Positions 1 through 64,000 of a DNA stretch of 64,000 bases are shown here, piece by piece; within the stretch, counting starts at the first letter, position 1; every line of letters begins with the position of its first letter. The DNA is from Pilatotrama ljubarskyi (lineage: Eukaryota; Basidiomycota; Agaricomycetes; Polyporales; Polyporaceae): NCBI GenBank assembly GCA_022385805.1, contig MU277685.1, positions 186,001-250,000 on the forward strand. Reading direction: 5' to 3'. The position numbers and the translations under genes were made by a program. The notes under the pieces were generated by a model. That model saw nothing but the letters and a program-made list of their open reading frames with translations, was not told the origin of the DNA and did no database searches.

Positions 1-2
1 CT

Positions 3-281
3 CTAGCAGCCGCCCGGTCATCTCCTTCGCAGGCAGCCGAGATCGAGAGACGACCCAGTCCTGCTGCCCCCGATGACGACGAGTCTGGGATTTCGGGCGC
101 ACGGTCCAGCGCTCTTCCTCGCCCAAAGTCCGAGCCTGCTGGTCCGTTGCATCGTCGACATGTGCGGCATGCTCCTAGTCAGACCCTGGAGCGTACTAGA
201 CAGGACGATGGGATGTCCTCCATCTCCGATCCCGAAGATGTCTCATCCTCTGCTTCATCAATGACCGCTAGCCCCAGCTGA
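3..281 (+). CDS. C-terminal end of a truncated gene, Ser/Pro/Asp-rich tail
   Basis: An open frame enters from the left edge and runs to a TGA at 279-281. It encodes about 92 residues rich in Ser, Pro, Arg and acidic residues, for example SSISDPEDVSSSASS near the end. The composition is that of a disordered tail, not a folded domain, so no function can be assigned. There is no start in the window; the real start and most of the protein lie upstream. The frame is clean over its whole length while the other two frames on this strand carry early stops, which supports coding. The next gene starts about 590 bp downstream in the same orientation. Confidence 0.55.
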   Translation, partial: LAAARSSPSQAAEIERRPSPAAPDDDESGISGARSSALPRPKSEPAGPLHRRHVRHAPSQTLERTRQDDGMSSISDPEDVSSSASSMTASPS

Positions 282-873
282 CACAGGCGGGGTCGTCTGA
301 GGGACTGTCACCTACCCGTCCAGGATACTGTCATTCACTTCACACATGGTCCTCGTTTTATAGCACGCTATAAGAATAATGAATGCCACAGCACCATCCA
401 TACACGGAGTAGTACATCATCGTCAAGCTGTAGAGTTACGCCACAATTTATAACTAGCGATACACCACGGACTTCTCATTCAGTGTAGCATAGTCAACAT
501 CAAATCTCCTCGTTGCACGTAATCTCAATACTTTGACCATGATGCGTCGTTTCTCGACCTATTGACCTCGTCCGATATCCTCGCGCTGCACTGGAACTTG
601 AAGTATCAGTACTGTGCCGGTCCCGGGCCGGGTGGGTCTGATGATGGACAGACAGCGGACCGCCCGACGCTGCGTACTCCGCCCGGCCTCCCGCTGCCCA
701 CACTGTCGGATTCGCACATCCTCTCAGGTGCACCCTGCAGATATGGACCGATTGTTCAACGCACTTTCGCTCCAGGAAGCGGATTCATGGTCGCTTCTGC
801 AAGAACCCTCGAATCAGGCCTCGTTGAACGTCTCGGCTCGATAGTCTCACATCTTACAACTTCAAACAGCGCT

Positions 874-2277
874 ATGTCCGGCCGTCTCAAGGTGGTGGTC
901 TCTCGGGACCTGGGTCCAGATGTGATGCCTTTGTTGCTGAAACATACCGAGTTAGAGGTCAGTGGTAATCGCCTTCTTGCGAGGGATGCTCTGACGCATT
1001 TTGACGTACAGGTGGTCGTTTGGCCGCACAACAGTGCGTGCGACCGCAAATGGCTGCTCGAGAACATACCCGGAGCCGTCGGCGTTCTCGTCATGTTATC
1101 TGAGAAGGTCTGTCATTGAGTGTTCCTGTGTTGGCGGTTTTGTAGGTTCCTACACATACAGCAGGTCAACGCCGAGTTCTTGGACGCGGCAGGACCCAAT
1201 TTGCGAGTTGTCTCGACGATGTCTGTGGGTTACGGTATGATACGAGTTCATAGTATGAGCGCGGCGCATGCACTCATTGATTCAATGTTCCCCGCAGAGC
1301 ACGCCGATACTGATGAGCTTGCAAAGCGCGGCGTCAAGTTCGGGTACACCCCAGACGTACTGACCGACGCAGGTGTGTTGCTTACATGGTTCCACTTCCC
1401 TAGCATGAGCTCACCCTCATATCCTCAACCTCACCCTACGGTAGTTGCTGATCTTTCGATCATGCTTGCTCTAATGGCTGGGAGGAACGTCAAGGAGACG
1501 TATGGCATAGTTCAGAAAGGAGAAGTAAGTGCGTGCGCGGAGTGTTGCGACGTTTATTGACAAGGCTCATCGTGCCATGAAACAGTGGCCGAACTTCGTT
1601 TGGTCGCCGTTCGCTTTCTGTGGGCCACAACTAAGCGCGACTCCCACGAGCCCCACACGGACAGCCGGCTTCATTGGTTTTGGACGTATCGCCCAAGCGA
1701 CTCTCGCCCGGCTGGTTCCATTCGGCTTCACGCGTTGTCTCTATACCGCGAACCCCTCCACGCCTCCGAATCCAGCCGCAGATGCTCAGGTCGCCGCCAA
1801 GTACGGCGTGAAAGAGGTGCAGCGTGTTGGGCTTATGGAGCTCGCGCGCGAGAGCGACGTGGTGTTCGTCCTTGCCCCAGGAGGTCCGGCGACTTACCAT
1901 ATTGTGGACGAAGCATTCCTGAAGCAGATGAAGCGAACTGCGGTACTCGTCAACACTAGTCGCGGGACCCTAGTCGACTCCGACGCCCTTGCCAAGGCTC
2001 TCCAGGAAGGATGGCTCTACGGCGCTGGCATTGACGTCGTCGAGGGCGAGCCTCAGGTGGATGCCAACCACCCTCTCGTCAAGGCACCCAGGTGAGTACA
2101 GCCTATTCGCTCTCTGGTTCAGCTTCTGACATGAATTTGTGCAGATGCATCGTCCTACCTCACATCGGGAGCGCAACTACAGAGACGCGTATCGGTATGG
2201 CTACTCTCGCGGTCAATAACCTGGTCAATGGAATCTTTGGCAAGCCTATGCCCGCAGAACTGAACGCGGCGCGCTAG
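874..2277 (+). CDS. GRHPR: Glyoxylate/hydroxypyruvate reductase (D-2-hydroxyacid dehydrogenase family)
   Basis: NAD(P)H-dependent reduction of glyoxylate to glycolate or hydroxypyruvate to D-glycerate; cytosolic or mitochondrial. I splice seven exons: 874-957, 1012-1107, 1165-1234, 1298-1372, 1445-1524, 1586-2091 and 2145-2277, giving 347 aa, close to the family's roughly 330. The frame is continuous across all junctions. Visible landmarks: [17 protein letters not shown] and [14 protein letters not shown] in the substrate half; the nucleotide-binding glycine motif [11 protein letters not shown]; then the three catalytic positions in NTSRG (Arg), VEGEPQ (Glu) and PHIGSAT (His). The C-terminal GKPMPAEL resembles animal GRHPR more than yeast Gor1. 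The start at 874 ([11 protein letters not shown]) is chosen because it opens directly on the first beta strand; the frame is open upstream but that part looks non-coding. Confidence 0.92.
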
Positions 2278-2666
2278 ACTAGACAAATTCGTGAGGTTGT
2301 CATCTCTTCAGAATGCGTGCAGGTTGCGCTGACCAACTACTCTGATGTTGGCTTCGAAGCATAGACCATGTGCAGTTTGCCCTTGAACGTTATGGAACGC
2401 GAATCCAACGTACGTTCTTAGGAGTTCGCTCGCTATGTACGTAGCCGAAGCCATCCTTATGGCACGATATACGAACCGCCACCCTGGCTATAAGGAGATG
2501 TCGTGCTTGAACGTCCTCCTGACGCGGGGCTTCATGGATTGTGCTGGCACCTCCCGCGTCCCCGTTCGCTCTGACTTCCTCCATCATAGAGAGCATCGAA
2601 GTGTGAGATGTTTGGGTAGTAATCGATGGGAATTGGGACGTGCGAACGCAGCGATTCGGCAGTTCC

Positions 2667-4970
2667 TTACCGTCTCCTTTGTTCCGTGTCATGCCACGGG
2701 AGTCCGTATGTCCGCCTGAGCAGCCGCACGGCTTGACGCGCATTCAGAGCGTCATGCTGGTCGTTGTCTCCTTCCCCGTCTTGACCGCTATCGGACGGGT
2801 CTCGTGTTTCAGCTTGTGCATCCCAGGCGTCCGAGACCATGTCGGTTAACACATCGACCAATGAAGCCGAGATGGCATGTCGATCGCGTCCTGAAAGCGC
2901 GACTACGGCCTCAGCGCATTCCGCTAGCATGGCCATGGTGGCACGGCACTCGACCGCCCGCGCTACTGGGATGGAGAAGAAGTCTTCGAGGTCGAGCAGC
3001 ATGGAGACGACTGCTGGGCGGACGGAGGCGTACTCCTCCTTGCTGGTCCCCGCGTCGGGTCCCGCTGCCGGCACCGAGGTGTCAGAGGGTTCTGCATGAA
3101 GGGTGATCGTGCTCGTTCTGGAAGCGATAGGCCTAGGGTCTGCTATATACCCTGTCGGCTTCAGAGTCGGTTCCACATCGGGTTGTGCGATCGTGGAAGA
3201 CCTGCTGCCGGTCCCATGCGCCAAAGTAGCCGAAGCGCGGATGACCATACAACATGCCTGCACGAAGCGGTAGGGCGAGTTGTCGTCTCGCATCCTCTTG
3301 CTATACGAGCAGAATGCCGCGATACCTGGCGGGGTCATCAGAATTCACGGACATTGAGAATTACGGCACACTATCTCACACGTAGGACCCACACATTGGA
3401 AGCGGGGAAAGAGCTTGAGCATGATATGGAAGGCCCGTTCGCGCACGAAAGTAGTGGCTGCCGGCCGTGTAGGCCCTGGGTCAACCACTCCGGCGAGCAC
3501 GTCGAACGTCCGGCGGAGCAGCACACGAGTGGCTTGATCACTTGGTGGGAACGACGTCTCTCCAGGAAGGGCCCTAACAAGACGGTGCATGGTCGTCAAC
3601 AAATGGCGACGAGGCTCGTCTGCTTGGTCCCCTTCGCTTTCCTGATTCAAGCGGTGAAGCACGTCCAGGAGCAGGTGCATGAGCGCAATCGTGCCCTTAT
3701 CCCCGCCCTCGAGACCCAGCTCCCAGTAGGGTAGGCCGTAGATGACCCGCGGTGCGCGTTGCAGCAGAATGCGATCCAAGCAGCGGAGCGCGGCATGCGA
3801 CTCGATGTCGCTCATGCATGAGCGAACAACCCCTTGGAGGAAGGCATCATCCATGAAAGTCGCGTCTGCAGTGGCGAGCGTCGCGTCATCGAGGGTCGCA
3901 GCTGCACCATTAGCGAGCGTCCTTTCACGTTCTTGCCAATTGGAAAAGGGCCGACTGAGCGCGACCTGTTGTAGCCACGTCCGGAACGCACGAGTCAGCT
4001 TGTTGCGGGCCACAACGCTTAAATCGAGCTTGCTCGCCAGTAGCTCGTGGACATCGCCGGGACTGTGGAGGCGTCCATAGAAGCGCGAGGCCAACGCGAC
4101 GACGGCGCGTTTCGTTGACTGCAAGAGGATGCACAGAACCCAGGATTGTGGAGACTTGTATGGACAATCGGCGTACAACGGAGGGGCGAGGGTGGTCAGG
4201 GCCGCGAAGAGCATGGCCACGGAGACGATGGCAGTCACGACACCCGCGACGGCGGGATGCAGGGACCACAGAAGATCCAACAGGCCGGCGAAGAAAAGAA
4301 CAAGGGCCACCTGGAGCAGGATGGGGAGACACAGGATGATCTCTGGGACGCGCCACTTCCTCAGGCCGTCGTAACGGTACTGGCGAATGCGTGTACGCTC
4401 CCGCGAGATGCTGGAGGATCCGGCGAGATATTGCCGCAGCCACTGCTTCACAAGCAGGCCCAGCGAAGCCACCAGAAGACTGCACACGAGAGCGGAGAAC
4501 CACCAGGCGTTCAGACGAACGGCCAGCCCGTTTGCCTTGAATGGCGGCAACAGCGTTCCGGGGCCTGTCGGCGAGGTCGTGTTGGCGAAGTTGGCGTTGA
4601 CGGAGAAGCTGTTGAGCTGCGCGGATATCTGAGACAGGATAGCCACGGTTGCATCTTCCGGCTGCTGCTGGAGAAGCTTGTAAGACTCGATGTTGAACGC
4701 GGTGAGGATGGCCGAGAACAAGCCAGCCTGCCACAAGTTGCTCCTTCAGCGTCTATTCTGCATGAGGACGAGAACTTTGTCGAGAGTGCTCACGAACACG
4801 AGGAGCGTGTCGATCTCCTCTTTCCAGTCCTGGATCATATCCTCGTCATACTCCCGCAGCGCTTTGGCGCAGGCCGCCCACGCTTCTGAGCTATCCCACA
4901 CTGACGGAAGAGGACGCTCCGCGCCCGATTTCGAGTGATGTCGCCGCTTGTAGCTGTGTGAACGATTCAT
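2667..4970 (-). CDS. DUF6535-family multi-pass membrane protein
   Basis: A lineage-expanded agaricomycete membrane family of unknown function. Three exons: 4970-4794, 4727-3380 and 3325-2667, giving 727 aa. The first intron separates EEIDTLLVF from AGLFSAILTAFNIESYKLL, a junction characteristic of this family. The DUF6535 domain spans about residues 25-215: an amphipathic segment SEAWAACAKALREYDEDMI, a first helix at AGLFSAILTAF, a second at AWWFSALVCSLLVASLGLLV followed by KQWLRQYL, then two hydrophobic segments around PEIILCLPILLQVALVLFF and VAGVVTAIVSVAMLFAAL. The remaining roughly 500 residues are a soluble, probably helical tail with little conservation that I can recognise. The start at 4970 (MNRSHSYKRR) precedes a basic stretch; the frame is also open to 5186. 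The upstream region carries one arm of a 29-bp inverted repeat (5168-5196). Confidence 0.85.
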
Positions 4971-5167
4971 TGTGAGGTCTGCGCGGGCGCCGGCGTTCCA
5001 AAGGCAAAGTTTAAAGTGGCCACGACTTTGCGGTCGAACCGTCCAAGTGGTTGTCGACCAGCTGGCCATGTGCCGGACACCGAAGTCGACGGAGCAGGGC
5101 AGTACACCCACCGCATCACCGCCATGAGCTTTCGACAGTTCTTGCTGCGCCTTTGTGATGATGGTGG

Positions 5168-6073
5168 TAAGATTGACCCAGCTCAAATGCGACCACTATC
5201 GTCACAGCGTGACCGGCACGTGCATCCGGCGTCTAGAGGATCCAGTAATGTATTATTCTGCCATAAGTCGAAGTAGGCGACGGTGACCGCTGTACAGTAT
5301 GCTGTGAGTACACTAGGGACTATAGACATGTAAGATATGTATAGGATGAGCTATAGGAGGGATATAATGATATCAAGGGTTAGCAGAGACACCAGTGCCG
5401 TCGAGTTCAGTAAGAATATCACTAGGGAGGACACGGTGGCTGCGGGATTTATTCGCTGCCCACGCTGCCTGCTTACCATTGAGTCCACACCGGTAGGCGT
5501 CCATGAAGCCATGCGACCTAGTGTAGGAGCGGCAGATAGACACCAGTGGGACAGAGTCGAGCGCTGCAAAAACAATACACTCGAGATCGGCCTCTGCGGA
5601 TGATGCCGGAAGCTGTCGATAGAACCGCTTTGCGTGCCCCCAACACTGTTCGATGCAGTTCAGCTCACAGTGGAATTTGGGAGGTTCTCAAACCCAATCT
5701 GGGCTCTTCTGCCTCTCTAGGGCATGGGCCTGCAGACTGATGGACGGGAAACGCGTCATTACCATGTCGCGACCGCCCACAGCAACGGTGAATCATATCT
5801 TTGCCAATTTGTCCCGATAATGTAACTGCTATTCCTCCCTAGCCGCCCGCCCTCTGTACATGTATCTACTCTATCAGGAGGAATCTTATGGACAAACGGC
5901 CACTGTCAAGTTGCAGAGAGGGTACTTCGCAACAGACTGACACTTCCCGTTTCTTGCGTATTGAGCCCCAAGCTTAGCTATGAGTTTTCGATACTATTGC
6001 CGCCACCGTCGCCTCGCATGCGTGACATCTACTGGTCACATGATGTGGTCGCATTTGAGCTGGGTCAATCTTA
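5168..6073. repeat. 906-bp segment bounded by perfect 29-bp inverted repeats (MITE-like)
   Basis: The sequence 5168-5196 (starting TAAGATTGACCCAGCTC) reappears as its exact reverse complement at 6045-6073 (ending GAGCTGGGTCAATCTTA), 29 of 29 bases. The outermost dinucleotides are TA on both sides, so the segment can be read as a TA-flanked element with AGATTGACCC...GGGTCAATCT termini, as in Tc1/mariner-type MITEs. Apart from the short open frames at 5337-5603 and 5980-6261, which resemble nothing I recognise, the interior shows no transposase. It lies between the 5' end of the DUF6535 gene and the 3' end of HMG-CoA reductase. It could instead be an inverted duplication of upstream sequence of the DUF6535 gene. 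Confidence 0.5.
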
Positions 6074-6690
6074 GAATGGTTCCAAGTGTCGTCGGCAAGA
6101 CCCGAGGGGCAGGCTGCGGCATCTCGAGTGCAGTTCCACCTGGTGGCTGCATCTCAATCTGCTCGTGGAATACGGAGCCCAACTGCTTGAGTAACTTACC
6201 GGAGTCATCCTCTCGAAGCTGTGGGTCGAAGGCCGACCTCTCAATCACGATCTGCTTCTAAGGCACACCGTGCGTCGCTGAACGAACAAGTCTACGCGTT
6301 CATTCTTCCGTGGGTAAGTACATTGTGAGTACGGGTAATTGAGTAAGTACTAGGTAGTCGTGCGTTAGTGCGTTACGGGTAAATGCTGAGGGTAACTTTG
6401 CCGGAGCCATGCGATGCGGGATCAGCAGCGAGCAGGTGGACGTGAATGTAGACTGAACAAGCAGTAAAGCAGAGCAAGAGGAGAATCTGCGTGCACGAAT
6501 CGCGCAGGGAGGGCGCGAGGAAGGGGCAGGGGATCGCGCACTAACAGTACAAAGTTCAGACGAAAGCACGCCGCGATCCGGCCAAAGTCCCAACAGCTTC
6601 ATAGCCGACGTCGCGTCTCGAAACTCAAGCAAGAAAGCGACGCGCGTCGGCAAGGTCCAAGAGTGAGTGAGCCAGAGCGTAGCATCTCGC
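6074..6690. other. Intergenic / probable 3' untranslated region of HMG-CoA reductase
   Basis: About 600 bp downstream of the HMG-CoA reductase stop. The minus-strand open frame at 6300-6704 is low in recognisable features and overlaps the reductase end in another frame. I see no supported gene here. Confidence 0.5.
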
Positions 6691-9600
6691 TCACTTCGAC
6701 TCAACGATGTACGGCGTCGCCTGGCCTGCGGGCACCGGCGGTACCGAGTGCGAGGTCTCTTCGGGGCCGGGGGTCTGTGGCCGCGACGGCATCGGCGTGT
6801 TCAGTTGCGACCGGTTATGCGCGAGGTGCGCGCGGACGAGGTGGCCGGCGGCGAGCGCGGACATGAGCGAGAGCTCGCCAGCCATGACAGCGGCCGCGAC
6901 GATGCGCGCGAGCTGCTGAGCGTTCTGGCCGGGGTTCGTAGGGTGCGCGCCCATGACGCCGAGCATCTCGAGGACGGCTTGCTGGGGTGCGAGAATGGTG
7001 CCGCCACCAACGGTGCCCACTTCGATACAGGGCATGGAGACTGTCATGAGGAGGTCTTCACCGTTGTTCGTCCTGAACGAGTTATTGATCAAAGACTGGT
7101 CCATCCCAATTAAAGTCGTATGCGACTTACGGTTCCATGAGCGTCATGCAGTTCGAGCTCTCGACGTTCTGCGCCGGATCCTGGCCAGTCGCCAGATAGA
7201 CAGCAGTGAGGATGTTCGCCGCGTGCGCGTTGAAGCCGCCGACCGAGCCCGCCATCGCGCTCCCGATCAAATTCTTCTTCGTGTTCACGTTGCACAGCGA
7301 CTCGACCGTCGTCTTCAGCACGCTCTTCACGACCTTCCCGGGGATGACCGCCTCCGCGACGATGCTCTTCCCGCGGCCCTCGATCCAGTTGATCGCCGCC
7401 GGCTTCTTGTCCGTGCAGTAGTTGCCCGAGAGGCAAAGCACGACCATTTCCGGGAACTCGCGCCCGAGCACCTCCAGCGCCTTCTCGGTCGCCTTTGAGA
7501 TCATGTTCATGCCCATCGCGTCGCCCGTGCGCGTCGCGAACCGTACAAAGAGCGTCCGGCCCGCCATCGCGCACTTGATCTTCTGCAGCCGCGCGAAACG
7601 CGAGGTCGACTCGAATGCCTCCTTGATAATGGCATAGCCTTCCTCGGACTCGATCCACGCCTTGGCCTCAGCGGCGCGCACGATGGACGGGAAGTCGATA
7701 GCAGGGCCACGGGTCATGCCGTCATACGTGAGGACAGTGGTGACGCCGCCGCCGGCGTTGAGAGCCTTGCAGCCACGGGACGCGGACGCGACGAGGGTGC
7801 CTTCCGCCGTAGCCATCGGGATGGGGTACATGAGGCCGTCGATCTTGAGCGGACCAGCGATGCCGAGGGGCAGCGGCATGTAACCGATGACGTTCTCGCA
7901 GCACGCACCCATGACTCGGGAGTAGTCGTAGTCCTTCATCGGGATTAGCGAGGTCTCCAGGGTCTTGGTCCGCGAGGCACGAGCTGTGAAGAACGTCAGA
8001 ACTGCGTCGCACATACGCCATAGAGCATGTCACTCACAGATGAGCGCACGCCGGATGCGCACCGCCCGCTCGAAGTCGCCCAACAGCTTCTCGAGCGCAT
8101 ACGGCGCGATCTTGCCCGTCTGCGCCAGCAGGATCACCTCCTCGTCGTTCAGCATCCGCAGCGCGACCGACACCGGTCTCGGGCCATTCTCAAAGATGTC
8201 CACGCACTCCGCGAGAGAGCGCACCTCCATCTCCGGCGCGTTCCTCTCGGGCGTCTCGGGCGTGCGCGGCTCGACAAGCGCAGGCGACCGAATCGGCAGG
8301 CGCTCCTGCAGCTTCCTGTCGACGCTCTCGAGGTTCAGCGGATGGCTCAGGACGGAGGACGTCTGCTGTTGCTGATGCTGCGTGACAGGCGCCGTCGCGG
8401 GCTCTCTAACCGGAGCCGGTTCTGGCACCGCCACGGCGGGCGCAGCGCTGGCCAGCATCACGACAGGCGCAGGCGCGTGCTCCTCCGTCTCGTCCGTGGC
8501 AAGCTTGATCGAGCGCGCGCGCGAGCGGAATCGCACGCCCTGCGTCCTGACCGCGCGCATCGCCGTGAGGCCGGAGCCGGCAGCGATACCCTTGAGGAGG
8601 TAGCCGTTGAGCGCGACGCTGACCGCGAGGAGGGCGACGATCCACTTCGAGACGACGGGGTCGCCGACGAGCGAGCTCCAGGAGGACATGAAGTTGTCGA
8701 TCGCCTCGCCCGTCCCGGGGTTCGCGGCAGCGCTGGGGGTGGCGGTGACGAGCGGCGTCGCACGGACATAGACCGGAGGAGCGAATTTGACAATGAGCTC
8801 GACGGGCTCGCCCGTCTGCGCCTGTTCCGACACAGCCAAGTTGGCGAGGACGCTCGCGATAGCGGGGCTCGTGATGTCCACACGCGGAGGGGGCACGACT
8901 TCCTGGGCGGAGCGGAGCGGGTGCCGCTGGTGGCGGGCGTTCGTCGTCGCAGGCGTCAGCGTCGTGCAGAAGTTGAGGATGTGCAGGGTAAGGAAGGAGG
9001 CGATCTACAGAATGGGCGGTGGAGCCAGAATGAATACGAGCACAGCCACAGGGCAGAAGTGGGAAGCAACGCACCAAGAGCAGCTTTAGCCTTGCCATCG
9101 GATTCTCGACCTCCTGCATCCTGGGACCGTCCTTGAGAAGCGAGCCCTTGACACCGATGACGGATGCAGACACCCGCTCGCGCAGGTTCTTCGGTTCTTG
9201 GTCCGCGGGGGCATCGGCCCTGCTGCTCGGGCGGGTCATGGCGCCCCGTACGGCGGTACCGTTTGCAGTGACAGCGGTGACAGAGCTAGTGCGAGAACGG
9301 CTCATTTCACGGACTTTCTTGATGCGACGGACCTGGTAGAGGGTGAAGAGACGTTAAGCACTGGAGGTCCGGACAGAGGCAAATAGGGGAAAGGAGCGGT
9401 CACGTGCGCAACCATGTAATCCGGAGGAAGAAACCGGAGAGTTGGACTGACCTCGACCATAACCGTGAGCACCGCGGTGTAAAGCGTGAAGGTCATCACG
9501 CAGTCCATAGCGAGAGCCACAGCGGCGACAGCGCAGAACTCCTTCAGGCCACCGACACGGCTGTTGACACCGACGAGCAGCACCGCAATCTCCAAAGCAT

Positions 9601-10832
9601 AGTCGCGAAGTATGACGTTTCCAACGCGATCCAGGGCTTCCAGAATGACCTCACCGGCGGGCTTCATCCGGCCGTCTTCCTGAGGCTTGAGCATGTGGGG
9701 ATGGGCCAGAACTGCGCGGGCGAGGCGGAGGGGCTTATCAAAGCCGACGGTGCACACCAGGAAGGGGAGAGCCTCAGTAAGCGCGATGGGGTCAAGCGGA
9801 ATGTCAAGCGAGCGGCAGAGCGGAAGAGTGAAGAGGAAGGAGATGATGGCAGACGAGAAGATGCCAGTGGAGAGCCAGAAGTTCGAGCCAAGAGCGCGCG
9901 AAGACAGGAAGAGGCGGATGAAGGTGAGGTGCATCAAGATGTAGCCTGTCAGGACAACCAGGATATCCAGAGAGTCGGCCTTCTGCAGACGAGGTTTGAG
10001 AAACTATTTGCAGCCGCAGGTGTTGTTGACACGTACCTTCGCGAGTTCCCAGAAGCGCAGTACGAGCGCGCTGAGTGCATAGGCGACCCACTTGCTGCTC
10101 TTCATCTCTCCAATGCTCTCCTGACGCTTTCCAACGTCGACCTCATACTTGACACCATCGACGATGATAGTCTGCTCCCGCTTCAACGCCGCCATCCAAT
10201 CCTCGCGGGTGCCAGGCTTGAAGGAGAGAGTAAGCGCCGTGGAAGCACCAGGCTCAGAAACACTGGTGAAACACGCGACGGAGGAGACGTTGGAGCCGGG
10301 GTAATGGCAGATGGAGGGGTACGCCTTGCCGGTGAGAGATGGGAGCTCTGAGACGAGGTGCTGGGCGACGGCGGACGCGTCAAGGGGAGTCGTCTAAGGG
10401 AAAATCGCTGTCAGCTATCACGAACCCACTATGCTCGGAATACGTGCGGCGCACGACGAATCACAGTCATGGAGCAGGGGAAGAGGGAAGGGCATCCGCT
10501 AGATGACCTGGCGTGACACGTACGGTTTGGGCCTTGTCGTGAAGGGTGAACACGATCTGCTGCAACTCCAATGCCTCAACACCGTCCTTCGGGTGCTTCC
10601 ATGCCTCCATCCAGTCCTGCTGAGGAACCGCGACCCATTCTCCGTTGGTAAGACGCGCGTAGGCAGGCCTGAGAGCGGGAGGGTGGGGCGACTCGAAGAA
10701 CGAGGAGTGCTTGATGCCGGAGAGGATGTGGAAGTACGCGAGGGTCGCGAGGACGAAGACGGTGACGATGGTCTCGATTGGGGAGAAGGCCGTATGGGTC
10801 GAAAGCGGACGCAGTAGTGCGCGCATTTTCAA
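6691..10832 (-). CDS. HMG1: HMG-CoA reductase with sterol-sensing domain (class I)
   Basis: Reduces HMG-CoA to mevalonate with NADPH, the committed step of ergosterol and terpenoid synthesis; ER membrane. Seven exons: 10832-10524, 10393-10037, 9982-9452, 9332-9075, 9004-8038, 7983-7131 and 7072-6691, giving 1,218 aa. Membrane region: an N-terminal helix ([20 protein letters not shown]), then a sterol-sensing domain with [33 protein letters not shown], two more helices and [20 protein letters not shown], and a last helix [20 protein letters not shown] Pro/Ala/Ser linker follows. Catalytic domain: [45 protein letters not shown], the NADPH motif [22 protein letters not shown] and the catalytic-His region [12 protein letters not shown]. 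All expected motifs are present. The start at 10832 ([10 protein letters not shown]) is the only Met before the first helix. Long antisense frames across this gene are shadows. Confidence 0.96.
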
Positions 10833-13800
10833 AGGACGAGGGGAGGGTGAAGGGGAACGCGTCCAGTTAAATGGGGGATAAAAAGTCTAGTCGGAGGTAT
10901 TAGCAGGCGCTGCGAGAGCTGGAGCGGGGCAAAGAAGGGAGTGTTAGAATGGATCGGCGACGTAGGTGGTACGAGGGAAAAACAGCGGTGGAGCAACCGG
11001 CCGACGAGCGTACCTGGCAGCGAGCCCGCGTGAAGGGGGCGTAGAGTTTGTCTATAGGGGAGTGCTGAAGGAGGGCGGGGCGGGCGCGGTTGAATGCGCC
11101 GTTGGGCGGGACGCCGTGGAAGACGATGAGGGCGTCAGCGACGGGGACAGCGGGGAGGGGGCGAGGGCGTGGGGGATGGGGACGGAGGAAGGGAGGTGGG
11201 ACGATCGCGCGTCCAATTATTATACCCGCTAATATCGCATCAAGCCCTTTCCATTTCCGGCGTCGCACCCATAGCACCGACAGGCGCCCGCGTCCTCCCG
11301 AGTCCCGTCCTCCGAGTCCGACGCCGTCTGCGTCAACTCAGCCCGGCGACTTTGCTGTGGCAGGAGAATGCTCAGGAGTCCTCCGTGACCGGGATCAGCC
11401 TCTTGTTGCGGATCGTCCGAGTTCCTGCCGGCCAGCATCTGACTGCGCCTGCTATTGTGCACCCCGTATTGTCTTCTGCTCGTCTCTCACCTCCGTCTTC
11501 ACTTCGCCAGGTCAGACCACCCCCTCAGGAGGCCGTCTAAAACTAGCGCAAGTTCTGCCTTGTTCTGTAAGTACCACATACGACACCGTCAATGTTCTCC
11601 GACCGCACCGCTGCACCCTGCCGGCGCCTCGCTGTCCGAGCATGTCGTAGGCGCCCTAGACCGCACCCTGTGCACTCCGCCCTCCCCGCCGACTCCCCGG
11701 CTTTAGGATGCAGCTGTCTGCCATCCATGACCGGCGCGCATCCCTCGCTGCATACCGCCCGTTAACCGTCCGTGCGACATAACAATGGGTGCTAACTTCC
11801 ACGTAGCACGCCTCGAGGAGCGGGGCTAGCGCTCCCGTCACACCCGAAATACTTTCCCAAATCAGGTACGCAGCTGCAACTGTCGTACCTTATCCAACAG
11901 GACCCGCAGGGTGAACGATGGCACGGCAGTGCGACCCCGTTCGTCATCCATGTCTTCATCATCCTCGCTCATCGTCCTCAGCCTCGACCAGGCCCGCAGG
12001 CTCTGTCCCGCAGATCGTCCTGTGGAAGGACGTCGCCCACCTGCAAGCCCGATCGTATGCGCTCTACAGCCGCGGCAAGTCGTCCTATCGCGCTCGTCGT
12101 ATCAACTCAATCCGAACCCAACCGCGATATGGCTCGAGCATCTCAGTTCCAGGAAGCCTCGCCAATGCAGGCGCAGCGCCGGCTAATCGCTGAGTAGCAG
12201 AAGCATCTACGCCGGGCTTCCACCTGCAAATTCGCCATGGCCGTGGCCACCTCTCACGCCCACGGCTCCGGTTGTTCGCTTCTCTCGGCCCACGACGACT
12301 TCCTGCCCCTTGCTCCCCGAGAAGGGTCGTACGACTGCTCCTTCTGCTTCCGCCAGTCTTCCAAGTGTACGAGTGTACTCCGACTCGCAGCGTAAAGCGA
12401 CTCATAAGACGCACGCAGGCGTTCCGTTGCCACCGTACAATTGATCGAGACCCTGCAGACGGCGCGAGATGATCATATTCAGAGACGCGGACATTGTCCA
12501 GAGAGGAACGAACGCTTCGCCCAAGTTCTGCGTCAAACTCTAACAGCCTCGGTACCTACCGCGTCTGCGTCTACACTAGCGCTCAGTGCTCGCTGTGCAA
12601 TCACTGCGTCTTGGCCGCCCCCTTGCAGTCCACCGCAGATGTCCGCCGTGCGGCTGCGACCCTCCGACCAACCACAGTGGAAGCGAACACCACCTCTCAC
12701 CCGTCGGCTCGGTCCCGTGTACGCACCCCAGGACCCTGCATCCCTTCAGGACGTAAAGCCAAACGGCGCCATGCTCGCGCTAAGCATCGCGCGCATGATA
12801 GCGTTCTCGCTCCCCGCGTCCCCATCTGTACTGCACCGTGCTAGCCCATAGAGGCAAGCGCAGGCCGGAGGGGCGGGGGCGGGAGCTCTTGCTCGGTTTT
12901 GGTAGGGTTTGGTGCGGATGGCGGAGTTGCGGACCCACACACGCCTACAACGCGGGGTGCCTTGTTGCCTTGTGATCATCGAGCATCGGCATCGGCTTGG
13001 AGGAGCGAGTCACGAGTCGGGGACCGCCATGAGTCCTTACGCCGTGGGCGAGTGTGGCTGCTAGCACTTATGAGAGGTGTGGCAGATTGTTAGCTCTATG
13101 TCCGAGCGTCGTACCTGACGAGTGCGTGGCCGGTCCGTTAGATACTCTCCAGCCTTCTGGCGTCGATTCTCCCTGCCGGTACTGGACCACGCTGTGATAA
13201 TCCGCGCATGTGTTCTACAAGGCACGAACCCCGTCTTATTGCCGTAAAGCTCCATACTACTAGCGCAACACACGTGCAGACGCACCTGCGCCCTCCGCGT
13301 CCTAGCGTATCTGCATAACGTACGGCTGTGGTCGGACTATCAGCCACCGCGCCTTACGGCGGCCTATAGTGGGAGAGTAATCCAGTAGCGATATCGATGT
13401 GTGTGTAGCGAGAGAACTAAGAAGACGGTGAGGTGAGGTGGTTATCTGCAGTCTGTGTGGGTAGAATTCGAAGGACCCGCCGCTTCCCGCTAGTGGACGC
13501 TAGCCCTCGGGGTAACGAGCTAGCTCGTACGTACTTGCCGTGTGGTATGACATATCTGACCCGTCATCCGCACCGGAAGATACGACCGTGTACGGTCCAT
13601 ATCTTCCCTCGGATCGCCTTTGAGCGATGCTCCGCAGATGGCTTGGTGATAAAGCGACATTCCGCCACAAGCAGCAGGGTCGTGGGCGGACATCGAGGTC
13701 CTCATTCATGTCGGCCGAGATCCAACGTCGAAGAGACCGCGCTGAGGTACCCCAGACCTTCGAGTTGGGTCACTTCAAGGGGAACCATGGTCTGCGACGC

Positions 13801-15270
13801 TTAGGAGTGTCCTCGTACATGTAGCTTACCTCGCGCATGATTCGCTGGACGTCTTGACGATCTGCTGACAGCCATCCTCTGCCGGCAGCCGTATAACGAA
13901 CGTCGAGTTTCGCATCATCGACCTCAAGAGTTGAATACGGCTCGCTTGCGTCATCCGTAGCAGAAGGACGCCGTACGAGCGAGCGTACTGCGCGCCCGAA
14001 GCTGGTGACGCTCAGCAGCTCCTGGTGCTGTTGTTGCCAGCACTCGCCATGGACCATGACGCTTTGCAAGCACTGGCTATGGCCTCTTGTAAGCATCGTG
14101 CACGCGCCCACCACCGTGTTCGCAGCATCCCAGTCAGCACTGCGGCGAGCGGTGACCAGTTCCGAGCACGCCCGACGACCCAGACCGCCAAATACCACAG
14201 GACCTCGGTGATGTCCAGGCGTCCCGAACACGCCCACCCAAATCATCAGCGCCCCATAAGATTCAACACTGGCCGTAGCTTCCTGAGCCGCTCCACAAAA
14301 GCTCCGTGGCCAATCACAACATGAGGGAACGCACCCAGAGCAGCTGGCCGCCCCGCACCCACACGGACCGCCGCAGAAGCGCTGTGACTGTGCCACAGCA
14401 GCAAGGGCCCGTGCATGAGGATCTGTCAGAGGTGTACACAGAGCGCGGTGGCACTGCGCGGCGTGCTTCGACGCACAGCGCCACGGCGCTCAACTTCTGT
14501 CGTTGACACTGCCCGCCTCGGAGGAAGGTAAGCACGAGATCTGGGTAGGGGACGTACCTTCAAGATCACCGTACGGGTCTCGGGAGGGCTTGAGGGTGGG
14601 GTAGCAGTACATACAACATGACATTCCGCGCCCGTATAATAGTAAGCAGAAAGCCCTAGTGGCCAGACCGTATAGCACACGAATGAGAGCCTGAGGTGGA
14701 GGTATGCACGACAAGGTGAGCGCGAAAACCAAGACCCAGTGCGTGTTATGAGGGGATGGGAGGTATAGATGGAGCATGCGACATTGGGACGCACGAAAGC
14801 GAGGAAGAGGAAACGCCGACGTCGTAAGGACAGGCCTATGGTCCGGATTATAAGGAATGGTGGAGAGGTCAGCCGGGGCTAAATAATGTTATCAAGAAGG
14901 AGCACCATGCGTGGCTGAATGTAAATCGTCTGGTGCGAATGCAAAGTCTGTCACCGAGCGGACCTACTGGTCGAAGTGCGCAGAGAGATTACGGTGGGGA
15001 AGGAGCCATGCGAAGACGGAGGATGGCAGAGGTGGTAGCATCCTTGCACGGCTAGAGCAGTGTTCGCATGTGGTTGCATGCGGCGGGAATTGGGTAACAA
15101 GCAGGTAGGGTATGCGGGTATTTGTGCGTGCCGAGTGAAGGAGGCAGACGACGAGGTGCGCTTCAGTCCCGGACGACCGGGATCGGGGAGCTGAGGTGAG
15201 GAGAAATTGGGAACATGGAGGGCGGGGTCAACAAGCGAGCATATAGATCGGTAGGAGGGGAAACGGAACA
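10833..15270. other. 4.4-kb GC-rich stretch without a confident gene
   Basis: This includes the HMG-CoA reductase promoter. Between 11.3 and 12.9 kb the plus strand carries overlapping short frames rich in Pro, Ser, Arg and Ala; one (around 12,220-12,375) reads HDDFLPLAPREGSYDCSF with a Cys-x2-Cys pair, and a neighbouring frame just downstream reads RKATHKTHAG, loosely like the two halves of a C2H2 finger separated by a frame change. On the minus strand a 208-aa frame at 13,770-14,396 is open but matches nothing I know. Either degenerate genes or long untranslated leaders would fit. I make no gene call. Confidence 0.4.
13770..14396 (-). CDS. Unrecognised open frame, possible gene fragment
   Basis: A 208-aa minus-strand open frame, Cys-rich at its N-terminus (CGGPCGCGAASCSGCVPSCC) and ending DTPKRRRPWFPLK. 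Near the 3' end, MREVSYMYED overlaps a plausible splice donor (GAG|GTAAGC, near 13,833), so the true reading may continue into frames at 13,500-13,705. The Cys-rich start looks compositional. I do not recognise a family and no start is convincing. It may be a decayed gene or chance. Confidence 0.2.
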   Translation of the reverse strand: MAQSQRFCGGPCGCGAASCSGCVPSCCDWPRSFCGAAQEATASVESYGALMIWVGVFGTPGHHRGPVVFGGLGRRACSELVTARRSADWDAANTVVGACTMLTRGHSQCLQSVMVHGECWQQQHQELLSVTSFGRAVRSLVRRPSATDDASEPYSTLEVDDAKLDVRYTAAGRGWLSADRQDVQRIMREVSYMYEDTPKRRRPWFPLK

Positions 15271-17622
15271 TTAGAGCAGCTTGGAGGCACGCAGATGTTC
15301 ACGAATGACCATGTCCTTGACTGTGATGCATGTACCTTGAGACAACCTTCAAAGGCACGAATCGAGGCAGGCTTACCACTTGCTATGATACCTCCAGTGG
15401 TAGTTGTATCCTGCACGACAGCCGAGTGAGCTTGGCGGGAGTACCCTCAGAGCGCCCAACTTACTGTGACTGATGTACAGAAGCCGTAGAATTTCCGAGG
15501 TATGGGTGAGTGTTCCCGATGGATAGCACTGAACTTGCTCTTGAAGTCTGTGTCCCAGGGAATGAGCAATCTAATAAGGTGGCATTATCACCGGTAGCTT
15601 ACACTTCTCCACCGTCTCGGGTTCATTGGGGCGGTCGCCGAAGCTCCGCACGTACTTCGCCAGCCGTACCCCAGACTTGAGCTTGGATGCGAGGATGTCG
15701 CATTTGTTAAGGAATAGCACTATGTCCACCTTGGCAAGTAGCTTGTTGGAGCAGACTTCCTTCCATAGTAGTACACTATCCTCCTGCAATGAGGGCATAT
15801 CGGATGAGCGGCCTCTTTTCGGAGGGAAATTCGATACGAACCAGTCTGTTGATACTCCGATCTTCTACAAGAGTCTGATCAAATGCAGAGATCGGCGCCA
15901 GGAAAATGATTGCTGTATGCGGAAGTATGAGAACCGGATTATGATTCCACTTGCGATGACTCACCATTCACTACGCGTTGCGTGCACGGGCCCGGTCAGT
16001 ATGGTACGAGTGTATTAACAAGACTAATATCGTACCATCGTCGAAGAAAGGTACCCATGTCGCTGGAGCAAGATACTGGGTCAGAGACTCTACATCAACA
16101 GGAGGCTCACAACAGACTCACGCCGCTGATATACGCGCCTGTTAGTAAGGTATATAGACGGGGAAGATGATAAGCCGTCCTAACCTGTGACCTCGAACCG
16201 CCAACGTCAATGATGCGCCATTCTGTGCCAGTCTCCGGACCTGCCTCCATATGGAAGCTGTACTCCGAGACCCCCACAGTTTTCAGGCGTGCTCTCAGCA
16301 CGTCGTCTGTCAAGTCATATCAGTACGTCGATCATACAACACAGCAGGGATACTACCTACCGTCGGAGGGAAAGTAGGACAATGAGGTGACCCGCTCTAG
16401 GTCGTTCAGATAGCTGCATACTCCTGAGTCAAGATCGGGCCAGAGGCAATGTAGCACTCACAAGCCGGGGCTTTCTTCCAGCCTGATCTTTCGGCGCCGC
16501 AGTATCTGTCTGACCACGGGATCTCCCCACAAGGCCGCCATATCCGATCGACAATGGTAGAGCACTGTCTGAGACTCGTCGACAGTCTCCTGTCCAGTTG
16601 TGCCCGCCGACTGAGGCCTGCCAGACGATCGCAGCTTCCAAGACGCGCCGGGGCGGACAAAGACTTCTTGGTTGTGGAATGCAGGGGGCGGCTGTGAATG
16701 GCCACTGCCGTAATACGACACGTTGCCGTTTACACTATTGCTCCCACCGACACCTAGAGTGGTCGCCTCGTGCTCGTTGGGAGGGACGAGCTTGGCAATG
16801 AGGAGTGACTCTACATGGCGCAGGGGATAGAGCCGTCTGCGGAGCTCTTCCAAGTGGTACGGCAGCGACACTTGGCTCTCGGATTCTGAGTCTGAGTCCG
16901 GCTCCGAGGTGTAGATTGAGGAAGGATAAACGTCCCGGCGCCGAACGTCGCTTATCGCGTCAAGTATGGTATGGATCGAGCGCACGATATTCAGCTGTAT
17001 GACCGCACGCCATAAGACGCGTTCTTCTCGGAAGGCGTTGGGAGTATAAAGTCGTTGAAATTCTGAACAGAGGCGTTAGCACAGTAATTCGCAGAAATCA
17101 GCTCGAGATATGACGGGACAGAAGCGGCGTCTTGGAGCAAGGAGGCAGAGCAAGCGACGCAGAGATAGCCGAGAGGATATAGACGGGCCGGCGACCTTCC
17201 ACTAAGAGCAGAAGGACTTCTATGACGACTTGGTGGAAGGTGGGCTGGCTCATGACGAAAGCCTTGCCGTACTTCGTTCCTGGAATCCGCCAGTGCAGCG
17301 ACATCGAAAGTCAATCACTTACGGCGTAATGTCGTGGATTTCCCTGGCATTATATTTCAGTATGATGTGTATGAACACCAACCGCTTCTGACCAACCTGA
17401 TTCACTCTGACCCAGGAGAAGGAGTCTCACAAGCCTTCGTTTCTTGCGCTGCTTCTCCTCAAGCCGGATAGCTTCATCTATGGCGAGGCTGACGCGCTTT
17501 GCAGCCTCCTCGCTCGCAAGCCGATGTGCTTTCTCCTCCTCAGTCTCGTCTATGGGCGGTCTGAGAGCGGCGGAGAGGGGGTCACGGTCCGTGGGCTCTC
17601 GGGAGACGGGCATGATGGTCAT
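15271..17622 (-). CDS. Divergent G-protein alpha subunit, basidiomycete type
   Basis: Heterotrimeric G-alpha-like GTPase. I trace at least nine exons from MTIMPVSREPTDRD (17,622) to LREHLRASKLL-stop (15,273-15,271). G1 is rebuilt across an intron as GQSESG|KSTTLR. The helical-domain insert is long and acidic (EPDSDSESESQVSLPYHLEE) and followed by a low-complexity stretch. Then come WGDPVVRQILRRRKIRLEES, the switch I region RARLKTVGVSEYSF, G3 as DVGGSRSQ, AIIFLAPISAFDQTL, G4 as LFLNKCDIL, and near the C-terminus KFYGFCTSVTD. Two departures from canonical G-alpha are visible: the N-terminus lacks a MGxxxS myristoylation site, and the catalytic Gln of DVGGQ is Ser. This fits the divergent G-alpha paralogs of mushrooms, not the canonical subunits. 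The second intron (about 260 nt) is unusually long. The alternative start is the Met at 17,613. Confidence 0.88.
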
Positions 17623-18655
17623 GAAGAAGAACGATGGAACTGAGGAGATGGAGACGAGGGAATCTAAAGAGGAACAGTGGCGGAGAGCGAAAAGGTGACA
17701 GACATGAACGCTCGCTGCAAGATTCCGGCGTACACGGGCGTCTCGCCTGCTACACCCGCGTAGACGCCCGTCTACATACTCCGAGTCCGATCCCGGCCTG
17801 TCCGGAATTGCAATAATGTTGTCTCAAGCTCGCGTTGCGACTCGTTGCGATCATGACGGCGCAGCGATATCTTACAAACACGCTTACTGAGAAGACAATG
17901 CCTGCATTGCCTCTGTACATCACCGTTGTGCGCGACCTGTACGTGTGCCCTTGTCTCTCGATCATATACCGTACCTCCAGGCTGGGAGTCACAACACCGT
18001 CGACCGCCGTCACCAAGCACACTCCGGCTGCACCGCCAGGATCCGGAGATAGAATCACTTCGCAGTCCACGCGGGATGACTTGTAACTTTGACCATCCGC
18101 TGATCGCCCTGATTGCATCGCACGCATGCATGTGAGAACTACTATACTACTCAGGCTCATGCCACATGCGAGCGCTCTCCTGAGCCCCCTGGCTTCTGGA
18201 TCACCGACTACTAGCCTTCCCTCATGCCCGATATTGAAGCTTATACACCGGTGCCCACTTACGAGGAACCATCCTGACATTGGGAACCTTACTCGCCGCC
18301 GCGAGGCCAGTCTATCTCCTCACTGTGGCGCTGCCGACCGTGACACGGTACACGAGACCTGCGACTGTAGTATTAGCTTCCATCACGCGAATCTATTCAA
18401 GTAGCGAGTGTTATGAGTATTCGCATAGTGGTCCACGGCAGCACACCCTCCTTGGGCCGCCTGGCATTGCGACGAGCGTACGGTGCATATCTCAGTACGT
18501 AGGGGTGTGTATCTGTACACCTCTTACTGAGCCTACAGATAAGTACGCATTGCTCCCTCAAGCCATCCGACGACATCACTGCCTATTCGCTGGGCGTATG
18601 ATATCTTACTGAGAGCTCGTTCTCTTCGGATAGCTCGTGGATATAAGTCTAGTAT
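17623..18655. other. Intergenic, no supported gene
   Basis: Upstream region of the G-alpha gene and flank of the tRNA. A 176-aa minus frame at 17,750-18,280 exists, but its composition looks random, it has no recognisable motif, and frames on the opposite strand are equally open. Nothing else is supported. Confidence 0.45.
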
Positions 18656-18762
18656 GGCTACCTGGCGCAATGGTAGCGCGTTTGGCTTCGATCGCCGGAC
18701 GGCAACCCCTCCGCCTCAGTGTCGGTACCAAAAGGCTGCAGGTTCGAGTCCTGCGGTGGTCA
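18656..18762 (+). tRNA. tRNA-Arg(TCG) with a 35-nt intron
   Basis: The cloverleaf folds by hand: acceptor GGCTACC with GGTGGTC (two G-U pairs), D arm GCGC-AATGGTA-GCGC, anticodon stem TTTGG/CCAAA, variable loop AGGCT, T arm GCAGG-TTCGAGT-CCTGC, discriminator A at 18,762. Anticodon TCG lies at 18,688-18,690. The anticodon loop is interrupted one base 3' of the anticodon by about 35 nt (18,692-18,726), the canonical nuclear tRNA intron position. A T-run follows at about 18,767, as expected for Pol III termination. The amino-acid identity rests on the intron placement; the presence of a tRNA is firm. Confidence 0.88.
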
Positions 18763-19994
18763 TGCCTTTTTCCCAGAATTTTCCCGGACCATCTGCGTGA
18801 AGAATGATGAAGAGCATGAGTGAGTACGAGGAGATGAGGGAAAAGGATGCAGCCGGGCGCTGGATGAACGAAGATTACCATAACGGGACATTTTGCACAG
18901 CCTTCGGATGTTGCCGATCGTTAGAGGCGTGCGTCTGAGAGTTCGTCGCAGTCTCGCAGTACGAGTCGTGGCAAAATGAGCATCGAGCCGCCTCATATGC
19001 TCTAATAGTACGCCTTATCAATCTCCGCATTGCGAGAACAACGAGCCCCAGGGTGTGTTATGGAGAACGCACATTACTGTACTACCGTTGGTATATGCGG
19101 AGCCCCGAGTTACCTACAGCTGCAGACTCTGACCCCTCCCTCCAAGTCGCGCGCGGCGAATGCATTCCGGTCACAATCCTGAGATGCTGGGAGTCGCCCA
19201 GGCATCTCGCCTGCGGCGGAGCTGGAGTACGATCCCTCGGAAGGCATCGTCAATACAGACCTTGGTGCGGGCCAAGCGACATCCGTGTGCTGTGTCTGCA
19301 AGGCACAGGAACAGAATCTGTACCTGGACCTGGAGAGGTGAGGTACTCGGGTGCGAGAATGCGCCCACAGCGAGCCTCCAGTAATCTCACCACCGATTCT
19401 CACAAGCATGTACGTACAGCGTGCGCCAATGAAACTGGTTGAATGCATGTTCGCCGCATAATGGAGCTACAGACCAGAGGTCGCCTGGGTATGCACTGTC
19501 TGGACGAAATATGAGCGCAGTGCCGAGTTTGAAGAGGTCCGCCCAACGACACTGACAAATGTCCATGGTGCGTACTCGTGCCCTTTGAGCGGCCGTGGAA
19601 CGTCATCGTTATGCTACAGTCCGGTGCTTCAGTGATGACTGCGTAAGGGACGGTGGCTCGAAAGTCGGCCTTGCGGTAGTAGACAGTTGCTAGGAGCTCA
19701 CATATGACGCTGAGACAGATCCGATAGTGGACAGCTGAACGGCCACTTACGTCCTCGGAACCCTCATAGTGTGTCCATGTGTTCAGGACGAAGCGCTGAC
19801 ATGCGATAGGCCTGTATGACATACGTCTCGGATGAATCAGGACAGGCATCGGGCATTTTGGTGCGCGGACCTTGGTGAGGCAAGAATACAAATATGATTT
19901 GGACTTTTCCCAGTAAAATCGTCTAGATCCAGAGCGAGCGCAGAGACACGACGACGCTGCACTACACGACGTCAGAATAACCATGGGCCCACTG
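18763..19994. other. Intergenic; aspartokinase 3' flank, no supported gene
   Basis: The minus-strand aspartokinase frame stays open down to 19,400 if its last intron is retained, but the extra 150 residues or so (for example CSSAHPSDSGPMVILTSCSA) bear no relation to the family. A plus-strand frame at 19,053-19,442 overlaps minus-strand frames of similar length and shows no motif. I call nothing here. Confidence 0.4.
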
Positions 19995-22209
19995 TCAGAT
20001 GGATGAGCCGATGAGCACTCCTGGGAGACATCCAGCCACCGGCTGAACAGGCACGCACCCCTTCCTCTCTCGCCTTCTGGTTTGATCTGCAAGCAGCTCT
20101 GGTGGATGAGGTTCAGCGCCTTCACGGCGTCTCGCCCGTCTATTACGCAAGAGATGTTGATCTCATTCGCCCCCTGGCTGATCATCTCGATGTTCACGTT
20201 GCCCTGGCCGAGCGTGGTGAACATGCGCCCCGAGATACCAATCATGTTTCGCATCGACTTCCCGACCAGCGACAGGATGGCCATGTCGCGGCTCACGGTC
20301 ACCTATAGAACTCTCAGTGATAAGCGTCAACATCAAGTATCGCACGTAGACTGACCGTGCCGCTTTTCCTCAGCTCGCGCACCACGCGATCCAGGACCTT
20401 CTTGTCAAGGTTCTCCTCGATGGCCATACTCACGTAGACCTCGCTGGTACTGATGAGGTCCACGACGACACCGTACCTGTCGAGCGTGCCGAAGATCGTC
20501 GCAAGGAAGCCATGCGAGACATTCTTTCGGTTTGAATTGACGTTCAGAACGATGATGTGCTCCTTGATCGTGACCGCTGTCGGCTGCCGTACATGGCTAT
20601 GTTTGTCCATGAACGGCGATGCGAGAGGGAGCGCCGCTGCCTTCGCAGCGGAGGTCGTTGGGATGACAGGGGGGTATGGTGAGTCCGCGCCGTTAGGCAC
20701 GGCGCAAGGGTCGACGTCGGGGTCAGGATGGATGACAGTGCCGCCGCCCTTGGGATTTTCGACATTCTTGATACGAATAGGGATTTTGCGACGGATGACC
20801 TTTGCATAATTGTAAGCCTGACTGACGCAGACTAAGGTAATGGGCACTGACCTGGTCCATGGTGAAGGGATGGACGACTTCACTCCCATAGTACGTGAGC
20901 TCTGCCGCCTCTTCCGGAGAGATAATCGGGATCAACCTCGCAGTGGGTACCTTGCGAGGATCCGCGGTGAAGATACCATCGACCTCCTTCCAGATTTGCA
21001 GCTCAGAGGCACCAAGGCCGGCAGCAAGCAGCGCAGCAAGGAGGTCCGTGTAGCCACGCCCGACTTGCCTGAGAAGGGAGCCAGGGACAGGGCCAAAGAA
21101 GCCTGGTACAGCCATGAGAACAATCGCTCAGCAAAGGGTTGTGAGAGCCTACCGGTCACTACAGGCACGCGGTTCCCGCATTGCCTGATTCTCTCTGCCA
21201 CTACGTCCGCGATGCGGTCGTAGAAATTTTGACCGAGTGTTTCTGAGTCCGAAAAGTTCTCGCTTTCGGCGAGTGGTACAATGCTCTCCAAGCTCACAAA
21301 CTCCGCGTCTATGTTCTAAACCTTATGTCAGTTGCAATGCACTTAGACCAGTTCAGTGGACCTACTCTATCTCGGAGAATAGCCGTGACCAGCTTGCACC
21401 CGAGTCGCTCCCCAAAGCCGATGATGCTGTCTCTTGACCTTGGGGAGATTTCGTCTATGACCTTCCGGCGTACCAGACGTCAACGGAATGGCCCGTAAGG
21501 CATTCTGAGCTACCTACTTGGGTGGCGAAAAGGAAAGACCTCAGAGCTTCACAATCGCGGTCTATTTCCATCTCGAGCTCCTTCAAAATCTCAGAATTCC
21601 GGACGGACGCTTTTGCAGCACTGATATGTTCAGACCGGATGAGGTCTACGGTATTGCTGAATGCAGGAATAGCGGCGGTGATAGGAGACATGGCCAGTGA
21701 TGAACCGGGCGTGTTTGAAGTAGGCGAGGACTTGCCCGGGCTCGCGAACGGAGACTGGTACTGGGAGAGTCTGTTGAAGACACCATTCGGAGACATTGTC
21801 CCCGGGGTCTCTGATACGCTATTGGAGCGTTGCAATGCCTCCGAGGCAGCCTTCAGAAGCAAGTTGGTCGTTCCGAGAGCTTTCGTAGATCCCGATCGCG
21901 CAGAGCAGACAATGGCGACCTTGTGCTGGTCTAAGTACTCACTGGTGCCACAAAAGTCAGATAGGTCAGCGTTCATACAGCATATGAGTCATCTCAGGAT
22001 GGAAGAACGGACGGTATGATGTCTTCCGCGATCTTCACGGCGAACTTCCCCACACTCGTCCCGCCATACTTTTGCACCAGCCACTTCGCGGCCGGATCGA
22101 TGGTATTTTGGTGCATGTTTGGAGGCGTGCGCGGAGCACTCGAGACGGACAGAGAAGAGGAACGAGAAGAGGGAGGGGACAAGGAGGCGGGGGTGGATGC
22201 TAGAGACAT
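19995..22209 (-). CDS. HOM3: Aspartokinase (aspartate kinase with two ACT domains)
   Basis: Phosphorylates aspartate, the first step to threonine, methionine and isoleucine; cytosolic and normally feedback-inhibited by threonine through C-terminal ACT domains. Multi-exon. Landmarks in order: KWLVQKYGGTSVGKFAVKI (nucleotide-binding start), EYLDQHKVAIVCSARSGS, a Ser/Pro-rich insertion after ALQRSNSVSETPG, DEISPRSRDSIIGFGERL, ESENFSDSETLGQNFYDRI, VPVVTG joined to FFGPVPGSLLRQVGRGYTD, EVDGIFTADPRKVPTARLI, SPEEAAELTYYGSEVVHPFT, then the ACT domains with NVNSNRKNVSHGFLATIF and SLVGKSMRNMIGISGRMF. I place the end at 19,995 by removing an intron after KPEGERGRG, giving GVLIGSSI-stop. The first exon has a Ser-rich extension before the kinase start. 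Head-to-head with the ChAPs gene, about 650 bp between the two starts. Confidence 0.93.
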
Positions 22210-22857
22210 GGCGGAGCGGAAGAAGGATAGCGGACAGTCTGCTTACAGTGCACAATCCTTCAACCGTAGATGACTCGACCAGGGAGATGCTCGGCATCTC
22301 CTCGAACTTGCGTGCTAGGTCTTATTATGCTGCCTCACGCACCATGTCCCCAAGGTTCCGAGACTCCCCGCATGGTTCTGCTTCACGGGCACTGAATTGT
22401 GAGGTAAAAGATGCTCGGAGGATACGCTGGTAGCCGGAGCGAGAACTTCCGACAGCTTGTCTTCCGGCGATTTCTACGATCTCATGACTGGAGGACTTGT
22501 GCCGAAGCCAAGAATATCCCTTCGACTCGAAGCAAATGCGACGGACAAGAGCCAGACGTATCGAATCCCCTGATGGAGTGTGCGACGGCGAAGGAGGAAG
22601 GGTGTCTCGCCCACAGGCTCACTGCGGTTGGGTTTGGAGTACTGTATTGGCCCATTTGTCATGGCTTAGCGGCACTTTAATGGATGTTATAGTCCTTTGT
22701 GAAGCCCTACTTTCCGAGTAAATAAAGCAGTGTAAGCTCTTACGCGCCCGGGGTAATCTCAAGGGCCGTCGCGTACACGTCGGTATCTGTTACTGCGCTC
22801 TTCCGTCACTTCGCGCGCACCATCCCCAGTTCTGCCCTCCACGCCTACTGACCGAGT

Positions 22858-25676
22858 ATGGCGGATGCGTCATTCAAAGACGTTCCGGAGATATTCGAAG
22901 TGCGTACCGCAGCTCGCAGGTGTTCCAGATATCCATGACGTTCCCCAGGTTGAGCTCACGGAGTCCTTGACCGCGCGCACGGAGAGCCTATGTCGGTGAA
23001 CCTATGCTACAGCGCGTAGGAGCGCGATCTGACGTTGTACTCGAGCAGCGACTTTCAGGGAACTTGGCCCACCTGACCTGGTCCATGTGCTGAAGAGTAC
23101 TGGCCGCAGCGGTCAACGAGACGTAGGTGTACTCCTCGAATCCAAGATGCGCCACCACCCACCGTCCGTTCTAGCTTGGCTCATATCACTATGTCTCCGG
23201 AGTAGACGCTTCATCGTCTGCATCACTGGCAGCATACATCAATTCCTTGACGTACAACATAGAGGACGACTCAGGCTGGTTCTCGAAGGGGACCTCCTGG
23301 AAGGTCAAGAGCGGATGCTATTGGTAAGTGCGTTGTTACGAGTATCCCGTCTATGCGCTCAACAGTAGTCTCAGCTGTTTCAATGCATTCTCGCGTGTGG
23401 ATGTCCGTGTTGACGTCAAGATTCCGGGAGGTGTGCAGGCATATGTCGTTGACTTGCGAGGGGAGAGGTGCGTACTTACTTCATGTCATACCGTGCCCGC
23501 CCTCACCCTATCACAGACATGAAGCGAGCGCGGAGATATGGCAAGAAACGTTCCTATCCGCCCTCCTGCGTGCTATCCTATACTCCGATGATCCTACGTA
23601 CTGGTTGGAAGCATACCGCAAGCTTGACCCAATCACAAACCCCGAGGGAGAGTTACGGTTCCTCCAAGCCGCGGAGGCATTGTTTATGAAGGGTGAGCCC
23701 AACACTTTGGTCGCCGTAGCTTAATTCCAATAGCCTTGCAGGCTGGCAAGTCGGGTCCGACCCAGAGATCCAGGTCGCCACCGTCGTTTCCAACCATCTC
23801 ACTGCCGCCATCATGAAGTACTTTGGAGACAGTGGTCGGTACCAATACGCCGCTAACCTTTTCGAGAAGATCTCGGCGAGGGAACCTGAAGTAGCCTCGC
23901 TATTAGCGAGAAGTTATCTCGGGATGAGTGCGTCCGGTCTGCTTGGCACTCGCCTCTGTTACTGACTTCCTCCAGATGAGGAGGTCAAGGCCGTTCAGAT
24001 CATGGCTTCCGCCATCAAGCAGACACCGCAATCGTATACCCTCCTCCATGTGCAATGCGACTTTCTTCGGGGGAAGGGGAAGTTCGACTGGGCACTCAAG
24101 CTGGCCCGGCAAGCGGTCAATTGTGCCCCCAGCGAGTTTGTAACCTGGGAGAAGCTCACCGAGATTTACATCGACTTGGGTCAATATGAGAATGTGCGCA
24201 GCACATCCACTGTCTCCGCGGCACTACCAAACTCACCTTACCGGCTATCAGGCACTTTTAACGCTGAACTCATGTCCCATGTTTACCTACAACGGTCGTG
24301 ACGCTCACCGTAACCTCACTCCGGCCCGCGTGCACCTTCCGCCCAAAGGTGCAATTGTGGACATCCTTCCTGAGCGGGTCAAGACGGAGGACGATGAGGT
24401 GAGAAAGGCGTGATCTCCCTTAGCGACTCATACCACCGCTGACCCTCTATTGTATAGGCGGATCCCGCCCTACTCCGCCTTCCTGCCCCGGGTCTTCGCG
24501 GAACGTGGGCTCGTGCCTACTCTCTCCTTACGCGTCTTGTATCGCAAATTGGCTGGGACGAGCTTCTGAAGACGAGGAGCTCTGTCTTCGTCATGGAGGA
24601 GGAGTACCGCATGCAGAAGGCGCAAGCTGACACCCGGCCACAATCAGCAGCTGCTGGCAAGGTCATCCATGACGACGGCACGGTCTCCTCGCCTCAGCGC
24701 GCCGACTCATTGCAAGGTTCGAGAGCGCAGAAGGCGGAGAATGCTGATGACGATGCTTCTACTCGCGGGGTTGCTTCTCCCACCCAATCGGCACCGGATG
24801 AAGACGGCAAGGGTGCAGGAAATGACACCGACTCAGAGACGCTCGCGAACGCTAACGGTCTTCCCACTATCCGGATCTCTACGGAGAGCGCGAGAGAGAA
24901 GGCTGCGGCGGAGAAAGAGGCCAACGGGCACGAGGAAGCTCAGGAGAATGGCGCGAAGGAGAGTGCTGGCAAGACTCTCGAGAGACCGGTGCAAGCCGCC
25001 GAGAACAGCCAAGACGGGGATGGTGGTCAGTCTGCCTCTCAGGAGCCGTTCTCCTTCAGCAACAAGCGCCTATGCGAGCGGTGGCTTGACAATCTCTTCA
25101 TGGTCCTCTATGAGGTTCGTGAAAACGTTCGCTCCGATGTGTTTTCTCTGACATTTTCGTAGGACCTGCGGGTATGGACCATCTTCCGTGCCGAAGTCGC
25201 GCACTTCAAGACTCAACACGTCGCCTATCGCAAGACTGGCCTGGAATGGGAGATCCTGGGTGATCTCGGCCTCCGACTTCATCACAAAGAGGAGGCAAAG
25301 GAGGCATACCAGCGCTGCCTTGACACTCCGCGCTACTCGTACAAGCCTTGGTCCAAGCTGCTGGACATGTATGCGGACGAGGGCGACATTCAGCGGACGC
25401 TCCAAGTCGCAGTTCGGGTCGCTGCGTACCAGTGGGGAGAGTACGCCGAGATGACGGTACGTTATTTTCCTTCGTGCCTGTTGAATTGTGCCTTACCAAT
25501 GGCTGCAGTACCCGACGCAAATCGCCCGCTGCTTCTTCAAGCTCGGCCAGATCCACGGGCACGCCAAGATCTCGTACACACTACTGAGCATGGGGCTCCC
25601 TGACCCGGTGTTGAAAATCATGGAAAGCTATCTCCAGTACGGACGCGTCTTCAAGGTAGAGGGCTATGACTTCTGA
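22858..25676 (+). CDS. ChAPs-family exomer cargo adaptor (Bch1/Bud7/Chs6-like)
   Basis: Chs5-Arf1-binding proteins form the exomer coat that sorts selected cargo, including chitin synthase in yeast, from the trans-Golgi to the surface. The start MADASFKDVPEIFE at 22,858 is followed closely by an intron. Further exons give ELGPPDLVHVLKSTGRS, then NAFSRVDVRVDVKIPGGVQ, VDLRGERHEASAEIWQETF, the TPR-like region DDPTYWLEAYRKLDPITNPE, EKLTEIYIDLGQYENALLTL, the family block NLTPARVHLPPKGAIVDI, a disordered acidic insert of about 150 residues (24.6-25.05 kb), then KRLCERWLDNLFMVLYE, HVAYRKTGLEWEILGDLGLR and a C-terminal TPR ending QYGRVFKVEGYDF. Order and spacing match the family. The N-terminal exon boundaries between 22.9 and 23.3 kb are my least certain. 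Confidence 0.9.
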
Positions 25677-26769
25677 GTACTCTCTTGCGAACGTTTTTTC
25701 TGGTAGGATCGGTTTCCTCGGAATAGTAGATTGTTGTATGTAGCCGCACTGACGCCTGCGCTAGCCCGTAAGCTTCAGAAGCCCCTAGTTAGGTATCTTA
25801 TTCTCAATTCATACCCGTTGCTTCTCTATTTCTTTATCGGACGTCGTCCTGAGCTCGACCGGTGCTCTCCACCATAAGTGGTCGGTGGGCGAAGGCTCAA
25901 AGCCCCGCGAAGCCATACGCTCGCTTAATCGTTGCTCCTTGTTGACGAACCACGATGGTACTTGACATCCGCCGCATCTCCTCTTCGCCAGTCTCCGGCT
26001 ATCCCTTCGCAAACCTTCCTGCTCAGTAGCTGCTCAACTAGCCCGGATGCCTGCTGCACGCAGCTCCATGTTCAATACCAAAATATCGCGCATATAATCA
26101 CCACCCTACACGCCAACCGCTCTAGAATATTGAGTCCGCTCGGCTTGCGCTGCAGGACTACATCCGACTACGTACAGCCCTCATCGCCTATATCGACCTC
26201 ATTGAAGGAGGTGAGACAGCAACAAGAGGTGGCCAGCACTTGCCCTGACATCACATCAAGCAGCGGTGTGCAATATACGCTGCGCTGCTGCGGTCACCAC
26301 CCGAGCCCCGTCGATGATACTACTGTAGCTCGAGCTCTCCCTGGTGGCGAGGATCGAGGCTGCCCCCAGGTTACTTGACAGGGCTTGCTGAGCCCTAAGC
26401 TCTCAGGTTGAATCGTACATGGCTACCATGATGCGGTGCGGCGTACCATCCATGATGTAGGTATGTACTCGCTGTTCCATCCCATTGTGCCGCCGCTCAC
26501 TAGGCATGTATAGGCTGCAGCCGAAGCCTGAGTGTGGATGTTCTACAGCTAGCAAGCGCGTATGCTACACGCTGTCCTCCAAGACGGCCATTCCAATTGC
26601 CTAAAGGGCTCCTGCCGGCTCAAGATGATTCGCATGTCTGTCTCAGGCCATCGCACAGCCCTCTGTTCGCAGCTGAACGAAGCTGAATTGCATCCGCATC
26701 TGATGTCCGACCCGATCTGCATTACCTCATAGGCTATCTGCAAGGCGACTCCGGCATACATACCACTGA
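25677..26769. other. Intergenic, no supported gene
   Basis: Downstream of the ChAPs gene. Short frames only; the 148-aa plus frame at 25,932-26,378 has no motif and a random-looking composition. I see nothing to annotate before the inverted repeats. Confidence 0.4.
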
Positions 26770-27717
26770 CAGCTGTTTGCAAAACGATAGACCACGCGGG
26801 CCCGCCGCGAGCGGGCGTGCCTTGTTTGGCCACCTTCCCCAAAGGGCAGGTTTCGGCGCCAAACCAGTGCCCGGCGCGTCAAGGCGCATGAGCGTGTGCG
26901 ACACGTTGGCAACGACACACTCGTTCCACAACTGAGTAAATAGGCGTGTGCAATCGTAGAGCCACTGAGGATGAGCAGAAAGAGGGTGTCCTGACCATGG
27001 ACTATGCACCTGACAGCGAAGGAGATCGCAAACGGGGTCACGTGACATGTACTAGCGCGCGGGCTTTCCGGGGAGTCCGCAACTTACTACAGAGTCCTTC
27101 GGACTTACGGGGAAACTGGCCGTAAGTAGGCCCAGCGTCCGCTGCAAACTGGATACTGCAGCCCCGTGCTTGTACGGACAGAGATGCGCAGTCTGTAACG
27201 CTAGCGGTATGCGCTTGAGCAAAAACAATGGCAGTATGTGTGTGTGAGCTAGTACCGTAAGAGTCAAGGGTCGTATCTCAACCAGACCTATCGATGACAA
27301 CGAAGGTCCCGATATTGCACAGTAGAGACTACTCCTTAGGGGACCTTCGGAATGCGATTCCTGTTGCGAAGTGCTTCGGGACGCCGTTTACTTGGGTATA
27401 CACCTGTGAACTGGAGAACCTCAAGAATAATGCACACATGCTGGTTACGTTCACTATGCTTTTGAGGAGTAGCATCATTGACAGTTACAGCCCATACGCA
27501 CTAGCTCATCACAAAGTCAACCACTCTGTTTCGCATCATGTACAGGAATGTCGTCTGGACGAGCCCTTGGACACCTCTCGGACATGCTTGATGCGCCTTG
27601 GCCCTCGGCGTGCCGGGCACTGGTTTGGCGCCGAAACCTGCCGTTTGGAGAAGGTGGCCAAACAAGGCACGCCCGCTCACGGCGGGCCCGCGCGGTCTAT
27701 CGTTTTGCAAACAGCTG
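26770..27717. repeat. 948-bp element bounded by 106-bp inverted repeats
   Basis: The 106 bp at 26,770-26,875 recur in inverted orientation at 27,612-27,717 with about four mismatches, counted by eye. Both outer ends begin CAGCTGTTTGCAAAACG. Similarity continues a little further inward, with a gap, to the shared block around AAGGCGCAT. The 736 bp between the arms hold no recognisable transposase. No clear target-site duplication is visible outside the arms. The arms could be the terminal repeats of a non-autonomous DNA transposon, or two inserted copies of one repeat in opposite orientation. Confidence 0.6.
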
Positions 27718-27732
27718 GAAGGTGGCCATATA

Positions 27733-28001
27733 CTGTACTTCCCAGACGTTAGGCGAAGCGATGTAACCCTAGATTAGGGCGTGGGAAGGGGAGACTAGGC
27801 GATGAGTGCCCGGGGACATGGGGACACAGGCGATACGATTGGCTCAGGACACCATAGGCGCCCGTTACCTGACAGAATTACCAAATACGGTAGGGGAGGC
27901 GTAGGCGATGGGTGGCCGCGGACATGGGGACAAGCGCCCATATAGGCGATGCGACGGAGGCCAGGGGACAGGGGACATCGCCTAACGTCTGGGAAGTACA
28001 G
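27733..28001. mobile_element. 269-bp MITE with perfect 24-bp terminal inverted repeats and TA target sites
   Basis: The left terminus CTGTACTTCCCAGACGTTAG at 27,733 and the right terminus ending CTAACGTCTGGGAAGTACAG at 28,001 are perfect inverted repeats over 24 bp, and both are flanked by TA (27,731-27,732 and 28,002-28,003). That is the signature of a Tc1/mariner-superfamily MITE. The interior contains imperfect internal repeats built on GGCGATG and GGGGACATGGGGACA. It has no coding capacity. It lies 15 bp from the end of the larger inverted-repeat element and 136 bp upstream of the secreted-protein start, so it may form part of that gene's promoter. Confidence 0.85.
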
Positions 28002-28137
28002 TAAAGTGTACACGTCAGGATGCCGAGACCGCCGTACTAGCTTTCTCCATCTGCTATGCAGCCTTTCGACTCGTTCTCAGTCGTGGATCGACTCCACCAT
28101 TGCTCAATCTAGTCTATTCTTACCGTGTGTCACAGTC

Positions 28138-29278
28138 ATGAAGGGACAACTCTTAGTTGCTCTTGCCTGCGGTGCCATTGCTTCTGCAGGACCCGGGGCA
28201 TTCATCCGCCGCACTGGTAATTGCACGAATCAGCCCATCAACGTACGTAATTGGCAGCAACGACCGTTCCATAAGCCTCGCTGACCTCGGGAATGCAGGT
28301 CGACGACTCTTTCAATGGTGCAGGACCTTAACGCAATCGAGGCCATCTCGAACCCCTTTGCCGGCTTCAACTGGGACGGTTTCGGCTTCGAGTCGTGTCC
28401 CGACATCGCGTGCCACTCCTTCCCAGCGAATGTCGCGCAGCAGTTCACACCCCCGCGGCTCGCAATGGCTGAGGGCCTCGTCGGCAGCGTCATCATCCAC
28501 AAGATAGACTCGAAGACGTCACCCAAGGGCTCATTCACACCGGTCGATACCAGTGGCTCGTTCGACTTAGGGCCTTTCGACGTCTTCGACATCGTCGACC
28601 TGCCGGTGCGCTTTGCTAACGGTCTGCGTGACAATCATCCTACGTCTGAGCACTCACAGGACTCGGTCAAACTTGGCGCTCAAGAGGACATGCGAGTGCA
28701 TTTGCAGAGTGCACCCCGGCAGGAGATGGCGACCACGTCAGGCTCGCTATTCCCTTCGATCGCAACAAGTCCAGCGCAGGATACTCAGCCACTGCGGACA
28801 AGCTCGGTAGCCAATTCGTCGGTCTTAGCTCATGCACGATCACGACTACGCAAGTGTTCTTCCCTCTGGGCCAAGAGCTGGAGATACCCACAGAGAACAT
28901 GGGATGTGCGTTACGATTGTCAAAACAGGACGGAGGCATGTGTGCTGAATCCTATCCCCTGTGGATAACCTCGACGTCTGTGTGCGGTGACCTTTCGGTG
29001 ACTGCTCACAAATGCACATCATCCAATGATTGCGTATGTAGGACTACCGTGGCCATGGTGTGTACGAAACGCGTGGCTGGTAATGTGGAGCCATCTATGA
29101 CGAACCGTGAAACTATCGAGCCGTTCGCAGGGCTTACCATGCGCGAAAGACAGGGTTCGCGGTGCCTTTGCAGTGTGGTGAGCAGGTTATCTCATCGGAC
29201 GCCGCGAACTACCGAGTGCTCACGACCATGGACAAGAAAGGGGATACTGCAGGTTCCTGGACGCCAGGCGCAGCTTGA
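28138..29278 (+). CDS. Secreted protein of unknown function (signal peptide)
   Basis: Begins MKGQLLVALACGAIASAGPG, a typical short signal peptide with a hydrophobic core. Mature residues begin near FIRRTGNCTNQPIN. After an intron (GTACGT..CAG) the frame reads DLNAIEAISNPFAGFNWDGF and ESCPDIACHSFPANVAQQF, then SFDLGPFDVFDIVDLPVRF. A second intron (near 28,620-28,660) leads to WRSRGHASAFAECTPAGDG, SQFVGLSSCTITTTQVFFP and a Cys-containing stretch with HKCTSSNDCVC. Another likely exon gives VPLQCGEQVISSDAANYRV and DTAGSWTPGAA-stop at 29,278. The alternation of FNWDGF and FDVFDI motifs resembles small secreted beta-sandwich proteins seen in wood-decay fungi, but I cannot name a family. The first intron has two usable acceptors, and the last junction is uncertain. 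Confidence 0.6.
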
Positions 29279-29828
29279 GAGCATGACCCTACAGGAGTCG
29301 CCACTCCACGTCCTGGTGTGAGGGCTTTGCGCGCGTGTCTGGGTGCCGGCAGTGCCAACCGAAATGAACTCGGAACTTGGACTGCTGGACCCCGGGCGGA
29401 CCCATCGCACGAGGCTGCGGGGAGGTGTCGATCGCACAGCTGCGCTTAATTATTAGCGTACTTCAAGCTCCAAGCTTCATGGCGGTGCGAGATTATCACG
29501 AGCCCGCTGCATGGCCGATCGAGTGAGTGCGGGGAATTAAGCAGTTGACATCCGGGCTTCGACCGAATCTCGAGTGCAATGCGATGCAGCCAAGAAAGGG
29601 GGCCGCCACTGCCAAGGAGCTGCCGGTCCTGCCGTGCTCGCGCGGACTTGGCCATGAAGAGAAGGCCGATGCGATGGCGAGATGATAAATTACAGCGTGT
29701 GCGAGGTACGTGACTATAGAGGATGATAAACATACAAAGCCTAATGATACAACCTGCGGCAGCGTGAAAAGGCCTTTCCAACGATCCATAACGAACCCGA
29801 TCTAGATGCAGCATGTCCGAACTCGAAG

Positions 29829-30392
29829 CTATGAAGATCGCATGCGCGTGCGCGGTGGCGACATCGAGTGACGGGGCCGACGCATCTGGTACGTCGGCCG
29901 GCGCGCGGCCATGGTGAGCTTCTGGAGGCGCGCCATGACGTCGCGCGCGAGAAAGACGGTGCCCTTCTCCTCCTCGTACAGCGTGCAGTGGTCCTCGATC
30001 GGCTCGAGAATGTGCATGTCGGCGGGATGCACGGTCGCGCTGTGCGAGTAGCGGAAGAGGGTGATGAACTCGTGGCGGAAGACGTTCACGTCCGCGGTCA
30101 TCAGGGCGGAGGACATGGCGCCTTGCGCGGGCGTGTCTGGCACTGCAACGGGTAGGTGCCACCGTCAGTCCTGTCCTAGTCATGTTGTGGCGCCGGCCCG
30201 GCCGCGCGCGAGGGGCTCACCTTGCACCAGACACACGTCGCCTTTGATCTGCGCGAACGCGAAGGTGGGCCGCTGTTGCGGTGGCGGCGGGGGGCTTGCG
30301 GAGCTGCCGCGCGAAGAGGAGCTCGAGGATCCGGCCCCGGAGGATGACATTGGGTACAAAGGCAGTGACGAGCAGGACGCTACGACGGCCAT
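29829..30392 (-). CDS. Small conserved-looking protein of unknown function
   Basis: Two exons, 30392-30221 and 30142-29829, encode 161 aa. The N-terminus (MAVVASCSSLPLYPMSSSG) is followed by a Ser/Pro low-complexity stretch and then QRPTFAFAQIKGDVCLVQ. After the intron, VNVFRHEFITLFRYSHS, MHILEPIEDHCTLYEEEKG and FLARDVMARLQKLTMAARRP form a compact, non-repetitive segment that looks like a folded domain. The tail is basic and Ser/Pro-rich (PRHSMSPPRTRMRSS). The donor and acceptor are consensus and the frame is clean on both sides. I recall similar uncharacterised proteins in agaricomycetes but know no function. The GC-rich upstream region reads through as another long frame and is probably the promoter and leader. 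Confidence 0.55.
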
Positions 30393-31628
30393 TTTATGGC
30401 AATGCGGCGGGGGTGGTTGCGCAGAGGGGAGTATAGGGGTGCGTCCTTGGCGGGAGTTTGGCACGAGAGGGGCGAGCGGCGGGCGAGGCTGCGGAGGAGG
30501 GCTTGGGCTGAGTGGATGGGAGGCGGGCGGGTTATATAAAGGGGCGAAGGAGGAGATGCACGTCCCGGCCACGCGGAAGAGGGAAGCTTCTGGTGGGCGA
30601 ATATAACGTCCGCTTCGAATTGTCGCCATCTCGAAACGGCCCTTGTTTCGAGCGCGCTTCGTGTCGGAGGAGCGTGCGTTTCCAGTCCTCGATCACCGTG
30701 CTGTGCCCCGCTCAGGCTCAGATCCTGCAACAGTCCGAAAGAGTATCACTGCTTTATCTCCTGCGTATCTGGGCTCATCCGCTCCGCCATAGCGTCCGCG
30801 ACGCTCCATCCGTCGGCCTAGCGCATCTTGGGTGCGGCCAAGATCCAGAGAGATAGCATGATCGCTCGTGCCCTGCACCGCCCAGAACGGGCTGCTGCGG
30901 CTCGAGAGCCTGCGAAGTGGGCCCACCGGCGGAGGGACATCCCTGAGTGCAGATGCTTCTCACCGACCGCTCCATCACGCACACCCGCACGAAATCGCTC
31001 GTGTTCCGATCGAGGAGCGCGGAACTCTGAGGATGGCAAGCTGCGCACAGGCAGCGCTTTCTTTCCTTCAGCCGCTGTCATGCAGATCTCCGTCGCCTGC
31101 CAGTGCCACGCTCTCGCCACTGCTGGTCGACCCGGCAACTCCGAGTCGTGCCACTCCTCCGGTCGCCGCCACGCTGTTGTAAATATCAGCCTCGCTCGCT
31201 ATGCCAGCAGCCCCGCCTTCCATCACGACACACTGCAGGCCGTAAGTGGTCTGGACGCAGTTTATTCTTGCGTCATGCGGCCTCGTCCGGCTGTCGAGGA
31301 CAGCTGGGCTTTGTCGCGGCTCGCGTTACCAGCATCCGAACCTACATGCCTTCTTCCGGGTCCCTCAGGTGACCGGCCCTACACGCATCATTCGCGCCTG
31401 GGCTGTCTGCACTCGCCTCGCCGTCTGCACGACCGCCGAAAAGCCTATCGCATTTCTCTCGCGAGCGCGACTTATCGATAGCCGGGATCCTACTGACAGG
31501 CCATGTCTAAGCAACGTGAGTCGCACAGTGATCCTGATACTTGGCTGACAACGAGCGTCCGCGCGTACATCGACAAGGGTCATTCGCGAGCAAATGACCT
31601 ACCTACGCCCTTCGATCGCGACTCACGC

Positions 31629-31977
31629 GATGGCAGTCGCGGTTCTCGCAGCGTCTTCTCATTCGAAGCGCGAATCTCGAATCCCAACTCCACCCAGCCG
31701 CGCTCGTATCGAGCGCACGCCTTGCGACGTCTGCGGTCAGCTGAGGCGATGCATTCAATAGCAGCGTCCGCGGTCAAAGGACAGCCTGATTTGCAAACTC
31801 TGCGATACAATGGTCCCTTCTGCGTATCTGTTTCCCTGGTACAGCGATGCAGCCGAGGAGCCCCACCGCAATACACCCGTCCGCGACACGGTGGCGCAGG
31901 CGTGGTACCTCGCTCGAAGCCGTGAGTCCTCCGCGTACTCGCGAGTTCGACATCCATGCTGCGGTGTCACTGAACTC
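31629..31977 (+). pseudogene. Zinc-finger-like gene remnant with in-frame stop
   Basis: Starting at an ATG near 31,629 one frame reads SRIPTPPSRARIERTPCDVC and GQLRRCIQ, meets a TAG near 31,752, and then continues in the same frame as QRPRSKDSLICKLCDTMVPS and YLFPWYSD. The two Cys-x2-Cys pairs (CDVC and CKLC) are spaced as in a four-Cys zinc knuckle. There is no good intron that would remove the stop (the available GT..AG stretch is about 26 nt). Read-through coding on both sides of a single stop suggests a recently broken gene, but chance or a mis-set frame is possible. I do not recognise the family. Confidence 0.3.
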
Positions 31978-32026
31978 TTCTACTCGCGAGTTCGACATCC
32001 ATGCTGAAGTGCAACTGAACTCTTCG
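31937..32026 (+). repeat. Two tandem 45-bp units, frame-preserving
   Basis: A 45-bp unit beginning TACTCGCGAGTTCGACATCC occurs twice in direct tandem with five or six differences. Being a multiple of three it keeps all frames open; in one plus frame it encodes REFDIHAAVSLNSST followed by REFDIHAEVQLNSST. Just downstream a 16-bp unit (TGAAGCACGACCCGGC) is also duplicated, at about 32,050-32,081. Confidence 0.7.
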
Positions 32027-33713
32027 ACTGCGGAACCAGGACGGGTCAGTGAAGCACGACCCGGCTGAAGCACGACCCGGCTGATGGAGCGAACGCCCTC
32101 GCCAGCCGCACTACGCCCGACATCCGAGACGGCCAGAAACCACAGACCAAACCTTCGTCGGCGCTGCATCTGGACGGACATCGACGCGCGTGCGTCGACC
32201 GCCGCTGCGCCGACGTCCTTCTCGTCACGCGTGAGCGCGATCTGCGCCAAGGTTTCCCTGGGTCGGCACGACCTTCCCACCGCAGTCTCCGTTCGAATGA
32301 ACCCGAAGCAGAGCTTCGGATGGCCCTTGGGGCCCGCGAAGAGCCTTCCCTTCTGCGCAGCGCAGGGCGGTGGGTGCGCTCGAGGACAGGGGGAACGCCA
32401 GGCCTGCCACGGTCGGAAGCGCCAGAGTCAAAGCCGTACTACGAGTAGGTGGTAGATGTGCGTGCTGCGCGCTGGCCGGCCGATGGGAAGGTCAAGGGCT
32501 GTAGGTGGCGGGCTGCAATCTGCCAGGCTATAGGCTCCTAACGCCCGGCGCATCCAATGGAGGGGCGCGGATTCCCAGCCGGAGTCATCGACCGGGGAAC
32601 CTGGAGGGATGAGAGAAGGCCGATGGGCCTCCGAGTCCGACGACGACGCTGTAGCTTGTTGGGCGTTACCGCCGACGTGTGCGGGTGGATGTGTGCGCTG
32701 CTAACCTACGAGGAACGGAACCTAAGTCACCTCCAGCGTTGGACGGGAGAAGCAAGGCACGAACCGGGCGAATGCGTAGGTTCGAGCAGTCCGCATCGGA
32801 GGAAGGTGCTGGCGGTGTAGACTGGGCATCAGCGAAGCGGCGCCAGGCGTCTCGTCGTATGAATCTCTTGCTTACGCCCGAAGAGTCGGGATATCCAAGA
32901 GCATGGGGGTTGATGTCGATGATACAACGCTCGCCAGACCTATGGAAGCGATGCTCAGCGGTATATATGCTTGGCGGAAGGAGATGGCAGGCTCATGCGG
33001 TGCAAGCATCAAGTACAAATGGCTAGGCGTGTACAGGTTCTCCACAATGAGCGGTACAGGCGTGTATAAGTCGTGGACCGGGGCGATCGCGTTATTAGAC
33101 ACCTGCACAAGAGAACAGATATCCGCATGTCAAGGAGCTTCTATGTCGATGTATTACCTCGGATACTCTTGACATCAAGCGACGCTGCTGCCAGCGGCCT
33201 TGGCGGAGGAGATCCGTTGGCCACCATGTGCCGTAAGAGCGGTGTCGGTACAGCGTGGTACTCAAATTCACGCTACACTCAAATTCGTATTTCGGAGTCA
33301 GCGATCGCGCAAGGCAACGCTGCGAGGATTTAGGCACCTACCATGGTAGCGTCGCAGAGTGTTCGAGGATTGTATGCGGCACGAGGCAACGGTTTGAGCC
33401 GCAGCATTCCCGCGGCGCAGCGATTGATAGCCTTTCGTGCGGGTCCTTGTTCGGGGTGGCCATGGTGTCGAACGAAGAATGCCTAGACAAATATCGACGG
33501 CTTTCGGTGGTCATTGACCCGGACGCGCTGGAGGAGATCAACTTGGTATGCACATGGCAAGAACATGAACATTACGACGGAAAACAAGAAGCAGCTTGTA
33601 CGCTAGCTGATATGGTACACAAGTCCGGGTAACGCCCTCTCTCCGTGCTATCGTACATCGTCGGCGTCCTTCGTTTCGTACTGAATCGTGGAGCGGTTAT
33701 ACCCTCGCCACGA

Positions 33714-35131
33714 TCAGGGAGGCGGCTGGGGTGTGCTCTTCTCGCGATCTTCGCCTTCAGGCCCTCTGTTCGCGTCCGGCGCACCGGGGTCATCGTCGTC
33801 TTCGATCGTCTCCGGTAGTAAGCTGAAGCTGTCCGCCCGCGGTCGGGGCACCAGGACACCCGTCTCGGCGATGCGCGCCCCGCGCTCGACGCTCGCGCGC
33901 CGGCTGTGGCTCTGACCTGTGCTCATGCTCCGCAAGCTCCCCGTCTCGGCGATACGCCGCTCGAAGCTGCCGCGTCTGTGGAAGGAGTTCCGGCGGCTGT
34001 TGAATGACTCTACCGGCGACGGGGTGCCGTCATGGTCACGAGAATTGGAGGGAATCCCGACGGACTGATGAAGCGATGCGGCCGGCGAGCCGAAGGAGGA
34101 TGAAAGCGAAGGAGGCGGGACGAGGGGATACGAAAGCATGCGTGCCCCACCAACTGTGAACGCGGGTGGGCTGACCGCGACCGACGGTGGCGTCGTCATG
34201 TTCGTCGCGGCACTGGCATAGCTTGCAGGAAAGGGGGAGGTGGTGGCCGGAGAAAACGGGAAAGGAGACGTACTGGTCGACGACGGCGAATGCGAGAGAG
34301 GCGTAGTAGACTCTGAGGAGATTATGTTGGATGGTCGTCGGATCTGTGAAGCAGGGCGCGGTATGGGAACAGCTGAAGCCTGTCGGGATGCTTGTGCATG
34401 TGGGATATGAATCGAGCTAGAAGGCGAGCCAGACGTCGAGGAGGCGGATCGCCGGTGTGTCGGCTGGGAATATGGGTCGGACTGGTGCAATCCGATGAGG
34501 TTATCCACCGGAAGTCCAAGCTAGCGCACTGTTAGACGCAGAAGTGCACAATGGATCGGGGTACTCACTCGTCGTCGATGTTGGATGAGCTCCTCCCGGT
34601 AGACCTCGTTTAAGCGGGAAATTCTGATGAAATCCTGCTCTGTCTCGACGAGGCGATTCCTCAAAGCTTCGTTCTCTCTCCTCAGGGCATCGAGGATTGT
34701 GTCCGGGGCCGGGCCTGAGCCATTGACATTGAGCAAGTACCCAAGCTGCGGTCCTGCAGATCTTGCGTCATGCGGAGAAGCATTGCCGCTGCCGTTCGTC
34801 AGCGATGGTCCCGCCTGCTGTTGCTGTTGTTGTTGCTGGGCAAGGCGAAGGGCTGATATCTCCCTGGAGAGCCTGTTCACATGAGACTCGGACTCCTGCT
34901 CGAGGACGTTCTCGAGCTCGATTTTTTCCTCACGCAGCTAGGAAATCGTACGGTGGCGTACGTCAACTGAATGCACTGTCGGGCCAATAACCCAGTACGG
35001 CTCACCTGCTCCAACTTCCTGGAGAGGATGTTGATGATGCGCTCCTCCTCTGCCTCATACTGATATATCAGATCTTCGCGGCTGCTAGAACTCGTGGAGG
35101 AGAACCTGCGGATGGGAGGCGAGACAGACAT
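33714..35131 (-). CDS. CCDC6-like coiled-coil protein (DUF2046 family)
   Basis: Three exons, 35131-35006, 34937-34569 and 34520-33714, encode 433 aa. The start MSVSPPIRRFSSTSSSSRED is followed by a coiled coil: QYEAEEERIINILSRKLEQ continuing over the first intron as LREEKIELENVLEQESESHV and NRLSREISALRL. That last block is the conserved core of animal CCDC6. A nine-residue Gln run interrupts the helix, then a second helical segment DTILDALRRENEALRNRLVE, RISRLNEVYREELIQHRRR and LGLPVDNLIGL. The C-terminal half is Ser/Pro-rich and disordered with several basic-Ser motifs (RRNSFHRRGS, RRASVERG) that look like kinase sites. In animals CCDC6 is a nuclear and cytoplasmic scaffold linked to checkpoint control; the fungal role is unknown to me. 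Confidence 0.82.
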
Positions 35132-35232
35132 GGCGGGACACAGCTGGGCACAGTCACTCCGCAGACGTCATGTAGTACGATCACGACGAGCTTATGTGCA
35201 TTACACAATTTATTACTGGCCTCCCCCGTCAA

Positions 35233-35303
35233 GCATTAATGGGGTAGTGGTAACCTGGGTCGTTGCCATCGACCCGCCGGGGGTTCGATTCCCCCTTAAT
35301 GCA
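35233..35303 (+). tRNA. tRNA-Gly(GCC)
   Basis: 71 nt, no intron. Acceptor GCATTAA/TTAATGC, D arm GGGT-AGTGGTA-ACCT, anticodon stem GGTCG/CGACC with loop TTGCCAT (anticodon GCC at 35,265-35,267), variable loop CGCC, T arm GGGGG-TTCGATT-CCCCC, discriminator A. All stems pair. T-rich sequence follows within 25 bp. It sits between the divergent CCDC6-like gene and HSP20. Confidence 0.95.
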
Positions 35304-35981
35304 TTTGGGGTCTAGCTAAAATTTTATTGCTGTGGTGTTATACTGTACTAGGTTCCGTTCAGGCGCTGCACTCGTTTTGCTACGAGGCACGACGGGCATG
35401 TGCTGTAGTCATCCACTCTGGTATAGATTCTAATAGACTGTATACAGCACCCTATGATGTTGTACTATCCTGCTCACGACGTACTGTATGCACCCAAGTA
35501 TGCCTCATCCTCTCTATGGTGCGCGTCCTCGGGCGAAAGCGCGTCCTAGGGCATGCACTTGGCCACTCACGAGGCGGCACGTTCGGTTAATTCAGATGGA
35601 AGACAGCCTGTGCTGAATTCGCGGCGCTCTGGAATGTGAGTTCAACTATTCCGAGTGGACAATGACCAGATAAGGAGGGAAAACCGCCACTCACAATGAC
35701 GCGGCATCGCAGCCGGTAGCGACAGCCCTGATCTCCGTGTGTTCGCCGTCGGTCAGCTGGCGTCGGCGCCCGACACGAGGCGGCGGCGGTGCACCGACGT
35801 TTGCCTAAATAGGCAAACTCGGGAGCAGCCGCACAGCCTCCCAGTGACTCGGCCGCGTCGGGACCGCCACAAAAGGACATACTCCCCGAGGCGGCCCTCC
35901 CACCTCTCCTTCCTCCCACCACCACCGCTGCAGCTTGCATGGTCTCCACCGCTCGCTGTGCCCCGTAGTGTACTGCTGACA

Positions 35982-37365
35982 ATGTCATTCCCGTACCAAC
36001 AATATGTGGACTACTCCAACCCCGCCACGCCGCGTGTGTATACTGCAACTTGGGACCTTCCTCCAGAGCAAGACGCGATGCAGATGCCGCAGCAAGACCA
36101 GTCGACGATGCAGCGACACCAGCAACACCAGCATCATCAGCAGCCTCACCAAGAAGACCGTGTGTCCCCCAGTCAGCTTCAGCTCCAGCAGCTTCCGCCC
36201 CCGCTGCCTCCACACATGACGCCGCAAGATAACCCCCACCAACAGCACCAGCAGCCTCAAAACCAGCACCCACAGCAGCAGCAACAACAACAAACGCAGT
36301 ACACACCTCATCCGCCCACGATCAACTTGCAGCCCACGGTCGCGCAGCCGCGCTACCGGTTTGACAACATCACTGAGGAGTACTTCACACAGGCGAGCGC
36401 CGGCGGTGAGGCCCGTCCGGGATCGTCCTCGTCCACATCCCGGCGGCGCGGCGCGAGCAAGCCTCCGCTGCACGTCGATACCTCGCGAGCGTCGTCTGTC
36501 GCGAGCCCCAGCGCGCTCTCCTCCGCGGGGGCCGGGGTAGGGCCTCTTCGAGCCCCGCGCGGACACGCGCACGCGCAGTCCGCGCACCCGTACCGCCGCC
36601 CACAGTCGCGGGCGGCGTCGGGTTCGAGCACCGGGGCGGGCCCCGCCGGTGGGTCTGCACCTGCTCCTGTGAGATCACGTCGTGTGAGTGAGTTGCAGTC
36701 GACACAGACGAGTGCGGGCGGCGCGCGTGGCGCCATGCCTGCGGTTGGGACAGCAATGGCTGTATCTTGTCCTGCTCAGGACACGTGGCGAGAGGGTCTG
36801 CTTGGGCTGTCGGAATCTGCGGGAGCTAGGTGCGTGGCCAGAGCTCGTGGTGGTTCAGCGTTTTTCTTGATCTATGCTGCTAGTCACGATCCCGAGGCAA
36901 CACCTACCGCGACGCCGTGCGCACAGGGGCACTCCATGCCTCCAGAACCTATGCGACGATACGGCATCCGCGCCGACATCCACTACAGCGCGGAAGAGAA
37001 CCTCATCACCGCCATGTTAGAACTTCCGGGCGTGAAGAGGAGCGACCTGCGCATCACCATGTCTCGGTGCCCCTTCAGCCGGGTTCGACAGATCAACATT
37101 GCCGGAGTTTCTCGTCCGCGTCTTCCACTGCAAGGCCAAGGTGTGCGTGAGCGCAAGTTCGGCCAGTTCGCCAGGACGCTGGTCGTACCGCCCGAGACAA
37201 AGGTGAGCACGTACAGTGCATCTGTATCTGCAGTTCGTCGAACCAAAGTCCCGCTGTCAGCCCGAAGATGTCACGATAACGCTCGAAGACGGCATTCTCA
37301 CCTTGAAGATACCCGGCGGAGCTCCAGCAGAGGCTGAACAGACGCAGGAGATCGCGATTCCCTGA
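35982..37365 (+). CDS. Small heat-shock protein (HSP20/alpha-crystallin) with long Gln/His-rich N-terminus
   Basis: ATP-independent holdase chaperone. The start MSFPYQQYVDYSNPATPRVY is followed by about 80 residues dominated by Gln, His and Pro, then RYRFDNITEEYFTQASAGG and a Ser/Arg/Ala-rich linker. The alpha-crystallin domain lies near the C-terminus: RYGIRADIHYSAEENLITA, MLELPGVKRSDLRITMS, RVRQINIAGVSRP, RERKFGQFARTLVVPPETK, and after an intron (37,203-37,260) PEDVTITLEDGILTLKIPGG. It ends EQTQEIAIP, an I-x-I/V-type tail motif. If only that intron is removed the product is 441 aa. A further intron probably starts at GTGAGT (36,684) with acceptors at several in-frame CAGs up to 36,929; the stretch it would remove has no HSP20 similarity. 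The N-terminus is far longer than in most HSP20s. Confidence 0.87.
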
Positions 37366-38963
37366 GCTTCCAAAGCTTAACCTGCGAGACCCATGTCCGA
37401 TAACCTGGCCCCGCCTTGTGTACGACCCCGACTCCGTCGCTTTGCACCCCGCTCTGCCGTGCCTGCTATGTATGTCAGATACCGCAACTGTCGTCCCTCC
37501 CCGAAGCTTTCTTGCATTGGCTTCAAAATGTATAATAGTGTCAGTCCGTCGTGGTACGCTTGTTTCAACCTAATACCTCCCTAAATCCTCTTACCCGTAG
37601 CATTCGAGTATACCAGCTCCTCTCATATCGGACTCGTTCGTGACTGTTCATTTGTATCTTGATATTTATGTAGCACAGTAGATAGATGCCCATAGTGGCC
37701 GACACATAGTTCATAACAAACCAGGATGGCCCGACGAGAACGCAGGCGAACTTGAAGCTGACAGGCAGTGCATGTTTAGTGGGCGCAAAGCACGCCCACT
37801 ACCCACGCGCTGCCACTCAGGTGCTCTCGGGAGAGCAAAGTAGCCATGCGCGTGCGGACTACGCGGAACGGAGGCGCCATGCAGAGGGAACATCTGCGGT
37901 TTGGCCAGCCCTCGTACATGCATGTGTATCCCGGTCATAGTCCACGACGGCTCGCCGGACGCTAGGATGCTGCCAAGAAAGCTCCTTTGAGACTTGTGAT
38001 AGAGATTGACATCGTTATGCGAATCGAAGAGCCTTGCACTATGCGGTATGGCATGAAGCACGAAGGCTGACTACCCGCTCAAGATGCAACGCCTGTGACC
38101 TGGCTAGAGAGCGGACAGACCCACCGTGTATCTAACCGTGAGATAGTCCTCTATGCTTGGGATGGTGCAGCGCAATCCTAGAACGAAATGTGAGGAGAGT
38201 TCAAGGCAAGGAGTGCACAAGAAGGAGACGCACTCAGGCTGGATGACTCGGCGAGGCGGAACCAGGGCGGGCGCTAAAGGATCAACGTTGGTTCGGCATT
38301 AGCCGAGCATGTACTGTGGCGCTTGTGGAAGCAGCGGTCGGACTGTACTGCGATACTGTGCTGTACTACCTTGACGGGTCTCTCTATTATGCTGCACCTT
38401 TCCTAGCACTCTGCGACCCACGGTTCCAATCAGATGAGCCAGTCGAGAGTATCATATCAACGTCAGGTGCCCGTACCATCTGATTCCATGCAGTGCGGAG
38501 TCGAGTTTGTCTGTACATTGAGCCTGAGGGGCATCGCAGCCATGCTTGCAAGTGGGCATACAGCAGCGTCTGTCGATACCCACACCAACGGTCATTCGCT
38601 CTTTCCGTTCTTTCAACATACGCGCATACCTTTCTGCTCGGACTGTGCAGCCTGATACACATACTCGACAGGTATAGACGAGCCTACACGCGTGATGCTC
38701 ACTTGCAGTCGACCCTTCACCTGACCGTGTGCGAGATGAAATACTACGAATGTCTGATCTACACGGCGTTCGCCTATGCGCTTATGGCGACAGATGGGTG
38801 CTTCGCGCCCCATCGGACCCTGTCCCGGGCAGCTGGTAGGATGCAATGTCGGTGTACGGTACACAGGGCACATGGGAACTCTGAATGACCGAACCCCTCT
38901 TCTTCCGCGTTCACCGGTATAAATCCCCTCTCACGCGCCCTCCTCCTCCATCCTACGCCCCCC
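37366..38963. other. Intergenic, no supported gene
   Basis: 1.6 kb between HSP20 and the P450. Only short frames with no motif. Several CTGTACT/GTACTGT-type pentamers occur at 38,310-38,375, reminiscent of the MITE terminus, but no inverted-repeat pair could be assembled. Confidence 0.4.
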
Positions 38964-41085
38964 ATGTCCCTCACCGACAGCCTCGCGTCGCTCGAATACA
39001 CCTCCTGGGCAGTTCTCCTCGTCGCCGCCGTCGTCCTCGCCCATGTCGTGCCCTACCTAGTCGACCCGCACCGCATCCGCGCCTACCCAGGCCCGCTCAT
39101 AGCCAAGCTTTCCGACATCTGGCTGGGCAAGGTCGCAGCAGACGGGCACCGCTCAGAGCGCGTCCATGAGCTGCATGAGAAATATGGTGAGACCCCTCTC
39201 AAGTTCCGCCCGTCTAGACGCGCCCGTGACCTGCGCAGGTGCGCACCCCGGAATCGGAGTGCCACCTCCCTGATGCGAAGGAGCGCTGCTATAACGCCGC
39301 TGCAGAAGCGCGAGCGAGTCGTTCTGAGCCTATCAGGATCCTCTGCGTCTGATGCGCCTTATAATGCACTGCCTACGACCTGACTGGTCGGACTTACACT
39401 AATCGCACTTGTCAGGCCCATTCGTGCGCATTGCGCCGAATCACTTGTCGATCGCAGACCCGGAGGCCCTGCAAATCGTCTACGCGCACGGGAACGGCAC
39501 CCTCAAGTCCGACTTCTACGACGCGTTCGTGTCCATCCAGCGCGGCCTCTTCAACACGCGCTCGCGCCCCGAGCACGCGCGCAAGCGCAAGATCGTCTCG
39601 CACATATTCTCGCAGAAGAGCGTCCTCGAGTTCGAGCCCCACGTGCGCGTGCACCTCACGCAGCTGTTCAAGCAATGGGACAAGCTCTGCGAGGGTGGCG
39701 CGAAGGGCCTCTCAGGGGACGAAGGCGAAGGCGGCTGGAGGGGGCGCGACGGGCGCGTCTGGTTTGACTCCCTGCCGTGGTACAACTACCTCGCGTTTGA
39801 CATCATCGGTAAGTACCAGTACCCATTGAGCGAAGAAGCATGCTGATGGTCTATGCCTGTCCCCCTTCCCTCAGGTGACCTCGCCTTCGGCGCACCCTTC
39901 GGCATGCTCGTTTCCTGCAAAGACTCGGCGCCCGTCGCGGTCTCGCACGAAGACGCCATGGCGGCGTACGGAAAGACGGCCGACTACAAGGTCGAGCACT
40001 TCCCCGCCGTGCAGGTCCTGAACGACCGCGGCGAGTACTCGGCTTCCATGGGCGTGCTTCCGCCGCACTGGCGTCCCTTCGTCAAGCGGCTTCCGTGGTA
40101 CAGCAAGGGTAACCAGGCCGTCCAGCGGCTGGCGGGTATCGCGGTCGCAGCGGTAGCGCGGCGCCTCGCTTCGCCAGACACCGATCGCAAGGACTTGCTC
40201 GCGAAACTCCAGGAAGGGCGCGACGATAACGGGAACCCCATGGGGCGCGCGGAGCTCACCGCCGAGGCGCTGACGCAGCTCATCGCCGGTTCTGACACGA
40301 CGTCCAAGTAAGCGAGCAACAGCTCCTCTGGCGATGGTTCATTCCGTTGAGCGCAGATGCTGACGGGTATGATCCACAGCTCATCTTGCGCAATCACCTA
40401 CTATCTCGCCAAATATCAGCGCGTGCAGGAGAAGCTCCAGAAGGAGCTCGACGAGGCTCTTTCTGGAGAGGACGACATCGTCGCGCCTTATGAGCAGGTG
40501 AAGCGCCTTCCTTATCTCGAGGCGGTCATCAACGAGGCGCTGCGCATCCATTCGACCTCGGGCATCGGCCTTCCTCGCGTCGTCCCGGCGGGCGGGCTCG
40601 AGGTGTGCGGGAGGTGGTTCCCCGAGGGCACTATTTTGTCGGTCCCGACTTACACCATCCACCGCGACAAGGCCGTCTGGGGCGACGACCCGGAGGAGTT
40701 CAGGCCCGAGCGATGGTTCGAGCAGGATAAGGTTGCCATCCAGAAGACGTTCAACCCCTTCTCCTTCGGCCCCAGGTTAGTACGAAGCCTGCTGTTGTTG
40801 TTGTGCGCCTGTGGAGGTCAACTGACAGGTCTGTTCCTGCCAATTCTGCAGGAGCTGTGTCGGCAGAAACCTCGCGAACCTCGAGCTGCTCGTCATCGTC
40901 GCGTCCATCTTCCGTCGCTACCATTTCGTGCTACAAGACCCCCACGCACCGGTCAGTTTTCCTTTGAGCGTGAACTTCGCCCGAGCCTGAGTCCGACTGA
41001 CATCGCCCCAAAGCTCGAGACCAGGGAAGGGTTCTTGCGCAAGCCGCTCAACTGCGTGGTTGGCATGAAGCGGAGGAACCTGTGA
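38964..41085 (+). CDS. Cytochrome P450, CYP53-like (benzoate 4-monooxygenase type)
   Basis: Six exons (38964-39186, 39416-39808, 39875-40307, 40380-40775, 40852-40951, 41014-41085) give 538 aa. An N-terminal membrane anchor (YTSWAVLLVAAVVLAHVVPY) is followed by the Pro-containing hinge AYPGPL. Landmarks: RIAPNHLSIADPEALQIVY, KSDFYDAFVSIQRGLFNTRS, RKRKIVSHIFSQKSVLEF, I-helix LIAGSDTTS, ExxR in INEALRIHS, PEEFRPERWF, and the heme-binding loop FNPFSFGPR|SCVGRNLANLEL, which is split by an intron two residues before the axial Cys. CYP53 enzymes para-hydroxylate benzoate and related aromatics in the ER membrane, part of phenolic detoxification in wood decayers. The 229-nt first intron is long for this locus. 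Convergent with listerin, 203 bp apart. Confidence 0.92.
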
Positions 41086-41288
41086 GACATGTCCAACGTG
41101 CCATCACACGTACCGTGCGAAGACGCGCTCGCGCTCTGGCGTGTTCACGATTATCCGTGGGTTTACGTAGGACCATACCATGGGCGATTTGCTTTTGTAC
41201 CATAGTGTACTCGTTACATGCATTTGGATGTCGACTTCTCTTTGGTTCCAGAACAGTCTTGGTCGTCTACTACGACTGATTGCACGAC

Positions 41289-44200
41289 TCATCTACCAGT
41301 CATGATCTCGGAACGGCATAAGGGGCAGCTAGACGAATGGCTCGTGTTGAACCACTGTGATAAGGCGTCAGACGTGCATGAGAATGTATGCAAAGCGGAT
41401 TCACGCGCCTTGTAGAGACACGCCGCATGGAACCGGTTCTTGCACGTCTTGCATGGTTTGCGAGGCAAGCTTCCGTCGGTAGCATTAACAACGCTGCGGG
41501 AGCGCATTCAGCCGTAGTCCCGAGAACACAAAGAGAGAGAGAAGACGCACGAATAGCAGATCGCACACTCCGCGATTCCCTCGAAGTGCGACGTGACGTT
41601 CTTGAGGAAGAAGCTTAGCCCGTCCACTATACTTCCACTCTGTTCCGCACGCGTCAGCGCTGTTCTCACACAGACTATGACCATCTGAAGGTTCGTACCC
41701 TGAACGTCAAGATCTGCTGAACGCCCAGCTCCCATGCGCGCCAACGGTCTTCGGGGACGCCGACATGTTTCGAATCCTTGACTTCGATTGTGTGGAGCGG
41801 CCAGTCGGAAGGCAGCTTAAGGGTAAGCTCCAGCTGCTGCTCGTCTACTGTGAAGCCTGCCGTGACTTCGTTGACTGCGCTCGCGACCTTGATGGTCACG
41901 TTTTCACCGGACAATTCAGCGGCGGCGTTGGGATCCTTCACGCGGGCGAGCTCCGTCCGTATTATTGCTGGGGAGAAGTGTTTCGACGTATAGGAAGCCA
42001 CCGCGGTGGACAGCTGACGGTCGCGACACTCGGCCAGCCAGTTGCGGATCAGAGACGGCAGAAGGAGCAAGGTCCGGTAGTAGACGTGAGCGGCCAGCAG
42101 CCTGAGACTGAGCGGGGAGTCGGCGGAGTAGTCTGCGAGTATAGGTTCAGGACACGATGAGTTGAGGGAGCCACATAACTCACAATCGAGATAGAATTCA
42201 TCTAGATCCCAGATGTCCAGCTTGAAGGCCTTCGCTATTCCTCCGTAAAGCTCTAGAAGACTGAAGATCACCGGGAGGAGGCGTGCGCCAACGAGGTCAA
42301 GGTCTCGAATTTGATCAATGTAGCCCGACTTGACTTTCAGAGACTATATCATAGTCAGAAATATTAACCTCCATTGATTGCGCGATACGTACCGCGTCGG
42401 TGAATAAGTCAAGAGTAACCATCCACGCCAGCAGATACCCGAACCATTCCTGCATCAATATCAGCCTGCATCCAATGAGAAGCGTCGGAATCAGTATTAC
42501 CTGGCTGTACTCGTCAACGTCTTCCTGGTTCACATTTCGTTGCAGAATGTCCAGCAGCTCAAGGGGAAGCTCGATTTTCATGCTGCCCTCGGTATCCACT
42601 GCAGCTTCGATGACCAACTCCTCGGTATACTTCTTCGCTGCTTCATGCAGGAGCTGGTAGGCCATGCGCTGAACATTGACAGAGCCGTCCGTCACCAAGT
42701 GGCACATCTGCAGTGACTTGAGATACGTTCATAGAATGGATATCCGACTAGCTGACCTTTGGCAGAGTTTCGCGGGTCACGAGGGAGGAAGGCAAGTCCT
42801 GAACGATTTGCAGAGCGAGCTCGCGGCATACTGAGAGTGGCGTCGATGCCTTGTCGGTCTCTACCATGCACAGTGAGTATCGCCTACCGTGACGGGTTAG
42901 AACAGTGACCTACCGAGCTTCGTCGAGACGAGATCCCTAATCAAGGTTAGGTTCGCAGCACGTCTCTCCTCCCAGGTTGCCCTGAGTGCCTTGTTCGTAG
43001 ATACCAGATCCTCGACTACGATGAACAGTCGGAGTGTCCTGCTCAGGGTCACGTAGGTGGATGAATCGTTCAAGGATGCGTTCTAGAGAAATCGCGGTCA
43101 GGAAAGTAAGCGTTTGAAAGGATTGCAAGCGTCATACCTCGAGGTTGTTCTCCACCACATCGAACACCAGATCCCAGTGCGCACCAGGCACGTTCTGCAG
43201 GATGGGAGCCAGGTGCGCGAATACCAGCGTCATCTCGCTCTGAACATCTTCATCCAGATCCTCGTCAGATGTGATCCATTGCTGACACGCCTTGATCAAG
43301 TTAACAGCACGCGTCTGAGGAAGGAAGATGATGTCCGACTCGGGATCGGGGGCCGCGGCGGCGAGGTTGCGGAGGAGCCAGAGACCCTCGCTATTCGCCT
43401 TGGACGCGGGAATTCCCAGTGTGCCTGCAGCAAGCTCATTACGGAAACGGTCCAACCGAGGAGGTTCAGGGGCGTATCTCGTCACGGAGAAGACGATGGC
43501 TAGCGACGTATGAGGAGCTATACACAACGCTTTAGTACAGTGAATACGTTGCCAAAACAATATTACCTACCAAGCTTCTCCATCTTCCTTGCTACTAGCA
43601 TCCACTGGTCGGCGTCTGCTTTGGTGGCATTACTGAGGGCATGTTGCATTATCATGTGCAAGATGCGAGACGTGCGGACGCTGTCCTGCCGCTTTGCACG
43701 GTTGACAAGCTCGACCACGAGCTCAGCCGCACCGTGCAGCGTGTCCGACGCACTCGCACTTTGCGCCAATAAAGCGTTGGTGACCTGCGCATGCCAGTTC
43801 TCGTCCGCCGTAGATGAGAGGAGGTACGCAGCAAGCTGCTGGACCTTGTCCATGATGCCCTGCAACACAGCTCGCGAGACCGACCGAGCGAACAGAGGAC
43901 TCTGGAGAGAAGGAAGGTGCTTGGCTTCTTCCGCATAGATAGCCAAAGCGAGCAAATGGCGGAGCACCCAGACGTTCTCTCTCGCGGTTTGCCGATCGTC
44001 CACGAGGTACTGTAGAAGACCGTTGACTACACGCGCATATTGCGAAAAGCCAACTGAGTCGTAGACGGTAGGAACCTCTCCGCCGGAACGATACAGCGTG
44101 GCGGGAGGCACCAGCGGGTCGATAACTGCCAGGCTTGCATCCAACGGAGTAGAGGGCAGAGCATCCAGCATCGCTGCCAGCTCTTCTTGGGGAGGGAAGA

Positions 44201-47200
44201 TGTCCGATAGGGAGTGCATGCCAGCGGCCCATGCCGATATACTTACTGTCCGAAGGATCTGTTGAGGACTTGGAAACACGACTTTGAGTGGGTACGCTCA
44301 AGCGTCAGACCCAATTACTCACGTGGGTCTAGCAGTGCAATCGAGGACTAGCTCACGAAGGATCTGCTTCGTGACAGCAAACACACTGTTACTGACGTCC
44401 GCTGACGTCGATGCGAAGGCCTTTTCCCACAGGGCCTTGGCGGCCTGCTGCTGTTGTTGCTCCACCGAAACGAACTGAGGAAGCAGGAAAGCGAACAGCC
44501 ACGCATAGGGGACGAGCGAGGACGAGACCGATTCCAGCAACGCTGCAGAGCCCTCTTGGTCGCTCAGACCACGTAACAGGTCTAGCGGTGCGGCGAGGGC
44601 ACTAGGAGATGCCTTCTCGTCATGGAGGACGCTGTCGAAATGGAGAACAAATGCGTCTACGAGGCCGCGAAGGAGATTTTCGCGGCAGCTTTGCGTGATG
44701 AAGAAATCTGCACAACTACGAGTCAGTGCGATGCGGACTTGGAATGAGGGTGGACATACCAGATGACCCGATCAGTCTGCGGACCATGGCAGCACGTGCG
44801 GCATTTGTCGGTCCTGACAGGACATCCGTGAGCAGGCTGCCTGCAGCTTCGTCCAGCTCTCCTGCGGGATGAAGGTAACCTGGCAGGGTATTCGCCACTG
44901 CAGCGTCCAGCAGGATGGGTAGTGTAGACTCGACGTCGTCCGGATACCTTGCGACGGTCTCGAGTACACGATGCCACACGTCAGAACAAACAGATTCATC
45001 TCGCCGATACTTCAGGTAAAGCAGGAGCAGCGGTGGGATTGTCGTGAGCAGGCGCTGCGTTTGACTCTGCACGAGGTGATCCACTCGCTGGCGGAATGTC
45101 AGCACTCATGCGATGAGTCGCTGCTGGGAAAAAACCCCACCTGCGCGACTTGAGGGTCTTCGAAAACGTGTTCTCCAAATGCATTGAGAATGTTGACAAG
45201 TGAAGCAGCGCGGTCCTGGTTCGTCTCTTCTGCTTGAAGCAGCGCGGCACACTGGTCCAGAGCCGACCTCACAACTTGGACGACTAGATTGCGGGCCGAG
45301 TGTCCCGGAGGGCTGCCTTGCTCCAGCTGCTCGGTAAGCTGCTCGAGTATGCCAGGAACGAACGGAGGGATAGCCACCCCCTCGGTGGCAAGGGTCTTAT
45401 GGATTGCATCAGCCAAGACGTCCCAGGCTGTCTGGAAGAGATCTGCGACAGAGCATAAGACAGACGGAAGGGGAAAGAAGAGATCAGGCGCTTGCCTGGA
45501 CGGAGTTTGTACAGCGATGACAGCGTCCTAGCCAGGGAGCAGCCGGCATCCTGCCCTCTGACCTTCAGACGTCCAGAGGATAGTTCCTCCCATGTCCGCG
45601 CAATCTGGTCTCTCAAGAGTCCCTTGGTAGCCTCATCTGCATCCGTGTCCTGCACGTGGCCATGGCCATGTAGCAGAGAAGCCGCTTCCTCTTTGGACGC
45701 ACTGATCAGCCGCCTCATGAAGAACACGAGGGACTCCAGGATGGATGATAAGAACGCAGCGGAGGCGGCCACACGATCAAGCGAGTTCAATACTCGCGCA
45801 TCGACGGCGGCCCAAAAAGATGTGAATAGTTCTTCCAGGGGGTGATCGGAGGAGGATGCGATGAGCTGGAGCGACGGTGAGTGTTTGGATTGCTTGTAGG
45901 AGACAGCTGTGACGTACGGAGGGAGGGATTGTGGACAAGATCACGAGCACTGCGGGATAGCCTTGCAGCGGCGAACCTGAACAACCCGTCGCAAGGAATT
46001 GCAAGAACTCGCTATATGCGTGTGTTGGACCCGCCGACGCGTTTGGTGCTGGTTTGGGTGCTGGTGCATCTGAGTTGCCTTCATTGTCGCTCTCGCCGGA
46101 CTCCGAGCGTCCGTCCTCATCTTTCTCGGCCTCAGCCTCAAGGGTCCAGGCATCGGGGAACTCTTGAATACGGTGAGCAGGGATCTGCATGGACAAGCTT
46201 GGAGCTGGCTCACCTTTTAGGAACACAAGGAGCGGCTGCCACATCGCGGTCCTCACAATCGTGTCAGGTTCTACCCAAGCAGAGCGCAAGACGGCCGAAC
46301 TCAGTACGGGAAGAAGCGGACGGATATGAGCTGTCGAGCATTCAGCATAGTGCAGAGTGGCCTGAGCAAGAATTTCATACCGCTACAATTTTGCAATAGC
46401 GTTTGTAGGAGAGACCATGCCGATCGCCTCACTACAGGCTGCCCGTAGCCGAAGCCTTCTGTCTCCACGAAGGGCGGCGTCTTCCCATGATAGAGCGACG
46501 ACCACAGCGCAAGGTTCGCCAAAGGCGAGAGGAACTCATCGAAGGAGGGAGTGCTTTGACTTACGTTCTCCTCCTTGATGTTCACCAACGGGCTGAACTT
46601 GGCATCTGGATCATATGAGAATGCAGAGGGTTGATTGAATACATGTACATGTGACCCTGGAAGGATGTATGACACCCACTCAAGACCCACTCAGTTGCGC
46701 CGAACGCCCCAACCCGAAGCCGAGCCTTTCTGTCTTGCTCATTCTCCTCATCCTCGTCTGCCTTCGGTCGTGCGCTCGTCTCATCGTCTTTGCGGACGGG
46801 CGTCCCACGCCCCGAACCCTTTCTCGATGGAGCAGGGGTTGGCATGGCCGGCTGTGGCGGGTTGAGGTAAAGGTATACGCCTCCGGGGTCGAGTAAAGTC
46901 CTCTGGACGAATTCCCAGACACGCGGAAAGAGGGCTTCATCGAGCAGAAGCTTATCCCCGGACGTCTGTGTTGTGCTTACATACCTCGTCCAAGATTCTC
47001 GAGCGTAAGATGAGACCTGTCGATCGACGTCGTGCACCGCGAGGCACCAGGCCCCGAGGATAGACTCGGCGTGATCGGAAGTGGCGACTTCACGTATCTG
47101 GAAGAAGATCTCTGTGCGCAGGTCGGGAATCTGGAGCAGAGATGTGTGCAAGCCGACCGCGAGCAGGCGGATTCGCCTTGAGGGGTGCAGGAACAGTGCT

Positions 47201-47671
47201 GGGATGTGGTGTAGCTGCGCTCAGTAAGCGAAGTCAATAAGCGACCACGGACGAGAGTACGTCAGAGGTACACACCCAGACGGGAACTGTGTCATGCAAC
47301 GCATAGACGTGATACTTGTCTTCTCCTCCACGATGTGCTTTGGAGACCCACGTAGTCTGCAGCTCTTCGAGTGCGCGCCGCTTGGTAGTTGCATCCTTCT
47401 TCGAGAGCAAACGGAGTACGACCAAAAGCTCCGGGGGCAGCTTCTGCGCGAGGCCGAGCGTGTCGAGTGGATCTGGCTGAACAGGCGCAGGCTTCACAGG
47501 CGGGATGTAGACTTTCTTGCGAGGCTCCTTCTTGCTCTTCTTGTCCTTTCCCTTGGCCTTCTTCTCCTTGGGCTCTTGAGGCTCTTCTGGCGCACCCTGA
47601 CCGGCGGCAGCCTTCCGTGCGTGCTTCTTGCGAGTGGCCGAAGTCGCTGACGACTTTCCCTTAGGCGGCAT
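41289..47671 (-). CDS. LTN1: Listerin / Ltn1 E3 ubiquitin ligase of ribosome-associated quality control
   Basis: Ubiquitinates nascent chains stalled on 60S subunits. A large multi-exon gene from [20 protein letters not shown] (47,671) to [16 protein letters not shown] (41,291-41,289). The N-terminus is strongly basic ([18 protein letters not shown]) and precedes the conserved segment [31 protein letters not shown]. The middle is a long HEAT/ARM-like helical solenoid. The C-terminal RING is assembled over three exons: AECAICYS, then [19 protein letters not shown], then [16 protein letters not shown], giving the Cys/His order of the listerin variant RING. I did not fix every internal junction. 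A 17-bp perfect palindromic arm pair carrying two CACGTG boxes lies 126-172 bp upstream of the start. Confidence 0.92.
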
Positions 47672-47796
47672 GGTCTACAGCAGAGAGACAAACAGCGAAG
47701 AGCAGAGGAGATGCATTAAGCAAGCGGTCGAAAGAGGTCAAGTACGTCTGCGGTGCGCGTTCGCGGTTCCCCCGAGTCAATGACGAAGTGGCGATC

Positions 47797-47843
47797 CGTG
47801 GTCACGTGCAGATCGTCGACTTCATCATCTGCACGTGACCACG
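47797..47843. promoter_or_regulatory. 17-bp perfect inverted repeat with paired CACGTG boxes upstream of listerin
   Basis: Arms at 47,797-47,813 (CGTGGTCACGTGCAGAT) and 47,827-47,843 are exact reverse complements separated by 13 nt. Each arm contains CACGTG (47,803-47,808 and 47,832-47,837), the E-box core bound by bHLH factors. It sits about 130-170 bp upstream of the listerin start codon and about 100 bp past the end of the next gene. A regulatory role is inferred from position and symmetry; it could also be a hairpin in a transcript end. Confidence 0.45.
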
Positions 47844-47940
47844 ACCTTCGCGTCCGCGCTCAGGGTAGATCATAGGAAGGGTGTAGGAAGGTGTACAGGA
47901 CAGGAAAATACTGCTGATATACATAGGATAAATGTTCCTG

Positions 47941-48470
47941 TTACTTTGAATCCATGGCCGCGAGCTGATCCACCAAATCCTCCATGACCGACTTCGTCCG
48001 TTTGTGTGCACCGTCACCCTCAGACTGCGAAGGTGGCTCTCCAGAGGTCCCAGAATCGCCCGGAACGCCAGAAAGCCGCTTCGTAGGTACCAGTGGCGTC
48101 GCCTTGGGTTCGAAGCCCGGAGCGATCCTTCGCAGAGCTTCCCGTTTGCGGCGCTCTTTCTCCTCTTCACGCGCCTTGAGGTAGGCTTCGCGGCGTGCTG
48201 CATGCGCTGCGAGCGTCGATCGTCGAGACGCTTCCAGCGTGAGGACGTGCGGCTCAAGCGTGAATGGGTACACGAACTACAAAGATACGTAGGTGAACAA
48301 GGAGCTGATCCCGATGAACATGCGACTCACGTAGGCGGTCACGCTATCCGGTAATGGATGAATATCAGGAGGCAATTCGATCTAGAGGGGGATCTTAGTA
48401 GCTGCTCAACGAGACAAGAACTCGTTTATGGACATACGGGTCGAGGTACACGGAGACTAGGTGACTTGAT
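47941..48470 (-). CDS. Small hypothetical protein, charged and helical
   Basis: The clear part starts ELPPDIHPLPDSVTAY, crosses an intron, and continues FVYPFTLEPHVLTLEASRR, then an Ala/Glu/Arg-rich helix (AHAARREAYLKAREEEKERR), IAPGFEPKATPLVPTKR and a C-terminal SVMEDLVDQLAAMDSK-stop at 47,941. An upstream intron has a good donor (GTATGTCC), a branch-like CTAAG and acceptor CTCTAG, which puts the start in an exon upstream of about 48,440. I could not settle the ATG, so the given end is approximate. This pattern (PPDIHPLP, then YPFTLEPH) is one I recall from uncharacterised fungal proteins. Function unknown. It lies in tandem with listerin, 270 bp upstream of its start. Confidence 0.6.
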
Positions 48471-48499
48471 GAGGGGTACATGCGCTGCCGGGGCGTACT

Positions 48500-49054
48500 G
48501 CGATTGTGCTGCGCATGCAAGAACGTTCAGCGAAGCGTAAGAAGAGCAGTATACTCCCGCATTACATTGGCCGTTCATGGTCGGTATGTGTGAGCAGCAA
48601 ACCGGAAGTCTGAAGAACAGCCGCGGGAGTGTGTGTGTGGGGGGGGGGGCAATTTCAAGTTCGAGGTTGAGAGTCGAGGCGACTGCCTGAGGCTGCGTAC
48701 AGCGTCCTTCCACTTCTACGGGAGCAAACAGATAGATTCGGTAGATCTGGCCAAATAGTCGTGAATGAGGCACCCAGATGGTGCCAAAGGCCCATGTCCA
48801 CGATGGATATGGAGGATGGGAAGCCGATGGACTTGACTTCGCGCCCAGAGTGGTCGCCTCGGCTATCGGCCCGTGTAGGTTCGCGTGCATCTCGTTGCTT
48901 CGCACAATCCTCAGCCTCGTCCCTTTGTCGACTGCTTGTCCGTCCTCATTTCAGCATCATATCTGTTCCCCTTGCAACACACTCAGATCCATAGATACAG
49001 AAGGGCTGCAATAAGAGCAAAAGTAGTCCGCAGGAGCGATCCATCCAGCCCGAC
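48500..49054. other. Intergenic between divergent genes
   Basis: It holds a TG-repeat running into a ten-base G run at about 48,632-48,650, and no supported gene. It probably serves as the shared upstream region of the minus-strand hypothetical and the plus-strand coiled-coil gene. Confidence 0.4.
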
Positions 49055-51473
49055 ATGTCGATGCGAGAACACATCCCCGCCCGCAAGAACTTCGCAGCGG
49101 ACAAAAGGTGTCATGTACGTCTTGCAGCTAGCCTATATGCAGTGCGCCAGATCTCCAGGAGACGTGTTGAGCCAAATGAATAGTGGTTCGACGACAATGG
49201 GAGGCCGTACAAGCGGCTAGACGGCGGGCTAGGCTGTCCACGGAGAGACAGGTGCTACTTTGCGCATCCCACAGAGATCGAAATATGGAGGAATGCTCGA
49301 GCCGGCGGAGAGCCTCCTTTGCATCATCTGACGGACGACGAATACCGTTTGATTGTGGGCCGCAATCGCTCACCCGGAGCCCCGCGAGGTTACCCTCCCA
49401 GGGCCCCTCCCCGCCCGCGCTCAGTGAGTCCTGGGCGCAGACGTTCTCCTCTGCGCCGACCGAGCCGCGAGCGCGAACCGCCCCCTCTGGCCTCGAGGAT
49501 CCGCGGCCGTTCAGCAAGTCGGGAACGCGAGGCACGGCGACTCGCCCCGCGTGATGAGAGGTCGCGGTCTCCTGGCCGCGCCCGCATGCATCGCACTACC
49601 CCTCCCCCTCCTCGTGGTCCGCGCATGTCAGTAGGTGGGATGCCACCGGAAGGTCCTCGAGCGGCCATGGGAGCGCACAGGAGTCCTGTCATTTTCCCCA
49701 AGGTGGAGCCGGACGTCGCCATGAGGGATGCGATGCGAGCAGGGTATGCAAGAGAGGATAGCGTTGCGAGTTCACATCATCACGCGCAGCAGCATACTCC
49801 TTCAGGGCCTCCTCTGACTCCTGCTGGACCGTCCACCACCGCAACAGCACCGGCACGGACACGAGTCACTGCACCCACTAATGCTCCTCTAGTGCCGACT
49901 CCGGCGCCCTCTTCCGGGTCAGCTCCTGCGCAACCTGATGCAATCAAAGACCTACTGGAATCTTCGACACTACAGTGGCAACAAATATCGACCGCCGTCG
50001 CTGCTGCTTCGTCCGTAACGCCCGCGAAAGCGAAGATATCTACGCCCACTAGTGCGTCAAGTGAACCGCTGGTGGAGGACAGAGCAAAGATCTGGTCGAA
50101 ACGTATCGAGTGAGTGTACATTCATCAATAACCTGTTCGATGAGCTGGATGCCCGTCGCTCGTCAGATTGTTGGCCTCCGCTACTCGGATTCATAACGAA
50201 TGCCGTTCCATGGAGAATGACGTTCGCGACTACAAACAACTCGTCGAATCCTTCAGCTACCAATCACTACCAGCCGAAGACAGAACCGTCATCGAAGGCC
50301 ATCTGCATACATTACAATCGCAGCTCGCAGAAAAGTCCGAGGAGATGAAAAAGCTATTGACGCAGTTAGCGAACGCAAAATTCTGGCTCACCTACTCGGA
50401 CAAATCGAAGGAGGGCGGCCAAGAGGTCCCGAAGGAGGTCCAGGGTCTGAAGGCATCCGTCTCGCAATTGCAAGTGTTATTTCAAACAGTCGCGACGCGC
50501 TGGGAGCAGGTCGGGAAATCTTTGCAGGGTAACCGACTCTCTGGCATCAGCAACCATTCTGTGAACATACCCGGGTCGTCCCAAGGCGTAGGCCAATCGA
50601 ATGCACTTATCGCGGAAGCTATCATGCCTAAGGAACTCGATAAAATCCGCAATGCCATCACTTCCTTCGAAGAGCGTTTGGCATCCCTGGAGAATAAGAC
50701 GGCGCACAGCAACGATATCATGCCGGAGGAGTTTGACGCGATCGTCGCCGAGAACGTTCAGGCCCTCATGCTTGCAGCCACGGGCACTGTCCAGGCAGCA
50801 CCACCCCCACCGCGCACGGCGAACACGCTGACGGCGAATCAGCTCAAAATGTTGGAGACACTGCAGCAGAACGCCGCGGTGACGGCGCAACAGGTCCAGC
50901 AACTTTCCCAGAAGGTGACGGAGATGGCGGGGGAGAACGAGCTCCTTCAGGGCGAGAACATGTCGTTACGGGCGGAGAACGCGCAGCTCAGGCAGCAGCT
51001 CGAACAGGTGAGTCCACTCGACTGCTTGCCGTCCGTTAACGCTTACGCGTGCTTCTCAGTCTATGGTCGTTCAGCTGCCTTCCGGCAGCGACTCCGCGAA
51101 ATTGGACCAGATGCAAACCGAAATGCGCGCGTTGAACGCCGCCGTCGTGGCTTACTTGGCGCAGCGTCCATCCTCCACACCATCTCTGCCTTCCGCCGAC
51201 GCGCTGACGGAGCAAATCGTACCGCAAATTATGGCGTCGCTTCCGAGAGTACTCGTTCCTGAGCTGCAGGGCTTGCGCGACCAAGTCCAGGAGATCCTAC
51301 GCAGACAACAGGCGGAGTTCCTGAAGGAGCTTTCATCACACATGTCGACCACGCTGCAGCAGTCGGTGGAAGCTATTCGCGGAGTAATGGGCCAGATGCG
51401 ACCCTCGGCAAGTGCAGAGGCTTCCGGATCGCCCTCAAGTACGAATGGCGTTGGAGACGCGACATCGACGTAG
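49055..51473 (+). CDS. Coiled-coil protein with Arg/Ser-rich N-terminal region
   Basis: I start at MSMREHIPARKNFAADK (49,055). After two short introns the frame reads WFDDNGRPCYFAHPTEIEIW, which resembles the C-terminal part of a WW-type fold, though the first Trp is closer to the second than usual. HHLTDDEYRLIVGRNRSPG opens an Arg/Ser/Pro-rich stretch (RSVSPGRRRSPLRRPSRERE) typical of SR-like nuclear proteins, then a Pro/Ala/Thr-rich linker. After an intron near 50,110 comes a long helical region: ENDVRDYKQLVESFSYQSL, EGHLHTLQSQLAEKSEEMKK, VQQLSQKVTEMAGENELLQ, ENMSLRAENAQLRQQLEQ, and after another intron QMQTEMRALNAAVVAYL and a final helix. The stop is at 51,473. I cannot name the family. 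The N-terminal splicing rests on frame continuity alone. Confidence 0.65.
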
Positions 51474-51845
51474 GCGTGAGCAATGTTGTTTTCTGTAGTC
51501 CAAGTATTGATACCGTCGATCTTTCGGCCTGTTATGCTATGTATGAGGTTCCCTGGTATAGAACTGGAGGTGATAGAGAAGGCGTTATTCGCACGTCCTG
51601 TATACCGTACGTTCAACACATTTCGCAGACTCATCCGCGTCTGCGTACCAGCGATCATGTCATGAAAGTCGGCATCGAGCGTGAAGGTGCGGTCGAAGGA
51701 CTCCATTCACACCCATATGAATACAATTTTGAGAGGTCTGTCGCATATGCATGGAGCGTGCATACTACATAGTGCGCTGGAGGTAGATAGCGGCGGCGAG
51801 GCTACGGAAAGCAGAGAGAAGGGAGGCGAGATCATGCAGAGACGA
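51474..51845. other. Intergenic between convergent genes
   Basis: 372 bp between the coiled-coil gene and the eL42 stop codon. Short overlapping frames without motif; probably the two 3' untranslated regions. Confidence 0.5.
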
Positions 51846-52520
51846 TTACTAGATAGGAATGGTCAAGGTGAGCAGGAGACCGGCAGATTGTGAGGAAAAC
51901 ACGCACGAATTGGAGCGCAGCACCCTTCGTCTTCTTCTCACCACCGAGCTCGAAGCTATATCGAACGTCACTAGATGCCCACGACGTGGATATACGACAG
52001 GAACGTACTGTTTGCAGCGCTTGAGGGCGAGCTGCATCTTGTACTTGCACACCGTGCACTCCAGCCGAAGCACGACCTTCTTGGTCGTCTTGGCCTAATA
52101 ATTTGCCAACTACAGTCAACATCCATATTCCCAACGGCTCCGAACTGTGAATGCACCTTCTTGTGGAAGACGGGCTTGGTCTGACCACCGTAACCCGACT
52201 GCTTACGGTCGTAACGACGCTTTCCCTGCGCGGCCAACGAATCCTTCCCCTTCTTGTACTGCGTCACCTTGTGGGGGCTGGATAACAGCGCATTCGTTCA
52301 AAAACCGTCTTACTACAGTGAAGAAGAGGGGTACGTACGTGTGCTTCCTGCACTGCTTACCCTTGCAGTCTGCATAACAACATCAATACCTCCACCATAC
52401 GAGCCTCTCTCGCAAGCAAACTCACAGGTCCTGCGCGTCCTATGCAGCGGAGAATCATACGGTCAGAACCATTGCATGCCCGGGGACATGATCAGAGACG
52501 TACTTGGGGATGTTGACCAT
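51846..52520 (-). CDS. RPL42: 60S ribosomal protein eL42 (L44/L36a)
   Basis: Large-subunit protein near the E site. Seven exons by hand: 52520-52504, 52439-52426, 52369-52339, 52277-52157, 52094-52009, 51955-51907 and 51848-51846, giving exactly 106 aa, the expected length. The sequence opens [20 protein letters not shown], contains [19 protein letters not shown] and [19 protein letters not shown], and ends [10 protein letters not shown]. The zinc-binding cysteines are present (CKGKQC and CTVC). Residue 56 is Pro (in QTKPVF), the state associated in other fungi with cycloheximide sensitivity. Gene structure is extreme: a 17-nt first coding exon, a 14-nt second exon, and a last exon that supplies only the TAA stop codon. 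Confidence 0.96.
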
Positions 52521-53009
52521 GGCGTAAGTGTCGGCGGCGGCGTTGGCTGGCTAGAATTTGGCGTACGGTGTGCTGAGTACTGCACCTCCGACGGAAACGG
52601 CAAGCAGTTACTAACTCTAGGTTCAAACTCAGATTCAGCCACCGAGGAATCGGCGAGGATCCGCATTATCTCGCGTGCTGCACGTGACCTTCTCTCAGCG
52701 CTAACAAGTCCCGAGCCTCCAGAGTCCAACGCCAGCGGCGACGTGAAGTGTCGCCCGTCGCCCAGGCATTGTGCTAGAGCCAATGAGATCAAGATGCAAT
52801 AGCTCTACAAGTCGTATCCTTTCGAGGTATACATATGTAACATAGTGGTCGTGGGCATGGTCGTCATTAGGAATATACAGATGGAGCACCTATAAGCAGC
52901 CAGTCCCGAAGAAAATAGAGCGATGCAGACACAGCAAGAATAGGATAGCAATGATACAGCACACGTCATAAGGAGATGTGAGAGATGGTGGAAAGGCATG
53001 AAGGGCCCG
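52521..53009. other. Intergenic between eL42 and PDS5, no supported gene
   Basis: A 109-aa minus frame at 52,463-52,792 overlaps the eL42 start region and has no recognisable feature. This is probably the eL42 promoter and the PDS5 3' flank. Confidence 0.45.
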
Positions 53010-56000
53010 TCAGTCGTCAGAGGCCGCGGCTTTAGCTTGTCGTTTTGCGGCGCGTTTGGCCTGCTTCTTGGCTTGCGCCTATCGCGAAGGATTAGATCGG
53101 TGCGAGTCTCAACAATCTAGGAATAGGACATACCCTTGTCCTTCTCTTTCCCTCCTTCCCCTCGCCTTCCTCTTCATGTTCCTCTTCTGATGATGCCCCG
53201 GAATCCTCCGGCTGCTTGATTGGCGATGTCGGCCTCTCTCCCTCATCATCCTCGTCCTCGGACTGTGAATGCTGAGATTCCTCGTCGTCGGATTCCTCCA
53301 TCTTCCGCTTCTTGGGAGGCCGCCCACGCCTGTACCGAACTGTGAATACGGTGCCTAAGATATCTCGAAATAGGACGCACTTCGCTGATCCGTTCGTCTT
53401 TGGCGCGCTCTTCCGCTTCACTGTCGGCTTGCGTGGCGCGCGAGGTTTGTCCTGCTGCAAATAAGTTCAAGATTGGCTTAGAAGGCAATCCATCGACGTT
53501 GGCTGGTCACTGACCTTCGCTTCCTGCGCTTGCCTAGACTGCTTCTCTGCAAGCCAAGTCAACGCTTCTTCCGGGAGGTACACTGTCTTGAGAATCTATA
53601 TGGCAGCCAATCCCCGTCAGTGACGGATTCTGAAGAGACTGTTGACTGCAACAAACCTCGTTTGCCGCCTCAGCGCTAGGTAAGGGTCGTAAGATATCCC
53701 CGGGCAAGCGGACCTTGCCAGGGAACGTCTCAAGATTCCATGAGTGCGCCTTTGCGTGGCCCTTGATCAGATGTTGTGCCAGTTCGGCGCAAGCGTACAG
53801 GTTCTAGGAATATCCTGGGATGAACGAAGTGTTTGCCCCGGATTTGGGAGAACGTACCTCGCTGTAGACGTGCGACTCTGCATCACGTACAGTCTTGGCC
53901 TTAAGCGCGAGGTGGTAGAGCAATGACACGTTCTCGTTCGAGGCGACAAGGTCCAGATAGAATTGGATGTACCTGCTGATCGTTAGCAACTGTTCATGCT
54001 CGGCCGGGGAGTACACGTACTTGGCAATGTCTGGGAGGTATTCGTGCTCGACCTTGAAGTCGGGGTGATGTGCTAGGAGATGGAGCAACCGAATGAAGGT
54101 GTACTCGAAGCGAACCAGTCGCATGGCTACAGGTAATCCGCTGTCACTGTCACGCACTCAATCAATGGCACTACCGGACGCACCCTTCGGCATAGCTCGC
54201 AATGCAAACACGACATATGCTTGAGCCTGCAGACAATGCACATGAGCTTGCGGAGATCAAGCGTGGTCCGCCTAAGCCTTGCCTTGCTCTTAACGTCCGC
54301 TTCGGGATCGTGGACCGACAGGAACGGTATGATGTTGTACTGCACAGGTAGTTTGCCCTTCGACAAGAGAGCAACTAGCTTGTCCAAGAACGTCATTCGC
54401 ACTTGATAGACCGGATCCTACGCCCGCGTTCCCATCAGTCCCTCAAACACCCACCTTCAGGTGCAACGAACCGACATACCTGAATCGTGAGGGCGATCGA
54501 GACAAAGTACTTTGCTACCTCCTGCGCATATATCTGCACTGTGGCTAAATGGAGCAGAGACGTCGCCGCCTGCAGCCTCAGTCGCGACTTCGTCTGTGCG
54601 CTGTCGCGCGCCCCTGCAGAGAACGCGCCCTCGTACTGCAGCACCGTGGAGAACATCCGAATGACCGGTTGGGCGATCTCGAGCGCGGTGTCGGACCCTG
54701 CGTGCGCGAGGCACCGGTTCCGACACACCTTGAGCGCAAGGACTTTTGCGCGCAGCTCAAGAGACATGTTTGCATCCTCGACCCAGTCTTCGTCGGTCTG
54801 CATCTGAAAGGCGCAAGCACGTCAGTGCTGAAGGGGAAGGTAAGGTGTGCGAGAGAACTCACTTCTTCCTCGTCGGCAGGGGACGAAGACGACTTGAGCA
54901 CCTGCTTGACGAGAAACGCTGTGACGACATCGCTCTTCTGCTCGAACGCATCGGGCGCGCGAAGTGCAAGCTGTGCCAGAACCGCGATGTGCGCCACAAG
55001 CTTCTCCGGGTCCTCGTCTCCCAAATTATCCGCTATTGACTACCCCAGATGGTTAGCTCGGAGTACACGGAAAACGCGCCAGTGTACGTACCTCGACCAC
55101 TTGAATGCAGAGCTCCTCGGAGTTGCGCATACACGCGATTAGCCGCGCCGCAAACTTCGCGTGTCTCGGATTCGAGTCCATCACGAAACGCATGATGCGC
55201 TCGACTGTCCGCCTGCTCACGCAACCTATCATTAACACGAGACACGCGCAAAGCGCACCGCCAGAACACGCACTTATCACTCGGCGCAAGCTTTGCGTCC
55301 CACGCGGCCGCCGATGCCAACGCCTGCAAACATGCCTCCACAAGGCGCACATTGCGCTCGTCCGCGATGGCTTTCGAGAACTCGCCGACGTGTGCCTTGT
55401 ACAGTGCCGGACAATGCTTCGACACATATGTCAGCCAGAGCCCCGCCGAGTGAGCCGCGTGCTGTGCGCGGCCCTCGGGCTCGCTCGTCCCAGCCTCACT
55501 GCCGACGAACATTGAGAACGTCTGGCCTAGGGATTGGCTCTGAGTTTGCGAGTACGCAACCGCAGCCGGCTCGAAGCCCTTCTGGACGCGCTTGATGAAG
55601 GTGGGAATGGAGGAGGCGTTGACGAAGTGCAACGTCGCGCGAAGGAGGAAGGTGGTCATGGTGCTAACGATGGCGGACGAGGATTGTTCGACACGTCGGA
55701 GGAACTCGCTCTGTGACAATGGTCAGCATATGAGGGGGGAGGGGAAGGGGCGCGAGCGTACTCGGGCTTTCACGAGGCCCTTGAGGTCGGTCTGGACGTC
55801 CATGCACGTCTTGAGAAGCTTGTACAACCGCCCTTCGTTGAGCTTCGCAAACGCGTGCAAGTCCTCCGCCGCTTTATGCGGGTCCTGGAATTGACCTAGA
55901 TGCAATAAGCAAGGTTCCACCGCCGAATCGTCAGCAGCTTACTGGCTGTCGCCTTCACCGCGGCATTCAGACGTTCTGTGATAGCCTCCTCGTCTTCATC

Positions 56001-58079
56001 GATCACACCGCCCTGGAGGAGGTCACGCTCCGCAACAGTGTAAGCGACAACGGGCGGTGCTCACGTTGTAATCCAGACAAGCGTTCACGAACTTCTCGTA
56101 TAGCGTCGGCCGACTGTGTCGTAGTCAATGCCACGACGGAGACGACATGGCGCGAAGGTCAACCTACCTTCCCTTCAGATTCGAGAAGCTGTAGAGCGTG
56201 TTGATAGAGACCTCGTCGAGGTACCTCATAGTCAGCAGCAACCGATCTGTCCACGAGACCTCGTCGATCTCGCCCCCCTTTGATGAGGAGGATGTAGGCA
56301 GGGAGGGAAGTGGGAGTATATAGTCCGCCAGCGTCTGCTCCGCGACGGCTCTGCATCGATGTCAGCGGTCGTAGCTACCCAGGAGACGGCGATGAGGCAT
56401 ACTTTACTTCGCGGCTTACCGAAGCACTTCGAAGGACCGTCCCTGGTATCCACGCAAACTGCTGAATCGCAGCGGGGTCGTTGTTCTCACTGACCTACCG
56501 TCAGACCTGGACAAGTCCGACAGAGTGGGGATACACCTACATCTCGGGATAGGCAAGGCTATACAATCGTCCTATTGCGTGGAACGCCTCGTTCCGAACG
56601 CTTTGCTGGGGAATTTCATAGGATAAGCTGGAAAGTATAGCTCGCCGGGCAAAGACTGACCTTCTTGTCGAGGCCGCGGCCGGCGATAGCCTTCAGGAGC
56701 TCGACCGAGACGTGATGTAGTGCCGTCTCGTAGTCGATCTGGGTGAAGAGCTTGCACACGGCCGCACGTATCTTCTCATCGGGGTCCAACAACTTCGCAT
56801 CGAGCGCCGCTGGGTCCCAAGCATCAGCGGGTGCGCCCCGACCCACGGTCGCCGCGCTCGCTCACCTTCGGTCTCCTTGCGCACCTCCGGAAGGTTGGTG
56901 ATGATACCCTTCATAGTCTCGATCCACTCCAGCCGCACCGTCACGTTCTTGTCGTTCCTGCGGGCCAGCCACTGCGCCCACGTCGCGGGGTACTTCTGCA
57001 CGAGGTCCAACCCGTGCTTGTCCGCGAACATCTCGCCGAGCGTCTTGGTCGCCATGAGACGGAGCTGAATTTGCTCGACGCGGAGCTCCTCCTCGAGCTG
57101 GGGGACGACGTTGTGGAGGAGAGACGGGCACGCGCGGTTGAGCTGCACGATGAGGCCGTGTGCGGTTTGCACCTCTTCGTACCGCTCCTCGCGCGCCTGG
57201 TCGACGATGATGTCGGTGAAGTACTGGCAGACGTGCCGCTGCAGCTTGTCGGCGGTCGCGTTGCACACCTGGACGGCGAGACGGTATGCGGGCTGGTCCA
57301 TCCTCTGCGGTCATGATGTCAGTAAGGGCATCACTCGAGTGGTCGGTATCGCCGTGGGGAGCACTGTGGTCTCTTGCGTGGGTGATTGTCTGACCTAACC
57401 CAGCCACGATGCCGGCGTGGCGCACCCACCCACCCAGACCATAGCAGAGACTCACCGCGTTCTTGTCCATGAACTGAGCCATAATGATCTCGAGGACCTC
57501 CGAAGGCAGGCTCTGGCACTCGTCTATGAGGGCGATGAGGATGTCGGCCATGAAGAGCTCGATCTTCTTTGCGAGGTCGCGGCGGACGAGACCAAAGAAG
57601 TCGCGGAAGATGTCGACCATGAGGTCGTCGCCGTTGGGGAGGTCGCAGACGAGGACGACGCTCTTGACGGTGGAGAGGGACTCGAGGAGGTGAAAGTACT
57701 CGTTGTAGTAGGGCGAGTCGGGGCCCTTGAGGCCGGTGGTGAGCTGCCGGAAGAAGAACTGGAAGATGTCGCGGAGCTCTGCCTGGGTGTAGGGCGCGTC
57801 GGGGGCGTAGAGACGGAGGAGGTCGGCGAGACAGCAGGCGGCGTAAGCCTTGACGCCGCGGTCCTTGTGGAGGAGGATGGAGGGGTTGATGAGCTCCTTG
57901 CGGACGTGGTTGAGGGAGGGGACGTCGACGTGCTCCTGGTCCATGTCTGCGAGCTCGTGGTGGAGGGCCTTGAGTTTCTTGAGGAGAGCATCTGTCGCGA
58001 GGCCTTTTCCGACGAGTTTGTCGCGGAATCTGAGTTTCGTGGGCGAGGGCTGCCCGTGTGTACGCGTCTGGGCGACCAT
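53010..58079 (-). CDS. PDS5: Sister-chromatid cohesion regulator Pds5
   Basis: HEAT-repeat regulator that binds cohesin on chromatin. Starts MVAQTRTHGQPSPTKLRFRD at 58,079; the first exon runs to 57,456 (208 codons) and ends FMDKNA before a GTGAGT donor. Conserved opening: KGLATDALLKKLKALHHEL, RKELINPSILLHKDRGVKAY, CCLADLLRLYAPDAPYTQAE, SPYYNEYFHLLESLSTVKS. The next exon begins RMDQPAYRLAVQVCNATADK, and the HEAT array continues through many exons (EELRVEQIQLRLMATKTLGE, RNDKNVTVRLEWIETMKGI). The C-terminus is acidic with an AT-hook-like basic patch (RRGRPPKKRKMEESDDEESQ), and ends KQAKRAAKRQAKAAASDD. Internal junctions between 53.5 and 56.9 kb were not all resolved. The first exon plus upstream region is duplicated at 62.45-63.26 kb. 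Confidence 0.93.
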
Positions 58080-58266
58080 GCTCGCGTGTGGCGGACGACC
58101 GAGTGCGAGATTCAGAATATTCAGACTCGGTGAGAGCGCGTCGCGCGTTGTTTGGCCCTGTTTGCCCCGCCCTCTCCGCCACTGTACTGTACTGTACTGT
58201 ACAACGGTGCCAGTGCTGGATTCCCTCCGTCTGCACTCGCTCGCCGCTCTCGCCCGTGCTTCCGCC
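57456..58266. repeat. Inner copy of an 810-bp direct repeat (PDS5 exon 1 plus promoter)
   Basis: This segment recurs in the same orientation at 62,451-63,258, offset 4,992 bp at the upstream end. Comparing line by line I count about ten substitutions and one 3-bp difference, roughly 98-99% identity. It contains the entire first PDS5 exon and the 187 bp upstream of the PDS5 start, including four tandem ACTGT pentamers at 58,181-58,202. Identity stops abruptly within the base composition CTTNCGCC, at the position equivalent to the base before the NAA15 ATG. Confidence 0.93.
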
Positions 58267-58495
58267 CCGCCACTCAAAGTAAGCCGCATCAAGGGCGTCG
58301 TCGCTCCCTTTCCGCTTACCCAACGTTTCAACGCCTGCAGCCTCGCAGTAATCGCGTGCGAGAACGAAGCTTGTAGTGCACACGTGAACCAGGAGGGTGA
58401 GTCTCGGTTTTTCGCACGTATTGGGCCAATCTGATCAAGTATCATCTCTCTCTTCTGACCCTCTACCGATTGTATCGACCTCTCTTTCGACCGTC

Positions 58496-61400
58496 ATGTC
58501 CCAACAGACATCTGCGTCCGAGCAATACTCAGAGGTGGGGCGCCAAGCACACTCCCCATCGACGACCGCGGCTCATCCAGAGTAAGCCGTTGGATGTCTA
58601 TCACTCGGGCAGGCTGCAACTAATTGTCCTTTTAGTCCTGACGCAACCGTGATCCGGTCGCGCACTCCTCCCGGACAGACGGGACAAGCATCAGTCACGT
58701 ACGTCTTACCCTGCTGGGTTCTCCGAGTGTCGCTCGTTCTCTGACTCCAGTGCCACTTCCTAGTGCACTTCTCGACGCCGATACCCCTTGGCAAGAGCGC
58801 AGCGCACCTCGACACGCACGCTCTTCGTTCCCGGCTATCAGGGAGGAACTAGCGTATACCATGATGCCCGACATACTGGAAGGTCCAGCATCTAGCTGGC
58901 TGCAGTGCTACACGTCGAACTGCGTCAGCGAAGAGCAGGTGGAGCGAATCATATCGTCTCTCAAGGACGAGGGGCTCGTTTTGGATCACGAAGGCACTCT
59001 TAGATGGAGGGATTTTCCGGACAAGCCATCCGCCCTACGTTACCCGAAGAAGGCGAATCAGCAGTCGACGGGTAAGAAGGATGCTTCAGCGACGACAGAA
59101 ACCGCTAGTAGCAGCATGGCGACAATGATGCATGCGGCAGCTCAGGAGCCTGCTGGACGAAACAAGACCGAACGCGCCGTATTTCGATCTCTCGGCACCA
59201 TCATCAACACTATCGTCGAAAACTCTCCTCCCAACCTCTCACCCTCTGTCAGATACAAGGAGGAACCATACGCCACGGACTCGGAGATATCTGGATCTCA
59301 GCACCACGTTGACGGTGCCCTGCGGCTCCTCAAATCCACGACGCCCCCTACTCTGACACGCTCGACAGCGGCGACATCGGATATCGTCCTGTGCTTCGAA
59401 TTCAAATGCGAGGCCGTACCTGAGAATATCAACGATGTGAGTTTCTCTCATAGGCGTCCTTTCGAGGCATCAACTGATGAAGCCATGCTCAGAACCGTTG
59501 GAAGGCGCTTTACTTTGCTTTCCATGCTCTGCACTCGGATTGTCAGCGCAAACATACGTACAGCGTGCGCAGGTTAATACATTGTGTACCGCGCGAAATG
59601 CTGACAAAATTCGTCGCAGATCACCATTGAAGACAACCACGTGTCTTTGTGGTATTTCTCTCGTTCGCACTCAGCCAAGTCACAAGAGTTCGATTTGCTG
59701 GTACGCTTCGTATACGACTTCAAGCTCCCTGTATCTGGCTCTTTGTGCTGATCGGGAGTGGCAGGACGTCCGCGCTGTTGTGCGCGCGCTTTCCGCTCTT
59801 ATCTTCTCCAATGTCGAGGATCTCGGGTACGACGCCAACATCAGGCGGATTTCCGAATGGGATGAGGACGCCCAAAAAGTCCAATTACGCTATGTATACC
59901 GCCTCGACAATCGCTTCTTCAAGACCCTGAAATGCCGCGACGAGTACGACGACCTGTACATCATCGGCAGGGCCACCCGAGTGTGGGAGGTCATTGAGGT
60001 TACCAGCTTCGATGACATCGCTCCCCTCGCTAAAGCGCAACGCACGATCTTGAGAGACGTCTGGCTCGGACATGACAGCGACACGGAGCGCGAGATCCAG
60101 GAGAAGATCTTCGCGCGCTGCGACGAGCTCGGAAGAAATCTCCCTCTCGAGAACGATCCACGGCTATGCGGTGTCGACGAGGCGACCAGGACGCTCCTGC
60201 GCGAGCGCCTGAAGGATGGGTCTTATAAGAACCTCTTCCTAACCATCGAGGCGGACTACCGAGGGGCATTGTCGAGGCCTCCTGCGGAAGGATTCACTCC
60301 CGCGCCTTACATATTCAGCGAACCTGTGTATCTCAATCAGGAAGCAAAGCAGCGTGGCGCCGACCCGTATCGAGGGTCGACGTCTCGTGCTAACTCGATC
60401 GCTACCGCGGCCATCCGCTCCCTGCCCCCGCCCAGCATGCCTCGCGAGTACAAACCGAGACAACGTAACTTTGTCGTGTACCAAGAAGTGTGCTCTGCAT
60501 TGCACGAGCTCGACGACTTGTACGATGTCGTGCAAGCCCTGCTAGATGCACTGCTGGGTACAGTCTAATCACGATGTTTTCTGCCTCATCGCGCTGACGT
60601 CTCCATGCTTCAGCACTTCAAATCTTGTTTCTCATCTCCTGGATCCATCGTGACGTTAGCTCGGGCAATATCCTTTCATTTATGCGTCGCGGGAATTTGA
60701 GCGATCTCGAATACGCGAAGGAGTTCAACTTATCGGTAGGAGGGCGGTCATCGGATCCTAAGACGGTACGTTCACTCAATAGGTGGCATGATCAACGAGA
60801 TGAATGGTATTGCAGGGGACCACGATTTTCATGGCTTGGGAGGTCTATTCCAGCACATCGATTCACAAGGACAAGGAGGCGGATGATCTCGATGATACGG
60901 AGGCTAACGACGCGCAGGAGACCCCTGATACTTCGCTCCGTCACAACTTCCAACATGATCTGGAATCCATGTTCTGGATTTTGACTTGGCTTGTTTTCAC
61001 CCATATTCCTGGACAGGATTGCGCGGAAACTATCGTCGAGCTGTTTCATAGCAGGAGTCCTCGCTTCAGTATAGCTCGACTGGACTTCCTCACCGATCAC
61101 AAGCGTTGCAAGAAGCGGCTCGGAAGCCTCCGACAAGATCTGCCTCCCGTCATACGTGCGGGTTTGCTTACGATGCGTGTCGCCCTCCACAATGGCTACC
61201 TCCAACGCGGGACGTCAATTGGTGACATGTCATCTTACTCTCCCATCTACGGCCAGTTCCGCAACATACTGGAGACCATCGCCGCCTCGGTACCGCGGGG
61301 CACGGTGAAACTCGTACGGCCCCGCCCCCCGTGGTAGGCGTGAGGTCTGGCTATGCTCCTCGCACGGAGACCTTGTATGCGAAGGAAGGATCCCCCGAGG

Positions 61401-61513
61401 ACACGATGTTGGCTCCACACAAGGCCGCGTCTCTGAAGCGCGCACGAGGAGCCTCGGACGCGGACAAAGTCGGCGACGAGTCTCCAGCGGGCAAGCGTCC
61501 TGCGCGTGAATGA
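58496..61513 (+). CDS. FunK1-type fungal protein kinase
   Basis: Fungal-specific kinase-like family, greatly expanded in agaricomycetes, of unknown substrate. Start MSQQTSASEQYSEVGRQAHS at 58,496; several exons. N-terminal region: SSWLQCYTSNCVSEEQVER and FRSLGTIINTIVENSPPN; then SGSLCADREWQDVRAVVRA; the regulatory block VQLRYVYRLDNRFFKTLK, EVIEVTSFDDIAPLAKAQR, LRDVWLGHDSDTEREIQEK. Catalytic loop WIHRDVSSGNIL (HRD..N present), DFG-equivalent SDLEYAKEF, then GTTIFMAWEVY and HDLESMFWILTWLVFTH, all hallmarks of FunK1. One frame ends at 61,337; a spliced continuation to 61,513 would add a basic Ala-rich tail with KRARGASDADKVGDESPAG, common at FunK1 C-termini. Its start lies 416 bp from the PDS5 start, head-to-head, and the gene is bracketed by the PDS5 5' direct repeats. 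Confidence 0.9.
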
Positions 61514-62450
61514 AGTGAGTCCGTTCTACATAGTTCTATCTCGCGCTGCCAGATCCTGATGCCATGTGCCGCGCTGAAGGACGCTTGCGCGTATGACGTG
61601 GCGCGCCCACCCTGCGTTGAACGAGGATTCTGTCTGGAATGAACTATACCGCCGCTCAATATATCAACGATTGGTTTGTCATTGGTGTGTGAGGACGAAG
61701 GTAGATCGAAGGCGGTGAGGATCGGGGAATGATTTGATCTCCAACAAAGCGACGCCGTCGCTGCTCGCTGCAAACGAGCAGCTCGGCAGGCTCGCACATA
61801 GTCAGCTCCTCAGGCCTTCCGCGAGCGTTCTGAGACGCAGGCTTCCTCGCGACTCGCCTGCAACGAAAAGATGCTGTCGCCGCTCCCTGCAATAACTAGT
61901 CAGCCCCTCTCGCCGTCCTCGAGCTTTCGTCGCTCCCGGCTCCTTCACGCCTCGCCTCTGCCGCCGTGACCGCGGCCGGTCCGCCCAAGTTCCGCTGCAG
62001 CCAGAGCAGAGTCGAAAGTGTCCCGGACGTCTTCAACATTCATACCATCTTGTCCCGAAGCCGTAGAGACGTGCAATGTACATTTGATACATTGGATTGC
62101 GTCGTAACGTATACATTAACCTACTATACCGGCACACGCTCGCAGCCGCCGCGCACCAACCCAATCCAACCCAAGACATGATTAGCGTAAAACGACATTC
62201 AGAATGCAGCACCAGACGGGAAACCGTAGCAGTAAAATCAAAGGTGATGCAGAGCAGAGAGACAAGATGGCCGTGTGTGTGTTAGATAGCGCGGCGTACA
62301 GCGAGTGACTGGCAGCCTGACTACGGCTTGAGCGCAGTGTTGTGTTCTCCCGCGCAACCGGATGGCGAGGTCTGCCCCGACAACCCACACTCACTTGGCC
62401 ACAGCGCCGGCGTGGCGCGCGGACCGAGACAGACTGAAGCGAGTACTCAC
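61514..62450. other. Intergenic between FunK1 and the PDS5 fragment
   Basis: No supported gene. The last roughly 80 bp (62,370-62,450) are faintly similar to PDS5 intron 1, sharing the GTGAGT donor and a GCGCCACGCCGGC block, so the duplication edge seems to decay into the intron. The rest shows only short frames. Confidence 0.45.
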
Positions 62451-63071
62451 CGCGTTCTTGTCCATGAACTGCGCCATAATGATCTCGAGGACCTCGGAGG
62501 GCAGGCTCTGGCACTCGTCTATGAGGGCGATGAGGATGTCGGCCATGAAGAGCTCGATCTTCTTTGCGAGGTCGCGGCGGACGAGACCAAAGAAGTCGCG
62601 GAAGATGTCGACCATGAGGTCGTCGCCGTTGGGGAGGTCGCAGACGAGGACGACGCTCTTGACGGTGGAGAGGGACTCGAGGAGGTGAAAGTACTCGTTG
62701 TAGTAGGGCGAGTCGGGGCCCTTGAGGCCGGTGGTGAGCTGTCGGAAGAACTGGAAGATGTCGCGGAGCTCTGCCTGGGTGTATGGCGCGTCGGGGGCGT
62801 AGAGACGGAGGAGGTCGGCGAGACAGCAGGCGGCGTAAGCCTTGACGCCGCGGTCCTTGTGGAGGAGGATGGAGGGGTTGATGAGCTCCTTGCGGACGTG
62901 GTTGAGGGAGGGGACGTCGACGTGCTCCTGGTCCATGTCTGCGAGCTCGTGGTGGAGGGCCTTGAGTTTCTTGAGGAGAGCATCTGTCGCGAGGCCTTTT
63001 CCGATGAGTTTGTCGCGGAATCTGAGTTTCGTGGGCGAGGGCTGCCCGTGTGTACGCGTCTGGGCGACCAT
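62451..63071 (-). pseudogene. PDS5: Truncated duplicate of PDS5 first exon
   Basis: Reads MVAQTRTHGQPSPTKLRFRD onward, nearly identical to the intact PDS5 first exon, but 207 codons instead of 208 (one Phe of FFFRQL lost) and with a Val-to-Ile change in DKLIGKG. It keeps the GTGAGT splice donor after FMDKNA. Downstream there is no second PDS5 exon: the frame runs through intron-like sequence to a stop at about 62,391 (ending ARHAGAVAK). A complete Pds5 needs more than 1,000 further residues, so this is a stub. It could still be transcribed, since its promoter is also duplicated; a roughly 230-residue N-terminal fragment is conceivable but unproven. Confidence 0.88.
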
Positions 63072-63258
63072 GCTCGCGTGTGGCGGACGACCGAGTGCAA
63101 GATTGAGAATATCCAGACTCGGTGAGAGCGCGTCGCGCGTTGTTTGGCCCTGTTTGCCCCGCCCTCTCCGCCACTGTACTGTACTGTACTGTACAACGGT
63201 GCCAGTGCTGGACTCCCTCCGTCTGCACTCGCTCGCCGCTCTCGCCCGTGCTTTCGCC
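62451..63258. repeat. Outer copy of the direct repeat (PDS5 exon 1 plus promoter)
   Basis: Partner of 57,456-58,266. It ends at 63,258, immediately before the NAA15 start codon at 63,259, and carries the same four ACTGT pentamers (63,173-63,194). In this copy the segment between the PDS5 ATG (63,071) and the NAA15 ATG is 187 bp, short enough to act as a single bidirectional promoter. Confidence 0.93.
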
Positions 63259-63652
63259 ATGGCCCCCACCGCCGGCCCCCCCTCTCGCGCTCTGCCCTCC
63301 AAGGAGTCTGCGCTCTTCAAGGAGGTCCTCCACTACTACGAGGACAGGCAGCTCAAGAAAGGCCTCAAGACCGCAGACACCATCCTCAAAAAGTTCCCCA
63401 ACCATGGCGGTACGCATCCCTGCGTATATGCGTCGTGTGATCGCTCATGTGTCCCCAGAGACGCTATGCATGAAGGGACTCATCCTCACCCACATGGGTC
63501 GCCGCGAGGAGGGCTTCGAGCTCGTCAAGCAGGGCGTCCGCCTCGACCTCACCTCTCACATATGCTGGCATGTATTCGGCCTCATCCAGAAGGGCCAGAA
63601 GAACTACGAGGAAGCGCTCAAGTCGTACACCCAGGCACTTCGATTTGACAAG
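63259..63652 (+). CDS. NAT1: NatA auxiliary subunit Naa15/Nat1, 5' end only
   Basis: Auxiliary, ribosome-anchoring TPR subunit of the NatA N-terminal acetyltransferase. Exon 1 is 63,259-63,409 (MAPTAGPPSRALPSKESALF, then KEVLHYYEDRQLKKGLKTAD, ILKKFPNHG); exon 2 is 63,459-63,652 (ETLCMKGLILTHMGRREEGF, RLDLTSHICWHVFGLIQKGQ, NYEEALKSYTQALRFDK) and ends at a good GTGAGT donor. The first two TPRs are intact and highly characteristic. The next expected exon, which in this family continues with an Asp-Asn-rich start of the third repeat, is not visible in the remaining 348 bp, although introns here are usually 50-70 nt. The gene may have an unusually long intron, or this may be a truncated copy. Confidence 0.85.
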
Positions 63653-63795
63653 GTGAGTTAGTCCGATGATTATACGCGTACACTTGTGCCCTCTCTCGGC
63701 GATCGCCTCTGCATAATCGGCCCGCCGTCCAATAGGCTGCTTCCCTCCTGCAGACGTGCACCGGACCACCGTCGATCCTGCATGCTACGCTCCCG

Positions 63796-63999
63796 CTACA
63801 GCAGGGCTCTGGCCTGACCGTGCGCAACATCTCTCGGCTCGATGACGAAGGCTTGCTCGGACGATGCGTCCAGTTGCATCCTGGTCCCGTAGAACCAGAA
63901 GAGTCCAATCCCTGCCTCTCCCCCGAAGGATAGGGAGAACACATTGTATGGATGCAGGTAGACCTGTGAGAGCCTTGCGCCTGTATGCGGTATAGCATC
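63796..63999 (-). CDS. Possible exon of an unrecognised gene entering from the right edge
   Basis: From the window edge a minus frame reads ARLSQVYLHPYNVFSLSF, GGEAGIGLFWFYGTRMQL and SEQAFVIEPRDVAHG before a stop at 63,798-63,796. It alternates hydrophobic and aromatic residues like a folded beta-rich domain and is unrelated to Naa15. A splice acceptor (CTCTCACAG) precedes VYLHPY and a donor-like GTCAGG follows AHG. If real, a gene on the opposite strand occupies the place where NAA15 exon 3 is expected. Confidence 0.35.
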   Translation of the reverse strand, partial: DAIPHTGARLSQVYLHPYNVFSLSFGGEAGIGLFWFYGTRMQLDASSEQAFVIEPRDVAHGQARALL

Positions 64000-64000
64000 A

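Follow-up and report, generated by a model that had tools for sequence, protein, structure and literature searches.

In the 64,000-nucleotide stretch of Pilatotrama ljubarskyi DNA analysed here (the window, on contig C16), a predicted FunK1 kinase gene (PF17667) lies between two direct copies of the PDS5/NAA15 junction. What is new is that a paralogue at a second locus, C118, is bracketed likewise, by the 3′ end of an unrelated host gene. On a slight balance of probability, the best explanation, in preference to a classical transposon, is that template switching during replication or repair pasted in a copy of kinase DNA and copied the target flank a second time, as in a "cycle of templated insertions". 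The features of the window locus are listed in the table.

Table. Features of the PDS5/NAA15 region and of the insert it contains (window positions).
Feature	Position	Strand	Remark
Left direct repeat R1 (PDS5 exon 1 plus 187-bp intergenic stretch)	57456..58266	-	diverged intron homology onward to 57,411
PDS5 exon 1, working copy (PF20168), 624 nt	57456..58079	-	donor GTGAGT at 57,450-57,455; rest of PDS5 continues
Left copy of PDS5/NAA15 intergenic stretch, presumed bidirectional promoter, now upstream of kinase	58080..58266	.	promoter activity putative
10 bp between R1 and shared unit, matching neither	58267..58276	.	
Kinase unit matching C118:34514-38078 over its full length (83% overall)	58277..61799	+	60,775-60,936 unaligned by blastn
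Predicted FunK1 kinase gene, 8 exons, 813 aa	58496..61337	+	hand-built model from GT-AG borders and paralogue proteins
Kinase exons 1-4	58496-58581, 58636-58698, 58764-59436, 59493-59564	+	
Kinase exons 5-8	59620-59700, 59765-60557, 60614-60765, 60816-61337	+	
Filler between right end of unit and R2	61800..62405	.	
Diverged PDS5 intron 1 piece adjoining second exon copy	62406..62450	-	
Right direct repeat R2 (second PDS5 exon 1 copy, 62,451-63,071, one Phe codon absent, plus intergenic stretch, 63,072-63,258)	62451..63258	-	
NAA15 start (NatA auxiliary subunit; PF12569 further on)	63259..64000	+	extends past window

The initial annotation had proposed that the first PDS5 exon and its promoter stretch recur in the same orientation with about ten substitutions and a 3-bp indel. 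Alignment bears this out: R1 (811 bp) and R2 (808 bp) stand in direct orientation and differ by 11 substitutions (6 in the exon, 5 in the intergenic stretch) and one 3-bp gap. Five of the coding substitutions are synonymous and one is a replacement, and the gap corresponds to one codon absent from R2. The core of the repeat runs from the exact position of the exon-1 splice donor to base -1 relative to the NAA15 start codon; in a blastn comparison of the window with itself, 57,411-58,266 matched 62,406-63,258 on the same strand (97.1% over 857 columns). Within the 93 kb of contig C16 scanned, no other direct repeat reached 200 bp, and a DNA search of the whole 33.1-Mb genome returned R1 and R2 as the only copies. 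The next coding stretch of NAA15 begins near 64,110, preceded by a gap of ~460 bp.

Both copies also share some 55 to 60 bp of adjoining intron, much more diverged, with 36 of 60 positions identical, a score that none of 20,000 shuffles reached. The sharp drop in identity at the exon/intron border, from ~1.4% difference in exon plus intergenic stretch to 40% over the neighbouring 60 bp of intron, suggests gene conversion, as the first reading of the repeats had anticipated. R1, which is joined to PDS5, is the working copy, and R2 lacks one codon at a stretch (FFF) of constant length. That length was the same in 110 of 110 PDS5 homologues caught by the search pattern, the 119 sequences examined being taken from the best 120 of 294 proteins (one was the window's own); among the 9 that the pattern missed, P0135 has the same length in its printed letters. 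The sequence of R2 suggests a decaying fragment, now or recently homogenised by gene conversion.

The gene between the repeats, which had been described as complete, is a predicted FunK1 kinase. The frame of the 813-aa model is open, and the model matches PF17667 at 1.5e-37 (129.7 bits against a cut-off of 24.1) over positions 19-387 of 387. It contains the motifs IHRDVSSGN, DLEYAK, and FMAWE, which we take to be the catalytic-loop and metal-binding residues, here retained. Near 61,314-61,325, the last exon differs in frame from the C118 and C39 paralogues, and the tail ends ~61 aa earlier than in these. A six-frame Pfam scan of 58,267-62,405 (E 0.01) detected PF17667 as the sole family in the insert, with no transposase, integrase, or reverse transcriptase family; PF17667 has at least 122 matching stretches in this genome. 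The possibility of an mRNA-derived copy (retrocopy) was rejected because the gene model retains its seven introns.

At the C118 locus, the kinase paralogue is bracketed by direct repeats of 416 bp (95.4% identity) from a different host fragment, which on inspection reads as the final exon and 3′ flanking DNA of a Mem_trans gene whose Pfam match is just upstream. The reading frame is open in the host-attached copy and is broken in its counterpart by a 2-bp insertion before the stop. This repeat sequence was found only at the C118 locus and at the start of one contig, C152, which begins within it (99.7% over 333 bp) and then diverges; the C152 start leaves the assembly ambiguous at this repeat. 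The C16 and C118 inserts have in common a 3.52-kb unit whose left ends are equal within 10 bp and whose right ends are equal within 0 bp, and only these two copies with both ends were found. The unit has no terminal inverted repeats, the best alignment of its terminal 100 bp lying at shuffle level (155 and 145 of 300 shuffles reach it). The filler lies on opposite sides of the unit at the two loci, and that of C16 had no match elsewhere in the genome. The idea that the repeats continue unrecognised into the filler was rejected at both loci by shuffle tests: no residual homology was seen between the C16 filler and PDS5 DNA at 56,500-57,410 (94 of 200 shuffles reach the score) or between the C118 filler and the DNA beyond the right C118 repeat (30 of 200). 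Two junctions are abrupt, one with 10 bp of filler and the other without any, and neither has microhomology visible by eye.

The bracket was seen in two of the five subfamily members, those at C16 and C118. The C39 member has none in the 19 kb examined, and the C116 locus is cut off by a contig end ~1 kb away. A candidate third case, at C45, was discarded: its repeat (190-459 and 11,679-11,925, 82%) belongs to a dispersed LTR-like sequence with 43 matches. Thirty FunK1 pieces (some overlapping) with 1.5-kb flanks, too short for an arrangement of the C16 type, contained no internal repeat of >50 bp, and the FunK1 locus of C36 (8 kb) has none either.

Compared with its relatives, the window kinase has a mosaic structure, with some blocks C118-like, others C39-like, and others unplaced. 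In 150-bp steps, it is 96-98% C118-like at 58,313-58,722, and from 58,723 to ~60,220 it is 93-99% C39-like in nine of ten steps and 82% in the other. Identity is 84-87% at 60,223-60,522 and, again in 150-bp steps, 59-81% to both C118 and C39 at 60,523-61,271; from ~61,420 onward, C118 is closer (94, 91, and 86%) than C39 (90, 77, and 45%). No close source for 60,523-61,271 or for either filler was found in the assembly. Along the locus, the repeats diverge by 1.4%, the 5′ block by ~3%, most of the middle by ~3-4%, and the 3′ end by 6-14%.

Separately, the kinase C-lobe tentatively shows fast replacement change. The comparison was post hoc, the alignment having been seen first, and comprised 17 overlapping region-by-pair values (9 + 8), of which the two first-block C39 values are invalid, C39 being out of frame there. 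For the whole last exon, the ratio was 1.87 (p 0.051). In the same pair, dS was 0.040 in the C-lobe and 0.149 in the tail, and the 3′ UTR differed at 14 of 149 positions; the low C-lobe dS may be partly due to chance.

In a template-switching event, synthesis would have switched from the PDS5/NAA15 junction to kinase sequence at another genomic site and then re-entered the junction upstream of the exit point, so that ~810 bp of target were copied twice and bracket the insert. Duplication of the whole intergenic stretch gives PDS5 and NAA15 a copy each. The side that once faced NAA15 now has the kinase downstream of it, and the kinase may use the promoter on that side. In favor of this route, the host-attached repeat copy is open and the other damaged at both C16 and C118; the two-copy repeat itself, the bracketing of the C118 paralogue by another host fragment, the mosaic insert, and the retained introns speak for it as well. 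The route is weakened by the lack of visible microhomology, the sourceless blocks, and the presence of a bracket in only two of five members, and the common ends of the C16 and C118 units are more orderly than it needs. A single event also leaves the nonuniform divergence unexplained without later conversion or selection, and the mosaic could arise by conversion alone. As to the initial annotation's reading of cargo inserted with a long flanking duplication, the insertion with target-flank duplication is supported, PDS5 exon 1 and the NAA15 start being whole and C118 providing a second, independent case; cargo of a classical element is not supported, in view of the missing terminal inverted repeats and of PF17667 as the only family.

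The closest alternative, which we nonetheless consider unlikely, is that each host segment was first duplicated in tandem and that the joint, a dispensable site between two complete genes, subsequently took up kinase DNA. This would yield the same final order and account for the filler and the unequal repeat lengths (~810 and 416 bp), and the far greater divergence of the intron part of R2 relative to the exon looks as if the duplication predated the last homogenisation. However, the same two-step coincidence would be required twice. In 188 kb (five regions plus one 8-kb locus), the two brackets and the C45 LTR-like pair are the only direct repeats of ≥200 bp, and a uniform-placement simulation put the chance of kinase bracketing at 0.059 and 0.060, a rough estimate with approximate gene limits and kinase-centred windows.

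The coinciding unit ends at two unrelated loci, each with its own flank duplication, would also suit a discrete mobile kinase unit of ~3.5 kb that inserts whole and makes target duplications of 400-850 bp. We regard such a unit as improbable, given the absence of terminal inverted repeats and of any transposase, integrase, or reverse transcriptase family in the six-frame scan, the finding of only two copies with both ends, the opposite sides of the filler, and the differing duplication lengths. No more probable is a broader conjecture, in which the FunK1 subfamily would be a gene-sized mobile unit, a 3.5-kb piece with fixed ends pasted between housekeeping genes. It would duplicate several hundred target bases and leave the neighbors unharmed; the kinase would gain an active flank, and its substrate-facing lobe would undergo both reshuffling among copies and selection for diversity. 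Such a pattern would be expected of an arms-race gene, be it one for defence or self-recognition or a selfish gene. An assembly artefact, in which two dikaryon haplotypes were joined end to end and the repeat represents two alleles, would fit the 1-5% divergence and the ambiguity at C118 but is very improbable, as the junctions fall within contigs (524,643 and 58,703 bp) whose examined stretches contain no N, the second copies are damaged (codon loss at a constant-length stretch in C16, frame break in C118), and a false join would be needed twice, each time around the same kinase. The open-licence papers searched gave no statement of the ploidy or sequencing method of this genome, nor did PMC10354095 where it mentions the species.

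With the same architecture at two independent loci, duplicative insertion with a re-copied target flank would offer a concrete route of spread for the large FunK1 family. The architecture explains how an insertion into the 187-bp gap between two basic genes can do no harm, and duplicative insertion predicts strains with and without the insert. Should the fast change in the C-lobe hold with more sequences, a conflict-driven function would be indicated.

The window kinase resembles known FunK1 members in its near full-length domain match and in belonging to a large family within its genome. Relatives of it are present in Trametes cingulata, T. sanguinea, T. maxima, and Lenzites betulinus. In Paracoccidioides, FunK1 genes are described as lineage-specifically expanded and enriched in non-syntenic regions, with a function still to be elucidated (PMC3203195); the passages of that paper on the family ascribe the expansion to lineage-specific duplication generally and describe neither bracketing by host ends nor mosaic members. 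In titles and opening parts of abstracts of the open-licence literature, no report of FunK1 genes bracketed by host duplications was found.

Like classical transposons and LTR elements, the insert has the form of a discrete unit flanked by direct repeats. It differs in having no inverted repeats or enzyme family and in its flank duplications of 857 and 416 columns, which are not short and constant; usual transposon target duplications measure from a few bases to ~20. The insert may still be a non-autonomous DNA element. An LTR retrotransposon or Penelope element would show the same repeat at each insertion, whereas the C16 and C118 repeats are different host sequences. In the Penelope-mediated mobilisation described in parts of a report on Adineta vaga (PMC3846280), an intron-containing gene of an expanded family was likewise copied between direct repeats, with captured spacers of host DNA; the repeats there belong to the element and the target duplication is 8 bp, whereas those at C16 and C118 are host sequence and specific to each site. 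Cycles of templated insertions, as outlined in portions of PMC7025897, concern somatic cancer genomes, whereas the present case would be an inherited event in a fungus, is seen as an end product only, and includes insert sequence for part of which no source is known. As in such cycles, a re-replicated host segment flanks the insert at both C16 and C118, and the insert may likewise be a chain of copies from other loci assembled within a single locus.

The window belongs to a 524,643-bp contig (C16) of a 33.1-Mb assembly in 173 contigs. The ancestral order was presumably a head-to-head PDS5/NAA15 pair with start codons 187 bp apart, since the right repeat, R2, ends on the base directly before the NAA15 ATG and itself holds the PDS5 start (coordinates in the table). 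Self-comparison of the window revealed PDS5 exon 1 plus this 187-bp intergenic stretch in two copies, R1 and R2, and a genome-wide search found no third. The initial annotation had reported both a duplicated PDS5 5′ end and a complete FunK1 kinase gene between the repeats. Our base-level comparison (11 substitutions and one missing codon) confirmed the former, and an open 813-codon model matching Pfam PF17667 (E = 1.5e-37) bears out the latter. NAA15 coding stretches lie about 460 bp apart at the window end, over a gap that is single-copy in the genome (nearly the whole stretch searched) and is long compared with the introns in the kinase model, which measure roughly 50 to 65 bp.

Coordinates of the features in the window (C16) and on other contigs of the assembly
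Feature	Contig	Position	Strand/orientation	Remarks
PDS5	C16	start in R2 at 63,071	minus	
NAA15	C16	ATG at 63,259	plus	
Gap between NAA15 coding stretches	C16	63,653 to ~64,110		runs past window end
R1 (left repeat)	C16	57,456-58,266	direct	
R2 (right repeat)	C16	62,451-63,258	direct	
FunK1 gene	C16	58,496-61,337		8 exons, no interruption
Shared kinase unit	C16	58,277-61,799		
Shared kinase unit	C118	34,514-38,078		
Repeats bracketing the kinase	C118	33,694-34,102 and 38,079-38,494	same	95.4% identical
Kinase block	C16	58,313-58,722		C118-like, 96-98%
Kinase block	C16	58,723 to ~60,220		C39-like, 93-99% except for one of the 10 steps (82%)
Kinase block	C16	60,223-60,522		nearer C39, yet just 84-87%
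Kinase block (unplaced)	C16	60,523-61,271		59-81% to C118 and C39, themselves 85-92% alike
Kinase block	C16	61,272-61,420		nearer C39 (90%) than C118 (85%)
Kinase block	C16	61,421 onward		nearer C118 (94, 91, 86%)
C-lobe part of last exon	C118	37,065-37,570		compared with C39 on its minus strand; both paralogous to window 60,816-61,310
C-rich run	C16	61,314-61,325		
LTR-like repeat	C45	190-459 and 11,679-11,925		dispersed, ~256 bp, 43 genome matches
Repeat match	C152	1-333		= C118 38,242-38,574, 99.7% over 333 bp
115-bp inverted repeat	C16	26,770-26,884 / 27,603-27,717	inverted	94% identical (window self-comparison)
Additional 26-bp match	C16	27,731-27,756 / 27,978-28,003	inverted	beside the 115-bp repeat

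The exon copy in R1 reads on in frame into the remainder of PDS5, while that in R2 lacks one codon in the FFF-RQ stretch, whose R1 length is kept in all 110 pattern-caught homologues (119 homologous sequences examined). Within the exon, five synonymous changes and one replacement, V23I, account for the remaining differences; five further substitutions lie in the intergenic part, giving 11 of 808 positions overall (1.4%). In R2 the splice donor is retained; the intron sequence after it is diverged and lasts ~60 bp before giving way to unrelated DNA. Those first 60 intron bp differ by 40% between the two sides, although their homology is clear (score reached by 0 of 20,000 shuffles). Had a recent duplication been all that happened, the intron should match as well as the exon does. 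We read the drop as either gene conversion that stopped at the splice donor or a patchy repair joint; neither is proven. Of the earlier proposal of a recent event or ongoing gene conversion, conversion stands as one of two readings, and recent duplication alone fits the intron poorly.

The window kinase keeps the HRD..N, D-L-E, and MA-E motifs, among them catalytic-loop and metal-binding residues. Relative to the C118 and C39 paralogues, its tail ends early because a C-rich run differs in length; this cuts the prediction by ~61 aa and may be either a genuine change or a sequencing error. DNA and protein searches placed its subfamily at five loci (C16, C118, C39, C116, and C45), within a wider FunK1 family of at least 122 matching stretches in the genome. 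In the first large exon, the C39 paralogue lacks ~25 bp relative to C16 and is out of frame; its NCBI protein model begins farther downstream.

A second bracketed kinase was found on C118 (58,703 bp). Its repeats have nothing in common with those at C16 and, by our reading, would comprise the final exon of a transporter gene together with its 3′ flank, a Mem_trans Pfam match lying directly upstream. The damage pattern is the same at both loci: the host-attached copy has stayed intact whereas its counterpart is damaged, at C118 by a 2-bp insertion ahead of the stop. The two inserts share a 3.52-kb unit (83% identical overall), both limits of which fall at insert junctions, 10 bp from the R1 end at C16 and 0 bp from the right repeat start at C118, with unique filler on the opposite side (606 and 411 bp, respectively). 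Around the C39 kinase (281,377-bp contig), whose ends differ from those of the unit, no bracket is present within the 19 kb examined. C45 was rejected as a bracketed case, its flanking repeats being only LTR-like. Brackets thus occur in two of five subfamily members (the C116 flank is cut by the contig end), both being those with common complete ends; the chance estimates for the two brackets were 0.059 and 0.060, based on windows picked around kinases and on approximate gene limits. The assembly is ambiguous beside the C118 right repeat, inside which the 26-kb contig C152 starts. Past the repeat C152 diverges, the first 1,167 bp of that DNA being found nowhere else in the genome; it may represent a further repeat copy, the other haplotype, or a break in the assembly.

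Compared in 150-bp steps with its C118 and C39 paralogues, the window kinase switches closest relative along its length, and site counts agree for the C39-like and unplaced blocks. The mosaic could stem either from template switching at insertion or from gene conversion afterwards; the uneven divergence along the insert is no proof of a single event.

Between C118 and C39, the C-lobe gave a dN of 0.160 and a dS of 0.040 (ratio 4.04, Fisher P = 8e-4; 54.6 replacement versus 4.4 synonymous changes), in a region chosen after inspection of the alignment. The adjoining exon with the catalytic loop had a ratio of 0.10, and the intron between it and the last exon 2 differences in 48 positions. For the entire last exon the ratio was 1.87 (P = 0.051), and 14 of 149 positions differ in the 3′ UTR, so the low C-lobe dS of this post hoc region may be due to chance. 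Diversifying selection on the C-lobe is possible from these sequences; if the signal is real, the kinase part expected to contact substrates is diversifying.

The layout at C16 could have arisen by insertion with the donors copied and both neighbors retained, giving target-insert-target. Tandem duplication with insertion at its joint yields the same topology and is almost equivalent. A bolder, less likely reading would be a discrete mobile kinase unit, the unit ends common to C16 and C118 speaking for it. A conventional transposon with the kinase as its cargo is not supported: terminal inverted repeats are lacking, the flank duplications are long and unequal, and a six-frame Pfam scan of the insert detected no enzyme domain and no family besides PF17667. 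That the arrangement reflects an assembly fault at the locus is unlikely. The kinase now occupies NAA15's former position relative to the shared intergenic stretch, from which capture of the NAA15-side promoter would be predicted. For insertion with copied donors, the described counterpart of the target-insert-target arrangement is the cycle of templated insertions (PMC7025897); the C16 locus, where both neighbors are kept and donors would have been copied, has that same topology.
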